Below are positions 1 to 41,467 of a DNA stretch of 41,467 bases, in pieces (the stretch's first letter is position 1; each line of letters opens with the position of its first letter). The DNA comes from an uncultured Oscillibacter sp. (GTDB lineage: Bacteria; Bacillota; Clostridia; Oscillospirales; Oscillospiraceae): positions 1 through 41,467 of the forward strand of contig CAMBKF010000016.1 in the NCBI GenBank assembly GCA_945868085.1. Direction: 5' to 3'. The notes under the pieces were generated by a model. It searched no databases, was not told the origin of the DNA, and was given only the letters and a program-made list of their open reading frames with translations. The position numbers were made by a program, and so were the translations under genes.

Positions 1-499
1 CGGACATATCCTCGGGCATCTTGGCATACAGAGCGGACTCGAACAGGATGGCCTTGCCGACGATGTCCACGCGGTCAATGTCCTTGTGGATAGCCAGGAT
101 CTTGTCGATCTTCAGCGGGGTCATGGACAGGGAGACCAGGGAAACGATCTTGTCGCCTTCCTTCAGGTCGAAGCCGGGCTTCTTCTTCAGATCCTCGCCG
201 ATGTGAGCGACGACGCCCTTAAACATACCGCCGGAACCGGTGACAGGATTCTGCTGCTTGCCGCGCTCAGCGACGATGCCCAGGATCATTTCGCCGATCT
301 TCTTCTCGTCGCCGCCGCAGGCCTCGGAGATCTGGGTGAAGGAAGCGGAGTCGATGTTCAGGGAAGTCACGTCGCAGACGATCTCGTTGGAGTAGACCTT
401 GGTCATGTCGTTGTCGACCTTCCAAGCAGCCTGGGTCAGAACGCCCTTGGGCTCGATAACGCGGTGGGTACCGTACTTGTTGCCTTTCAGTTCAGCCAT
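1..499 (-). CDS. kdd: L-erythro-3,5-diaminohexanoate dehydrogenase, partial (C-terminus beyond window)
   Basis: Third gene of the kal-kce-kdd operon. The visible 166 residues begin MAELKGNKYGTHRVIEPKG and match my memory of Kdd, the NAD-dependent enzyme that oxidatively deaminates 3,5-diaminohexanoate to 5-amino-3-oxohexanoate in lysine fermentation. The start is fixed by an AGGAGG site about 10 bases upstream. The reading frame is open to base 1, so the rest lies off the left edge and no stop is seen. It starts 43 bp after the kce stop. The cofactor-binding Rossmann core is expected downstream and cannot be checked here. The assignment rests on the N-terminal sequence plus the two unambiguous pathway neighbours. 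Confidence 0.9.
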   Translation of the reverse strand, partial: MAELKGNKYGTHRVIEPKGVLTQAAWKVDNDMTKVYSNEIVCDVTSLNIDSASFTQISEACGGDEKKIGEMILGIVAERGKQQNPVTGSGGMFKGVVAHIGEDLKKKPGFDLKEGDKIVSLVSLSMTPLKIDKILAIHKDIDRVDIVGKAILFESALYAKMPEDMS

Positions 500-542
500 T
501 GTAATATTCCTCCTAAAAAATTATGTAAAGTTTGTTTAGCGA

Positions 543-1370
543 TTACTTCAGGGGCTTCAGGGACAGGATCTCGCGGGCCTCAGCGGGGGTAGCGATCTCG
601 CGGCCCAGCTCCTTGGCGATGCGGACGACCTTGGCCACCAGCTCGCCGTTGGACGCGGCCTTCTGGCCCTTGCCCAGGTAGATGTTGTCCTCAAAACCAA
701 CGCGGACGTTGCCGCCCATAGCGATGGCAGCGGCGGCCATGGTCCAGGCAGCGCGGCCTACGCCGGACACGGTCCAGGTAGCGTCAGCGGGGATCTTGCT
801 GGCGAAGAAGGCCAGGTTCTCCACGGAGGCGGGGGTGCAGCCGTGTACGCCCAGGACGAAGTTGAACTGCATGGGGTGGCCGGGGACCTCGCCCTTCTTG
901 GCCATGCCGAGGATGGTGTCGATGTGGCCCAGCTCGAAGCACTCGTACTCGGGCTTGATGCCGTTCTCGATCATGCGCTTGCCGAAGGCACGCATGGTGG
1001 GCATGGTGTTGTCGAAGATCTCATCGCCGAAGTTGCAGGTACCGCAGTCCAGAGTAGCCATCTCGGGGAACAGCTCGGTGGGCTGCAGACGCTCCTCGGG
1101 GCTCATGCCGGTGGCGCCGCCGGTGGAGGGGATCATGATGACATCGGGCAGCTCCTTGCGGATAGCGTCCATAACGACCTTGAAGCGCTCGCGATCCTGG
1201 GTGGGGGTACCGTCGTCCTCGCGGACATGGATGTGCAGGATAGCCGCACCGGCTTCGTAGGCGGACTTGGCCTCGCGGACCATTTCCTCGACGGTGTAGG
1301 GCACAGCCTCGTTCTGAGCCTTGGTGACCTCAGCGCCGCAGATAGCAGCGGTAATAATCAGCTTTTCCAT
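543..1370 (-). CDS. kce: 3-keto-5-aminohexanoate cleavage enzyme
   Basis: 275 residues, the usual size for the BKACE (DUF849) family of zinc-dependent TIM-barrel enzymes. Kce condenses 5-amino-3-oxohexanoate with acetyl-CoA and releases acetoacetate plus 3-aminobutyryl-CoA. Visible functional residues agree with the family: Glu14 in the N-terminal CGAEVT segment, the metal-binding pair His46 and His48 in ILHIHVRED, and the GFEDN motif with Glu227/Asp228 near the C-terminus. It lies between kal (12 bp upstream) and kdd (43 bp downstream) on one transcript, exactly the enzymes before and after it in the pathway. BKACE members have varied substrates, but the neighbours make the lysine-pathway role close to certain. 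Confidence 0.95.
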   Translation of the reverse strand: MEKLIITAAICGAEVTKAQNEAVPYTVEEMVREAKSAYEAGAAILHIHVREDDGTPTQDRERFKVVMDAIRKELPDVIMIPSTGGATGMSPEERLQPTELFPEMATLDCGTCNFGDEIFDNTMPTMRAFGKRMIENGIKPEYECFELGHIDTILGMAKKGEVPGHPMQFNFVLGVHGCTPASVENLAFFASKIPADATWTVSGVGRAAWTMAAAAIAMGGNVRVGFEDNIYLGKGQKAASNGELVAKVVRIAKELGREIATPAEAREILSLKPLK

Positions 1371-1382
1371 ACTTTCCGCTCC

Positions 1383-1784
1383 TTACTTCTCGATCTTGTT
1401 GCGCTGGCAATCCTTGGGGGTGACGCAGGTGCCGTGGGCGCGGCAGACCACAACGGGCTCAGCCAGCACATCGGCAGCGGAAGCGCTGATGTCGGGGCGG
1501 GACACGATGACCTTGCGGGCCTCGAACTTCATGGTGCGGGAGGTGTTGCCGATCTTCTCGATCTCGCCGTAAGCCTCGATATAATCGCCGGCATACACGG
1601 GAGCCAGGAACTCGACATTGTCATAAGCGCAGAACAGACCCTCGTCACCGTCGCACTTGATCAGCAGCTCGGTGGCGACATCGCCGAACAGATGCACCAT
1701 GTGGGCACCGTCCACCAGGTTTCCGCCGTAGTGAGCATCCTTGGCGCTCATACGCAGACGCAGCAGAGAAGTCATCTTTTCCAT
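1383..1784 (-). CDS. kal: 3-aminobutyryl-CoA ammonia-lyase
   Basis: 133 residues, a single hot-dog-fold domain typical of Kal (EC 4.3.1.14). It eliminates ammonia from 3-aminobutyryl-CoA to give crotonyl-CoA, which enters butyrate formation. The conserved segment [20 protein letters not shown] (residues about 16-35) and the later [12 protein letters not shown] are the features I recognise from the clostridial enzyme. The start follows AGGAGG in the leader with about 8 bases spacing. It is the first gene after the lysine riboswitch, so its transcription should depend on that switch together with kce and kdd. Confidence 0.93.
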
Positions 1785-1854
1785 GATAAATTCCTCCTAA
1801 AAATATTTTACAGAGTTTCTTATAACGCCGGCCGAGCGGCGCCTTTTGGGCATG

Positions 1855-1892
1855 AAAAAGGCGCTACTGGTCAAGTTTATGACCAATAGCGC
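1855..1892 (-). terminator. riboswitch-controlled intrinsic terminator (expression platform)
   Basis: Read on the minus strand, 1892-1880 (GCGCTATTGGTCA) pairs with 1873-1861 (TGACCAGTAGCGC) over 13 positions with one G-U pair and a six-base loop, followed directly by a T tract at 1859-1855. The 5' arm contains the whole 3' strand of aptamer helix P1 (1889-1881), so terminator and folded aptamer exclude each other. A further GC-rich hairpin (about 1826-1843) lies between this terminator and kal, without a T tract. Confidence 0.9.
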
Positions 1893-2057
1893 TCCATGTC
1901 TGCATAGGACATGACAGTTGTGCCGCTTACACGGCACACCCAGGAACGCGCCGCAGGACGTACGCGCACCTTCGGCAAAAGACCCCTTCGCCGCTTCCCA
2001 TCGGGCTCCCTGCTGCCCCGGAAGAGACTACCCTGTCCTCTGCGCCTCTATTGTCTG
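1881..2057 (-). ncRNA. lysine riboswitch (L-box) aptamer, predicted ON switch
   Basis: Leader RNA of kal-kce-kdd. In order on the minus strand it carries the lysine-aptamer hallmarks: ATAGAGGCGC (cf. GTAGAGGTGC in B. subtilis lysC), GGGTAGTC, an AAGGGG stretch followed by TTTTGCCGAAG, CTGGGTGTGCCGTG, AACTGTCATGTC, and GACATGGAGCGCTATTGG. Helix P1 pairs 2053-2048 with 1889-1884, extendable to 2055/1881 with one bulge. Lysine riboswitches normally switch off biosynthesis or uptake. Here the genes downstream degrade lysine, and P1 formation sequesters the terminator arm with no separate antiterminator needed, so bound lysine should allow transcription. Aptamer identity is seen in sequence; the direction of control is inferred from pairing geometry. 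Confidence 0.93.
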
Positions 2058-2080
2058 TTATATGGAATTCTGCACTTCAA

Positions 2081-2108
2081 ATTATAATACATTCGGCCAA
2101 TTTGTCAA
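2081..2108 (-). promoter_or_regulatory. sigma-A type promoter of the riboswitch-kal-kce-kdd operon
   Basis: On the minus strand a perfect TTGACA (2108-2103) is separated by 16 bases from a perfect TATAAT (2086-2081). The start of transcription would be near 2074, about 17 bases before aptamer helix P1. So the promoter is strong by sequence, and control is left to the riboswitch. Confidence 0.88.
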
Positions 2109-2180
2109 GGGAGATTGTGAGAAAAATGACAATAAGTTTTTTGCATGATGCGACAGATTTTGCATTGTTTCGAGCCACGA

Positions 2181-2208
2181 AAAAAGGACGGCTTTTGCCG
2201 TCCTTTTT
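2181..2208 (-). terminator. intrinsic terminator of kamB-kamC
   Basis: Perfect 12-bp stem AAAAAGGACGGC / GCCGTCCTTTTT with a TTTT loop, flanked by A and T tracts, so it could act in both directions. It lies 34 bases past the kamC stop and upstream of the next promoter, separating kamBC from the riboswitch operon. Confidence 0.92.
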
Positions 2209-2241
2209 AAGCAAGTCTCGCAGAGCTCACGTTCTGTTTTC

Positions 2242-3702
2242 TCAGTAATTTTCCTCGATCAGATGCAGGATCTCCGGCTTCAGCGACAGCATGCGGCAGA
2301 TGTTCAGGGCGTCTCTGGGGCAGTCGGACTTTCCCTCCACCCGGTACAGGCCGTAGTTCATGTGCCGTGCGATGACCCGGATGCCGTCCTCCCCGCTGAC
2401 GGCCAGCTCCCGGCGGATGGCCTCGGGGTCGATGTCCCGCAGACCGATGATCTGATAGTGGGCCCGGCCGCAGTCGGCCACCTTGTCATAGTGGGTGGTG
2501 AGCAGAGAGATAGCGTTGATGCCGTTGAGATACTTCGTCACCGCCTGTACGATCACCGCGCCCTCATCGGGGTTGGTGCCCCGGGCGAACTCATCCAGCA
2601 GGAACAGGGAGTAGCCCTGCTCTGCCTGGTTCAGCGCCTTCTGGAACTGCACGATCTCCGAACCGAAGCCCGACAGGCCCGACTGGATGGACTGCATATC
2701 CTCAAACAGCATGAGCACGTTCTCAAACAGGGGCATTCTGGCCTTCTTGGCGCACACCAGGAAGCCCGCCTGCATCAGCAGCACGTTCAGGGCAACGGTT
2801 TTCATGGCCACGCTCTTGCCGCCCATGTTGGCGCCGGTGATGACCGTAGCGCCCCGGTCCAGAGCAATGGACACCGGCACAAAGCTGCGGCCCTGCTCGC
2901 TCAGCAGGTCGCACAGTTCCGGATTCATCATGTCCGTCAGCTCCAGGGGACCGTCGGTGATCTCCGGCATTACGCCGCCGTAGCGCACGGCAAACATGGC
3001 CTTCTGAATGATGAAATCCAGGCGGCCTGCGCTCTCCGCGTCCTCCAGCATAGCCTCCGCCAGGGGTGCCAGGCGCGCGCCCATGTCCCGGCGGATCTTT
3101 GTCTCCTCGCTCTCCTCCTCGGCGCAGATCTGCGTGCGCCGCAGGCGCAGCTCATCCTTTTCCGCGTCGGTCCCGGCCTCGTGGAGCTTCTCCTCCAGCT
3201 CCTTCTTGGTCCGGCGGACCTGGCGGAGCTTCTCCGTCATGCTGTCAGGGATATAAAAGCCCCGGGACCGGGTGTTGTCCGGGTCCAGGATGGCCAGAGC
3301 GGGCTTGGGATCGTGGAAGGTCAGCTCCCGCAGGGGTGCCGCCTCGCTCATCTGCCCGTACAGGGGCAGCAGGCTCTCCAGCCGCTGCAGATAGCCCTTG
3401 ATCTCAAACAGCTCCACATGGTCCGGCACCTCACCGTCCCGGCAGCGGCGGATGGAGTTGCGGATGTCCTTCATCTGGCACAGCAGGATGCAGATCTTGT
3501 CATACACGCCCTTGAGCTGGTCGGCGTGGTCCGCCGCCTGCTGCACGTTATAAAGCTCCGTCTCCAGCTCCGCCCGCTCCGCCGGGGTATAGTACCGCAG
3601 GCGGCGGATCTTCTCCTGGCCGAAGGGACTGCACCCGTGGAGGGTCTCCAGGGCGTACTGCAGGCCGATCTGCTGCTTCTCCTCAAACCGAATGGAAATC
3701 AT
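2242..3702 (-). CDS. kamC: MutS-like ATPase, lysine 5,6-aminomutase reactivase subunit
   Basis: 486 residues. The C-terminal half is a MutS-family ABC-type ATPase: Walker A GANMGGKS at residues about 290-297, Walker B SLFLLDEF with the following ARGTNPDEG loop, and a TTHYD switch motif. The DNA-mismatch-recognition domains of true MutS are absent; the N-terminal half is helical and charged. A MutS-like protein with this build sits in clostridial lysine-fermentation clusters and is annotated as KamC, proposed to reactivate the adenosylcobalamin-dependent lysine 5,6-aminomutase with KamB. It overlaps the kamB stop by 4 bp, consistent with translational coupling. The reactivase role is family knowledge, not visible directly. 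Confidence 0.88.
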   Translation of the reverse strand: MISIRFEEKQQIGLQYALETLHGCSPFGQEKIRRLRYYTPAERAELETELYNVQQAADHADQLKGVYDKICILLCQMKDIRNSIRRCRDGEVPDHVELFEIKGYLQRLESLLPLYGQMSEAAPLRELTFHDPKPALAILDPDNTRSRGFYIPDSMTEKLRQVRRTKKELEEKLHEAGTDAEKDELRLRRTQICAEEESEETKIRRDMGARLAPLAEAMLEDAESAGRLDFIIQKAMFAVRYGGVMPEITDGPLELTDMMNPELCDLLSEQGRSFVPVSIALDRGATVITGANMGGKSVAMKTVALNVLLMQAGFLVCAKKARMPLFENVLMLFEDMQSIQSGLSGFGSEIVQFQKALNQAEQGYSLFLLDEFARGTNPDEGAVIVQAVTKYLNGINAISLLTTHYDKVADCGRAHYQIIGLRDIDPEAIRRELAVSGEDGIRVIARHMNYGLYRVEGKSDCPRDALNICRMLSLKPEILHLIEENY

Positions 3703-4634
3703 GCCAGCTCCTCCTTCACATTGATGACCGGCACCTTCACGCTCTGGCGCATCCGGTCGATAAACACGTCCTTGTCAAACTTCCACCCGTAGGCCGACAC
3801 GGGGTTCACCGTGACGCACAGGGTCCTGGCGGCATCCTTGGTCTGCAGGGCCACCTCCCGCACCGCCAGCTTATCCAGGGTGTCGGGCTTCAGGAGCACC
3901 TTGCTGGGGTCGGCCACCACCAGGCGGCCTCCGCGCAGCAGGCCGCTGCGCAGCAGCGGCACCACCATGCTGTCCGTCAGGGCCCCGGGGATGTACGCCT
4001 CCCCGTACTCCTTCAGGCACTTCTCCAGGCCCTCCGTGGCCTCCGGCGGCAGGGTCTCCGCCTTGGGCAGATCCATGAGCCGACAGAAGTTGACCGTGTC
4101 CTCGATGACCTTGTCCATGCTCATGTTATAAGACGCGCCGGTACACAGCACGATGCCGTCGGCCACGTTCCGGGCCCCCAGGGATTTGCGGCCCAGTGCG
4201 CCGTCGATGATGGACTGGGTGGCCCCCAGCTCAAAAAATGTCCTGGATACCTCTTTCAGCTGGGCCGTGATGGACGGGCCAGCCAGCTGCACATAGCCGT
4301 CGCTGCGGGCGCGCATGATGATCACCTCGCCCAGGGGCGTTGGGATGCCGGTGGTGACCAGGATCTCCTGGGTCACGTCGCCCAGGCGCAGCATATCCTT
4401 GGCGGTGGCGATGAGGGTGCCAGCCGGAACAAAGATGCTGGGCTTTTCCGTGCCGGTGACCACGTCGGTGCTCTCGCCGTCCCGGCCGATGGAGGTCAGG
4501 CCCAGGACCTGCTGGCGGCCCGTGTGGGCCAAAAGCCAGTTGAGCATGGTAGTCTTGCCGGCGTTTTTGCACATACCCACAATGGACATGCTCTGCACCT
4601 GCTGCAGCTGCCGGACCAATTCTGCTGTTGTCAT
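3699..4634 (-). CDS. kamB: lysine 5,6-aminomutase reactivase subunit, P-loop protein
   Basis: 311 residues with an N-terminal nucleotide-binding loop, GMCKNAGKTT at residues 20-29, and no other domain I can name. Position directly before and overlapping the MutS-like kamC, beside kal-kce-kdd, matches the kamB-kamC pair of Clostridium-type lysine fermenters. The likely role is helping to exchange damaged cobalamin on the aminomutase, using ATP or GTP. The start follows GGAAGGAGAG closely. The aminomutase genes themselves (kamD, kamE) are not in the window and may lie beyond the left edge. Confidence 0.85.
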   Translation of the reverse strand: MTTAELVRQLQQVQSMSIVGMCKNAGKTTMLNWLLAHTGRQQVLGLTSIGRDGESTDVVTGTEKPSIFVPAGTLIATAKDMLRLGDVTQEILVTTGIPTPLGEVIIMRARSDGYVQLAGPSITAQLKEVSRTFFELGATQSIIDGALGRKSLGARNVADGIVLCTGASYNMSMDKVIEDTVNFCRLMDLPKAETLPPEATEGLEKCLKEYGEAYIPGALTDSMVVPLLRSGLLRGGRLVVADPSKVLLKPDTLDKLAVREVALQTKDAARTLCVTVNPVSAYGWKFDKDVFIDRMRQSVKVPVINVKEELA

Positions 4635-4674
4635 ATTCTCTCTCCTTCCGGGGAAAAATGCCGTTCAATTTTTA

Positions 4675-4680
4675 ATTATA
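4675..4680 (-). promoter_or_regulatory. probable -10 element for kamB
   Basis: A perfect TATAAT on the minus strand about 40 bases before the kamB start. The hexamer 17 bases further upstream (TTTCTT) is a poor -35, so the promoter is weak or needs help. No lysine riboswitch precedes kamB. Confidence 0.5.
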
Positions 4681-4742
4681 CCGCAAACGACAGAAAAAAG
4701 AAAGGGGAAGTTTTGAGAGAGGAGAGAGAAAAGGGGAAAGAT

Positions 4743-5053
4743 AGGGGTGGGGCGGCGGGACACACGGGTCCCGCCCTACAACGGTAATTTTTGTAGGGCA
4801 GGGCCCGCGTGCCCTGCCGGGGTGCGGCGCGTTATCGGGTAGGCGGACAGAGGCGTCCGCCCTACGAAGATGTTGGAACGCTTGCGTAGGGCGGCGTGCC
4901 CTCACGCCGCCGCGATGATGCGGCACAGGATGGGCGGCGGGCTGTGGGCAGCCCGCCCTACGAATTTGCGAAAAGATTGCGCGAAACTGGGCGGGCTGGG
5001 CAGAACCCCGCCCCTACGCATTTGCCTGGAATTTCATGCAAGCCCGGCCTGGG
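4743..5053. repeat. array of GC-rich GTAGGG-type hairpin repeats
   Basis: The gap of 490 bp between kamB and the next gene is filled by about five units. Each is a GC-rich inverted repeat with arms such as GGGCGGCGGG / CCCGCCCTAC, GGCGGACAGAGG / CGTCCGCCCTACG and GGGCGGGCTGG / CCCCGCCCCTACG, separated by short AT-richer linkers (TACGAATTTGCG, TACGCATTTGCC). Related units recur at 33112-33290. No coding potential is seen. The build resembles mobile or REP-like palindromic elements common in intergenic DNA of Oscillospiraceae. Confidence 0.8.
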
Positions 5054-5069
5054 ATTTTGTGGCGCGCAA

Positions 5070-5097
5070 AAAAGGGCGGGGTATCCCCCGCCCTTTT
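5070..5097 (-). terminator. intrinsic terminator of glmS and the following membrane gene
   Basis: A 12-bp stem AAAAGGGCGGGG / CCCCGCCCTTTT with loop tatc. Read on the minus strand it is followed by six T residues, 28 bases after the stop at 5125. Confidence 0.85.
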
Positions 5098-5124
5098 CCC
5101 GTTCAATTCCTGGCCCGCGGCACC

Positions 5125-5529
5125 TTACCTCATGCCGATGGCCACCACGATGATGCCGAACAGCAGCGCCGCCGCCATGGCAAAGGCAAACAGCAGCGTC
5201 GTCCCTACCCTTCCGGCCTTATGGCCAATGCACCTGCACCCGCACAGGCCCACGATGGCCAGAACCACCGCACCCAGGCAGCAGCCCGCCGCCGCAAGAT
5301 ACGGCCAGCCCAGCACCAAACCCACGCAGGCGATGCCCGCCAGGGCCAGGATGCCGCAGCCCAGCAGCACCAGCCGCTTTATGCTCTTGTCCTTCACCAG
5401 CAGCGCCGCCGAGGTGCCGCCCACCAGCGCCGCGATAAGCAGGCCCAGGCCCGTGAGCAGCGTCGCAATGATGGCAATCCCCAATCCCAGCAGCAGCACC
5501 GGCAGAAACGCCACAGTCAAGTGAAACAT
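5125..5529 (-). CDS. small integral membrane protein of unknown function
   Basis: 134 residues, almost wholly hydrophobic, with about four predicted transmembrane stretches: residues about 5-20, 25-45, 52-95 as a long region probably holding two, and 108-132. A short charged loop (KDKSIKR) sits near residue 46, and a Cys-rich turn LCGCRCIG near residue 95 could bind metal or be coincidence. It starts 3 bp after the glmS stop and ends at a shared terminator, so it is cotranscribed with glmS and falls under the ribozyme. I do not recognise a family, and function cannot be inferred beyond membrane location. Confidence 0.75.
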   Translation of the reverse strand: MFHLTVAFLPVLLLGLGIAIIATLLTGLGLLIAALVGGTSAALLVKDKSIKRLVLLGCGILALAGIACVGLVLGWPYLAAAGCCLGAVVLAIVGLCGCRCIGHKAGRVGTTLLFAFAMAAALLFGIIVVAIGMR

Positions 5530-5532
5530 AAC

Positions 5533-7368
<1,836 letters not shown>

Positions 7369-7440
7369 ATAATTTTTCCTCCTGATCGTTAAACTGTTGT
7401 TTTTTCACAATCGGAAGGACAAACGCACAGATATTTGCCA

Positions 7441-7590
7441 TTCCTGTCCGGCCGCAGCTTCTCTGTTTTGCGGTCGCCCGCATATTTGCCCGCTGCGTGC
7501 GCACCCGAACGGTGCGGGAGAGCTTCCGCCGAAATCTTCGATACTCTCTCCTCCTCGTCGTCCCGCCATAGGCGGGCGCTGGCGCTTATG
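7441..7590 (-). ncRNA. glmS self-cleaving ribozyme (glucosamine-6-phosphate sensing)
   Basis: On the minus strand the leader of glmS shows the ribozyme consensus in order: AAGCGCCAG, a variable P2 hairpin (CGCCCGCC / GGCGGG), GACGAGGAGG, AGAGTATCGAAGATTTCGG, CGGAAGCTCTCCCG, a P3a-type hairpin, then CGACCGCAAAACAGAGAAG and CCGGACAGGAA closing the P4 region. Cleavage is expected just 5' of the G at 7585. A short palindrome (ATGGGGCAGGCCCCAT) precedes the cleavage site. Known mechanism: glucosamine-6-phosphate is the cofactor for cleavage and the cleaved mRNA is degraded. An open frame crosses this region but is incidental. Confidence 0.95.
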
Positions 7591-7683
7591 ATGGGGCCTG
7601 CCCCATAGCCTCCTTTCTTCTCTGTGACTTTTTGTATATTTCTACCTCTAACGGCAGATACTGCCGCAAAGGAGGTATACCCT

Positions 7684-8367
7684 ATGATCACCGCTTTTTT
7701 CCGAACCGCCATACTCTACCTGCTGCTCATCGTGGGGCTCCGGCTCACCGGCAAGCGGCAGATCGGTGAATTGGAGCCTATCGAGCTGGTGCTGACCATG
7801 CTGCTGTCGGACCTGGCGTCCGTTCCCATGCAGGATTTCGGGATCCCCCTGGTAAACGGGGTCATCCCCATCATCACGCTGCTGGCCATGAGCATGCTCC
7901 TCAGCTGTCTCAGCCTGCGCAGCGTGCGTTTTCGCACGCTGATCTGCGGCGAGCCCGCCCTCATCATCCGGGACGGTCAGCTCCAGCAGGCCGCCATGCG
8001 GCACAACCGCCTGACCCTGGACGAGCTGTTTGAGGAGCTGCGCACCCAGGGCGTCACGGACATCCGGGACGTGAAATATGCCATCCTGGAGACCGGCGGG
8101 CAGCTGTCGGTGCTGCTGCGCACGGCGGCGCAGCCGGCCACCCCCCGGCAGATGGACCTAAACTGTGAAGACGACGTGTTCCTCCCCACAGTCATCATCA
8201 ACGACGGCCGCCTGCTGCGGGAGAACCTGCGCCGGGCCGGCCGGGACGAAGCGTGGCTGCACAAGCAGCTGCGGGAGAAAGGCGTACACACCCCCACCCA
8301 GGTCTTTCTTCTCAGCGTGGATGAGCAGGGGGAGACGATTTGTATTGTAAAGGATGCTGCCAAATGA
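7684..8367 (+). CDS. DUF421 / YetF-family membrane protein
   Basis: 227 residues. The N-terminal 85 or so hold about three membrane helices (first ITAFFRTAILYLLLIVGLRL), with the family signature LTGKRQIGELEPIELVLTML following the first. A soluble C-terminal domain follows, beginning around LICGEPALIIRDGQL and with the NRLTLDELFEELRTQGV segment typical of YetF-like proteins. I chose ATG 7684 because AAAGGAGGT lies 8 bases before it; an upstream in-frame start lacks a site. The gene overlaps the next by 4 bp. Function in the family is poorly defined, with links to spore or envelope properties in Bacillus. Confidence 0.88.
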   Translation: MITAFFRTAILYLLLIVGLRLTGKRQIGELEPIELVLTMLLSDLASVPMQDFGIPLVNGVIPIITLLAMSMLLSCLSLRSVRFRTLICGEPALIIRDGQLQQAAMRHNRLTLDELFEELRTQGVTDIRDVKYAILETGGQLSVLLRTAAQPATPRQMDLNCEDDVFLPTVIINDGRLLRENLRRAGRDEAWLHKQLREKGVHTPTQVFLLSVDEQGETICIVKDAAK

Positions 8368-8744
8368 GATCTTTCCGAATTCCCATTTTTATTTTGCTGC
8401 TGACACTGCTGCTGTGCCTGTTTGCCGGCAGCAGCGTGGCCCGGTATACGGACGCATGGACCCGGCAGCTTCAGTCCGCCGACGACCTGGTCTGCCGGGA
8501 GCAGTGGCCCGACGCCCAGGCAGCCCTCTCGGACCTCTACGGCCGCTGGACGGAGCAGCAGGGGTGGCTGCATATGATCATCGTCCACCAGGAGCTGGAC
8601 GAAACGGAGGCGCTGCTCCAGCGGTGCATCGCCCTGGCCCAGCAGCAGGACGACGCCGGACTGCGCTCGGACATAGCGGAGCTGCGCACGCAGTTCACCC
8701 TCCTGGCCGAGATGCAGCGGCTGACCCTGCGGAATATCCTGTAG
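8364..8744 (+). CDS. DUF4363-family protein
   Basis: 126 residues with one N-terminal hydrophobic anchor (residues about 5-22, FRIPIFILLLTLLLCLFAGS), then a helical soluble domain with regularly spaced Trp and Leu (QWPDAQAALSDLYGRW, LHMIIVHQELDETEALL). It starts on the ATGA overlapping the DUF421 stop, so the two are translationally coupled. I recall DUF4363 proteins sitting beside DUF421 membrane proteins in Clostridia, suggesting a complex. Biochemical function is unknown. The stop at 8742-8744 directly abuts the stop of nrdR on the other strand, leaving no room for a terminator between them. Confidence 0.8.
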   Translation: MRSFRIPIFILLLTLLLCLFAGSSVARYTDAWTRQLQSADDLVCREQWPDAQAALSDLYGRWTEQQGWLHMIIVHQELDETEALLQRCIALAQQQDDAGLRSDIAELRTQFTLLAEMQRLTLRNIL

Positions 8745-9197
8745 TCACTTCTCGCTCAGCAGCTTATTCAGCTCACTCATAAAGGTGTTGATGTCCTTGA
8801 ACTGCCGGTAAACGGAGGCAAAGCGCACATAGGCCACCTCGTCGGCCTTTTTCAGCTTATCCATGACCATCTCGCCCACCAGCTCCGTGCTGATCTCCCG
8901 CTCCAGATTGTTCTGCAGCTCCTGCTCGATCTCGGTGGCCATGCGTTCCATGTCCGCCACGGGCACCGGCCGCTTTTCGCAGCTGCGCTGGATGCCCCGC
9001 AGCACCTTGCTGCGGTCAAAGCTCTGGCGGCTGCCGTCCTTTTTAATGACCACCATGGGCAGGCTCTCCACCGTTTCATAGGTGGTGAAGCGGCGCTCAC
9101 ACCGCAGGCACTCCCGGCGGCGGCGGATGCTGCCCTCGTCGGCCGGCCGGGAATCCACCACCTTGCTCTCCTGATATCCGCAATAGGGACACTTCAT
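8745..9197 (-). CDS. nrdR: transcriptional repressor NrdR
   Basis: 150 residues, exactly the family size. The N-terminal zinc ribbon has paired cysteines ([16 protein letters not shown], then [13 protein letters not shown]), followed by an ATP-cone domain beginning [20 protein letters not shown]. NrdR binds NrdR boxes and represses ribonucleotide reductase genes when the dATP to ATP ratio is high. I take the second of two nearby ATGs, because the AAGGAGA site lies 8 bases before it but only 2 before the first. No nrd genes are in the window. The upstream region contains a palindrome at 9266-9290. Confidence 0.96.
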
Positions 9198-9265
9198 TGC
9201 CATTCTCCTTTTTGCACCGCGCCCACCGGGTCGGGCGGAACAAGTTATTGTCTGGGAGCCTATTA

Positions 9266-9290
9266 TACCACACTCCGTCAAGATGTGGTA
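9266..9290 (-). promoter_or_regulatory. inverted repeat over the probable nrdR promoter
   Basis: TACCACA and TGTGGTA are perfect 7-base arms separated by 11 bases. The left arm overlaps a minus-strand TATAAT (9267-9262), and the right arm lies where the -35 would be. Its position suggests an operator. It does not look like the NrdR box as I remember it, so the binder is unknown. Confidence 0.4.
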
Positions 9291-9453
9291 GTAATTTTCA
9301 GCCCCGGCGCCGCTTTTTCCGCGCAGTGATCCGTTCCGATTTATATATTATGCTGTCCGGCATCCGCCATGCAGCCAAACCCCCTGTGCATATTCTACGA
9401 AATTCACGCCGAAAAAACAGCAAAGTGCCGGGCAGAAATTCTTTCATACTCCA

Positions 9454-9482
9454 TTGACAATTTTTCCCTTTTCCGATACTAT
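9454..9482 (+). promoter_or_regulatory. promoter of the LRR/fibronectin-III surface protein
   Basis: TTGACA at 9454-9459, 17-base spacer, TACTAT at 9477-9482. Transcription would start near 9490, about 27 bases before the ATG at 9517. Confidence 0.75.
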
Positions 9483-9516
9483 ATTTATATTAGAAAAGAA
9501 AGACGGGGAAAACTGT

Positions 9517-11379
9517 ATGAAAAAAAGAATTCTCAGCCTGGTTTTAGCGGTAGTCCTGGCTTTGTGCCTGCTGCCCGCCACCGCTTACGCCGCAACCACC
9601 GCCTCCGGCGCCTGTGGTAAAAATCTCACCTGGTCCCTCAGCAGCACCGGCACCCTGACCATCAGCGGCAAGGGCGCTATGGCAGAATACAGCAATGGCA
9701 ATATGCCCTGGATCGCCTACAAAAATCAGATCAAGTCCGTGGTTCTGGCAAAGGGCATAACCTCCATTGCCTACCTTTCCTTCAGCGGGTACACCAAGCT
9801 CACCAGCGTTCAGATCCCGGACAGCGTAACGGACATCGGCGCCTCCGCTTTTGACAACTGCACCGCCCTGTCTGATATGACCCTCCCCAAGAATCTGAAA
9901 ACCCTGGGCTGGTTGGCTTTCACGGGCTGCAGCAGCCTCAAGACCCTGACTATGCCGGCCAGCCTGACCGAGGGCGGCGGCTCCGCCTTTTCCAAATGTA
10001 CCGGTCTGAAAGAGGTATATTTTGAAAAAGGCTCCAAGGCCGTGGAATTTATGCAGTTCTTAGGCTGCACCAGCCTGGAAAAAGTCGTCCTTCCCGCAGG
10101 TCTGGAGCGCATCGGTATTGACGCTTTCACCGGCTGCACCAGTCTCAAATCCCTCAACATCCCCGCCAGCGTGGCGGAAATCGGGATGTACCCCGCCCGC
10201 TCCTGCACCAGCCTGCAGGAGATCACAGTGGCCTCCGGAAACAGATATTACACCTCCTGGAACGGGGCCCTGTATACCAAGGATATGAAAACACTGATCC
10301 AGTATCCCGGCGGCAGGACCGGCGGCGTGGTCATCCCCCAGGGGGTGGAGACGCTGAACCTGGATTCCATAAGCTGCCCCGGCATGACCTCCATCCTGCT
10401 CCCGGCCAGTCTGAAGCTCATCGCATCCGCCGCGTTTTATGGCTGCGACAATCTGACGGATGTGTATTACGCAGGCACGGAAGCGCAGTGGGCTCTCGTG
10501 GATAAAAAGGACAGCGGGAACGAGGCCCTCAGCCAGGCCAAAATCCACTACAATTATAAGAACGCCCTGCCCCCTGTCACCGCCAAGGCGGAGTACATCG
10601 CCTCCACCGGCAAGCCCTACCTCAAGTGGACGCCTGTAGAAGGGGCGGCCAAATATGAGGTATACCGCAGCGGCACCAAAAACGGCACCTATACCCTCCT
10701 CGGCACCACTGCAAATCTTAATTACACCGACAGCAAGGCCAACGCCGGCTACACCTATTACTACAAGGTCAAGGCAGTGAATGCCGCCGGTTCCAAGAGC
10801 GTCTACAGCGCCGCCGTGGCAGGTATCTGCCACTGCGCGAGACCCGTGGTGACGCCGGACTACCTGGTCTCCACCGGCAAGCCCTATATCAAGTGGACCG
10901 CCGTCGCCGGGGCCAGCCAGTATGAGGTGTACCGCAGCGGCACTAAAAACGGCACCTATACCCTCCTCGGCACCACCGCAAATCTTAATTACACGGATAG
11001 CAAGGCCAACGCCGGCTACACCTATTACTACAAAGTAAAAGCCGTCAGCAAGGTAAAAACCACGGCCAACTCCTATTACAGCACCGTCGTAGCTGCCACC
11101 TGCCACTGCGCAAAACCCGTGGTGAAGATCACCACCACCTCCGCCGGGAATCCCACACTGACCTGGAACGCCGTCACCGGCGCCAGCCAGTACGAGATCT
11201 ACCGGGCCACCTCGCAGAGCGGCACGTACACCAAGATGTACACCACCACAAAGACCAGCTACACCAATACCTCCGCCGTGGCCGGTACCACCTATTACTA
11301 TAAGGTGAAGGCCATCAGCAAAGTACGGAGCACGGCCAACTCCGCCTTCAGCACCGTTGTGAGCATCAAGGCCAAGTAA
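9517..11379 (+). CDS. secreted BspA-type leucine-rich repeat protein with three fibronectin-III domains
   Basis: 620 residues. A signal peptide (KKRILSLVLAVVLALCLLPA, cut after TAYA) precedes a BspA-like leucine-rich region, about residues 30-345, with repeats of the form L..V..P..V..IG..AF..C..L. Three fibronectin type III repeats follow, about residues 355-620, each ending in a TYYYKVKA segment. No LPXTG anchor or choline-binding repeat is seen, so it is probably secreted or loosely held on the wall. Such proteins bind host or neighbouring-cell surfaces; the ligand is unknown. The first two fibronectin units share about 112 nearly identical bases. A bidirectional terminator follows at 11396-11431. 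Confidence 0.88.
   Translation: MKKRILSLVLAVVLALCLLPATAYAATTASGACGKNLTWSLSSTGTLTISGKGAMAEYSNGNMPWIAYKNQIKSVVLAKGITSIAYLSFSGYTKLTSVQIPDSVTDIGASAFDNCTALSDMTLPKNLKTLGWLAFTGCSSLKTLTMPASLTEGGGSAFSKCTGLKEVYFEKGSKAVEFMQFLGCTSLEKVVLPAGLERIGIDAFTGCTSLKSLNIPASVAEIGMYPARSCTSLQEITVASGNRYYTSWNGALYTKDMKTLIQYPGGRTGGVVIPQGVETLNLDSISCPGMTSILLPASLKLIASAAFYGCDNLTDVYYAGTEAQWALVDKKDSGNEALSQAKIHYNYKNALPPVTAKAEYIASTGKPYLKWTPVEGAAKYEVYRSGTKNGTYTLLGTTANLNYTDSKANAGYTYYYKVKAVNAAGSKSVYSAAVAGICHCARPVVTPDYLVSTGKPYIKWTAVAGASQYEVYRSGTKNGTYTLLGTTANLNYTDSKANAGYTYYYKVKAVSKVKTTANSYYSTVVAATCHCAKPVVKITTTSAGNPTLTWNAVTGASQYEIYRATSQSGTYTKMYTTTKTSYTNTSAVAGTTYYYKVKAISKVRSTANSAFSTVVSIKAK
10663..11041 (+). repeat. recent direct duplication within the fibronectin-III coding region
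   Basis: Bases 10663-10774 and 10930-11041 match at all but about eight positions, most of them at third codon positions. Both encode the segment running from YRSGTKNG to GYTYYYKVKA. The third repeat is clearly diverged, so the first two were duplicated or gene-converted recently. Confidence 0.85.
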
Positions 11380-11395
11380 ATTTCATAGAAAAAGC

Positions 11396-11431
11396 ATTGC
11401 CGCAGCCAGTCCGCCGACCGGCTGCGGCAAT
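11396..11431. terminator. bidirectional intrinsic terminator
   Basis: A perfect 12-bp stem ATTGCCGCAGCC / GGCTGCGGCAAT with a 12-base loop. On the minus strand it is followed by GCTTTTT, a good terminator for the membrane gene ending at 11445. On the plus strand the T content after it is weaker, and it would end the LRR/fibronectin gene. Confidence 0.8.
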
Positions 11432-11444
11432 ACTATATCTCCCG

Positions 11445-11936
11445 TTATCGCCGCGCCCTCTTAAAAAAGAGGAAATACACCAGCGCTCCGTCGATGAGCA
11501 GATCGTCCAGGCGCAGCCCCTCAAACAGCACCAAAGTCGATACCACGGATGCCCCCAGGATCCCCACCCGCAAAAGTCCGGGGATCGTCCCCTTTTCCTT
11601 GCTGAGCCACGCCAGATACGCCATCCCCGGAGACAAAAGCGCAAATACCGTCCACCCGACGATATAGCCCTCCCCATACACCCCGTGGGTGATGACAGCC
11701 ACGGCATAGTAGGCCGCCAGCATCCCCAGGCAGAAGGGCAGGATGTTGGCCATGACCCGCTTGGGGGTCGGGCTGTATATGGCGATGAGCGTCCCCAGGA
11801 GGATCCAAACGGACATCCGGGAAAAGATCTCCCCCAGGGTGACCGTATAAATGTCCAGCAGCCGGACGGCCGCGCCTATGGCCAGGCCGCACAGGAGCAT
11901 GACGGCCGGATGCAGCAGCTTTCTGATAGTACCCAC
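11445..11936 (-). CDS. integral membrane protein of unknown function
   Basis: 163 residues from a GTG start, with five or six membrane helices: HPAVMLLCGLAIGAAVRLL, MSVWILLGTLIAIYS, ILPFCLGMLAAYYAVAVI, YIVGWTVFALLSPGMAYLAW, LLRVGILGASVVSTLVLF and LLIDGALVYFLFF. I prefer GTG 11936 because GGAAGG lies 8 bases upstream, and because the promoter's -10 (11970-11965) overlaps the earlier ATG at 11966, which would leave that codon at or before the transcript start. No family is recognised. A perfect palindrome in the promoter spacer says it is tightly repressed by some regulator. Confidence 0.7.
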   Translation of the reverse strand: MGTIRKLLHPAVMLLCGLAIGAAVRLLDIYTVTLGEIFSRMSVWILLGTLIAIYSPTPKRVMANILPFCLGMLAAYYAVAVITHGVYGEGYIVGWTVFALLSPGMAYLAWLSKEKGTIPGLLRVGILGASVVSTLVLFEGLRLDDLLIDGALVYFLFFKRARR

Positions 11937-11964
11937 CTCGATTTCCTTCCATTGGATATTCCCC

Positions 11965-11993
11965 ATTTTACCTACCGATAGGTAGGCTGTCAA
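11965..11993 (-). promoter_or_regulatory. promoter with a palindromic operator filling the spacer
   Basis: Minus-strand TTGACA (11993-11988), 17-base spacer, TAAAAT (11970-11965). Sixteen of the 17 spacer bases (11971-11986) form the perfect palindrome CCTACCGATAGGTAGG. The sequence style is that of TetR-family operators. A protein bound here would block RNA polymerase directly. No TetR gene is present in the window. Confidence 0.78.
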
Positions 11994-12061
11994 GTCGCTG
12001 ATTTGGCGGTGCAAAAGCATAGCAAAAATCGGGATGCCCTTCGCATGGCGTTTTATAAGAA

Positions 12062-12093
12062 AAAAACGGAGAGGATATATCCTCTCCGTTTTT
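12062..12093 (-). terminator. intrinsic terminator after ndoA
   Basis: AAAAACGGAGAGGA pairs with TCCTCTCCGTTTTT around a TATA centre, with A and T tracts on both sides. It lies 34 bases past the ndoA stop and should end the nnrD-to-ndoA cluster. Confidence 0.88.
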
Positions 12094-12127
12094 CATGGTC
12101 TGTCCCCGCCCGGTATGTAGATGCTCC

Positions 12128-12493
12128 TCATACCAGGCGCTCATGAGGCAGTCCGAAGGACACCGCGATAGCCGCGTCCACCTGCTGCATGATATCGTCC
12201 TCCACCCGTCCCATTTTCTCCCGCAGGCGTTTTTTGTCCAGGGTGCGGATCTGCTCCAGCAGGATGATGGAGTCCCGGGGCAGGCCGCTGCTCTGGCCGG
12301 GCAGCTCAATATGCGTGGGCAGCTTGGCCTTGCCGGTGCGGGAGGTAATGGCCGCCGCGATGACGGTGGGACTGTGGCGGTTGCCGGTGTCATTCTGCAC
12401 GATCAGCACCGGCCGCACGCCGCCCTGCTCGCTGCCCACCACCGGGCTGAGGTCGGCATAATAGATTTCGCCCCGTCTGACAGTTGATTCCAC
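12128..12493 (-). CDS. ndoA: EndoA/MazF-type mRNA interferase
   Basis: 121 residues from GTG 12493. It is highly similar to my memory of B. subtilis EndoA (NdoA), an ACA-type mRNA endoribonuclease: [20 protein letters not shown] at the N-terminus, then [25 protein letters not shown] and [17 protein letters not shown]. The start is supported by GGAG 10 bases upstream and by alignment with EndoA's short N-terminus. An ATG at 12526 would add 11 residues but lacks a ribosome site. It follows alr as in Bacillus, yet the antitoxin gene (ndoAI) that normally sits between them is missing: the 148-bp gap has no plausible frame. All core motifs look intact. Confidence 0.92.
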
Positions 12494-12641
12494 AAGGTTC
12501 ACACTCCGCCGGAAAAAAGTACCCATGTATCTGGGTCACTTTCATTGTCCCACGCAGCCGCGAAAAATATACGCCCCACGGAAAAAACCGTGCCGTGTCC
12601 GTCCCATACCAGTCTATGCCCGCCGGCGGGCAGCGGTGCCC

Positions 12642-13814
12642 TTAAAAACGCAGCAGCAGCTCCCGCTCCGTCTCTTTTCCGTTTTCAATATACACCCGGG
12701 GCACCCGCTTGCTCACGGCGCAGGTCAACTCGTAGGGAATGGTCCCCGCCAGCTCCGCCAGCTTCTCCACGGGATTGCGGGGCCCGAAGATCTCCACCTC
12801 GTCTCCCACATCCACCTGGGGCAGGTCCGTCAGGTCGATCATGCACATATCCATGCAGATGCGCCCCCGCTGCGGCGCAGGGCCATAGGCGGTCATAAGG
12901 CTGCACCGGTTCGACAGGCACCGGAAAAATCCGTCGGCATAGCCGTAGGGCACCACACCCATGCGGGTGGTGCGTTCCGTTTTGAAAATACGTCCGTAAC
13001 TAACGGAGGTACCCGGTTCGTAAACTTTGATCGTGCTGACGCTGGTCATCAGGCGCATCACCGGGCGCAGGCCCAGCTTCTGCGCCCCGTCGCCATAGCC
13101 GTACAGCAGCAGACCCGGGCGCACCATGTCCAGCATCATCTCCGGCCAGTAGGCCACGGCGCCGGTGTTGGCACAGTGGCGCAGGGCAAATTTCCGCCCC
13201 AGCTTCTTCTCCACCTTTTCGATGACGGATGTGAACAGGGTAAACTGCTGTTTCGTGTAGGCCCTGCACTCCTCATCCTCCGGCTCATCGGACACGGCAA
13301 AATGGGTGAAGATGCCCTCGGCGTCCAGACCCGGCAGGCAGCAGGCCTCGCAGATGCCCTCCACGCCGCTTTCAAAGTGATCGCCGCTGACCAGGTAGCC
13401 CAGGCGGGACATGCCGGTGTCCACCTTAATATGGATCTTCAGCGTGCCGCCGCAGCGCTGGGCCTCCTCGCTGTATTCCAGGGCCTTGGCCTTGCAGGTG
13501 ACGGCCTGGGTGATGTGGTTTCGGATCAGGTTCTCCACCTGCTCCTTGGGCGTGTGGCCCAGGATCAGGATGGGCATGGTAATGCCGCCCCGCCGCAGCT
13601 CCATGGCCTCGTCTATGCTGCTCACGGCCAGGTAATCCGCGCCGCTCTCCTGCAGCACCCGGGACACCTGAATGGCGCCATGGCCGTAGGCATCCGCCTT
13701 CACCACGCCCAGGAACTTCACGCCCGGGCCGATGTGCCGGCGCAGCTTTTCGTAGTTTTCCTTCAGGGCGTCCAAGTCAATAACCGCCCAGGTCCTCCTC
13801 AATGTAGACTCCAT
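12642..13814 (-). CDS. alr: alanine racemase
   Basis: 390 residues, normal length. A PLP enzyme interconverting L- and D-alanine for peptidoglycan. The PLP lysine is Lys39 in VVKADAYGHG. Other family marks are HIKVDTGMSRLGY, the RPGLLLYGYG segment, and SVSYGRIFKTERTTRMGVVP in the C-terminal beta domain with the catalytic Tyr in SYGR. It lies in the conserved Firmicute order nnrD, lipoprotein, alr, ndoA. A hairpin (GGCGGGAAA / TTTTCCCGCC, about 13840-13862) without a T tract separates it from the preceding lipoprotein gene and may adjust expression or mRNA stability. Confidence 0.97.
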   Translation of the reverse strand: MESTLRRTWAVIDLDALKENYEKLRRHIGPGVKFLGVVKADAYGHGAIQVSRVLQESGADYLAVSSIDEAMELRRGGITMPILILGHTPKEQVENLIRNHITQAVTCKAKALEYSEEAQRCGGTLKIHIKVDTGMSRLGYLVSGDHFESGVEGICEACCLPGLDAEGIFTHFAVSDEPEDEECRAYTKQQFTLFTSVIEKVEKKLGRKFALRHCANTGAVAYWPEMMLDMVRPGLLLYGYGDGAQKLGLRPVMRLMTSVSTIKVYEPGTSVSYGRIFKTERTTRMGVVPYGYADGFFRCLSNRCSLMTAYGPAPQRGRICMDMCMIDLTDLPQVDVGDEVEIFGPRNPVEKLAELAGTIPYELTCAVSKRVPRVYIENGKETERELLLRF

Positions 13815-13868
13815 CGTATCCGCCTCTCTTTAATAACCGGCGGGAAAACGGGTTTCCCGCCAAAAAGT

Positions 13869-14450
13869 TTATTTGTTCTCTCCTGCCTCCGTCTGGCAGG
13901 TAAACTGCGAAAACGTCACGGTCAGCAGCACCTTGCCGTCCCGGCTCAGCTCGGAAGCATAGGGGGCAAAGGTCTCCGGCTCCACCCACAGGGTGCAGGT
14001 GAATTTTCCCCCGTCCCTGCCGGATGCCTCGGTGGTCAGGAATATGTACTCCTGGCCGCCGATGCGGTCGCTTCCCTCCCGGGTCACGAATCCTTCCCCC
14101 GCCGCGTACAGCAGCATGGGCAGGCAGTTGGCCGCCGATAAGTCTCCCCCGTCGCCGGCCGGCCATACGCTGCCGTCATACAGCAGCTGCATATCCTCCG
14201 CCGACACCGTGGCGTTGAGTCCCCGCAGGAGCTCCGGCTCCATAATGGTGGTGGTCGCGCCCTTCTCCCTGTCATAGGCCGCCGTCACGGAAAACGTCCG
14301 GTCATCCGATGACAGATGCACCACCACCTGTGCCTCCATCTGTGCCGTTTGGATGCTCTTGTAGTAGGCCTGCACCGCCTCCCGCCTGGATGGCGCGCAG
14401 CCTGCCAGCAGCAGGCACAGGGGAAGAATCAGCAGCAAGTATTTTTTCAC
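13869..14450 (-). CDS. lipoprotein, probably LolA-like (YdcC-type)
   Basis: 193 residues. The N-terminus is a lipoprotein signal, KKYLLLILPLCLLLAGC, with lipobox LAGC, so the mature protein is anchored outside the membrane. The rest is beta-rich with repeated short strands (AQVVVHLSSDDRTFSVTAAY, YIFLTTEASG, GKFTCTLWVEPETFAP). It occupies the place held in Bacillus by ydcC, a LolA-like sporulation-associated lipoprotein between the nnr/acpS genes and alr. I infer the same family from position, size and strand pattern. The alternative is an unrelated lineage-specific lipoprotein. Confidence 0.75.
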   Translation of the reverse strand: MKKYLLLILPLCLLLAGCAPSRREAVQAYYKSIQTAQMEAQVVVHLSSDDRTFSVTAAYDREKGATTTIMEPELLRGLNATVSAEDMQLLYDGSVWPAGDGGDLSAANCLPMLLYAAGEGFVTREGSDRIGGQEYIFLTTEASGRDGGKFTCTLWVEPETFAPYASELSRDGKVLLTVTFSQFTCQTEAGENK

Positions 14451-14498
14451 GGTTTCGCCCTCCCAACACTGAATTGAAAGGCTCTCCGTATCCCTATT

Positions 14499-15350
14499 TT
14501 ATATATTTTTCAGCGCATACGGGATCTGTTCCAGCAGGTCCGTGGGGGTCATGCCCCGCTCTCCTTTGTCGGCTGCGGCCAGGTCCCCTGCCCAGCCATG
14601 GAGCCACACCGCCGCGCAGCAGGCGTCAAAGGTCTCGCAGCCCTGGCCCAGCAGGGACAGCAGCATCCCCGCCAGCACATCTCCGCTGCCGCCCTTGGCC
14701 ATGCCGCAGTTGCCGGTGGTGTTCACGGCCATCCGCCCATCCGGCGCCGCTATCAGGGTACGGTGCCCCTTTAAAATCAAGTATACGCCGTATTCTTGAG
14801 AAAATGCCGCCGCGGCCCGTTCCCGTCCCGGGGACAGGTTGCCGCCCAGCCGAAGGAATTCCCCCTCGTGGGGCGTGAGCACCGTCACCGCCGGCCGCTT
14901 TCGCAGCAGCTCCGGATGGCCGTCCAGGGCGTTGAGCCCGTCGGCATCCAGCACCAGGGGCTTTTCTATATCCAATAGGTTTTGCACCAGGGCGTCCGTC
15001 TGCCGGTCCCGGCCCAGGCCGCAGCCCAGCAGCACCGCGTCGCATCCCGCCGCCCGGCGGCGGATGGGTTCCTCCGCCAGGAGGGAGAGCCTGCCGTCCG
15101 CAGTCTCCGGCAGCGGAAAGGGCATGGCCTCGTCGCTTTTCACCGCTGCCACCGGCCACACGCTTTGGGGCACCCCCAGAAACACCAGGCCTGCCCCGGT
15201 ACGCACCGCCGCCCGGCTTGCAAAGATAGGCGCGCCGGTATAGCCCACACTGCCGCAGACGCACAGGACCTTGCCGAAATCGCCCTTGTGCCCCTCCGGG
15301 TCCCGCCGGGGCAGACACCGGCGCACAAACGCCGCCGTAATGGCCTCCAC
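14499..15350 (-). CDS. nnrD: ADP/ATP-dependent NAD(P)H-hydrate dehydratase
   Basis: 283 residues from GTG 15350. It has the ribokinase-like YjeF C-terminal domain, repairing hydrated NADH and NADPH. Motifs seen: HKGDFGKVLCVCGSVGYTGA near the N-terminus, LDADGLNAL, TPHEGEF, and the nucleotide site GMAKGGSGDVLAGM. The epimerase half (NnrE) fused in many bacteria is absent. I chose the GTG because AAGGGGGTG lies 6 bases upstream and the promoter's -10 sits so close to the upstream ATG 15413 that the transcript would start there; ATG 15368 is the alternative. First gene of the nnrD-lipoprotein-alr-ndoA cluster. Confidence 0.9.
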   Translation of the reverse strand: MEAITAAFVRRCLPRRDPEGHKGDFGKVLCVCGSVGYTGAPIFASRAAVRTGAGLVFLGVPQSVWPVAAVKSDEAMPFPLPETADGRLSLLAEEPIRRRAAGCDAVLLGCGLGRDRQTDALVQNLLDIEKPLVLDADGLNALDGHPELLRKRPAVTVLTPHEGEFLRLGGNLSPGRERAAAAFSQEYGVYLILKGHRTLIAAPDGRMAVNTTGNCGMAKGGSGDVLAGMLLSLLGQGCETFDACCAAVWLHGWAGDLAAADKGERGMTPTDLLEQIPYALKNI

Positions 15351-15419
15351 GGTCTGCACCCCCTTCATGCTATACGAGCTTCCACATAAAGATAGCTTGT
15401 TTTCCAAATACATTATAGT

Positions 15420-15428
15420 ATTATAGCA
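15420..15428 (-). promoter_or_regulatory. extended -10 promoter of nnrD cluster
   Basis: Minus-strand TGCTATAAT (15428-15420), an extended -10, with a second TATAAT 8 bases downstream. No good -35 is seen, as is common with extended -10 promoters. Confidence 0.7.
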
Positions 15429-15481
15429 CGCTTCTCCCCATCCGGCGAGATTTTTTCGCTCCAGCGCAAAATTTTTTCTGC

Positions 15482-15522
15482 AAAAAGAGATGGAGCCCTG
15501 TCACAGGACCCCATCTCTTTTT
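15482..15522 (-). terminator. intrinsic terminator of the lysis cassette
   Basis: AAAAAGAGATGG pairs perfectly with CCATCTCTTTTT around a loop that contains a small inner hairpin (CCCTG / CAGG). It lies 30 bases past the amidase stop. Confidence 0.88.
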
Positions 15523-15551
15523 ATTTTCTTCATCTGCCAGTACGGCCAATT

Positions 15552-16223
15552 TTACTCCCGGATATACCCCTCGAACCCGGCATCTTTCAGACGGGCCAGC
15601 ATCTTCTCGGCGTTGGCGCGGCTGGAGAATGCACCCACCTGCACGCGGTAGAGCTTACCCTCCGCAGCTTTGGCAGGCCGGGCAGGCTTTGGCTGCTCCT
15701 TCTCCTTAAAGGTCACGCCGAAGTAATCGCAGATGCCCCGGGCGATAGCTTCGCCGATGTCGGCGGTGTGCTCCACGATCCACTGGGCCGTGGTGGCGTT
15801 GTCGTGGAACTCGCATTCCACATAGGCCGTGGGGGCGCTGGGCACCCGCACCTCATAGAGGGATGCATCCACCCGGATATTCTCGCTGGTGCCGGGGGTG
15901 ATGGGGGCCAGCCGGGCAAAGATGGCCTTGCAGGCCTTCATGCCCTCGCCGCTGCTGTTAAAGCAGAACATGCGCGTGCCGCTGACCTTGCCGTTAAAGG
16001 CGTTGGTGTGAATGGGCACATGGAGATCCGCGCCGAAGGCGTTGGACTCCTTGCACTTATCCTGCATGGAGGGCATATGCCCCACCTTCACGGTCACGCC
16101 GCTGCGCTCCAGGGCGACGCGGCAGGCGTCGGCGATTTTGCCGCACTGGACGGCCTCGGTGGTATTGCCGTAGGCATAGCGATTGTCGGTCTGATTGCTG
16201 GGGGACAGATATACTTTAGCCAT
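15552..16223 (-). CDS. N-acetylmuramoyl-L-alanine amidase (Amidase_3) with C-terminal SPOR domain, endolysin-like
   Basis: 223 residues without a signal peptide. The N-terminal Amidase_3 domain (about 1-170) opens KVYLSPSNQTDNRYAYGNTTE, a version I know from clostridial phage endolysins. The probable zinc ligands are Glu in GNTTE and the His residues in DLHVPIHTNA, and VECEFHDN carries the catalytic Glu. A Lys/Pro/Ala linker leads to a SPOR domain (about 187-223, RVQVGAFSSRANAEKMLARL) that binds denuded glycan. It overlaps the holin gene by 8 bp and has its own AAGGAGGAG inside it. Lack of a signal peptide fits export through the holin. Confidence 0.9.
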   Translation of the reverse strand: MAKVYLSPSNQTDNRYAYGNTTEAVQCGKIADACRVALERSGVTVKVGHMPSMQDKCKESNAFGADLHVPIHTNAFNGKVSGTRMFCFNSSGEGMKACKAIFARLAPITPGTSENIRVDASLYEVRVPSAPTAYVECEFHDNATTAQWIVEHTADIGEAIARGICDYFGVTFKEKEQPKPARPAKAAEGKLYRVQVGAFSSRANAEKMLARLKDAGFEGYIRE

Positions 16224-16431
16224 TGCCGTTCTCCTCCTTGTTGTAGGTGGCGGTGGAGATGCACAGCACCGCGCCGAAGAAAGTGTCCACGGCGGTGATG
16301 GTGGTGACGATCTCCTCCGAGTAGGGCCAGGCCCACACGGCGGACAAGGCCGCGTACAGTGTGGCTACAGCCGGCAGGACGATGATGACCACCCACTTCA
16401 GGACATCGTAGATTTTATTGGGAATTTTCAT
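16216..16431 (-). CDS. phage-type holin (r1t-like)
   Basis: 71 residues with two membrane segments (about 9-32, VLKWVVIIVLPAVATLYAAL, and about 43-63, ITAVDTFFGAVLCISTATY), a short charged tail KEENGNG, and the opening KIPNKIYDVLKW typical of small Gram-positive phage holins. Its role would be to make membrane pores so the amidase reaches the wall. The start is fixed by AAAGGAGA 7 bases upstream; an upstream in-frame ATG has no site. It sits between a small unknown gene and the amidase, the standard order of a lysis module. Confidence 0.85.
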   Translation of the reverse strand: MKIPNKIYDVLKWVVIIVLPAVATLYAALSAVWAWPYSEEIVTTITAVDTFFGAVLCISTATYNKEENGNG

Positions 16432-16469
16432 GATTCTCTCCTTTCTGCGCCCGAGTCGGGCACAATCCA

Positions 16470-16754
16470 TTATACTTCTGCGCTGCTTGTATGTGCCTTT
16501 TGGTTCAGGTGCTTGTCCAGCTTGCCCAGGGCGTCCTTGCAGGGGCCATTGCAGCCGGATTCGATCAGGCCCTGCAGGGCGCCCCGCAGGCCATAGCAGA
16601 TGATGGTCTGCTCCTCCTGCATGGCCTTGATGGCCGCGGACTGGTGTTTATCCCGCTGCACGATCCGCGCCACGTGGGCCACCGCGCCGCCCAGGACGCC
16701 CAAGCCCCCTACCACGGATGCCGCCGTGATGATGGTGCTTGCGTCAATGTACAT
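16470..16754 (-). CDS. small membrane-anchored protein of lysis cassette
   Basis: 94 residues. One N-terminal hydrophobic stretch (about 6-28, TIITAASVVGGLGVLGGAVA) is followed by a basic segment (RIVQRDKHQ) and a helical soluble tail with four Cys residues (ICYGLRG, ESGCNGPCKD). The start MYIDAS is chosen because AGGAG lies 9 bases before it. Proteins like this often precede holin genes in prophages of this family; whether it is an antiholin, a spanin-like factor or a structural leftover is unknown. First gene of the three-gene unit. Confidence 0.7.
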   Translation of the reverse strand: MYIDASTIITAASVVGGLGVLGGAVAHVARIVQRDKHQSAAIKAMQEEQTIICYGLRGALQGLIESGCNGPCKDALGKLDKHLNQKAHTSSAEV

Positions 16755-16906
16755 CTTCCTCATCTCCTTTCCCTTTTTTTGCGGCAGTCCAGTCGTTTTT
16801 CTACTGGATTCCCTGCCTTTCCCAGACCCGGGCGGCATTGTTTCCACTCTGTTGCACGCACCTGGGCAATTGGGCGGCTCTCTTTTTCGTTTTTCTCCAT
16901 CCGCCC

Positions 16907-16935
16907 TTGCCATTTTCCGTCAAGACAGGTATAAT
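16907..16935 (+). promoter_or_regulatory. promoter of the LuxR/MalT-like regulator
   Basis: TTGCCA (16907-16912), 17-base spacer, perfect TATAAT (16930-16935), then a leader of about 30 bases with GGAGG before ATG 16974. Confidence 0.75.
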
Positions 16936-16973
16936 CCTATGTAAAGGAATAATTTTTCGCGGAGGAACGGGCC

Positions 16974-19445
16974 ATGCCGAAACAAAAGCGGGATCCAAAC
17001 GCCATCTACATATCCGAGCGGCTGCAGGAGAGCCTGCGGCCTATCTCCCGCTGTGCCCTGACCACGGTGGTGGCGCCTATGGGCTACGGAAAAACCACGG
17101 CCGTCAACTGGTACCTGGCGGAGCGGGCCAAAACGGAGCCGCTGCAGATCGTCCGCATCAGCGTGTATTCCGACAACCTTGCCATTTTTTGGAAAAGCGT
17201 CCAGGATGCCTTTGACCACGCCGGTTTTCCCTTCCTGCGAGAATACCCCTGCCCTGCCGATGACGCCGCCGGAAGCCTACTGGCGGATGATCTCTGCCAC
17301 GCCCTGGCCGGGGATACGTCCCTCTGCCTCTTTATCGACGACTTTCACCTGCTGACCGATAGCCGCATCGCCGCCTTCCTGTGTATGCTGGCCAACCGTC
17401 TGCCGGAAAACATCCACATGATCGTGGCCAGCCGCGACCGCTTTCTTCCCGGGGAGGAGGCCATGCGCCTGGGCCGGAAGGTCTGCCGCATCGGCGTGGA
17501 GCAGCTGCGGCTGAACCATACGGAGCTGGCCGTCTATGCCCGTCGCTGCGGCACGGCCCTCACCGACCGGCAGGTGGAGACCCTCCTCTATTCCAGCGAG
17601 GGCTGGTTCTCCGCCGTGTACCTGCAGCTGCGGGCCCTGGCGGAAAGCGGCGCTCTGCCGGACCATACCTCTGATATTTATTCCATGTTCACCGCGGCCA
17701 TGATCGCTCCCCTTCCGCCGGAGCAGCGGGAATTCCTGGCGGTGATGGGCCTGACCGACGAGTTCACCGCCGAAATGGCCCGATTCATCACCGAAAATGA
17801 GGACACCGACGCTCTTCTTTTGGCCCTGACGGAGCAGAACGCCTTCGTCAAGCGCCTGCCGGACGGCATCACCTTCCGGTTTCACCACATGATGAAGGAG
17901 TGCGCCCAGCGGGAATTCCGGGCCATGGATCCGGCCAGGCAGGCCGCTTATCTGGACCGCTGCGGCGCGTGGTACGACGCCCACGGCCAGTATCTCCACG
18001 CTATGTCCGCCTATGAGGAAAGCGGAAATCAGGACGCCCTGCTGCGCACCGTGGAGCACGATGCCGGCATCCTCCTGGCGGCCCTGGATCCGGCGGACGT
18101 GACGGCATTTTTGGACGAATGCCCCGCCGCCGCCCTGAAAGCGCATCCCCTGGCCCTGCTGGTGCTGATGCGCCGCCTGTTCACCTGGCGGCAGGTGCCC
18201 CGGATGATGGCGCTGAAGGCGCTGCTGCTGGAATCCATCGCGGAGCACCCCACCCTCTCGGACCGGGAGCGGGGCGACCTGCGAGGGGAATGTGACCTCA
18301 TTGAGAGTTTCCTCTTCTACAACGACATCAGCGCCATGAGCCGCCTGCACCGCAGCGCCAGCGCGCAGATGTCCCGCCCGGCCATCACCATCCGCAGCGA
18401 GGGCGGATGGACCTTCGGGTCGCCGTCGGTGCTGATGATGTTCCACCGCCGGCCGGGGGACCTGGACAAGGAGCTGGCGGAGATGGACGAGTGCATGCCC
18501 CACTATTACAAGGTCACCGGCGGCCACGGCCAGGGGGCGGAGACCATCATGCGGGCGGAGGCGGCGTTTTTGCAGGGCCGCTTCGTGGATGCGCAGATCG
18601 ATCTGGAGCGTGCCTACGCCCAGATCGCGGACAATGGCCAGGTGAGCATGGCCCTGTGCTGCGACTTTTTGGCGTGGCGGCTGGCGGCACAGACCGGCTT
18701 CACCCCCCGCTTTGACTTTGCTCAGCGACGGAGCGCACTGCTGCGGCAGCACAACGCAGAGTGGCTGCACATGCTGGACGCCGCCTGCGCCTATTACTAC
18801 GCGCTGCTGGGACAGCCCGAAAAGATCCCACCGGTATTCCGGGAGCATCAGCTCTCCTCCATCAACTTCCTGGCCCCGGGCAAGCCCATGATGGAGCTGA
18901 TCGAAAACCAGGTCTGCCTGGCCCAGGGCGCCTATGCCCAGGTCATCGGCCGCAGCGAGGGGCAGCTGGCCGCCTGCCGGGAGCAGCACTACGCCCTGGT
19001 GGCGCTGCACATCCGCCTACAGACAGCATCCGCCTACGAAATGCTGGGCAAGCACGGAGAGGCCCGGGCGCTGCTGGCCCAGGCCCTTACTGGCGCCGCC
19101 GCAGACGGCTTTATAATGCCCTTTGCGGAAAACTTCCGCTATCTTAGGCCCCTGCTTACGGAGGCGGTGCAGTCTGACTTTCTCTGCCGGATCATGACCC
19201 TGGGCGCGGCGGCGGCGGACAGGCGCAGCCGGAGCAGCTGCCCGGCCCTCCCGGGCCTTACGCCCCGGGAGCAGGAGATCGCGGCCCTGGCCGCCCGGCG
19301 GCTGAGCAACCGGGAAATCGCGGAAAAGCTGCACCTGTCCGAGGGCAGCGTGAAGCAGTACATCAGCCAGATCTACTCAAAGCTTGCCATCGAAGGCGAT
19401 GCCCGGCTCAAGCGCCGGCGGCTGGCAGAGCTTGTAAATACCTAA
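16974..19445 (+). CDS. MalT/LAL-type LuxR-family transcriptional regulator
   Basis: 823 residues, standard for large ATP-binding LuxR regulators. The N-terminal STAND-type ATPase has Walker A APMGYGKTT (34-42) and Walker B SLCLFIDDFHLL. Helical repeats fill the middle (about 330-740). The C-terminal LuxR helix-turn-helix (about 760-815) reads LTPREQEIAALAARRLSNRE, then LHLSEGSVKQYI. Such proteins bind an inducer through the repeats, assemble with ATP and activate nearby genes. It has its own promoter and precedes the unknown five-gene operon, from which it is separated by a structured repeat. Inducer and targets are unknown. Confidence 0.93.
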   Translation: MPKQKRDPNAIYISERLQESLRPISRCALTTVVAPMGYGKTTAVNWYLAERAKTEPLQIVRISVYSDNLAIFWKSVQDAFDHAGFPFLREYPCPADDAAGSLLADDLCHALAGDTSLCLFIDDFHLLTDSRIAAFLCMLANRLPENIHMIVASRDRFLPGEEAMRLGRKVCRIGVEQLRLNHTELAVYARRCGTALTDRQVETLLYSSEGWFSAVYLQLRALAESGALPDHTSDIYSMFTAAMIAPLPPEQREFLAVMGLTDEFTAEMARFITENEDTDALLLALTEQNAFVKRLPDGITFRFHHMMKECAQREFRAMDPARQAAYLDRCGAWYDAHGQYLHAMSAYEESGNQDALLRTVEHDAGILLAALDPADVTAFLDECPAAALKAHPLALLVLMRRLFTWRQVPRMMALKALLLESIAEHPTLSDRERGDLRGECDLIESFLFYNDISAMSRLHRSASAQMSRPAITIRSEGGWTFGSPSVLMMFHRRPGDLDKELAEMDECMPHYYKVTGGHGQGAETIMRAEAAFLQGRFVDAQIDLERAYAQIADNGQVSMALCCDFLAWRLAAQTGFTPRFDFAQRRSALLRQHNAEWLHMLDAACAYYYALLGQPEKIPPVFREHQLSSINFLAPGKPMMELIENQVCLAQGAYAQVIGRSEGQLAACREQHYALVALHIRLQTASAYEMLGKHGEARALLAQALTGAAADGFIMPFAENFRYLRPLLTEAVQSDFLCRIMTLGAAAADRRSRSSCPALPGLTPREQEIAALAARRLSNREIAEKLHLSEGSVKQYISQIYSKLAIEGDARLKRRRLAELVNT

Positions 19446-19467
19446 CCAATGGTGAATAGAAACGGAA

Positions 19468-19502
19468 AACGATCCACTGTACAATGCGTACAGTGGATCG
19501 TT
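19468..19502. repeat. left flanking hairpin of structured repeat copy A
   Basis: Perfect 15-bp inverted repeat AACGATCCACTGTAC / GTACAGTGGATCGTT with loop aatgc. Almost the same hairpin recurs at 19701-19735 on the other side of the repeat. It may also end the LuxR transcript, though no T tract follows. Confidence 0.8.
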
Positions 19503-19507
19503 GAGAC

Positions 19508-19690
19508 TGCCTGAAAAACTCCGGTTTTTTCAGGCAAAGGGCTTGCAGGCTGCTGCGCGCATAATTTGTGTGCCGTTGGCGCACAAATTCCACACTGGCA
19601 GCCTGAGCGGTATTTTCTCTCACGCACATGTCGCGAGAGAAAATAATCTCAATTTTTTGCGTCTGCGGACGCAAACTCTGCGAGGCTTTT
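19508..19690. repeat. structured intergenic repeat, copy A (about 180 bp)
   Basis: Noncoding element with several nested hairpins. A first hairpin is GCCTGAAAAA / TTTTTTCAGGC. An outer helix then joins AAAGGGCTTGCAG (19536-19548) to CTCTGCGAGGCTTTT (19676-19690), enclosing AATTTGTGTGCC / GGCGCACAAATT, TATTTTCTCTC / GAGAGAAAATA around a conserved CGCACATGTCGC loop, and GCGTC-TGCG-GACGC. Copies B and C keep the architecture with compensating stem changes. I do not recognise the family. An open frame read through it into the next gene is incidental. Confidence 0.85.
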
Positions 19691-19700
19691 GGATAAGCCG

Positions 19701-19735
19701 AACGGTCCACTGCACAATGTGTACAGTGGACCGTT
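19701..19735 (+). terminator. right flanking hairpin of copy A, terminator-like
   Basis: AACGGTCCACTGCAC / GTACAGTGGACCGTT with loop aatgt and one mismatch, followed by TTTAT. It matches the hairpin at 19468-19502 except for an A-T pair changed to a G-C pair and a single arm difference. It could stop plus-strand transcription from the LuxR side before the next operon. Confidence 0.7.
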
Positions 19736-19764
19736 TTTATTTCAGGGAAAGGAGTGTCCTCAAC

Positions 19765-20004
19765 TTGAACCGAAAATATATCTCAGCCGTGACCCCCTTG
19801 GATAACTACATTCTGCAGGTGGATTTTGTGTCCGGCAGCCGGCTGCTGCTGGACATGAAGCCGTATCTGGATAAGCTGCGCTTCCGCCCGCTGGCGGATC
19901 CGCAGCTATGGAGCAGCGCCGTAACCAACGGCATATTCATCCGGTTCGGCAATGTGGAGCTGAGCCATGACGAGCTGCTCACCATGGCCGAGGAGGCCCA
20001 CTGA
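19765..20004 (+). CDS. DUF2442-family protein
   Basis: 79 residues from a TTG start, chosen because AAAGGAG lies 10 bases upstream; the longer frame upstream merely reads through the structured repeat. The sequence (DNYILQVDFVSGSRLLLDM, PYLDKLRFRPLADPQLW, IRFGNVELSHDELL) matches the small DUF2442 fold, which recurs beside toxin-antitoxin and DUF4160 genes but also stands alone. No partner of that kind is here. First gene of a five-gene run with short gaps (25, 27, 10 and 16 bp). Confidence 0.8.
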   Translation: MNRKYISAVTPLDNYILQVDFVSGSRLLLDMKPYLDKLRFRPLADPQLWSSAVTNGIFIRFGNVELSHDELLTMAEEAH

Positions 20005-20029
20005 CCGCAAGGATCGAGGAGGAAAAGCT

Positions 20030-21031
20030 ATGAAAAATCGAAAAAAATACCCGCTGCTCCTGGCGGCGCTGCTGCTGGCGCTGTGCCTGGCCGCCTGCGG
20101 CAGCAAGGATGGCGGCCAGGAGGAGTACCGCGCCCCGGACGTCATCGAGGACGCGGTCTATGACCCCGACGCCCAGGGGGACTACAGCGACTATTTCGGC
20201 AAATGGGTGGGCATCCGGGACTGTGAGTACACCACCATGCTGGTGACCCCGGCCGATGGCGGGATGCACTTTGAGCTCTACAAGGGAGAGCAGATGGCCG
20301 CCAGCGGCTCCGCCCAGCAGGTGCCGGGTCACGCCTTCATCTATTTCTTCAACGACGCCGACGGCAGCGCCTATCTGTTTGCCTCCAACAACGGGGATAT
20401 GGAGCTTTACAGCTTCGGCTATTTTGAGTTGAAGGTCCCCGCCCCCAACACCAAGGGCGGCTTTGAGGACATCGCCGGTATATGGTACCTGGACGGCGAT
20501 CCCAACGCAGAGAGCATCCTGGACATTGACAATAACGGCGAGTGGGTGCTCTATGAGGGCTCCGCCGTCGTGGATAACGGCTACCTGATCCAGCACGACA
20601 CCATCAAGGAGGACTACTACGCCCACTCCCGGCAGAACGAGGACGTGTGCTACGACATGAGCACCTCCCTGGACAGGGAGGGCATCTGGTGGGGCAGCGA
20701 GAATGACGCCTACCTCAAGCCCGTCATCACCAAGACCACCGAGGAGCTCATGGAGCCCTATGTGGGCTATTGGTCCAGCGGTGAGGACTACTGGCTGCGC
20801 ATTTACGCCGGCACCCACTGGGACACCGTGGATGCAAGGGGCGGGATCATCAACACCGGCGACGCCGCCCCCCGGGAGGACGAGGTCATCCTCTACATGG
20901 TGGGCTACGGCTATGCCGGGTCCCTGGTCCCCCAGGCAGACGGCAGCCTGAAAAACTCGGAGGACGGAATGGTCTTCTCTCCCGTGGCGGAGGCGGATAT
21001 TCCGGCGGCGGCCCGGGCCGATCTGGGCTGA
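20030..21031 (+). CDS. lipoprotein of unknown function
   Basis: 333 residues. Signal peptide KKYPLLLAALLLALCLAAC with lipobox LAAC at the cleavage site. The mature protein is acidic and aromatic-rich, with three related-looking modules, each built as a short beta unit around a GxW or GYW motif (YFGKWVGIRDCEYTTML, IAGIWYLDGDPNAESIL, YVGYWSSGEDYWLRIYAG). This suggests a repeated lipocalin-like or beta-sandwich fold; that reading is inference. The start is fixed by GAGGAGG 7 bases upstream. Cotranscribed with two DUF3137 membrane proteins. No named family is recognised. Confidence 0.8.
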   Translation: MKNRKKYPLLLAALLLALCLAACGSKDGGQEEYRAPDVIEDAVYDPDAQGDYSDYFGKWVGIRDCEYTTMLVTPADGGMHFELYKGEQMAASGSAQQVPGHAFIYFFNDADGSAYLFASNNGDMELYSFGYFELKVPAPNTKGGFEDIAGIWYLDGDPNAESILDIDNNGEWVLYEGSAVVDNGYLIQHDTIKEDYYAHSRQNEDVCYDMSTSLDREGIWWGSENDAYLKPVITKTTEELMEPYVGYWSSGEDYWLRIYAGTHWDTVDARGGIINTGDAAPREDEVILYMVGYGYAGSLVPQADGSLKNSEDGMVFSPVAEADIPAAARADLG

Positions 21032-21058
21032 GAAGCAAATAAGCAGGAGGGAAAGAGC

Positions 21059-21994
21059 ATGAAGAACAACATGGATCCCATAGGGAGAGAAAAAATGACC
21101 GACCAGGAGCTGTCTCAGGCCTTTGGCCGGTACCAGCGGCGGGAGAGCATCGGCATACTGCTGGGTGCCCTCTTGGTCATCGCCGGGTGCATCTCGGCCT
21201 TTGTGCAGCACAACTTGCCGCTTGTGTGCATATTGGTTTTCGCCGGGGTAGGGCTGATCCTTCTGCTGGCGCTCCCGGCGCAGAAAAAGAAAAAGGCGCT
21301 GATGGAGCAACAGCTGGGTGGTTTCTTCCGCACGGAGCTGACCCAGGCCTTTGGCCCGGAGCCGCAGACGCCGGAGCTGCCCATTGATCATGCCTATCTG
21401 AAAAAAGTGGAGCTGCTGGCCTGCCCCTGGGAGCAGGCCAGCATCACGGAGTTTCACGAGGGGGAACACAAGGGGATGCGTTTTTCCGCCGCCAACGCCG
21501 AGCTGCAGCACATGGTGGAGGAAAAATCCGGCCCCAACAACGATAACTGGATGACCCGCACGGAAACCGTTTTCCGGGGCGTTATCGTCCGCTGTAAGGG
21601 CATCTGCGACCCGGCGCTGGATATGGCCGTCCGGGATCTGTACCAGGAGCGCAAGCAGAAGGATGTCACCGATCCCGCCGTGTTCAGCTGGTACTTTTCC
21701 GCACGCAACGCAGACGGGCAGGAGGCAGACGCGCTGGTGACGCCGCAGCTGCGGGAGCTGGTGCAGCGGCTGGAAAATGCCTCCAGCAACGCCAAGGTGG
21801 GCTGTCTCATTCTCCAGGGCGGCGATCTGACCCTGGCGCTGAACACAAGATATGTCTTTGCGGGCATCCCGCCGGAGCTGGATATGCGGGATGTTGACGG
21901 CATCCGCAAGTGGTTCACGGCCTCGCTGGCGGGCATGGGCGGTCTGCTGGATATACTGCAGGCAAGTCCCGCCCTGACCGGTGCCAAAAAATAA
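21059..21994 (+). CDS. DUF3137-family membrane protein (first copy)
   Basis: 311 residues. Two adjacent membrane helices near the N-terminus (about 30-50, IGILLGALLVIAGCISAFV, and 54-75, LPLVCILVFAGVGLILLLAL), a basic patch KKKKAL, then a soluble domain of about 220 residues. That domain contains the DUF3137-like segments FHEGEHKGMRFSAANAEL and ETVFRGVIVRCKG, and the C-terminal WFTASLAGMGGLLDIL. The family has no known activity. AGGAGG lies 8 bases before the ATG. The next gene encodes a shorter relative, so an ancient tandem duplication is likely. Confidence 0.8.
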   Translation: MKNNMDPIGREKMTDQELSQAFGRYQRRESIGILLGALLVIAGCISAFVQHNLPLVCILVFAGVGLILLLALPAQKKKKALMEQQLGGFFRTELTQAFGPEPQTPELPIDHAYLKKVELLACPWEQASITEFHEGEHKGMRFSAANAELQHMVEEKSGPNNDNWMTRTETVFRGVIVRCKGICDPALDMAVRDLYQERKQKDVTDPAVFSWYFSARNADGQEADALVTPQLRELVQRLENASSNAKVGCLILQGGDLTLALNTRYVFAGIPPELDMRDVDGIRKWFTASLAGMGGLLDILQASPALTGAKK

Positions 21995-22004
21995 GGAGGA
22001 ATCT

Positions 22005-22883
22005 ATGGAAAAGCAGAACAGAAACCAAACGGACGAGCAGCTGGCCCGGGAGCTGCGCAAGAGCAGAGGCGGCAAGCTGGGCGGTAAGATCCTCTCCCTG
22101 GTGGGCGTGGTCATCGCTGTGGCGGGCATCGTTTTGGGCGGCAACATTGTGGTCATCGTCATCGGCGGCGTGGTCCTGGCCCTGGGCCAGATGGTGCAGG
22201 GCCAGTCCAAAAGCAGCGCCAGCCGGCAGGCCTTCGATGCCATTGCCCCGGGCGTCATAGGCGGCGTCTTTGAAAATGTGCAGATGGACCCCTCCCCCCG
22301 CCTGCTCAGCGCGGAGGACACGAACATCCCCCTGCCCAGCCACAGTCACTGCGGCGGCAGCGGATACATCCGGGGAACGTATCGGGGCCTGACTGCGGAG
22401 CTGTGTACCGTCCGGCTGACGGAGGAAACCGAGGTCCAGCGGGAGGAGACCGGCCTGTGGGAGAAAAACGAGCGGGAGGTCTACGCCGGCCAGTGGATGC
22501 TGTGCGAGCTGGGTCGGGAATTTCCTACATGGCTGACCATCTGGCCCCGGGAAGGGCTGGATAAGCTGCTCCGCTCCGGGACTATTCAAACGGAAAACGA
22601 GGCATTCAACAAACGCTTTAATCTGACCGGCGGCGACGAACAGGAGGCCCTCCGCATCCTGAACCCCAGCCGGATAGAACGGATCCTGCAGCTGGCGGAG
22701 AGCTCCTTCGGCAAATTTGCTCTCAATCTCAACACCGACGGAAAGCTCTACATCGCCGTCCACAGCGGCCGGGGCTTCTTCGACGCCGGCAAGGGCCGGG
22801 AGACGCCCGAGCAGCTGCGCCAGCGCTTTACCCGGGAGCTGAAGTGGTTTACGGACATGGTCGACGCGTTCCGTCCCATGTAA
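22005..22883 (+). CDS. DUF3137-like membrane protein (second copy)
   Basis: 292 residues with the same plan as its neighbour: a charged N-terminal helix (DEQLARELRKSRGGK), two membrane segments (about 30-65, ILSLVGVVIAVAGIVLGGN and VVIVIGGVVLALGQMV), then a cytoplasmic or external domain ending TRELKWFTDMVDAFRPM, comparable to the end of the first copy. Sequence identity to that copy looks low, so they are probably subunits of one complex rather than redundant. The start follows AAGGAGGAATCT. Starts 10 bp after the first copy. Confidence 0.75.
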   Translation: MEKQNRNQTDEQLARELRKSRGGKLGGKILSLVGVVIAVAGIVLGGNIVVIVIGGVVLALGQMVQGQSKSSASRQAFDAIAPGVIGGVFENVQMDPSPRLLSAEDTNIPLPSHSHCGGSGYIRGTYRGLTAELCTVRLTEETEVQREETGLWEKNEREVYAGQWMLCELGREFPTWLTIWPREGLDKLLRSGTIQTENEAFNKRFNLTGGDEQEALRILNPSRIERILQLAESSFGKFALNLNTDGKLYIAVHSGRGFFDAGKGRETPEQLRQRFTRELKWFTDMVDAFRPM

Positions 22884-22899
22884 AAAGGAGGCGAAAAGT

Positions 22900-23100
22900 A
22901 TGCCCACATGGCTTGCCGCAGTGATCCTGCTGCTGGCCCTGGCCGGGATCGTTCCGGCCCGGAAATACCTTGGCAGCCGCCGGGCCCTGCAGATCCTGTG
23001 CATTGTTTTCTGCGCTGCGCTGGCCCTGGCGTGTGCCGTGTACATCGGCCTGACGGTGCTGTTTGTGGACGCAGTGCGAAACAGCCCACCCGCTCCGTAG
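22900..23100 (+). CDS. small two-helix membrane protein
   Basis: 66 residues with two membrane helices (about 3-19, TWLAAVILLLALAGIVPA, and 30-57, LQILCIVFCAALALACAVYI) and a short polar tail. AAAAGGAGG precedes the ATG by 8 bases. Last gene of the operon, ended by a strong terminator 18 bases later. No family recognised; size and position suggest an accessory subunit of the DUF3137 membrane complex. Confidence 0.65.
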   Translation: MPTWLAAVILLLALAGIVPARKYLGSRRALQILCIVFCAALALACAVYIGLTVLFVDAVRNSPPAP

Positions 23101-23117
23101 GCTATTCAATACAAGAA

Positions 23118-23153
23118 AAAACCGGCTGGCAGCCTGCGCTGCCAGCCGGTTTT
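23118..23153 (+). terminator. intrinsic terminator of the five-gene operon
   Basis: A perfect 15-bp stem AAAACCGGCTGGCAG / CTGCCAGCCGGTTTT with a six-base loop. A second hairpin with TTTTTT follows at about 23173-23209 and would back it up. Confidence 0.9.
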
Positions 23154-23215
23154 ATACAGTGCTTCTATTGCCCCGGGTGCGGACAGTCCGCCGCATCCGG
23201 AGTTTTTTATGGCAA

Positions 23216-23599
23216 TTACTTGATGCAGATGGTCTCGATCTCCACCAGTGCGCCCTTGGGCAGGGCGCCCACTTCCACAGCGCTGCGGGCGGGATAGTTG
23301 CCCTCGGTAAAGAACTCGGCATACACGGCGTTCATGGCGGCAAAGTCGCCCATATTCTGCAGGAACACGGTGGTCTTGGCCACATGATCCATGGTCAGGC
23401 CGGCCGCCTCCACAATGGCCTTCACATTGGTCAGGGACTGACGAGTCTGGGCGGTGATGCCGCCTTCCACCAGGTTGCCGGTGGCAGGATCAATGGGGAT
23501 CTGGCCGGAGGTGACGATGAAGCTGCCGCAATCGATGGCCTGGGAATAGGGGCCGATGGCAGCGGGGGCACTGGTGGTGGCGATGATGTTCTTTTTCAT
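23216..23599 (-). CDS. ridA: RidA-family enamine/imine deaminase
   Basis: 127 residues, the standard YjgF/RidA size. Marks seen: APAAIGPYSQAI at the N-terminus, FIVTSGQIPIDPATG, TVFLQNMGDFAAMN, and NYPARSAVEVGALPKGALVE with the substrate-binding Arg and the closing Glu. RidA hydrolyses reactive 2-aminoacrylate and 2-aminocrotonate released by PLP dehydratases. It lies 13 bp after the threonine ammonia-lyase gene, the very enzyme that makes 2-aminocrotonate, so coupling is direct. The start ATG has GGAG upstream inside the intergenic gap. Confidence 0.95.
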   Translation of the reverse strand: MKKNIIATTSAPAAIGPYSQAIDCGSFIVTSGQIPIDPATGNLVEGGITAQTRQSLTNVKAIVEAAGLTMDHVAKTTVFLQNMGDFAAMNAVYAEFFTEGNYPARSAVEVGALPKGALVEIETICIK

Positions 23600-23612
23600 G
23601 ATCTGTTCTCCT

Positions 23613-24809
23613 TTATTCATTGATTTCGTAGCCGTTTTCCTGCAGCTTTTCATAGATTTCTTTAATATGCTGGGCATCGCGGGTCTCCAGAGACATACTC
23701 ACGATGCAGGAGCCAATATCGGTGCGGGTATTGCGGCGCTCATGGTGGATGTCCAGCACGTTGGCGCCGGTCTGGGAGATGATATTCAGGAAGCTGGTCA
23801 GCGCGTGGGGCCGGTCCGGCAGGACCGTGGAGAAGCTGACCGTGCGGCGCTCCTTGGCCAGGCCCCGGGTGATGATGCGCTCCAGCATGGTCACATCCAC
23901 ATTGCCGCCGGAGAGCAGGGCGCAGACCTTTTTGCCCTTTACATCCACCTTGCCATACATGGCCGCGGCGATGCCCACAGCACCGGCGCCCTCCGCCACC
24001 AGCTTCTGCTTTTCCAGGATCGTGAGGATGGCGCTGGCGATCTCGCCCTCCTTCACCGTGACCACATCGTCCACATACTGGCGCACCAGGTCAAAGGTCA
24101 GGTCGCCGGGGGTCTTGACCTGGATCCCGTCGGCAATGGTGTGGACGGAGGGCAGGGTGAGGATCTTATTGGCGTGGATGGAATCCACCATGCTGGCGGC
24201 GCCTGCCGCCTGGACGCCGATGACCTTGCACCGGGGCATCAAATGCTTGATGGCATAGGCCACGCCGGCAATGAGCCCGCCGCCGCCGATGGGCACCAGG
24301 AAAATGTCACAGTCCGGAAGCTGCTGATGCATTTCCAGCCCGATGGTGCCCTGGCCGGCCATAACACGATAGTCGTTGAAGGGGTGGATGAATGTGAGGC
24401 CTTCCTCGTCCCGCAGGCGCACGGCCTCCATATAGGCGTCGTCATACACGCCGGGCACCAGCACCACGCGGGCGCCGTAGCTGCGGGTGGCCTCGATCTT
24501 GCTCAGGGGCGCCCCCTCCGGAATGCAGATGGTGGCCGGGATCCCCATATCCCGGGCGGCAAAGGCAACGCCCTGGGCATGGTTTCCCGCAGAGCAGGCA
24601 ATGACGCCCCGGGCCTTTTCCTCGTCGGAAAGGGTGGCGATCTTGTAGTAGGCGCCCCGGAGCTTGAACGCGCCGGTTTTCTGCAGGCAGTCCGCCTTCA
24701 GATAAAAATCACAGTCCGGGACAATATCTTTCGTGGAGACTACGGGGGTATGGTTGATCACCGGGTCAAGGACACGCTGGGCATCCTGCAGCATTTCCAT
24801 AGACAGCAT
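23613..24809 (-). CDS. ilvA: threonine ammonia-lyase
   Basis: 398 residues. A PLP fold-II enzyme converting threonine to 2-oxobutyrate and ammonia. The PLP lysine is Lys49 in GAFKLRGAY. Also seen are SAGNHAQGVA, the phosphate-cradle loop VPIGGGGLIAG, and a C-terminal ACT-like domain (about 325-398, RPHALTSFLNIISQTGANV). Size and a single ACT domain fit the 400-residue type often used for catabolism as well as isoleucine synthesis; no ilv biosynthetic genes are adjacent. ATG 24809 is chosen because GGGAGG lies 8 bases upstream. A minus-strand TTGACA at 24901-24896 may be its -35, with a weak -10. Confidence 0.94.
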   Translation of the reverse strand: MLSMEMLQDAQRVLDPVINHTPVVSTKDIVPDCDFYLKADCLQKTGAFKLRGAYYKIATLSDEEKARGVIACSAGNHAQGVAFAARDMGIPATICIPEGAPLSKIEATRSYGARVVLVPGVYDDAYMEAVRLRDEEGLTFIHPFNDYRVMAGQGTIGLEMHQQLPDCDIFLVPIGGGGLIAGVAYAIKHLMPRCKVIGVQAAGAASMVDSIHANKILTLPSVHTIADGIQVKTPGDLTFDLVRQYVDDVVTVKEGEIASAILTILEKQKLVAEGAGAVGIAAAMYGKVDVKGKKVCALLSGGNVDVTMLERIITRGLAKERRTVSFSTVLPDRPHALTSFLNIISQTGANVLDIHHERRNTRTDIGSCIVSMSLETRDAQHIKEIYEKLQENGYEINE

Positions 24810-25000
24810 AGGGTTTCCTCCCATCAAAAGTCCGCAATACAGGTACAAAGTTGTGGCAAATTGTCTATAACAAGAGTACACCATGAACTAAAATTTGTCA
24901 AGTGTGTGCAGGCGAAAAACTCCCCTCGTTTCTGCCCGCAGCCCGCTTGGATAACGGGCGTATAAAAGCGGAAATTCCGGAATCCCAGGCTCTCAAAAAA

Positions 25001-25131
25001 TGTCATTGCGAGACCAGTCCGCAGACTGGTCGTGGCAATCCGTTCCTTATGTGCAGGGATTTCTCTTTTAGCAGGATTCATACTCATAAAAAGTTACGGA
25101 TTCCCACGTCGCTTCGCTCCTCGGAATGACA
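25001..25131. repeat. MITE-like palindromic repeat (TGTCATTGCGAG family)
   Basis: Terminal inverted repeats TGTCATTGCGAG (25001-25012) and CCTCGGAATGACA at the right end. A second inner inverted pair is GTGGCAATCCGT / ACGGATTCCCAC. The left half holds the hairpin CCAGTC-CGCA-GACTGG. Noncoding. A half copy with a covarying hairpin lies at 33611-33652. It fills the gap of about 380 bp between the threonine ammonia-lyase and khpA genes together with the lyase promoter and a terminator. Confidence 0.85.
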
Positions 25132-25155
25132 AGGATGGATTTTTCCGGAAATAAT

Positions 25156-25190
25156 AAAAAGGCCCCGGAAATCCTTCCGGGGCCCTTTTT
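25156..25190 (-). terminator. intrinsic terminator after khpA
   Basis: AAAAAGGCCCCGGAA pairs with TTCCGGGGCCCTTTTT around ATCC. It lies directly after the khpA stop, partly abutting it, with T tracts in both directions. Confidence 0.9.
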
Positions 25191-25191
25191 A

Positions 25192-25422
25192 TCAATCAAC
25201 GATATCGACCGAAACCTTCACGCCGGTGCGCTGGGCATAAGACCGCACGACTGTGCGGATCTCCTTGGCGATACGGCCCTGGCGGCCGATCACCTTTCCC
25301 ATATCCTCGGGTGCCACACGCAGCTCCAGCGTCAGATCATCCGCCTCGCCGACCTCCGTCACGGTAACTTGCTCCGGATGGTCCACCAGGCTCCTGGCGA
25401 TATAGAGCAGCAATTCCTTCAT
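25192..25422 (-). CDS. khpA: KH-domain RNA-binding protein
   Basis: 76 residues, a lone KH domain with the GxxG loop as IGRQGR in GKVIGRQGRIAKEI. KhpA works with KhpB as an RNA chaperone pair influencing cell division and wall synthesis in Firmicutes. It follows rpsP by 15 bp, the standard order. Ends against the operon terminator. Confidence 0.95.
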   Translation of the reverse strand: MKELLLYIARSLVDHPEQVTVTEVGEADDLTLELRVAPEDMGKVIGRQGRIAKEIRTVVRSYAQRTGVKVSVDIVD

Positions 25423-25437
25423 GGCCGTACCCTCGAA

Positions 25438-25677
25438 TTAAAGGACGTCGACCTTCTTCAGCAGGGCGCGAACGGTGTCGGTGGGCTGTGCGCCGGTCTT
25501 GATCCACTCACGGGCGCGGTCAGCGTCGATGCTGATCTCAGCGGGGGACACGCAGGGATTGTAAGTGCCGATCTCCTCGATGAAGCGGCCGTCACGGGGA
25601 TAGCGGGAATCGGCCACCACGACGCGGTAGTAAGGAGCCTTCTTGGCGCCCATTCTTCTCAGTCTGATCTTAACCAT
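25438..25677 (-). CDS. rpsP: 30S ribosomal protein S16
   Basis: 79 residues, typical bacterial S16: [20 protein letters not shown], then [19 protein letters not shown] and [20 protein letters not shown]. The start is fixed by alignment with the family and by GGAGG 9 bases before the ATG. In most Firmicutes rpsP directly follows ffh; here a structured repeat of about 180 bp (25745-25925) lies between the two genes, and rimM-trmD, which usually follow khpA, are upstream of ylxM instead. Confidence 0.98.
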
Positions 25678-25744
25678 GGTTATTTTCCTCCAAATATAAA
25701 ATAAATTTTTTATGGATAAATGCAGTCGCACTTATTTCTGTAAC

Positions 25745-25925
25745 TGGCGAAAAAACTTCGTTTTTTCTGCCAAAAGGCTTGCAGCCTGCTGCGCGCATAA
25801 TTTTGAGCCACAGGCTCAAAATTCCACACTGGCAGTCTGAGAGGTATTTTTCCCCACGCGCATGTCGCGGTGAAAAATGATTTTAATTTTTCGCGTCTGC
25901 GGACGCGAACTCTGCGAGGCTTTTT
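25745..25925. repeat. structured intergenic repeat, copy B
   Basis: Same architecture as 19508-19690: TGGCGAAAAAAC / GTTTTTTCTGCCA; outer helix AAAAGGCTTGCAG with CTCTGCGAGGCTTTTT; inner AATTTTGAGCC / GGCTCAAAATT; a central stem around CGCGCATGTCGCG; and CGCGTC-TGCG-GACGCG. Stem bases differ from copy A on both sides while loops and linkers are kept. It lies between ffh and rpsP and is transcribed within that operon if ffh and rpsP are cotranscribed; its right end reaches to within 5 bases of the ffh stop. Confidence 0.88.
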
Positions 25926-25929
25926 AAAC

Positions 25930-27318
25930 TTACTTGAGTCTCTTTTTCCGGCCGAAGCTGCGCATGCTGCCGCCGCCGAAGCCGCCGCCCATGCCGCCCA
26001 TCAGGCTGCCCATGCCGCGCATTTTGCCCTTGGTCATGGCCTTGGTCATCTGCTGCATGGCCTCGAAGGCCTTTAGCAGGCGGTTCACGTCCACCACTTC
26101 CAGTCCGCAGCCGGCGGCGATGCGCCGCTTGCGGGAGGCATTGAGGATCTGGGGATTTTCCCGCTCCTTCACCGTCATGGACTGGATGATGGCCTTGCTG
26201 TGGGCCATCTGCTTTTCGTCGATCTGGCTGGCATCAAAGTTCTTGCCCAGGCCGCCGGGGAGCATGGAGGCGATCTGGCTTAGGTCGCCCATTTTCTGCA
26301 GCTGCTCCAGCTGGTCCAGGTAATCCGAAAGGGTCAGGCGGTTTTTCCGCAGCTTCTCCTCCAGCTTTTTGGCCTGTTTTTCATCGTACTGCTGCTCGGC
26401 CTTCTCGATGAAGGTGAGCATATCGCCCATGCCCAAAATGCGGGAGGCCATACGCTCCGGGTGGAACAGCTCGATCATGTCCAGCTTTTCGCCGGTGCCC
26501 ACGAATTTGATGGGCTTGCCTGTGGCCGCCCGGATGGACAGAGCCGCGCCGCCTCTTGCGTCGCCGTCCAGCTTTGTCAGCAGCACCCCGTCGATACCCA
26601 GCGCCTCGTCAAAGGCGGTGGCGGCGTTGACGGCGTCCTGGCCGGTCATGGCGTCCACCACCAGGAGAATTTCATGGGGGTGGATGTTTTCCTTGATATT
26701 CTTCAGCTCGTTCATGAGCTGCTCGTCGATATGCAGGCGGCCGGCGGTATCCAGGAACACCAGGTCGTTTCCGTGGTCGGCGGCGTATTTCAGCGCCTCC
26801 CGGGCGATATTCACCGGGTCGCCCTGGCCCATCTCAAAAACGGGAATATCCAGCTGCTGGCCCACCACCTGCAGCTGCTTGATGGCGGCGGGGCGGTACA
26901 CATCGCAGGCCACCAGCAGCGGCCGCTTGCCGTACTGACGGCGCATGAGGCCCGCGAGCTTGGCGCAGTTGGTGGTTTTACCGGCACCCTGGAGGCCCAC
27001 CATCATTACCACCGTGGGTCCCTTGGACGCGGTAGCGATGCGGGCGTTGCTGCCGCCCATGAGCTCCGTGAGCTCCTGGTTGACGATCTTTATGATCTGT
27101 TGGGCGGGGGTCAGGCTGTCCAGCACATCGCTGCCCACGCAGCGGTCGGTGACCTTGGCAATAAAGTCCTTGACCACCTTGTAGCTGACGTCCGCCTCCA
27201 GCAAGGCCAGGCGCACCTCCCGCAGGCCGGCCTTGACGTCACTCTCCGTGAGCCGGCCCTTGCCCCGCAGGCGCTTAAAGGTTTCATTCAGTTTTTCGCT
27301 CAGTCCCTCAAAGGCCAT
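25930..27318 (-). CDS. ffh: signal recognition particle protein Ffh
   Basis: 462 residues, full length. N domain, then the GTPase G domain (P-loop GLQGAGKTTNCAKLAG, DTAGR, TKLDGDARGG), then the methionine-rich M domain binding signal peptides and SRP RNA (IASMLPGG, KRRIAAGCG) and a Gly/Met-rich tail ending GRKKRLK. It targets membrane proteins to the translocon with FtsY. The ylxM gene ends 4 bp before its start, the usual pairing. The SRP RNA gene is not in the window. Confidence 0.98.
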   Translation of the reverse strand: MAFEGLSEKLNETFKRLRGKGRLTESDVKAGLREVRLALLEADVSYKVVKDFIAKVTDRCVGSDVLDSLTPAQQIIKIVNQELTELMGGSNARIATASKGPTVVMMVGLQGAGKTTNCAKLAGLMRRQYGKRPLLVACDVYRPAAIKQLQVVGQQLDIPVFEMGQGDPVNIAREALKYAADHGNDLVFLDTAGRLHIDEQLMNELKNIKENIHPHEILLVVDAMTGQDAVNAATAFDEALGIDGVLLTKLDGDARGGAALSIRAATGKPIKFVGTGEKLDMIELFHPERMASRILGMGDMLTFIEKAEQQYDEKQAKKLEEKLRKNRLTLSDYLDQLEQLQKMGDLSQIASMLPGGLGKNFDASQIDEKQMAHSKAIIQSMTVKERENPQILNASRKRRIAAGCGLEVVDVNRLLKAFEAMQQMTKAMTKGKMRGMGSLMGGMGGGFGGGSMRSFGRKKRLK

Positions 27319-27322
27319 AGTT

Positions 27323-27688
27323 TTACTCCTTCAGTGCGGCGGCGCAGGTGCGGATCTCCCCCGCCAGGCGCTCCAGCTCCGGGTTTTCATACTGGCGGTA
27401 GTTGAGCTTCTGGATCTCCTCCGCCGCGGATTCAATGGCGTCGATCTTCTCCCGCAGGCGCATGAAGCGCTTGAGCAGGCCGGTTTTATCCTCCAGCTCC
27501 TCCATGGCGGTCTCCGCCCGGACGATGGCGTCCCGGACGCCCTGGCGGCTGATATCGTAGTTCTCCGCGATCTCCGCCAGGCTCAGATCTTCGTTATAGT
27601 ACAGGTCAAAGAATTCTCTCTGCCGCTGAGTCAGGATCTCGCCGTAAAAATCAAGCAGCATGGTCATGCGGTAGGTCTGGTTTTTCAC
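27323..27688 (-). CDS. ylxM: YlxM-family helix-turn-helix protein, SRP-associated
   Basis: 121 residues. Sigma-factor-region-4-like helix-turn-helix (LTQRQREFFDLYYNEDLSLA, then ISRQGVRDAI) followed by a coiled-coil-like C-terminus. YlxM of Gram-positive bacteria modulates SRP function and always sits directly before ffh, as here. The start follows GGAGGG. Its promoter is at 27735-27763. Confidence 0.93.
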   Translation of the reverse strand: MKNQTYRMTMLLDFYGEILTQRQREFFDLYYNEDLSLAEIAENYDISRQGVRDAIVRAETAMEELEDKTGLLKRFMRLREKIDAIESAAEEIQKLNYRQYENPELERLAGEIRTCAAALKE

Positions 27689-27703
27689 GGGTCGCCCTCC
27701 TTC

Positions 27704-27763
27704 TGTAAAGTAAATCAGCTTTACAACATTGCTAATGATACCCTATTTCTCCGGAAAAGTCAA
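27704..27763 (-). promoter_or_regulatory. promoter and leader inverted repeat of ylxM-ffh
   Basis: Minus-strand TTGACT (27763-27758), 17-base spacer, TATCAT (27740-27735). Just after the expected start lies the inverted repeat TGTAAAG-N8-CTTTACA (27704-27725), which could be an operator or a 5'-end hairpin. Confidence 0.7.
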
Positions 27764-27832
27764 GGGAAATTTGGGGATGGGCGAGATTTTTTCGTGGGGA
27801 CAGAGGTAGCCGCAAAAGGCCCGGGGGCATAT

Positions 27833-27868
27833 AAACGGCAGAGATGCTCCATCGCATCTCTGCCGTTT
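27833..27868. terminator. intrinsic terminator of rimM-trmD
   Basis: A perfect 15-bp stem AAACGGCAGAGATGC / GCATCTCTGCCGTTT with a six-base loop, 10 bases past the trmD stop. The T tract is short in both directions. Confidence 0.8.
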
Positions 27869-27877
27869 CTTTAAATA

Positions 27878-28648
27878 TTATTCCGATTCCTGTTCGGCGG
27901 CAAATTCGTCCTTGGCCTGCTGGAGGACCTTTTTGTCGTGCTTGGTCTTGACGGCGCTCTCATCGAACCGGGCCCACAGGTCCGGCCGCCGGGCCATGGT
28001 GCGCTTATAGCTCTCTTTTCTCCGCCAGTCGTCCACGCCGCCGTGGTTGCCGCTGAGGAGGATGGCGGGCACCTTGCGCCCGTGCCACTCCTCGGGCCGG
28101 GAATACTGGGGGTACTCCAAAAGTCCGTTCCAGTGGCTCTCATCGGTGTAGCAGCTCTCCTCGGGCAGCACGCCCTCCTCCATGCGGAACAGGCAGTCCG
28201 CCACGGCCATGGCCGGGATCTCCCCGCCGGTGAGGACAAAGTCGCCCATGCTCAGCTCCTCGTCCACGCACTCGTCGATGAACCGCTGGTCCACTCCCTC
28301 GTAGTGGCCGCAGACCAGGATGATGTTCTCGTGGGCGGCCTTCAGCTCCTTGGCCACCTCCTGGGTAAAGGTCCGGCCGCAGGGGGACATATAGATCGTA
28401 TGGGGCCGCTGCCCTATCTCCCCGCAGATATGCTCCCAGCAGCGGTACAGCGGGTCCGCCTGCATCACCGCCCCCCGGCCGCCGCCGTAGGGGTAGTCGT
28501 CCACCTGCATCTGCTTGTTGGTGGTGTATTCCCGGATCTGATGGGTATAGAGCCGGATATAGCCCCGGTCCCGGGCCCGGCCGATGATGGACTGGCCCAT
28601 CATGGCCTCGATGGCATCGGGAAACAGGGTCATGATATCAATTCTCAT
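27878..28648 (-). CDS. trmD: tRNA (guanine-37-N1)-methyltransferase
   Basis: 256 residues. A SPOUT-class trefoil-knot methyltransferase placing m1G37 on tRNA to prevent frameshifting. Motifs: RIDIMTLFPDAIEAMM at the N-terminus, YGGGRGAVMQADPLY, IYMSPCGRTFTQEVA, LVCGHYEGVDQRFIDE, and the knot loop DFVLTGGEIPAMAVAD. The rimM gene overlaps its start by 11 bp. The usual downstream rplS is absent here; a terminator follows. Confidence 0.98.
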   Translation of the reverse strand: MRIDIMTLFPDAIEAMMGQSIIGRARDRGYIRLYTHQIREYTTNKQMQVDDYPYGGGRGAVMQADPLYRCWEHICGEIGQRPHTIYMSPCGRTFTQEVAKELKAAHENIILVCGHYEGVDQRFIDECVDEELSMGDFVLTGGEIPAMAVADCLFRMEEGVLPEESCYTDESHWNGLLEYPQYSRPEEWHGRKVPAILLSGNHGGVDDWRRKESYKRTMARRPDLWARFDESAVKTKHDKKVLQQAKDEFAAEQESE

Positions 28649-29144
28649 CGGTGGCCAGTCCTTTCATCATGTGGATGCGCATAACGCCGCCGTCCGGGTC
28701 CACGGAGGCGATGAACACCCCCGGCACCGCGGGGATGAGATACTCCCGGCTGCCCCGGACCTCGTAGACCTTGTGGGCGGGATAGTGCAGCACTCGGTGG
28801 ATCCTGCCCAGCTCCGCCCCGGTGGCATCGTCCAGGACCGTGAGGCCCTCCAGCTCGGTGTCGAAATACTCCCCGTCCGGAAGGCGCGCGTCGGCCCGGC
28901 GGATGGAGACCTCCCGGCCCTTCAGGGCCAGGGCGGCGTCCATGTCCTCCACCCCCGGCAGAGTCAGCAGCAGCGTGGACTTATGGACCCGGCGGCTTTT
29001 CACCCGCACGGGCTCCCCGTTGATATAGAGCGTGTCAAATTCCGCCACAAACTCCGGAGCAAATCCCTCCGGATTCAGCTTGACCTCGCCTTTGATGCCG
29101 TGGGCGTTGACGATATGGCCCACGGGAATATATGCAGGACGCAC
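28638..29144 (-). CDS. rimM: ribosome maturation factor RimM
   Basis: 168 residues from GTG 29144, chosen because GAGGAGG lies 7 bases upstream. Two beta-barrel domains: RimM proper (VGHIVNAHGIKGEVKL) and a PRC-like barrel (YFDTELEGLTVL, KVYEVRGSREYLIPAVPGVF). It binds S19 and helps mature the 30S head. Overlaps trmD by 11 bp, a common coupling. A promoter lies 35 bases upstream. Confidence 0.95.
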   Translation of the reverse strand: MRPAYIPVGHIVNAHGIKGEVKLNPEGFAPEFVAEFDTLYINGEPVRVKSRRVHKSTLLLTLPGVEDMDAALALKGREVSIRRADARLPDGEYFDTELEGLTVLDDATGAELGRIHRVLHYPAHKVYEVRGSREYLIPAVPGVFIASVDPDGGVMRIHMMKGLATDEN

Positions 29145-29177
29145 AGCGCTCCCTCCTCGCTTCAGAATACCGATCCC

Positions 29178-29206
29178 ATTATACCGAAACTTTCCCCCTG
29201 AGGCAA
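29178..29206 (-). promoter_or_regulatory. promoter of rimM-trmD
   Basis: Minus-strand TTGCCT (29206-29201), 17-base spacer, perfect TATAAT (29183-29178). Confidence 0.75.
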
Positions 29207-29325
29207 CACCGAATCCGTGACTTTTTTCGCCATGGAATCGGTAACAATTTTGTTTCCGTTTCGTTTTCGATCCTTCCATTTTTCCCCTGGCAAAGGCGCA
29301 TAAACCCGCCTCTTTCCGGAAAAAC

Positions 29326-29354
29326 TTGACACATCGCCAAAAAAGTGCTATACT
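29326..29354 (+). promoter_or_regulatory. promoter of the G5/3D wall protein
   Basis: Perfect TTGACA (29326-29331), 17-base spacer, TATACT (29349-29354). The leader is about 140 bases, unusually long, and contains a hairpin (29402-29435, AAGCATC / GATGCTT with inner CCTT / AAGG) but no T tract, so it is not a terminator. Confidence 0.88.
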
Positions 29355-29504
29355 CCTGTCAAATTTAATTTTGTTACAAGTGTTACATTTTGATTACAAA
29401 CAAGCATCATTCCTTTAACTTTTCAAGGGATGCTTCCTAATAAAAACTACCGAAAGGAGCCTCCGGCCCGGCCCGAAAAACCGGCGCAGCGGAGGGAACA
29501 CTGT

Positions 29505-30641
29505 ATGATCCAAACGATTCTGACCCACCTGGGGACTCTGCGGGACGGGCCGCTCAAGCGCCGCCGCCTGCTCACTGTCCTGGCCCCGCTGACGCTGCTG
29601 GGCCTGGTGATCTGCATCTGCATGGGTCCCGCTCCGGTAGACGAGGATGTGTACCTGCTTATCGACGATCAGGAGACCTACACCGTCACCGCAGATTCTG
29701 ACCTGGACTACCAAAGCGACGCACTCTACACCGGCTCCAATAACGCCGGCGCCGCAGATGTACAGCTCATTCTGCCCAAGGGGCAGGAGGTGCAGCTCAC
29801 CGCCGTGGAGGAGGGGACCTCCGCCACCGTGAAAAACTCCGGAACCGAAGTAAAACTGCTGTCCGCCTCTTTAAGCGGCTCCGCAGAAGACGACACCGTG
29901 GACACCGGCGTCGTTACCACCCGCCACGAGACCGTGGCCAACCTGCTGCGCCGCAGCCATGTGAAGGTGGCAGACGATGAGATGGTGGTGGTGGACCTCA
30001 CCGCCGAGACCCCCAGCATCACCGTATGCCGCCAGTACACCCGCCTGCGGGACGTGCAGGTGCAGACAGACTTTGCCGAGGAGCGCATCGCCGATCCCCT
30101 GATGGCAAAGGGCACGGAGGAGATCATCACCCCCGGCGTGCCCGGCACCGTGACCCAGACCTATATGGACGTGTTCGTCAAGGGTAAGCTGGAGAGGACC
30201 GAGTTCGTCTCCACCACCGAGGACAATTCCGTCACCCAGGTGGTGGAATACGGCACCCTGGTGGATTCCGTGGCCGACGGCGACCAGCTGGTGGACATTC
30301 ACCGCAACGACGACGGCAGCGGGTATCTCACCTTCGCCTCCGGCGACACCATGGCCTTCTCCTCTCAGGTGACGTGCAACGCCAGCGCCTACGCCATTCA
30401 CGGCAGGACGGCTTCCGGCCGGCCCACCCAGTATGGCAACATCGCCGTGGACCCCTCCGTGTTCCCCTACGGCACGCGGTTCTATATCTACACGGATGAC
30501 GGCTATCTCACCTACGGTATGGCCACCGCCGCCGACTGCGGCACCAGCATCAAGGGCTACAAGCTGGACCTGTGGTTTGATGAATATAGCCAGGCCTGCG
30601 CCTTCGGCCGCCGCAACTGCACCGTGTTTGTGCTGAACTGA
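29505..30641 (+). CDS. G5 and 3D domain cell-wall protein (YabE/Rpf-like)
   Basis: 378 residues from ATG 29505 (GGAGGG 8 bases upstream). An N-terminal membrane anchor or uncleaved signal (about 22-42, LTVLAPLTLLGLVICICMG) is followed by a YabE-like region (about 50-200) and a G5 domain (about 200-270, ending PGVPGTVTQTYMDVFVKG then LERTEFVSTTED). A C-terminal 3D domain (about 290-378) carries the three-Asp signature in VDPSVFPYGTRFYIY, TAADCGTSIKGYKLDLWFDE and the final CTVFVLN. 3D domains occur in lytic transglycosylase-like and resuscitation-factor proteins that trim peptidoglycan. Strong promoter and long leader suggest vegetative expression. Followed by a strong terminator. Confidence 0.92.
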   Translation: MIQTILTHLGTLRDGPLKRRRLLTVLAPLTLLGLVICICMGPAPVDEDVYLLIDDQETYTVTADSDLDYQSDALYTGSNNAGAADVQLILPKGQEVQLTAVEEGTSATVKNSGTEVKLLSASLSGSAEDDTVDTGVVTTRHETVANLLRRSHVKVADDEMVVVDLTAETPSITVCRQYTRLRDVQVQTDFAEERIADPLMAKGTEEIITPGVPGTVTQTYMDVFVKGKLERTEFVSTTEDNSVTQVVEYGTLVDSVADGDQLVDIHRNDDGSGYLTFASGDTMAFSSQVTCNASAYAIHGRTASGRPTQYGNIAVDPSVFPYGTRFYIYTDDGYLTYGMATAADCGTSIKGYKLDLWFDEYSQACAFGRRNCTVFVLN

Positions 30642-30690
30642 AAAATGCCCCGAAAATCGGGGCAAGGCAAAAGAATATCGTATTTTTCCG

Positions 30691-30729
30691 GGAAACGGCA
30701 TGACTGTGGTCATGCCGTTTCCTGTTTTT
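30691..30729 (+). terminator. intrinsic terminator of the G5/3D gene
   Basis: GGAAACGGCATGAC / GTCATGCCGTTTCC with loop TGTG followed by TGTTTTT. A smaller hairpin (GCCCCGA / TCGGGGC, about 30648-30664) lies just after the stop. Confidence 0.88.
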
Positions 30730-30767
30730 GCCATCCATCTTCGCCGCTGCAGCTGCCGCAGAGCTTT

Positions 30768-31220
30768 TCAGTCCAAATAGACCTCATATTCGTTCGGGAT
30801 CAACTGAAAGCCAAAGCTGCGATACAGCTCCTCCCCCATCGGTGATGAGTTCAGCATGATCTTGCGGTACCCGTGTTGGCTCGCATAGGCGGCCGCACGG
30901 GACAAAAGCTCTTTCCCGATCCCCTGGCGGCGATACGCCGGGATGACATACATATTCATCAGTTTGGCAACTCTGCCGTTCGGCAGCTTCGTCGTCGGCG
31001 GCATCTCAAACAGCGTCAGCCCCACTGTTGCGATGATCTGTGTTTCGGTCTCGCAGATAAGTGCCACATGCTGGCCGCCGGCTATGTTCCGCCGGAAAAA
31101 ATCCAATGTTGCGGGGCGGAGCTCCTGCTCCCGGAACCCGGCATCGCGCTCCCGCCGCATCTGCATCCGCAGCCGGGTCAATTCCTCACAGTCCGAAACC
31201 GTTGCTATACGATAGTTCAT
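30768..31220 (-). CDS. GNAT-family N-acetyltransferase
   Basis: 150 residues with the GNAT fold: an N-terminal RIATVSDCEELTRLR, core strand MNMYVIPAYRRQGIGKELL with the acetyl-CoA loop RRQGIG (motif A), and C-terminal YRKIMLNSSPMGEELYRSFG then YEVYLD. The substrate is not evident; the length and final FGFQLI segment fit small-molecule or ribosomal-protein acetylases. It stands alone between opposite or spaced genes. Confidence 0.88.
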   Translation of the reverse strand: MNYRIATVSDCEELTRLRMQMRRERDAGFREQELRPATLDFFRRNIAGGQHVALICETETQIIATVGLTLFEMPPTTKLPNGRVAKLMNMYVIPAYRRQGIGKELLSRAAAYASQHGYRKIMLNSSPMGEELYRSFGFQLIPNEYEVYLD

Positions 31221-31316
31221 AGTATTCCTCCTGTCACAGCCGCCGCGGCCGGCTGAGCCGGCCCGCCGGGTATTTCGAATTTATATCCCGGGTCTTTTCG
31301 CATAAAAAGTGTACCC

Positions 31317-32243
31317 TTACGCCAGCTCCGCCCGGGCAAAGAACTGCCGGACCGCCTGGTCATAGGCGGCGCAGGTCCGGGCCTTGCGCACGGCTCGCAG
31401 CAGCTGCTCCGTGTCCCGGAAGCTCCCGGCCAAATAGTTCCACAGTTCCCGCATCCGGTGCAGCACCGGCACATCGCCGCTGTAGTCCCGGCGATAGGTA
31501 GCATAGAGGGCATCGTGGAATTCCTCCAGCTCCCGGACTGTGGCCCGCTCCCCGCCTCGGAGGCGGCGCAGCAGCGCGGGATCCGACACCAGGCCCCGGC
31601 CAAACATCAATGGCACGTCCGGGGCCGCCGCGGTGTCTGCGGGCGTCAGCAGGTCTCCGTTATAGCACAGGGGCAGGCGGGTATTTGCCTGGGCCCAGGT
31701 GAAGGCGTCCCGGTGGACGGCCCCCTTGTAAAACTCCGTGCGCACCCGGGGATGGACGATGAGCAGGGCGACGGGATAGGCACTCAGCAGCTCCAGCAGT
31801 GCGGGCCACTGGGCAGGATCGTCCCAGCCAATGCGGGTCTTGACGGAGATTTTCATGCCCGGGAGGGCATCGAATATGCCGTCCAGGAGCCGGCGCAGGA
31901 TGTCCTTTTCCCGCAGCAGACCCGCCCCCTTATTCTTCCCCGTTACCGTGCCGGAGGGACAGCCCAGGTTCAGATTCACCTCACCATAACCCCGTCTCTG
32001 GCATTCTCGGGCCGCCCAGACGAAGTATTCCGCCCGGTTGGTCAAAATCTGGGGCACCACAAAAAGGCCCTGGTTATGCGCTGGGTCGATCTCCTGCAGT
32101 TCCTTGGTCTGAAACTCGAAATTGGCGTTGGGTGAGAGAAAGGGCGTGTAGTAGCGGTCTGCACCGCCGAACAGCGCCGACTGCACCTGCCGCCAGCGCC
32201 AGCCGGTAAGGCCCTCCATGGGCGCGGCGTAATATTCCCGCAT
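31317..32243 (-). CDS. dus: tRNA-dihydrouridine synthase
   Basis: 308 residues. An FMN-dependent TIM barrel reducing uridine in tRNA. Marks: AAPMEGLT (residues 6-13), EVNLNLGCPSGTVTGKNKGA with catalytic Cys95, SVKTRIGW, LIVHPRVRTEFYKG, and CYNGDLLT then MFGRGLVSDPALL. It is shorter and more diverged than DusB; the small size and motif spacing resemble the DusC-like group found in Clostridia. Which tRNA position it modifies is not certain. A GGGAGGGGAG-rich stretch precedes the ATG. Confidence 0.93.
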   Translation of the reverse strand: MREYYAAPMEGLTGWRWRQVQSALFGGADRYYTPFLSPNANFEFQTKELQEIDPAHNQGLFVVPQILTNRAEYFVWAARECQRRGYGEVNLNLGCPSGTVTGKNKGAGLLREKDILRRLLDGIFDALPGMKISVKTRIGWDDPAQWPALLELLSAYPVALLIVHPRVRTEFYKGAVHRDAFTWAQANTRLPLCYNGDLLTPADTAAAPDVPLMFGRGLVSDPALLRRLRGGERATVRELEEFHDALYATYRRDYSGDVPVLHRMRELWNYLAGSFRDTEQLLRAVRKARTCAAYDQAVRQFFARAELA

Positions 32244-32287
32244 GGGCTCCCCTCCTTTGGGGCCATCTTACCATATTTACGCACGTC

Positions 32288-32316
32288 TTGCAATTCCCCG
32301 CCGGGTGTGGTAAAGT
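32288..32316 (+). promoter_or_regulatory. promoter of the 32342 gene
   Basis: TTGCAA (32288-32293), 17-base spacer, TAAAGT (32311-32316), about 26 bases before the ATG. Confidence 0.6.
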
Positions 32317-32341
32317 CAAGACTGGAAAGCGAGGCTGAATT

Positions 32342-33100
32342 ATGACACTGTTTGAATACTATCTGCAATATATGACCCGGATCTGCGAGGGGACCTTGGC
32401 CGCTCCCAAGGGCATCACACTGACCGAAAAGGACGAAATGCGCCGGGCGATGGAGCTGCAGCAGCAGATCAGCGCCATGGGCATCCCCGCCTTTGTGCGC
32501 TCCTGCGCCGCCGCGGCCGGGGATGAGATCCCCCAGGAGGCCTACGACAATTTCTCCATGGAGGATGTGCTCTCTGCGGCCCAGGCATTGGCCAGTCAGG
32601 CCCAGGAGGAGCAGCCGGAGGAGCCTGCACAAAAGGAGCCGGACCCGGACGCAGGCAAGCACGCCTTTGAGGTGTTTCTGGACTGCATCGCCCTGGATGA
32701 CGGCCTGGTGCAGTACCTCATTGAGGTGCTGAAAAAGAAGGACTGGCAGGAGTTTTACAAGCTGAGCCAGATCACCACCAAGCTGGACCTGGACCCCAAC
32801 GAGTTCCTCTACTGGCTGGGGAACAAGGAGCAGTTCGTCCCCCGGGAGGAGCAGGTCTGCGCCGCCATTATGGACGCGTGCCTGGACCGACTGGCGGAGG
32901 AAAAGCGGCTGGACGTGCTGGCGGCCCTGCTCTCGGGGGATCAGAAGACCTTTGAGCTGTTCCGCTGTGAGGCCCCGGAGCTGATGCACCTGCCGGAGGC
33001 CACCTTTGACTGGTTCTGCAAAAACTACCTGGACCGGGACTATCCCCTGCGGACCATCCTGCGGCTGAACGGAGTGGAGTTTCCGGAGAAGCTGGGGTAA
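32342..33100 (+). CDS. conserved hypothetical protein
   Basis: 252 residues, acidic and soluble, with no signal peptide or membrane segment. The N-terminal 90 residues are helical (TLFEYYLQYMTRICEG, EMRRAMELQQQISAMG), then an acidic low-complexity linker (QAQEEQPEEPAQKEPDPD, about residues 83-100), then a helical C-terminal domain (FEVFLDCIALDDGLVQYLIE, EFYKLSQITTKLDLDPNEFL). I do not recognise a family. Codon and GC usage match the neighbours. The ribosome site is weak (AGCGAGG). It has its own promoter and is followed by a GC hairpin repeat that may end transcription. Confidence 0.75.
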   Translation: MTLFEYYLQYMTRICEGTLAAPKGITLTEKDEMRRAMELQQQISAMGIPAFVRSCAAAAGDEIPQEAYDNFSMEDVLSAAQALASQAQEEQPEEPAQKEPDPDAGKHAFEVFLDCIALDDGLVQYLIEVLKKKDWQEFYKLSQITTKLDLDPNEFLYWLGNKEQFVPREEQVCAAIMDACLDRLAEEKRLDVLAALLSGDQKTFELFRCEAPELMHLPEATFDWFCKNYLDRDYPLRTILRLNGVEFPEKLG

Positions 33101-33111
33101 AAATTGCATCC

Positions 33112-33290
33112 ATTGGGCGGGGCAGAACCCCGCCCTTGCGCATAGCATGGGAGTTGTAGGACGGGTGACCGCGCGGGTCGCCCCTACGAAATAGCAAGAA
33201 GTGCAGGGGCGGGCCGATGTGGGCATCGGCCCCTACGCACTTAGCGATAGAATTTCGTAGGGGCGGGGCTCTGCCCCGCCCCTCGGTAGA
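33112..33290. repeat. second array of GC-rich GTAGGG-type hairpin repeats
   Basis: About four units related to 4743-5053, for example GGGCGGGG-cagaa-CCCCGCCC, GTCGCCCCTACG, GGGGCGGGCCGATG / CATCGGCCCCTACG and GTAGGGGCGGGGC / GCCCCGCCCCT. No coding potential. With the mosaic to its right it fills the gap of 686 bp between the 32342 gene and abrB. Confidence 0.8.
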
Positions 33291-33440
33291 CGCACATATT
33301 AGCCCTGTTTGGATGGGCAGCACAAGCGCGGAGCGCGTCGCGGTGGGTAGACGCAGAGACAGTGCGAAAGCCAGGTGCGTATTTCACAACGCTCGGCTCG
33401 CGTGGTTGAAGTATTCCGGATTTGGATGCAGGCAGTCCGC

Positions 33441-33652
33441 GGAAAGGATTCCAAAGTCATTGGTTTTGACGGCGTTCTTTGGGTACTTTCTGTCGCTGGT
33501 GACAGAAAGCACCTCGCGATCGGCGTTTGTAGGCACAAGGGATGCGGTGCGGCACCCCCTCAGTCAGCTTCGCTGGCAACTCCCCTTACGCAGGGGGAGG
33601 CTTTGGATCACGGATCGCCACGGCCAGTGTGCGCACTGGCTGTGCAATGACA
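33441..33652. repeat. mosaic of degenerate intergenic repeats
   Basis: Contains a hairpin near a GGGTACTTTCTGTC stretch (ACTTTCTGTC / GACAGAAAG), a CCCCCTCAGTCAGCTTCGCTG block with CTCCCCTTACGCAGGGGGAG, and a half copy (33611-33652, reverse orientation) of the TGTCATTGC repeat whose inner hairpin is CCAGTG-CGCA-CACTGG on the reverse strand. No plausible gene is seen. It reads as layered remnants of small mobile repeats. Confidence 0.65.
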
Positions 33653-33669
33653 GCCCCCCAAAATTTTGC

Positions 33670-33699
33670 CCCGTATTCTGCGGAATACGGGCTTTTTTG
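33670..33699 (+). terminator. intrinsic terminator upstream of abrB-like operon
   Basis: CCCGTATTC / GAATACGGG with a four-base loop, followed by CTTTTTT. It insulates the next operon from readthrough out of the repeat region. Confidence 0.85.
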
Positions 33700-33709
33700 C
33701 GGAAAGGGG

Positions 33710-33737
33710 TTGCATTTTCCCACGGGTGTGTTATACT
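33710..33737 (+). promoter_or_regulatory. promoter of the abrB/PLP-lyase/EamA operon
   Basis: TTGCAT (33710-33715), 16-base spacer, TATACT (33732-33737). Confidence 0.7.
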
Positions 33738-33786
33738 TCCATCTGTCACATAAATATGAAAAAGATGATTTTTGCGAGGTGAGCCT

Positions 33787-34029
33787 ATGCCCCATGGCAA
33801 GCACATATTGGGCCGCTCCCCCACCCGACGGGTCTTTGGCACCGCCAAGGTGGGCGACAGGGGCCAGATCGTCATCCCCAAGGAGGCCCGGGAATTTTTC
33901 AATATCCGCCCCGGGGACACGCTGCTGATCCTGGGCAGCGAGAGCCAGGGCCTGGTGGTCTCCCGGCCGGAGGTACTGGACCGGGTGGCCCAGGAAATTC
34001 TGCAAAACACGGAGGAAAACGAACAATGA
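33787..34029 (+). CDS. AbrB/SpoVT-type DNA-binding protein
   Basis: 80 residues with one swapped-hairpin AbrB domain (about 12-55): RVFGTAKVGDRGQIVIPKEA then FNIRPGDTLLILG. The C-terminal tail is short and helical (EVLDRVAQEILQNTEEN). ATG 33787 is chosen for GAGGTGA upstream. Such small AbrB proteins act as transition-state regulators or as antitoxins. Here the next gene, overlapping by 4 bp, is a metabolic PLP enzyme rather than a toxin, so a local transcription regulator is more likely. Confidence 0.88.
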   Translation: MPHGKHILGRSPTRRVFGTAKVGDRGQIVIPKEAREFFNIRPGDTLLILGSESQGLVVSRPEVLDRVAQEILQNTEENEQ

Positions 34030-35303
34030 TGCACGAAATGTACCGGCAGCTGGGGGTGTCCCAGGCCGTTTATGATTTTGGCGAGAAAATTTTAGGGGAT
34101 CTTTCGGACCGGTTCCGGGAGATCGACGCTGTGGCGGAGTATAACCAGTGCAAGGTGCTCTCGGCCATGCAGAAAAACCGGGTCAACGCCACCCATTTTG
34201 CCGCCACCACCGGCTACGGCTACGACGACGAGGGCCGGGACAATCTGGAGCGGGTCTACGCCGACTGCTTCCATACGGAGGCGGCCCTGGTGCGGCCCCA
34301 GATCACCTGCGGCACCCACGCTCTCACCGTGGCCCTCAGCGCCAATCTGCGCCCCGGAGACGAGCTTTTAAGCCCCGTGGGCCGACCCTACGACACATTG
34401 GAGGAGGTCATCGGCATCCGCCCCTCCCCCTGCTCCCTGGCGGAGTACGGCGTCACCTATAATGAGGTTGCCCTGCTGCCCGACGGCACCTTTGACTATG
34501 ACGGCATCCGCCGGGCCATTACGGACAAGACCAAGCTCATCACCATCCAGCGCTCCAAGGGCTACGCCACCCGCCCCACCTTCTCTGTGGAGCAGATCGG
34601 CCGGCTCATCGCCTTCTGCAAGCAGTGCAAGCCGGGGGTCATCTGCATGGTGGACAACTGCTACGGCGAGTTTGTGGAGATGCGGGAGCCGTCGGACCTG
34701 GGGGCGGACATGATCGTGGGCAGCCTCATCAAGAATCCCGGCGGCGGCCTGGCCCCCATCGGCGGCTACATCTGCGGCACGAAGGAATGCGTGGACCGCT
34801 GCGCCTATCGGCTCAGCGCCCCGGGCCTTGGACAGGAGGTGGGTGCGAACCTGGGACTGATGCCCGCCTTCTATCAAGGGCTGTTCCTGTCCCCCACGGT
34901 GGTAGCCTCCGCGGTAAAGAGCGCCGTGTTCGCCGCCGCCTGCTATGAAAAGCTGGGCTTCCGGGTGGTGCCCTCCTCCGCCGAGAGCCGCCACGACATC
35001 ATCCAGGCCGTGGAGCTGGGCAGCAAGGAGGCCATGGTGGCCTTCTGCAAGGGCATCCAGTCCGCCGCCGCCGTGGACAGCTATGTGACCCCGGAGCCCT
35101 GGGCCATGCCCGGCTACGAGAGCGAGGTCATCATGGCCGCCGGCGCCTTTGTCCAGGGCAGCTCCATCGAGCTCTCCGCCGACGGGCCCATCCGTCCCCC
35201 CTACGCGGTGTACTTCCAGGGGGGGCTTACCTGGTACCACGGGAAGCTGGGCATCCTGCTGAGCATGCAGAAGCTGCTGGACGCCGGGCTCATCACGCTA
35301 TAA
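34026..35303 (+). CDS. methionine gamma-lyase family PLP enzyme (aluminum resistance protein / YnbB family)
   Basis: 425 residues, matching the family called aluminum resistance protein or YnbB. PLP fold-type-I marks: THFAATTGYGYDDEGRDNLE near residue 60, RPQITCGTHALTVALSANL, CMVDNCYGEFVE (the Asp contacting PLP) and the PLP lysine in GSLIKNPGGG. Biochemical substrate is not settled for this family, though it is related to Cys/Met gamma-lyases. It starts on the ATGA that ends the AbrB gene and is followed 23 bp later by a transporter gene. In many Firmicutes it sits near hfq/glnA; that context is absent here. Confidence 0.9.
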   Translation: MMHEMYRQLGVSQAVYDFGEKILGDLSDRFREIDAVAEYNQCKVLSAMQKNRVNATHFAATTGYGYDDEGRDNLERVYADCFHTEAALVRPQITCGTHALTVALSANLRPGDELLSPVGRPYDTLEEVIGIRPSPCSLAEYGVTYNEVALLPDGTFDYDGIRRAITDKTKLITIQRSKGYATRPTFSVEQIGRLIAFCKQCKPGVICMVDNCYGEFVEMREPSDLGADMIVGSLIKNPGGGLAPIGGYICGTKECVDRCAYRLSAPGLGQEVGANLGLMPAFYQGLFLSPTVVASAVKSAVFAAACYEKLGFRVVPSSAESRHDIIQAVELGSKEAMVAFCKGIQSAAAVDSYVTPEPWAMPGYESEVIMAAGAFVQGSSIELSADGPIRPPYAVYFQGGLTWYHGKLGILLSMQKLLDAGLITL

Positions 35304-35326
35304 TGTTATAAGGAGTATTTTTACCT

Positions 35327-36235
35327 ATGTGGTTTTGGTTTTCTGTCATCGCGCTTCTTTTTTGGAGCGGCTCGGATCTGTTTTCTAAAATCGGCTGCCG
35401 GAACGCGGACGACAAGTACGCCCACCTGAAAATGGTCATAGCCGTGGGCGTGGTCATGGGCCTGCACGCGGCCTACGAAATTTTCATCGGCGGCACGGAA
35501 ATCAACTTTTCCATCATCCTCACCTATCTGCCGGTGTCGCTGCTGTACATTCTCTCCATGACCCTGGGATATGTGGGCCTGCGATACATCGAGCTGTCCA
35601 TCTCCTCCCCCATCTGCAACTCCTCCGGTGCCATGGTGGCCGTACTGAGCATCATCACTGGCGGGGCGGCCCTGCTGGCCCCGGCCCAATACGCAGCCAT
35701 GGCCCTGGTGTGCGTGGGCGTGGTGGGCCTGGGCATCGTGGAGGCCCGGGAGGACGACGAGCTGCGCCTTGCCCGGCAGGAGGCCGGCAACTACAAGTAC
35801 GCCAAGTCCGCCCTGGCCCTGGTGCTGCCCATCCTCTACTGCGTGCTGGACGCCCTGGGCACCTTTGCCGACAGCAAGGTGCTGGAGACCCTCAATGAGG
35901 ACAGCGCCAACTGCGCCTATGAGCTGACCTTCCTGGCGGCGGGCATTGTGTGCTTCGTGTATGTGGTGCTCATCCGCAGGCAGAAGCTGCTGCCCAGGCG
36001 GGAGGGGCCCAAGTACCTGGGCGCCCTGTGCGAAACCGCCGGCCAGTTCGCCTACATCTATGCCCTGGCGGACACGGAGCATGTGGCCCTGGCGGCCCCC
36101 ATCATCTCCGCCTACTGTGTGCTGTCCGTGGTGTGGAGCCGGATTTTCCTGAAGGAAAAGCTCTCCTGGAAGCACTATCTCATGATCGCCCTGGTGGTGG
36201 CGGGCATCGTCATTCTGGGCGTCTACGACGAATAA
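35327..36235 (+). CDS. EamA/DMT-family transporter
   Basis: 302 residues with about ten membrane helices in two EamA halves, starting WFWFSVIALLFWSGSDLFSK. The helix ends carry the usual small-residue motifs: YIELSISSPICNSSGAMVAV in the first half, and HVALAAPIISAYCVLSVVWS then RIFLKEKLSWKHYLMIALVV in the second. A longer charged central loop (EAREDDELRLARQEAGNYKY) separates the halves. Drug/metabolite transporters export or import amino acids, nucleosides or other small solutes. Cotranscription with the PLP enzyme suggests the cargo is its substrate or product. The ribosome site (AAGGAG) fits. Confidence 0.88.
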   Translation: MWFWFSVIALLFWSGSDLFSKIGCRNADDKYAHLKMVIAVGVVMGLHAAYEIFIGGTEINFSIILTYLPVSLLYILSMTLGYVGLRYIELSISSPICNSSGAMVAVLSIITGGAALLAPAQYAAMALVCVGVVGLGIVEAREDDELRLARQEAGNYKYAKSALALVLPILYCVLDALGTFADSKVLETLNEDSANCAYELTFLAAGIVCFVYVVLIRRQKLLPRREGPKYLGALCETAGQFAYIYALADTEHVALAAPIISAYCVLSVVWSRIFLKEKLSWKHYLMIALVVAGIVILGVYDE

Positions 36236-36249
36236 AACACGCATAAAAA

Positions 36250-36283
36250 AGCAAGGAGCGATCCTTCAGGACCGCTCCTTGCT
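36250..36283. terminator. bidirectional terminator between EamA and polC
   Basis: AGCAAGGAGCG / CGCTCCTTGCT with a 12-base loop. The minus side is followed by TTTTTT (AAAAAA at 36244-36249) and the plus side by GCTTTGTTTT, serving both converging genes. Confidence 0.88.
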
Positions 36284-36291
36284 GCTTTGTT

Positions 36292-39200
36292 TTAAAACCC
36301 GTCAAACAGATTCACCTGGCTGGTATCCGCCATGCCCGCAAAGGCCCCCAGGGCCTTCAGCTGCTCAATATGCGTCTTGGACAGCTTATTGCAGCACATG
36401 GAAAATTCCTCGATAGAGATAAAGGTCTTGCCCTTGCGCTTTTCCACCGTGTCCTGGGCGGCGGCTTCGCCTAACCCGTGGACGGAGATCAGCGGCGGCA
36501 GCAGACCGCCCTCGGTGATGACAAATTTCGACGCGTCGCTGCGGTAAATGTCGATGGTGTCGAAGTGGAAGCCCCGCAAGTAGAACTCGTAGCACACCTC
36601 CAGAGTCACCATGAGGTTCTGCTCCACGGCGGTGGCGTCCTTGTTGTTCTCGATCTCGTGGATCTTCCGCTCCACGGCCTCCTTTCCGGCGCAGCAGAAC
36701 TCCGCGTCAAAGGCCTTGGCCCGGATGGAGAAGAAGGTGGCATAAAACGCCAGGGGCTCGTGGACCTTGAACCAGGCGATGCGGAAGGCCATCATCACAT
36801 AGGCCACGGCGTGGGCCTTTGGGAACAGATAGCCGATCTTGGCCAGGGACTCGATGTACCACTCCGGCACGCCGTGATCCTCCATGGCCTCCACCCAGCC
36901 CTCCTGGAAGCCGCCCTTTTTCACCTTGCCCTTTCGCACGGCCTCCATGATCTTGAAGCTCATCTTGGGATCCAGGCCCATGGAAATGAGGTAGAGCATA
37001 ATATCGTCGCGGCAGCCCACGGTCTGCAGAACCGTGGCCGTGCCGCCCACGATCAGCTCCCGGGCGTTGCCCAGCCACACATCCGTGCCGTGGGAGAAGC
37101 CCGACAGCCGCACCAGGGTGTTAAAGTCCTTGGGCTGGGTATCAATGAGCATCTGCCGGGTAAACCGGGTGTTGAACTCCGGAATGGCCACGGCCCCGGT
37201 GGGGCCCAGCAACGGGTCATTTTCAAAGCCCAGCACCTTGGAGGAGGTGAAGATGCTCATGGTATCCGGGTCGTCTAAGGGGATGGCCCGGGCGTTGACG
37301 CCGGTGAGATCCTCCAGCATGCGGATCATGGACGGGTCATCGTGGCCCAGCATGTCCAGCTTCAGGAGGTTATCCTCCATGCAGTGGTATTCGAAATGGG
37401 TGGTGATAGTCTCGGCGTCCTCAGCATCCGCCGGGTGCTGCACGGCAGTGAAATCCTCCACGTCCATATCGTCCGGCACCACCACCAGGCCGCCGGGATG
37501 CTGGCCCGTGGTGCGCCGCACGCCCACGCAGCCCAGGGTCAGGCGGTTCATCTCCGCGTTGCCGGCGGTGATCTGCCGCTCCTCCAGGTACTTGCGCACA
37601 AAGCCGTAGGCGGTCTTTTCCGCCAGGGTGCCGATGGTCCCGGCCCGGAACACCTGGGTCTCGCCGAACATCTCCACCGCGTGGCGATGGGCCCGGGCCT
37701 GGTATTCGCCGGAGAAGTTCAGGTCTATATCCGGCACCTTGCCGCCGCCGTAGCCCAGGAAGGTCTCAAAGGGGATGTCGAACCCGTCCTTCACCAGCTT
37801 TTCGCCGCATTCGGGACAGATCTTATCCGGCATATCCGCGCCGCAGCCGTAACTGCCGTCGGTGATGAATTCCGAATATTTGCACTTGGGGCAGCGGTAG
37901 TGGGGCGGCAGGGAGTTTACCTCCGTAATGCCCGCCATGTAGGCAACCAGGGACGAGCCCACGGACCCTCTCGAGCCTACCAGGTAGCCGCTCTCCAGGC
38001 TCCGCTGCACCAGCTTCTGGGCCGACATGTACACCACGTCATACTTGCCCAGAATGCCGCCCAGCTCCACATTCAGCCGGTCCACGATGAGCTGGGGCGG
38101 GTTCTCCCCGTAGAGCTCGTGGCACTTGTTCCAAACCATGTCGTGGAGCTCCTGCTCGGAGTTTTCCAGCCGGGGCGGGAACAGCTGACCCGGGGGCAGG
38201 AGCTCAATTTCCTCCACCAGGTCCGCGATCATCCGGGGGTTCTTCACCACCACGTCGTAGGCGGTCTCCTCCCCGAGATAGGAAAATTCCTCCAGCATCT
38301 CATCGGTGGTCTTGAAGTAGATGGGCAGGCTCTTGTCCGCATCCGGGAATTTTTTGCTGGCCAGGAGCACGTGGCGGTAAATTTCGTCCTCCGGCTCCAT
38401 GAAATGCACATCACCGGTGGCGCAGACGGGTTTTCCCAGCTCTGCGCCCAGGCGCACGATGGTGCGGTTGAAGTTCCGCAGGTCCTCCTCGTCCCGGGCG
38501 TCACCGTTTCGCAGCATGAAGGCGTTGTTGCACAGGGGCTGGATCTCCAGATAATCGTAAAAGGACGCGATGCGCTTCAGCTCGTCCCAGTCCTTGTGGT
38601 CCACCACCGCCCGGAACAGCTCCCCGGCCTCGCAGGCCGAGCCGATGATGAGCCCCTCCCGGTGGGCCGCCAGCTCCGTCTTGGGGATGATGGGAAAACG
38701 CTTGAAATATTTCAGGTTGGAGGCTGACACCAGCTGATACAGGTGCTTGAGCCCCAGCTTGTTCTTGGCCAGGATGATGATGTGCTTGGGCCGGCGGTGG
38801 TTCTTATTGCCCAGGGGCCGCAGCTCCAGCATTTTGTCGTTGATCTGCTGCAGGCGGGTAATGCCCAGCTCCCGGCGCATTTTCTCGAAAAACGGGATGA
38901 GCATATAGCCCACCATGCCCGCGTCATCCGAGGCCCTGTGGTGATTGAAGGACGGCAGGTCCAGGTGCTCCGCCACCACGTCCAGCTTGAATTTGTTCAG
39001 CTCCGGCAGCAGGTTCTGGGCCAGGATCAGGGAGTCCACATAGGTGGGGGAAAACTCCAGCCCCGCCTGGCGGCAGCCCTCCCGGATGAAGCCGATGTCA
39101 AACTCCGCGTTGTGGGCCGCCAGGGGCCGCCCGTTCACGAACTGCAAAAACGCCTCCAGCGCCTCCTTGGGCTGGGGGGCGTCCTTGAGCATGGCGTCGG

Positions 39201-40239
39201 TGATGCCCGTAAGGCCGATGATCTCCGGGGTCAGCCGGCGGCCGGGATTTACAAAGGTCTGGAACCGGTCCGTAATTTCCCCGTTTTTCAGCACCACCGC
39301 GCCGATCTCCGTAATGGCCTCCTTCATCACCTGCAGGCCCGTGGTCTCAATGTCGAAGCAGACGATCTCGTCGTCAAAATCCTGGTCCGCCGGGCCGTGT
39401 ACCGCCACCCGGTCGTCCAGGTTGTTGATATAGTACCCCTCCACGCCGTAAAGGATCTTAATTTTTCCCTTGGCTGTGTGCCAGGCGTCAGGGAAGGCCT
39501 GCACCACGCCGTGGTCGGTGATGGCGATGGCCGGGTGGCCCCAGGCGATGGCCTCCTTAATGACTGCCGCCGGGTCCGTCAGGGCGTCCATGTTGGACAT
39601 GCGGGTGTGCAGATGCAGCTCCACCCGTTTCTCCTTCGCCGTGTCCTTCCGGCCCTGGTGGCCGATCTTCATGATGCTCTGGGGATTGAGCTGCACGTCC
39701 TTTCCGTCCCGGGTCAGCTCCATGAAGCCCTGGACCCGCAGCCACATCCCCGGGGCGATGGCGTTTTGCAGCGCCCCCATCTCCTTGGTCTGCATATATT
39801 TGCGGACGGTGACGGAGTTTTTATAGTCCGTCATGTCGAAGGTCAGGACCCACACGCCGGGGCGGCGGGTCTCGTGGCAGTCGGCAAAAAACACCTTGCC
39901 CTCCACCACAACGCCGCCCATTTTGGGGTTCAACCCCTCCATGGAGACGGGTTTGCCCTTGATGGGCTTGCCAAAGAGCACCTGCTCGGCGCTCTTTTTC
40001 CCGGCGGCAGACACAAACCGCAGCCGCACCTGGCGGAATCCGTAATGCTCCTGCAGCAGCTGCTCCAGGGCCGCCACAGCGGCGTCGGGCATGTTCTCCC
40101 GGCTCTCCACCTCCGCCTCCAGGGTGCGGCTCCCCCGATCCAGCTCGCCCGAGACGATCTTGGCGTCCGCCAGCAGCGGGCGCAGGTCATGGGGCGGCAG
40201 AAAGCTCCCAAAAAAGTCTAAAAATCCAATCTTCTCCAT
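36292..40239 (-). CDS. polC: DNA polymerase III PolC (alpha subunit with 3'-5' exonuclease)
   Basis: 1315 residues, somewhat shorter than Bacillus PolC (about 1437). Order: N-terminal domain, OB fold (GGVVVEGKVFFADCHETRR), PHP domain (VELHLHTRMSNMDALT, then AIAITDHGVVQAFPDAW), inserted DEDD exonuclease (CFDIETTGL near residue 300 and AAHNAEFDIGF), PHP remainder, then the polymerase with VGSRGSVGSSLVAYMAG, a Cys4 zinc site (YRCPKCKYS and KICPECGEKLV) and catalytic PDIDLNFSGEYQ, ending in a helix-hairpin-helix (SVHGLGEAAAQ). It replicates the low-GC Gram-positive type chromosome. ispG lies 2 bp upstream on the same transcript, a conserved clostridial pairing. Confidence 0.98.
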   Translation of the reverse strand: MEKIGFLDFFGSFLPPHDLRPLLADAKIVSGELDRGSRTLEAEVESRENMPDAAVAALEQLLQEHYGFRQVRLRFVSAAGKKSAEQVLFGKPIKGKPVSMEGLNPKMGGVVVEGKVFFADCHETRRPGVWVLTFDMTDYKNSVTVRKYMQTKEMGALQNAIAPGMWLRVQGFMELTRDGKDVQLNPQSIMKIGHQGRKDTAKEKRVELHLHTRMSNMDALTDPAAVIKEAIAWGHPAIAITDHGVVQAFPDAWHTAKGKIKILYGVEGYYINNLDDRVAVHGPADQDFDDEIVCFDIETTGLQVMKEAITEIGAVVLKNGEITDRFQTFVNPGRRLTPEIIGLTGITDAMLKDAPQPKEALEAFLQFVNGRPLAAHNAEFDIGFIREGCRQAGLEFSPTYVDSLILAQNLLPELNKFKLDVVAEHLDLPSFNHHRASDDAGMVGYMLIPFFEKMRRELGITRLQQINDKMLELRPLGNKNHRRPKHIIILAKNKLGLKHLYQLVSASNLKYFKRFPIIPKTELAAHREGLIIGSACEAGELFRAVVDHKDWDELKRIASFYDYLEIQPLCNNAFMLRNGDARDEEDLRNFNRTIVRLGAELGKPVCATGDVHFMEPEDEIYRHVLLASKKFPDADKSLPIYFKTTDEMLEEFSYLGEETAYDVVVKNPRMIADLVEEIELLPPGQLFPPRLENSEQELHDMVWNKCHELYGENPPQLIVDRLNVELGGILGKYDVVYMSAQKLVQRSLESGYLVGSRGSVGSSLVAYMAGITEVNSLPPHYRCPKCKYSEFITDGSYGCGADMPDKICPECGEKLVKDGFDIPFETFLGYGGGKVPDIDLNFSGEYQARAHRHAVEMFGETQVFRAGTIGTLAEKTAYGFVRKYLEERQITAGNAEMNRLTLGCVGVRRTTGQHPGGLVVVPDDMDVEDFTAVQHPADAEDAETITTHFEYHCMEDNLLKLDMLGHDDPSMIRMLEDLTGVNARAIPLDDPDTMSIFTSSKVLGFENDPLLGPTGAVAIPEFNTRFTRQMLIDTQPKDFNTLVRLSGFSHGTDVWLGNARELIVGGTATVLQTVGCRDDIMLYLISMGLDPKMSFKIMEAVRKGKVKKGGFQEGWVEAMEDHGVPEWYIESLAKIGYLFPKAHAVAYVMMAFRIAWFKVHEPLAFYATFFSIRAKAFDAEFCCAGKEAVERKIHEIENNKDATAVEQNLMVTLEVCYEFYLRGFHFDTIDIYRSDASKFVITEGGLLPPLISVHGLGEAAAQDTVEKRKGKTFISIEEFSMCCNKLSKTHIEQLKALGAFAGMADTSQVNLFDGF

Positions 40240-40241
40240 AT

Positions 40242-41279
40242 TTACAGCTTCTCGATCTCGTTCATCAGTGCATCCACCAGCTTGTCCTCCGGGACCTTAT
40301 ACAGGATCTCGCCCCGGCGGAACACCAGGCCCTCGCCGTTTCCGCCGGCGATGCCCACATCGGCGGCGGAGGCTTCCCCGGGCCCGTTGACCACGCAGCC
40401 CATCACCGCCACGGTGATGTTCTTCTCGCAGCCCTCCAGCCGCCGCTCCACCTCCCGGGCAATAGGGATCATGTCGTACTTGGTGCGGCCACAGGTGGGG
40501 CAGGAAATGAGGTTGGGCCCAAAACGCCGCATCCCGGCGGCGGACAGGATCTGCTTGGCCGCCCGCACCTCCTCCACCGGGTCCGCCGTGAGGCTCACCC
40601 GCACGGTGTCGCCGATGCCCAGGCACAGCAGCCCCCCAATGCCCATGGCGGACTTCAGGATGCCCATGGTGGGGGTGCCCGCCTCGGTGACGCCCAGGTG
40701 CAGGGGATAGTCCGTCTGCTGGCGGAGCATCTGGTAGGCCCGCATATTCACCGGCACGTTGGAGCATTTGACGGAGATGCAGATGTCGCCAAAATTGCAG
40801 TCGTTCAAAAGGCGCACGTGGCCCAGGGCGCTCTCCACCAAAGCCTCCGCCGTGACGCCGCCGTATTTGGCCAGCAGGTCCTTTTCCAATGACCCGCCGT
40901 TGACGCCGATGCGGATGGGGATGCCCCGCTCCCGGCAGGCGTCCGCCACAGCCCGCACCCGGCTATGCGCCCCGATGTTGCCGGGGTTGATGCGGATCTT
41001 ATCCGCCCCCTGCTCCGCGCAAATAAGGGCCAGCTTATAGTCAAAATGGATGTCGCACACCAGGGGAATATGGATGCGGCGTTTGATTTCCCCCACGGCC
41101 CGGGCGGCGTCCTGATCCGGCACGGCCACACGGATGATCTCGCACCCGGCCTCCTCCAGGCGGAGGATCTGGCGCACCGTAGCCGCCACATCCTGGGTGG
41201 GGGTGTTGCACATGGACTGTATGGATACGGGGGCGCCGCCGCCTATGGCTACGCCGCCCACCTGAATTTGCTTACTCAT
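40242..41279 (-). CDS. ispG: 4-hydroxy-3-methylbut-2-enyl diphosphate synthase
   Basis: 345 residues. An iron-sulfur enzyme of the methylerythritol phosphate isoprenoid pathway. The TIM barrel begins VGGVAIGGGAPVSIQSMCNT, with DIHFDYKLAL and RINPGNIG. The [4Fe-4S] domain has the ligand cysteines in ISCPTCGRTKYD and VMGCVVNGPGEASAAD. Start ATG 41279 follows GGGAGGAG with 11 bases spacing. It lies 2 bp before polC; dxr and rseP, which usually precede it, would lie beyond the right edge past the structured repeat. Confidence 0.97.
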   Translation of the reverse strand: MSKQIQVGGVAIGGGAPVSIQSMCNTPTQDVAATVRQILRLEEAGCEIIRVAVPDQDAARAVGEIKRRIHIPLVCDIHFDYKLALICAEQGADKIRINPGNIGAHSRVRAVADACRERGIPIRIGVNGGSLEKDLLAKYGGVTAEALVESALGHVRLLNDCNFGDICISVKCSNVPVNMRAYQMLRQQTDYPLHLGVTEAGTPTMGILKSAMGIGGLLCLGIGDTVRVSLTADPVEEVRAAKQILSAAGMRRFGPNLISCPTCGRTKYDMIPIAREVERRLEGCEKNITVAVMGCVVNGPGEASAADVGIAGGNGEGLVFRRGEILYKVPEDKLVDALMNEIEKL

Positions 41280-41315
41280 AGTCTCGTCCGCTCCTCCCTC
41301 GTAAAAACGCAAATC

Positions 41316-41418
41316 AAAAAGCCTCGCAGAGTTTGCCGCCCGCAGGCGGCAAAAAATTAAAATCATTTTTCACCGCGACATGTGCGTGGGGGAAAATACC
41401 TCTCAGGCTGCCAGTGTG
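41316..41418. repeat. structured intergenic repeat, copy C (partial, reverse orientation)
   Basis: Reverse-complement of the right-hand half of copies A and B: AAAAAGCCTCGCAGAG, then GCCGCC-CGCA-GGCGGC (6-bp stem, versus GCGTC/GACGC in A), then TTTTTCACCGCGACATGTGCG, and TACCTCTCAGGCTGCCAGTGTG. Homology stops at about 41418, just where the variable AATTT hairpin would begin; the last 49 bases of the window (with GGCATGCCATGCC) do not match. It sits just upstream of ispG. Confidence 0.82.
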
Positions 41419-41467
41419 CTACAGTAGGCATGCCATGCCGGGAAAACCTGGTGCAAATGTGGAAAAG

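Follow-up and report, generated by a model that had tools for sequence, protein, structure and literature searches.

The window, the whole stretch of DNA that was analysed, comprises 41,467 nucleotides of contig CAMBKF010000016.1 from an uncultured Oscillibacter sp. and starts at contig base 1. On its minus strand, a promoter, a lysine riboswitch aptamer and an intrinsic terminator precede three genes of lysine fermentation. The features of the locus are as follows.

Positions 2242-4634, minus strand: kamC and kamB, reactivase genes of lysine 5,6-aminomutase, an upstream and separate unit without a riboswitch.
Positions 2081 to 2108, minus strand: sigma-70 type promoter, TTGACA-16-TATAAT, 12 of 12 consensus positions.
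Positions 1879 to 2058, minus strand: lysine riboswitch aptamer (RF00168), helices P1-P5, full-length model match at 94.0 bits.
Positions 2048 to 2055, minus strand: P1 5′ strand (core 2053-2048), from the covariance-model alignment, with the outer two pairs placed by eye.
Positions 1881 to 1889, minus strand: P1 3′ strand, the shared switch strand, which pairs with 2055-2048 or with the terminator 3′ arm.
Positions 1861 to 1892, minus strand: intrinsic terminator hairpin, its 5′ arm holding J5/1 residues and the P1 3′ strand; 13 pairs, loop of 6, -22.5 kcal/mol.
Positions 1855 to 1859, minus strand: terminator U-tract (CTTTTT directly after the stem).
Positions 1839 to 1864, minus strand: hairpin over the U-tract (GCGCCTTTT/AAAAGGCGC), which can form only after read-through; -12.9 kcal/mol for 1866-1838; putative role.
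Positions 1793 to 1798, minus strand: kal ribosome-binding site AGGAGG, read from the sequence and outside both alternative helices.
Positions 1383 to 1784, minus strand: kal, 3-aminobutyryl-CoA ammonia lyase (NF052388, 194.9 bits, cut-off 160).
Positions 543 to 1370, minus strand: kce, 3-keto-5-aminohexanoate cleavage enzyme (NF052387, 418.9 bits, cut-off 382).
Positions 2 to 499, minus strand: kdd, L-erythro-3,5-diaminohexanoate dehydrogenase, truncated at the contig end (NF052381, 219.9 bits, cut-off 200).

The names kal, kce and kdd rest on NCBIfam equivalogs, all three over their cut-offs, which bears out the proposal of the first-pass annotation that the genes behind the aptamer degrade lysine. 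The kamC/kamB unit appears to be closed off by a hairpin with a T-tract around 2203-2180, as judged by eye. In a relative (G125), the operon behind the riboswitch runs through kdd, kamA, kamD, kamE and a CoA-transferase pair. Elsewhere in the window, an ordinary glmS ribozyme (RF00234, 66.6 bits) lies at 7443-7597 on the minus strand, upstream of the open frame 5533-7368, which resembles glmS.

A covariance-model search, which the first-pass annotation had proposed as a check, placed RF00168 at 2058-1879 on the minus strand with 94.0 bits and an E value of 9.4e-24, well over the gathering score of 30. Model positions 1-182 were matched completely, from P1 to P5. The alignment contained the five-helix junction and the conserved core (UAGAGG, GCCGAA, CUGG, CUGUCA and GGAGnGCUA), with a few pairs marked as non-standard; the hallmarks of the L-box are thus all there, as had been claimed. 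A second RF00168 match was not found in the window's own genome, which is 84.5% complete. The promoter was likewise correctly described as fully consensus, and promoter-like -35 and -10 boxes were seen by eye before the aptamer in most of the closest relatives inspected.

In the alignment, the P1 core pairs 2053-2048 with 1889-1884; by eye, two outer pairs join 2055-2054 to 1882-1881 across a bulged G1883. The terminator pairs 1892-1880 with 1873-1861, and its 5′ arm takes in the J5/1 residues 1892-1890 as well as the P1 3′ strand. The earlier statement that this strand (1889-1881) lies wholly within the terminator arm (1892-1880) is therefore upheld, by the alignment for 1889-1884 and by eye for the remainder. 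Because the P1 3′ strand is inside the terminator 5′ arm, the two helices exclude each other. No second terminator and no terminator-antiterminator pair was found between the aptamer and kal, where the minus strand carries one terminator; since the P1 strand is part of this sole terminator, lysine binding should block termination. In the classical OFF design of the L-box the terminator stands apart from P1 and an antiterminator uses the P1 3′ strand, an arrangement that the window leader lacks. What it has is the arrangement of a direct ON switch, with the P1 3′ strand inside the terminator 5′ arm. One terminator-like site was found in the window leader against 0.8 expected in shuffled sequences, which is not significant alone, and the weight of the terminator call lies in its register with P1 and its conservation, not in the site by itself.

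The sequence just past the U-tract is complementary both to the U-tract and to the terminator 3′ arm (1839-1864), and under a loose rule such U-tract pairing occurred in 18 of the 31 leaders with P1-terminator overlap described below. The hairpin 1864-1839 may keep the terminator open in read-through mRNA. It was rejected as an antiterminator because it is transcribed too late, after the U-tract.

Folding of the growing RNA without ligand put the P1 pair probability at 0.68-0.90 for RNA 3′ ends between 1884 and 1870, and the terminator probability at 0.58 at 1868, 0.976 from 1866 and 0.998 from 1862. The predicted decision window is short, as a transcriptional switch needs. Once the RNA reaches 1854, the P1 form is 15.5 kcal/mol worse than the terminator form, in folding energies that leave out tertiary contacts. 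Other members of the lysine riboswitch class have a Kd of about 1 micromolar, and with this value assumed, lysine binding was computed to be worth 4-6 kcal/mol at 1-10 mM. Equilibrium control was rejected, as the advantage of the terminator is far larger than anything that lysine binding could offset. Since the energy gap exceeds this payment, the ON state is not explicable at equilibrium, and a decision made during transcription can explain it. From the folding numbers we infer kinetic control; the switch would work only if its folding is kinetically controlled.

In order to place the leader among its relatives, loci with kal were collected. Kal (NF052388) exceeded its cut-off 11 times in 150 genomes of the family, 78 times in 398 of the phylum and 23 times in 391 of the class, and of at least 581 loci in named records the 80 closest to the query were fetched. 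By position matching, RF00168 lay directly upstream of kal in 19 of these 80 named loci; the same held in 5 of the 11 family genomes over cut-off, the window counted, where kal was taken with 1.5 kb on each side, and in further phylum and class genomes. Many kal genes had no RF00168 nearby (for example 0 of 20 loci in one set examined), and weak members may have escaped the riboswitch searches, whose filters were stricter whenever more than 40 genomes were scanned. The set of 33 kal-linked aptamers comprised the window, the 19 named loci, L040, L049, L032, L174, L175, L176, L171, the tandem pairs L172 and L173, L255 and L249. For L171 kal lies about 4 kb downstream, and for the two tandem pairs about 6 kb; L038 was left out because it is on the same contig as L063. 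The 111 control aptamers (30 plus L177, 60 and 20) have no kal link as judged from positions only, and 90 of them came from one family.

A leader was scored as overlapping when at least 4 of the 6 P1 positions fell within the 5′ arm of a hairpin followed by a U-tract, the classifier taking the best 3 or 4 hairpins per leader. Of the 33 kal-linked aptamers, 31 showed such an overlap, the hairpin energies spanning -12.6 to -35.2, in related rows whose counts are not independent. Among the controls, 8 of 111 were flagged at any energy and 2 (L233 and L232) at E <= -12, a cut set after the data had been seen; the other six (C_L006, C_L021, L212, L226, L278 and L287) were flagged only at weaker energies. 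Both L233 and L232 also carry a separate terminator. The flagged hairpin of L233 overlaps, by eye, the 5′ arm of the further terminator and reads as an antiterminator, and L232 is ambiguous. The two kal-linked exceptions, L255 (G712) and L249 (G982), have a terminator that stands apart from P1, and inspection by eye shows a hairpin that takes up their P1 3′ strand. They perhaps represent a second, indirect ON design, and for L255 such a route can be drawn from the sequence. Five genomes (G179, G220, G401, G459 and G056) contain both kal-linked and control aptamers, so that in these the difference follows the gene and not the genome.

Across the 31 direct leaders the inner P1 positions are nearly invariant. 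At the sixth position all four bases occur as the shared base. There, 21 of 31 leaders keep the P1 pair as well as the terminator pair, with five base combinations in which G, C or T is shared, and 0 of the 3 leaders with A do so; at the fifth position both pairs hold in 24 of 31. By the pairing rule, P1 is weak or broken early in several leaders, among them L176, L122, L175, L172 and L173. The P1 5′ strand, the shared strand and the terminator 3′ arm thus vary in concert. Of 124 aptamers offered, one was dropped under a rule against N or duplicates; a tree of the remaining 123 was built from all columns, and a second tree of 143 rows from an alignment trimmed of the P1 and 3′ end regions with 20 controls added. 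All 33 kal-linked rows fell on one side of a branch in the former and 32 of 33 grouped in the latter, each with 100/99 support and an unsettled bootstrap; L122 was marked as a long branch. These trees suggest that the kal-linked aptamers share a single origin, which held with all columns, and one of the 33 rows left the group after trimming and the addition of the 20 controls.

Taken together, the anatomy, the gene context, the folding and the comparison support the view, to which we assign a probability of roughly 0.9, that the window's lysine riboswitch turns the lysine-fermentation operon ON at transcription, with predicted lysine binding, read-through and kinetic control. It is proposed that RNA polymerase starts at the consensus promoter and that the aptamer folds while emerging. 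With lysine bound, P1 and J5/1 would be held in the aptamer and the strand 1892-1881 would not be free; the terminator 1892-1861 could then not form before polymerase passes the U-tract, and kal-kce-kdd would be transcribed. Without lysine, the terminator hairpin would capture the strand and transcription would stop near 1855. A search for a separate antiterminator found none. This competition between P1 and the terminator had been predicted in the first-pass annotation, and the overlap in 31 of 33 kal-linked leaders against 2 of 111 controls at E <= -12 is added to its support.

The opposite sign would be that of an ordinary OFF lysine riboswitch, in which lysine causes termination and an antiterminator forms in its absence. 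OFF function has been demonstrated for the lysine riboswitches of B. subtilis and E. coli, according to the portions of the literature available, and 109 of 111 control leaders were unflagged at E <= -12, nearly all of them with a hairpin and U-tract elsewhere, as is usual for OFF switches. In the window leader, however, the sole terminator found between the aptamer and kal uses the P1 3′ strand, so that a lysine-stabilised P1 must oppose it, and the sole alternative pairing found for the terminator 3′ arm (1864-1839) is transcribed after the U-tract, too late to avert termination. The operon, moreover, degrades lysine. OFF logic was rejected for this leader, as neither an antiterminator nor a second terminator was found, and we regard it as very improbable.

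Control could instead be exerted mainly on translation or mRNA stability, with the aptamer altering access to the kal ribosome-binding site or to an RNase, for which E. coli lysC, controlled at translation and RNA decay, sets a precedent in the available part of PMC5584792. Against this, about 57 nt separate the U-tract from the ribosome-binding site (1798-1793), which belongs to neither of the alternative helices, and the leader has a strong hairpin with a U-tract that is conserved across 31 of 33 leaders; this explanation has no better a chance than OFF control. The least likely explanation, which we rate as barely credible, is that of a relic, in which the aptamer would be degenerate or respond to a different ligand, the hairpin serving just as a constitutive attenuator. 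It draws on the fact that the ligand is assigned from the family, and it is opposed by the full-length model match at 94 bits with conserved junctions, by the linked changes of P1 and terminator, and by the retention of the element in many lineages with the same gene context.

Characterised lysine riboswitches mostly turn biosynthesis or import off. The window element shares with this class (RF00168, the L-box or LYS element) the full aptamer architecture and core at 94 bits, but precedes degradation genes and is predicted to be ON. An ON lysine riboswitch is not a new idea, and both kal/kce-linked examples and terminator burial are already in print. Barrick and Breaker (2007, PMC2258182), citing Rodionov 2003, state in the portion available that certain lysine riboswitches have ON logic and bury pieces of terminator stems. 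In the direct ON transcription riboswitches of that source (certain glycine, adenine and lysine ones), part of the terminator is likewise buried by a pairing that the ligand stabilises, without a separate antiterminator; the window element differs from them in nothing essential, and its two-strand relatives, described below, repeat the switch strand. In the available part of Mukherjee 2017 (PMC5584792), lysine riboswitches upstream of kal/kce in C. sticklandii and of kal in F. nucleatum are called positively regulated, a statement that rests there on a cited review (Serganov and Patel 2009), and the references include the title of an engineered lysine-ON riboswitch. The riboswitches of C. sticklandii, F. 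nucleatum and Thermoanaerobacter in that source share the gene context of the window element and are stated to be positively regulated, as is predicted for it, a comparison made by description; its main text, as far as available, does not use the word "terminator", and anatomy, contrast with controls and lineage are what is added here. Of the earlier claim of a direct two-state ON switch unlike the usual OFF design, the mutual exclusion of P1 and terminator without an antiterminator stood, and the distinctiveness did not, since the available portions of PMC2258182 and PMC5584792 already describe, respectively, ON lysine riboswitches with buried terminator pieces and kal/kce-linked ones. A literature search mostly by title found no natural catabolic lysine riboswitches beyond those of PMC5584792; the consulted parts of PMC3766115 and PMC9337991 contained nothing on them, and the word "riboswitch" was absent from that of the C. 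sticklandii genome paper (PMC3091704).

Some relatives outside the window carry the switch strand twice. In 7 of the 33 kal-linked leaders, a second copy of the aptamer 3′ end (TGnnGnGCTRT) lies 34-46 nt past the aptamer, a motif found at 0.0012 per shuffled region and in 0 of 111 controls. The doubled motif had 13 matches in 400 family genomes, and the control columns for the backwards pattern had 0. Eleven of the 13 lie between an RF00168 aptamer and kce-kdd or kal-kce, the genes being recognised by eye from likeness to the window proteins, and two of these leaders repeat L049 and L084; the other 2 lack an RF00168 match and seem to fall within coding sequence. The first, P1-overlapping terminator is present in all 11, and the pattern partly selects for it. 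A set of 16 two-strand leaders was assembled (L293-L303, L032, L068, L103, L116 and L172), and in 13 of them a second terminator has strand 2 within its 5′ arm (exceptions L068, L116 and L303). The form was found in 0 of 10 genomes of the window's own genus.

Strand 2 pairs better with the P5 and P1 of its own aptamer than with those of other leaders. Over 12 non-redundant leaders, strand 2 formed 66 pairs with P5, where shuffling gave 50.4 on average and reached that number in 0 of 100,000 rounds, and P1 plus P5 pairs numbered 137 against 119.1 (fraction 2e-05); a test on 7 leaders gave 0.24% of 5040 permutations, all statistics being weakened by related rows. Compared with strand 1, strand 2 gave a longer P5 in 12 of 16 leaders, one of equal length in 2 and a shorter one in 2, and P1 was longer with strand 1 in most of the 16. 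By constrained folding of three leaders, the aptamer on strand 2 with terminator 1 behind it was 4-14 kcal/mol better than the aptamer on strand 1 with terminator 2, and 6-13 kcal/mol worse than both terminators together.

These features suggest a relay with two checkpoints, in which one aptamer body would use two interchangeable 3′ strands (P5 3′, J5/1 and P1 3′), mostly with one terminator each, and lysine would be sampled twice; we offer this tentatively, at slightly less than even odds. With lysine, the aptamer would first hold strand 1 and terminator 1 would fail. After a handover to strand 2, where P5 is usually longer, terminator 1 would form harmlessly behind polymerase and terminator 2 would be blocked. 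Tandem riboswitches, as described in the available part of PMC2258182, likewise place more than one decision in series, as do the two-aptamer leaders of G459 and G502 and the two-strand leaders, but the latter have one aptamer body and two candidate 3′ strands. Two complete lysine aptamers stand in tandem in L172 (G459:C1:3265312-3265756) and L173 (G502:C117:14293-14704), each with its own P1-overlapping terminator and ahead of lysine fermentation genes; in G459, kdd is by NCBIfam the first gene behind them, and a further switch strand follows the aptamers. A narrow, title-level literature search found no description of the two-strand form, on which novelty cannot be claimed.

Induction of the pathway has been reported in a relative of another genus, which speaks indirectly for the ON reading. 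In Intestinimonas AF211, lysine-pathway proteins were about 10-fold induced on lysine compared with glucose plus acetate, and Kal itself was undetected in the proteome (Bui et al. 2015, PMC4697335); the word "riboswitch" does not occur in the available portion of that text. The Intestinimonas MAG L084, a different genome from strain AF211, has a P1-overlap leader before kal, with the same aptamer as G1203. The switch proposed here would provide a sequence-level mechanism by which gut and rumen bacteria turn on lysine fermentation, consistent with the induction that the consulted part of PMC4697335 reports for AF211. It is suggested that the catabolic lysine aptamers form a separate lineage with a conserved ON platform, in which case the regulatory sign would be readable from sequence. 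If the relay is true, the two-strand relatives would represent riboswitches in which one aptamer tests for its ligand at two points, and this would be expected to reduce leak and make the response sharper, much as kinetic proofreading does.
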